NCBI GenBank assembly: GCA_037439705.1
Contig: JBBIVP010000137.1
Coordinates: forward strand, 1-5,820
Source of the DNA: JBBIVP01 sp037439705 [NCBI: bacterium]
GTDB taxonomy: Bacteria > JBBIVP01
DNA length: 5,820 nucleotides
Direction of reading: 5' to 3'
The position numbers and the translations under genes were made by a program. Shown here piece by piece: positions 1 through 5,820 of the stretch. Below the pieces are notes generated by a model. It worked only from the letters and a program-made list of their open reading frames with translations. It was not told where the DNA came from and did not search any database. Every line of letters begins with the position of its first letter. The first letter of the stretch is position 1.

Positions 1-134
1 AAGTAAAGGTGGGAGTTGTTCCGGGAGCAGAATTTGGCGCTGAGGGATACATAAGGCTTTCTTATGCCACATCTCGTGAAAACATTCAGAAAGGGCTTGA
101 GAGGATAAAGGAATTCATAGCGAGCCTTAAATAA
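1..134 (+). CDS. Class I/II PLP-dependent aminotransferase, aspartate-type, C-terminal fragment
   Basis: Only the last 43 codons and the TAA stop are inside the window; the reading frame begins at base 3 and the gene starts to the left. The fragment reads [20 protein letters not shown] and ends in an amphipathic helix ([18 protein letters not shown]). This matches the C-terminal small domain of class I aspartate aminotransferases (AspC/PatA type), where a VPG-x-x-FG...GYxRLSYA segment is followed by an ENI-x-x-GLERI helix. By family knowledge, the Arg of RLSYA binds the substrate alpha-carboxylate, and the enzyme is a cytosolic PLP-dependent transaminase. The PLP lysine and the substrate-specificity residues lie outside the window, so aspartate specificity is an inference. 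pgk follows on the same strand after 48 bases, but a promoter-like sequence lies in that gap, so co-transcription is uncertain. Confidence 0.85.
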
Positions 135-147
135 TTCATGGAAAAAC

Positions 148-176
148 TTGAATTTATTTTTATTGTAAATTAGCAT
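148..176 (+). promoter_or_regulatory. Putative sigma70-type promoter of pgk, possibly giving a leaderless mRNA
   Basis: TTGAAT (148-153) and TAGCAT (171-176) are separated by 17 bases and each matches the -35/-10 consensus at four of six positions, in a very AT-rich gap. The -10 hexamer ends six bases before the pgk ATG, so initiation at the usual distance would fall on or next to the A of the ATG. No Shine-Dalgarno sequence is visible upstream of that ATG. AT-rich DNA produces such matches by chance, so this is a prediction only. Confidence 0.4.
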
Positions 177-182
177 AAAAAA

Positions 183-1364
183 ATGGAATACCTGTCAATA
201 ATAGATGTCCCAGCTACAACTTTCTCAGAAAAAAGGATATTTTTAAGGGTTGATTACAATGTTCCAATAAAAGGGGAATTCATCTCTGAACATTACAGAA
301 TAACCCATACTATCCAAACAATTGAATATCTCTTAAAAAAGGATGCCTCAATAGTAATTGCTTCACACCATGAGCAGAAGGATGAAAATGAAGCACCCGT
401 TTATCTTTCCCTTGAACCTGTAAAGAATGCTCTTCAGGACATGCTAAACCAGGAAGTGAAATTTAAAAAGGGAAATATAGATGAATTCTCACTGAAAGGG
501 GCTCAGAATCTCAAACCCGGAGAGATTCTTATGCTTGACAATCTTCGCTTTGACCCGAGAGAAAAAGGGTATTCAAAAAATCCTGATGAGGGATATTGCA
601 AGTTCCTTGCTTCCTTTGGCGATATATATGTATTTGAAGCATTTGGTACTGCCCACAGGAAACATGTTTCAACAAATGGAATGGTTAAGTATTTTAAAAG
701 AAGGTTGATAGGCATTCTTGTCAAAAAAGAACTCGGAGTTCTTGAAAAAATAAGGGACAATCCTGAAAAACCTTTTTGCGTTGTGGTGGGGGGTGGAAAG
801 GTGAAAGATAAACTTTCTGCCCTGAAAAACCTTGCTCAAAAGGCTGATGTGATTCTTACAGGAGGACTTGTTGCACATACCTTTTTAAAAGCGATGGGAA
901 AAAAGGTTGGAAAGGAAATAGTTGATGAGGAGTGGGTAAACTCTGCAAGGGAAATTCTAAACAAGTATAAAAACAAAATAATTCTTCCAGTAGATTATGT
1001 AGTGAGGGAGAAATCAGGAAAAATATCAGTTGTTGGAGATGAAATACCCGAAGGATGTGAAGGATTTGACATAGGTCCAAAAACTATGAAGAGATATGCT
1101 GAAGAGTTAAGAAATAAATCCACCATATTCTGGAACGGTCCTCTCGGAAAAATTGAAGAAGTAGAATTTGAAAACGGCTCTGCGGGAATAGCAAGGGAAA
1201 TTGCTTTGTGCTGGTGGAGAGGAGCAACAACAGTTGTAGGTGGAGGAGATACAATTGCAGTGCTCCATAAGGCTGGTGTAATGGAGAACGAATTTACTCA
1301 CATATCAACAGGTGGAGGAGCAACCCTTCAATACCTTGCTGGTAAGTTGCTTAAAGATTTATAA
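183..1364 (+). CDS. pgk: Phosphoglycerate kinase, divergent at the 3-phosphoglycerate site
   Basis: This is a complete 393-residue protein, the usual length for bacterial Pgk, a cytosolic glycolytic/gluconeogenic enzyme that interconverts 1,3-bisphosphoglycerate plus ADP with 3-phosphoglycerate plus ATP. The N-terminal (3-PG) domain shows LRVDYNVP (21-28; Asp24, Asn26), Arg39, His62, LDNLRF (118-123; Arg122) and EAFGTAHRKH (152-161; Arg159). The C-terminal nucleotide domain shows GGGKVKDK (203-210), FWNGPLG (316-322), VGGGDT (352-357) and HISTGGGA (373-380). Several positions depart from the family. The usual SHLGRP reads SHHEQK, so the Arg equivalent to human Arg65 is Gln65. ENLRF is DNLRF, NDAFGTAHR is FEAFGTAHR, GGAKVSDK is GGGKVKDK and RVDFNVP is RVDYNVP. 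The nucleotide site is intact, so a kinase fold is secure. Whether this is the organism's main Pgk or a diverged paralogue cannot be told, since no gap or tpiA neighbour is visible. The ATG at 183 lacks a Shine-Dalgarno sequence, but the conserved domain begins shortly after it. Confidence 0.95.
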   Translation: MEYLSIIDVPATTFSEKRIFLRVDYNVPIKGEFISEHYRITHTIQTIEYLLKKDASIVIASHHEQKDENEAPVYLSLEPVKNALQDMLNQEVKFKKGNIDEFSLKGAQNLKPGEILMLDNLRFDPREKGYSKNPDEGYCKFLASFGDIYVFEAFGTAHRKHVSTNGMVKYFKRRLIGILVKKELGVLEKIRDNPEKPFCVVVGGGKVKDKLSALKNLAQKADVILTGGLVAHTFLKAMGKKVGKEIVDEEWVNSAREILNKYKNKIILPVDYVVREKSGKISVVGDEIPEGCEGFDIGPKTMKRYAEELRNKSTIFWNGPLGKIEEVEFENGSAGIAREIALCWWRGATTVVGGGDTIAVLHKAGVMENEFTHISTGGGATLQYLAGKLLKDL

Positions 1365-1378
1365 AATATAGAAATTAA

Positions 1379-1493
1379 AGAATAAAGGAAAAAATTGCTA
1401 CGGGAAAAGGTATCCCCCTCTCTGTAGACCAACACACATGATTACCGGGGAAAGTGGTTGGAGATTTGGGTTAAAAGGGATAAAATTGGATGA
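1379..1493 (+). mobile_element. Possible relic of an IS4/IS5-type DDE transposase gene
   Basis: Two overlapping short frames resemble consecutive pieces of a transposase core. Bases 1379-1438 read RIKEKIATGKGIPLSVDQHT before a TGA. Another frame reads TNTHDYRGKWLEIWVKR from 1428 to about 1478. IS4/IS5-family transposases carry a G-x-G-[IV]-P-L-[AS]-V segment followed a few residues later by AN-x-HD, so a small deletion joining the frames would explain both. The match is very short and has no start codon, catalytic set or inverted repeats. Otherwise the 154 bases between pgk and the FG-GAP remnant show nothing I recognise, and no clear rho-independent terminator. Confidence 0.18.
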
Positions 1494-1518
1494 AAATGTG
1501 CCTTAATTTTTTAAAAAC

Positions 1519-2164
1519 TTACCTTCTACAAGTGCAAGTATTGTGAGGATTCTGGCAGAATTCTCTCCAGGGTCCATAACCTTTATCAAAATAGGTATGT
1601 AGTAAAAATATCTCGCCGTCTATATTACCCTGAACTATATCCCACTTCCCATCTCCGTCTACATCTCCTACCGCTGGAGAACCTGTAAAAATAGTATCCG
1701 TTCCATATTCAAGAATAATTCTTCCATCTATTCCACTTACTACATAAATGAAGTTAAAGGTGTGAAATACTATATCTGCGTACCCATCTCCATTTATATC
1801 AACATTTAAAGGATACATAGTAAAAATGGAAAAACCAATTCCTTCTTCGTCTTTCTCTGCCAACTTCTGCAGTTCATCTATTGGATAACTTTCTACAACC
1901 GTGTCTATTCTTGGTGTAAGATCAGGTACATCCAGAATCTGTAATTTTATATAGAAAGTGAATTGTTCAGGGTAATAATCGTAACACTCATAATTAAACG
2001 GGAAGGCACAAATCTCATTTCTGCCCTAAAGTAGAACATTCTACCTTTACATTGTTGCAATAATATTTTGGGTTATCTTTGTTTTTAGCCACCAAATTTT
2101 CACTCACAAAGATATTTTCAACATAATTTTTTTCACTCGTCAAGTTTTTATTAAACCGAGCAAT
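1519..2164 (-). pseudogene. Frameshifted remnant of an FG-GAP/VCBS repeat surface protein
   Basis: The - strand is open from 2025 to a TAA at 1519-1521. The reading holds two FG-GAP/VCBS-type calcium loops, DINGDGYADIVF and DVDGDGKWDIVQ, separated by VVSGIDGRIILEYG and GSPAVG. Such repeats build beta-propeller blades in secreted or surface proteins. The C-terminus is Cys-rich (PWREFCQNPHNTCTCRR). No ATG opens this frame; a TTG at 1861-1863 would give 114 residues but has no clear ribosome site. The frame extends coherently upstream of that TTG (EICAFPFNYECYDYYPEQF) to a TAG at 2026-2028. A second - strand frame, open from 2164 and ending at 2015-2017, reads KDNPKYYCNNVKVECSTLGQK. Removing one T (position 2017) joins the two as ...STLGQKEICAFPF.... 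I therefore read it as a broken gene missing its N-terminus and signal peptide. The FG-GAP call is firm; the upstream join is inference. Confidence 0.6.
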
Positions 2165-2334
2165 TTATTTACTTTTTCTTCGGTGCTTAAATTTAATGGG
2201 TATCTCTTTACTTTAAATTCATATCTGCAATTTTTACACTTTAATTTTTCTTTTCTGATATTCCAAAATTCTTTTCCAGAACACCTCGGGCATAGATCCT
2301 TGATAACCCGATAAAAAATAAAAATGGGGGACAG
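2140..2334 (-). pseudogene. 5'-truncated zinc-ribbon ORF, probable IS1595-type transposase remnant
   Basis: An open - strand frame of 64 codons ends at the TGA at 2140-2142 and is closed upstream by a TAA at 2335-2337. It contains LCPRCSGKEFWNIRKEKLKC followed by KNCRYEFKVKRYPLNL, a CX2C-X14-CX2C zinc ribbon with the aromatic and basic residues typical of the N-terminal zinc-binding domain of IS1595/IS1-like transposases (CPxCGS...RYRCKxCRxxF). No ATG, GTG or TTG codon lies before the ribbon, and no DDE catalytic region follows; the reading stops 27 residues after the last ribbon residues shown. It is best seen as a gene fragment. A small stand-alone zinc-ribbon protein with a rare start codon is the alternative. 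Its 3' end overlaps the far end of the FG-GAP remnant in another frame. Confidence 0.45.
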
Positions 2335-2428
2335 TTAGAGGGTTGGAACGACCTATATGTTCAGTACATCGGCGTTATATCTTAATTTAAAATGAAAAAA
2401 TATTGCAGTAAAATTAATTTGGAAACCT
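2335..2428. other. Intergenic stretch downstream of argJ, no gene seen
   Basis: These 94 bases follow the argJ stop on the - strand. I see no ORF and no stem-loop plus T-tract that would make a convincing terminator. The left edge contains the - strand string CTCTAACTGTCCCCCATTTT (spanning about 2321-2340), which resembles the GTCCCC-containing ends of dispersed repeats seen in many bacterial genomes. One copy in one window cannot establish that. Confidence 0.4.
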
Positions 2429-3619
2429 TTATGTCATATATCCTGCATTTAATTTTACATATTCGGTAGAAAGGTCGGATGAAAGAACATACGCTTCACC
2501 TTTTCCCTTTCCAACTCTAATTTTAAAATTTATTTTTTTCATGGAAAAACTTCTTTTGTCTTTCACCTCCAGCATCCTCCCATTACTTACAACCAATTTG
2601 CCATTTACCCATATCTTCAGTTGAAATGGATTAAATTTTACTCCCGCTGCTCCTGCTGAAGCTGCTATCCTTCCGTAATTTGGCTCACCTCCATATACAG
2701 CAGTTTTAACAAGTAAGGAATTGGCAACAGAATAAGCAATTTTTTTTGCCATTTCATTGTTCTTTGCTCCCATCACATGAACCAAAAAAATTTTCGTTGC
2801 TCCCTCTCCGTCCCTGACAATATCCTCTGCGAGCCCATTGCATATATTTTGAAGAGCCTCTGAAAAAATTTTCCTCATCCTTTTTGAAGAATCAACTGAT
2901 ATCCCGCTTTTTCCATTTGAAAGAATAAAAACTGTATCATTTGTGCTCCTATCACCATCTACGCTTATTCTGTTAAAACTCACTTCCACCGCATCTTTCA
3001 AAACATTTTTGAGCGTTGACGAAGATGCGAGTGCGTCTGTAAATATAAAACAAAGCATAGTCGCCATTTCAGGACATATCATTCCAGCGCCTTTTGCAAT
3101 CCCGAGTATTGAAAATTCTCCATCCTTTGTCTTCACCTTCTCGCTTTTTAATTTGTAAAAAGAGTCAGTTGTCATAATTGCCTTTGCTGAATTTATAAAA
3201 CTTTCAGAATCATAAGAAAGATTTTTTACAAGAAATTCTGCTTTTGATATAATTTTTTTTACTGGAATCCTTATCCCTATAACCCCTGTTGAGGCAATCA
3301 ATAGTTCATTTTCTCCTGTTCCTAAGGCATGAGAAAAAGCCCTTATTATTTCCTTTGCATCCTCTATCCCCTCTTTTCCAGTTAAAGCATTTGCATTCCC
3401 ACTGTTTGCCACTATTCCTCTAACATATCCTCTTTTTACAATGTTACGTGAAATAATAACAGGAGCAGCCTGAACCCTATTTGTTGTAAAAGTGCCGGCG
3501 CAAGATGCTATAGTCTCTGAAAGAAAAATTGCAAGATCTGGTCTATTCTTCTTTATACCACAATTACAGGAAGAAGTAAGGAAACCTTTTGGGACTATTA
3601 TGCTGTTTTTCCACAGCAT
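2429..3619 (-). CDS. argJ: Arginine biosynthesis protein ArgJ (glutamate N-acetyltransferase / ornithine acetyltransferase)
   Basis: ArgJ transfers the acetyl group from N2-acetylornithine to glutamate, recycling acetyl in arginine biosynthesis; bifunctional members also use acetyl-CoA. It is cytosolic and self-cleaves before a Thr to give alpha and beta chains. The 396-residue length is typical. The cleavage motif is [14 protein letters not shown] (176-189), making Thr187 the predicted nucleophile and beta-chain N-terminus. Other family motifs are [11 protein letters not shown] (44-54), [10 protein letters not shown] (69-78), the oxyanion-hole STGVIG (110-115), MTTDSF (149-154), STNDTV (225-230), RDGEGATK (269-276), [16 protein letters not shown] (309-324) and the C-terminal [15 protein letters not shown]. 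The ATG at 3617-3619 is chosen because an in-frame TAA lies one codon upstream and VPKGF starts soon after. It begins inside the end of secA (22-base overlap), suggesting translational coupling. One oddity is SSCNCG near the N-terminus, where relatives usually have small uncharged residues before GIK. Mono- versus bifunctionality cannot be told from sequence. Confidence 0.96.
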
Positions 3620-5820
3620 TTTTTATACTTCTTTCCACTTCCGCAGGGACAGGGGTCATTTCTGCCAATCTTCTTTTTATCCCTCGTGATTGTTCCTGTT
3701 GGAACCGATGGTCTGTTAAACTGAAGGGTTCTCCTCGGCATTGAGATAGTTTCTTTTCTTTCCTTTGCAAGTTTTGCCCAGAAAATTCTCTGGATAACAT
3801 TCTCTTTTATCCTTCCCAAAAGGTCCTCAAAGAGCGTAAATGCTTCTTTCTTATATTCTACAAGGGGGTCTCTCTGTGCATACCCCCTCAATCCTATTCC
3901 TTCCCTCAAATGGTCCATTGTAAGGAGGTGGTCTTTCCACAGAGAATCTATGGTCGTAATGTATATGAACCTTTCAAGTTTTCTCATAACCTCTGAACCA
4001 TATTCAATCTCCTTTGCTGTATAAAAGTCCCTTATATCCTTTTTCAATTCCTCAATAACATCTTCCCTTTTAACCTCAAGCGCCTCGTTTCCCATCTTAA
4101 ACTGGAAAGAAAAGAACCTTCTTATGCTTTCAACAAATCCCTTCCAGTCCCACTCTGACGGACGCAGGTCCTCAGGAAGATATGTATCTGCTAATCCTTC
4201 TGCTATCTCCTCTGCTATTTCCATAATGTTCTCTTTTATGTCCTCTTTTGAAAGAATTTCTTTCCTTAACTGATATATGACCTCTCTCTGTTTGTTCATC
4301 ACATCGTCATACTCAAGGAGGTGCTTTCTTATCTCAAAATTGTGCGCCTCAACCCTTTTTTGTGCGTTTTCAATCGCCTTTGTTACCCATTTATGCTCAA
4401 TTTTTTCTCCTTCTTTCATTCCAACCCTTTCCATTAAACTCTTGAGTCTATCGGAGCCGAAGATTCTCAATAGGTCATCCTCTAAGGAAAGGTAAAATCT
4501 GCTTGAACCAGGGTCTCCCTGCCTCCCAGCCCTTCCCCTTAACTGATTGTCAATCCTCCTTGCCTCATGCCTCTCTGTTCCGAGAACATGTAGTCCTCCA
4601 AGTTTTACTACCTCTTCGTGCTCTTTATCGCAGATTTCCCTGAATTCTCTGTAATACTTTTCTATCTCTGGGATCGCATCAGGACCAGCCTTTTGCTTTG
4701 CAAGATATTCTGGATTTCCTCCAAGAAGTATGTCAACTCCCCTACCAGCCATGTTTGTTGCTATGGTTACAGCACCCTTCCTTCCTGCCTGCGCTATTAT
4801 CATCGCTTCTTTTTCATGGTGTTTTGCGTTAAGGACATTGTGAGGGATTCCTCTCCTCTTGAGCATCTGGCTCAATTTTTCTGATTTCTCAATGGATATG
4901 GTTCCAACGAGAACAGGTCTTCCAATTTTGTAAAGTTCTTCTATCTCATCCACAACAGCCTTGAACTTTTCCCTTTCTGTTTTATAAACAACATCAGGAT
5001 ACTCATACCTTATAAGTGGTTTGTTTGTGGGAATAACCACCACATCAAGGTTATATATCTTTTTGAACTCAAGCGCCTCTGTTTCAGCAGTTCCTGTCAT
5101 ACCTGCCAGTTTTTTATACATCCTGAAGAAATTCTGATAAGTAATTGTGGCGAGGGTCTGATTTTCCGATTCAATCCTCACCCCTTCCTTTGCTTCTATT
5201 GCCTGGTGCAATCCATCACTCCATCTTCTTCCTGGAAGAAGCCTTCCTGTAAATTCATCCACAATTATAACTTTTCCTTCTTTAACCACATAATCAACAT
5301 CCCTGTGGAATAGGTGATGGGCTCTTAAGGCCTGATGCAGGCAGTGTAAAACATCTATATTCTTCGGGTCATAAAGGTTATCAATTTTTAATAAAGATTC
5401 TGCCTTTGCAATTCCTTCCTCTGTGAGTATAACTGTTTTAACCTTTTCATCAAGTGTGAAATGCTTATCCTTTTCAAGATATCTAACTATGCTGTTAACC
5501 CTGTAATAAATCTCAGGAGATTCTTCAGCAGGACCAGATATTATAAGAGGGGTTCTCGCCTCATCAATGAGTATGCTGTCAACCTCATCAACAATTGCAT
5601 AATTGAACTCCCTTTGAACCATATCCTCAATTGAATACTTCATGTTGTCTCTCAGATAGTCAAATCCAAATTCGCTATTCACACCATAAGTTATATCCGC
5701 ATTATATGCCTTTTTTCTTTGAGCATCATCAAGCCCTGGGATAATAACACCAACCTCAAGCCCCAAAAATTAATAGACAACGCCCATACATGATGCAACA
5801 ATCTTCGCAAGGTAATCGTT
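3598..5820 (-). CDS. secA: Protein translocase subunit SecA, N-terminus outside the window, in-frame stop at 5770-5772
   Basis: SecA is the cytosolic/membrane-peripheral ATPase that drives preproteins through SecYEG. From 5769 to the TAA at 3598 the frame is uninterrupted (723 residues, numbered here from the Leu at 5764-5766). It contains [20 protein letters not shown] (22-41), Walker [16 protein letters not shown] (60-74), the preprotein cross-linking domain (about 80-220), AGMTGTA (221-227), [15 protein letters not shown] (336-350), [20 protein letters not shown] (408-427), the helical scaffold/wing region (about 455-665) and a C-terminal zinc motif [14 protein letters not shown] (706-719) for SecB/ribosome contact. 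Walker A and roughly the first 100 residues lie to the right of the window. Upstream, 5773-5820 stays in frame and reads [16 protein letters not shown], aligning residue for residue with the family's NDYLAxRDxxWMGxxY. A TAA then sits just before FLGL. Elsewhere the gene shows no decay, so sequencing error or a contig-end artefact is the likeliest cause. The window's shorter TTG-started reading is not a believable start. Confidence 0.95.
5770..5772 (-). other. In-frame TAA stop interrupting secA
   Basis: The codon lies between ...MGVVY and FLGLEVGV, where SecA homologues have a single residue (commonly Arg, Glu or Lys) before the conserved FLGL. The reading frame is correct on both sides, so this is a nonsense substitution and not an indel. 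TAA also terminates secA, argJ, pgk and the aminotransferase in this window, which argues against codon reassignment. Confidence 0.85.

What the first reader, a model, noticed from the sequence alone, without database searches (positions are those of the whole stretch)
5767..5820. Nonsense codon in secA within a cluster of non-consensus residues near the window edge
Seen: the - strand reads [16 protein letters not shown], then TAA, then FLGLEVGV, in one continuous frame. Known: SecA homologues read NDYLAxRDAxWMGxxYxFLGL here. The departures are Ile-Val for the usual Arg-Asp, Cys for Trp and a stop for Arg/Glu/Lys, all within about 40 bases, whereas the next 720 residues look clean. Most are explained by G-to-T changes on the coding strand (for example TGG to TGT, GAA to TAA). 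That pattern suggests low-quality bases at a contig or read end. The alternative is a truly inactivated secA, which would imply a second functional copy because secA is essential.
Basis: partly seen in the sequence, partly recalled or inferred. Interest (0 to 1): 0.6.

Follow-up and report, generated by a model that had tools for sequence, protein, structure and literature searches.

The report
Miscalled bases at secA contig edge
The stop codon and odd residues in this otherwise well-kept secA gene are most likely sequencing errors in a 36-base patch next to the end of the available sequence, so this is an ordinary artefact and not a broken essential gene.

Summary
In detail: on the minus strand 5820-5767 reads [19 protein letters not shown], then FLGLEVGV, in frame with an otherwise open SecA of 722 codons. 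In 89 homologues, 87, 87 and 86 carry Arg, Asp and Trp where the window has Ile, Val and Cys; none has a stop there. Departures from near-invariant columns cluster at the edge: 3 of 9 in the last 54 bases, 5 of 213 elsewhere, Fisher p = 0.0024, stop not counted. At the three substituted codons the needed changes all go to T on the coding strand if Arg was AGA or AGG, as 82 of 85 Arg codons here are. The patch has 17 T of 36; the most in 85 homologous stretches is 13. G, then A and C, called as T in late cycles is a documented fault of early Illumina chemistry (PMC2745764, passages). Best reading: one poor 3' read end covering 5767-5802 near a contig end. A true pseudogene is unlikely. Against certainty: one isolate (L074) replaces the same three residues naturally, the last 18 bases are clean, and reads, contig boundary and genome could not be seen.

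The parts
3598..5820 (-). secA, its 5' part beyond the window edge; 722 codons open after the TAA
   Evidence: Open frame; five SecA-related Pfam families above their cut-offs.
5803..5820 (-). clean end of the window: codons for NDYLAK, agreeing with the family
   Evidence: Column counts in 80 homologues.
5767..5802 (-). the doubtful 36-base patch (codons 7-18): Ile, Val and Cys at near-invariant Arg, Asp and Trp, and an in-frame stop; 17 T of 36
5770..5772 (-). in-frame TAA at a variable column
   Evidence: no stop in the first 18 columns in 89 homologues.
5674..5739 (-). three further departures from near-invariant columns (Pro, Val, Ser), possibly lineage variants
   Evidence: the Ser is shared by L070, which also has another residue at the Pro column.

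Best explanation
The TAA and the three unusual residues are base-calling errors in a thinly covered patch (5767-5802) just inside the end of an assembled contig, and the organism's secA is intact. Mechanism: the edge was built from one read, or very few, running in the coding direction from beyond 5820. Bases 5820-5803 come from its better cycles, 5802-5767 from late cycles with excess T calls, and other reads take over from about 5766. Shown: the clustering, the direction of change and the T excess. Inferred: read orientation, depth, platform, and that 5820 is a contig end.
For: Clustered departures at near-invariant columns (3 of 9 against 5 of 213). The patch scores -2.5 with the stop set at -6 by my choice (3.5 without it), below all 88 homologues scored (lowest 8.1, median 39.1). 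Changes needed at the Arg, Asp and Trp codons all go to T if Arg was AGA or AGG (82 of 85 Arg codons). 17 T of 36, against a maximum of 13 in 85 homologous stretches; the 6 of 729 in-frame secA windows with 17 or more T all overlap the patch. G, then A and C, miscalled as T in later cycles (PMC2745764, passages). Errors rise towards read ends, and G is mostly miscalled as T in one HiSeq set (PMC4787001, passages). The window begins and ends inside genes, as a whole short contig would. No other stop in the 722 codons.
Against: The last 18 bases agree with the family. L074, a Sporosalibacterium isolate, replaces the same three residues without any sign of error. Three further departures lie within 150 bases of the edge, and the three secA windows with most T (18) start in the patch but run on into the part that agrees with the family. 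The chemistry with T accumulation was replaced in 2009, and on HiSeq A, C and T were mostly miscalled as G; the platform here is unknown. It is not known that 5820 is a contig end.
Confidence: 0.85

Rival explanations
1. A truly inactivated secA copy, with a second functional secA elsewhere in the genome.
For: The letters as given have a stop and lose three near-invariant residues. The window also holds what look like gene remnants between pgk and argJ. A genome with two SecA-like genes exists: that of L074.
Against: The other 722 codons are open and depart at only 5 of 213 near-invariant columns outside the patch; a decaying gene should show lesions throughout. No internal stop was reported in the listed SecA matches of 85 genomes (54 of 57 and 31 of 31 matched), though many of those matches start downstream of this motif. 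No second copy could be sought, as no genome is held.
Confidence: 0.07
2. The substituted residues are real lineage variation and only the stop (or part of the patch) is an error.
For: L074 replaces the same three columns by Tyr, Gln and Met in mid-contig. The window's lineage is deep and unplaced, and it has other departures nearby.
Against: Only L074 of 89 departs at all three columns (L035 is a gap there). The nearest relatives found, L110, L111 and L003, are canonical here.
Confidence: 0.06
3. The TAA is real and is read through, or SecA is made from two pieces with a restart after the stop.
For: Only that the frame is open on both sides and a TTG codon lies at 5764-5766.
Against: The secA, argJ and pgk frames here all end in TAA. 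A restarted product would lack the GEGKT loop, which lies upstream of NDYLA in the homologues printed. No stop here in 89 homologues.
Confidence: 0.02

Closest known systems
SecA preprotein translocase ATPase
   Same: All five SecA-related Pfam families after the stop; up to 66% identity to relatives; solved relatives in the PDB.
   Different: As written it has a stop and non-consensus residues after NDYLA; its 5' part lies beyond the window.
SecA of Sporosalibacterium (L074)
   Same: Arg, Asp and Trp replaced at the same three columns.
   Different: Other residues, no stop, in mid-contig; its genome also holds a second SecA-like gene.
Late-cycle T miscalls of early Illumina chemistry (PMC2745764, passages)
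   Same: G and then A replaced by T in one read direction.
   Different: The platform and reads of this sequence are unknown.

Membership tests
SecA | SecA DEAD-like, preprotein-binding, P-loop, wing/scaffold and SEC-C domains | tested here: met
   Five Pfam families above cut-off in the 722 codons after the stop; the DEAD-like domain only from profile position 145 of 290.
SecA | Arg-Asp and Trp after NDYLA | tested here: not met
   Ile, Val and Cys as written; attributed to miscalls.
SecA | nucleotide-binding loop GEGKT upstream of NDYLA | not testable with these tools
   Lies beyond the window edge; seen upstream of NDYLA in homologues.
sequencing artefact at a contig edge | clustered departures with a one-sided base bias close to the sequence end | tested here: met
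sequencing artefact at a contig edge | low quality, low depth and strand bias in the reads; contig ends at 5820 | not testable with these tools
   No reads or source record available; no genome held.
pseudogene | lesions spread along the gene | tested here: not met
   722 codons open; 5 of 213 near-invariant columns depart outside the first 18 codons.

The most novel reading that the evidence does not exclude
The letters are real: a deep-branching bacterium carries a nonsense codon and a lost Arg-Asp-Trp motif in an otherwise conserved secA, and either reads through the stop, makes SecA from two pieces, or relies on another SecA.
Probability: 0.04. Interest if true: 0.6.

Novelty: not a real feature. 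Interest (0 to 1): 0.07.

Why it matters
It shows how a short patch of biased miscalls near a sequence end can look like an inactivated essential gene, which argues for flagging contig edges before calling pseudogenes. If real, it would question the need for an intact SecA motor in a bacterium.

Tried and rejected
A compensated pair of frameshifts inside the patch was considered and rejected from the codons: the conserved Met, Gly and Tyr stay in frame. Recoding of TAA: the secA, argJ and pgk frames all end in TAA. A repeat at the edge: the search (16 bases or more) gave none inside 5767-5820; the nearest arm is 5707-5723. A scan of viral contigs for 40 bases of the window found nothing. Papers: SecA with NDYLA, only unrelated papers in the 10 listed of 1,156; secA with pseudogene terms, 2 papers, listing only; listings gave the error-profile papers; PMC4719071 passages did not bear on late-cycle T calls. 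I dropped L113 before the count, as it is the same gene as L003; one search counted distinct stretches.

Full report
What is there. The minus strand from 5820 to 3598 is secA, cut off at its 5' end by the window edge. After the TAA at 5770-5772 the frame is open for 722 codons and matches five SecA-related Pfam families above their cut-offs. argJ (3619-2429) overlaps the end of secA. An argJ match lies in 12 of the 80 homologous loci and in 4 of 10 added relatives, L110 to L113, with the overlap seen directly in L110, L111 and L112. pgk (183-1364) lies on the other strand, and 3-131 looks like the tail of an aminotransferase gene, below the Pfam cut-off. The window thus begins and ends inside genes. 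No whole genome is held for it.

The rest of the gene is not perfectly clean: near-invariant columns also depart at 5737-5739, 5680-5682, 5674-5676, 5236-5238 and 3958-3960. L070 shares the Ser at 5674-5676, so some may be lineage variants. The substitutions are changes to T from G or A, not from G alone. The last 18 bases agree with the family, so the fault is an inner patch.

What it most likely is. Arg is AGA or AGG in 82 of 85 cases in the pgk, argJ and downstream secA frames; with those codons the changes needed at the Arg, Asp and Trp codons all go to T. Four of four to T would have a chance of about 0.012 if all substitutions were equal (my arithmetic). The stop is left out, as its original residue is unknown and some routes to TAA do not end in T. 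The patch holds 17 T of 36, against at most 13 in 85 homologous stretches, and at most 13 (mean 9.4) in the 24 from loci under 45% G+C. Six of 729 in-frame secA windows reach 17 T; all overlap the patch, but the three richest (18 T) run on into codons that agree with the family. In early Illumina chemistry G, and later A and C, were called as T in late cycles (PMC2745764, passages); that chemistry was replaced in 2009. A mock-metagenome study found errors rising towards read ends and, in one HiSeq set, G mostly miscalled as T, but A, C and T mostly miscalled as G (PMC4787001, passages). A read entering from beyond 5820 in the coding direction would give good bases at 5820-5803, poor ones at 5802-5767, and be outvoted below that. 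This mechanism is inferred; no reads were available.

Rivals. A pseudogene should show lesions elsewhere; the frame is otherwise open and conserved. The listed SecA matches in 85 genomes (54 of 57 and 31 of 31) had no internal stop, although many begin downstream of this motif. A natural precedent for losing all three residues exists in L074, a Sporosalibacterium isolate, in mid-contig, from a genome with a second SecA-like gene. That keeps alive the reading that part of the patch is real. Readthrough or a split SecA is unlikely: TAA ends the secA, argJ and pgk frames, and a restarted product would lack the GEGKT loop.

Verdict. An artefact near the end of a sequence, confidence 0.85. The confidence was set at 0.86 in a draft and lowered slightly for the contrary HiSeq pattern and the T-rich neighbouring codons.

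Noticed in passing
L074 6001-8283: SecA of a Sporosalibacterium isolate with Tyr-Gln and Met in place of the near-invariant Arg-Asp and Trp after NDYLA; the genome holds a second SecA-like gene.
   Followed up: partly
window 2143-2307 (-): A 55-residue zinc-ribbon peptide resembling the IS1595 transposase zinc ribbon, just below the Pfam cut-off (22.7 against 25.4 bits), with no rest of a transposase seen beside it.
   Followed up: partly
window 1522-2025 (-): An FG-GAP repeat peptide (PF01839 above cut-off) in a short open stretch with no rest of a gene beside it.
   Followed up: partly
window 183-1364 (+): The PGK is best matched (up to 51%) in the phylum of the L012 genome, titled Candidatus Dadabacteria, where many genomes hold a second, more distant PGK; the SecA points to another group.
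   Followed up: partly
G006:C259:6018-7160: A PGK match with one internal TAA in the genome of L046, another housekeeping gene with an in-frame stop in a metagenome-derived assembly.
   Followed up: no
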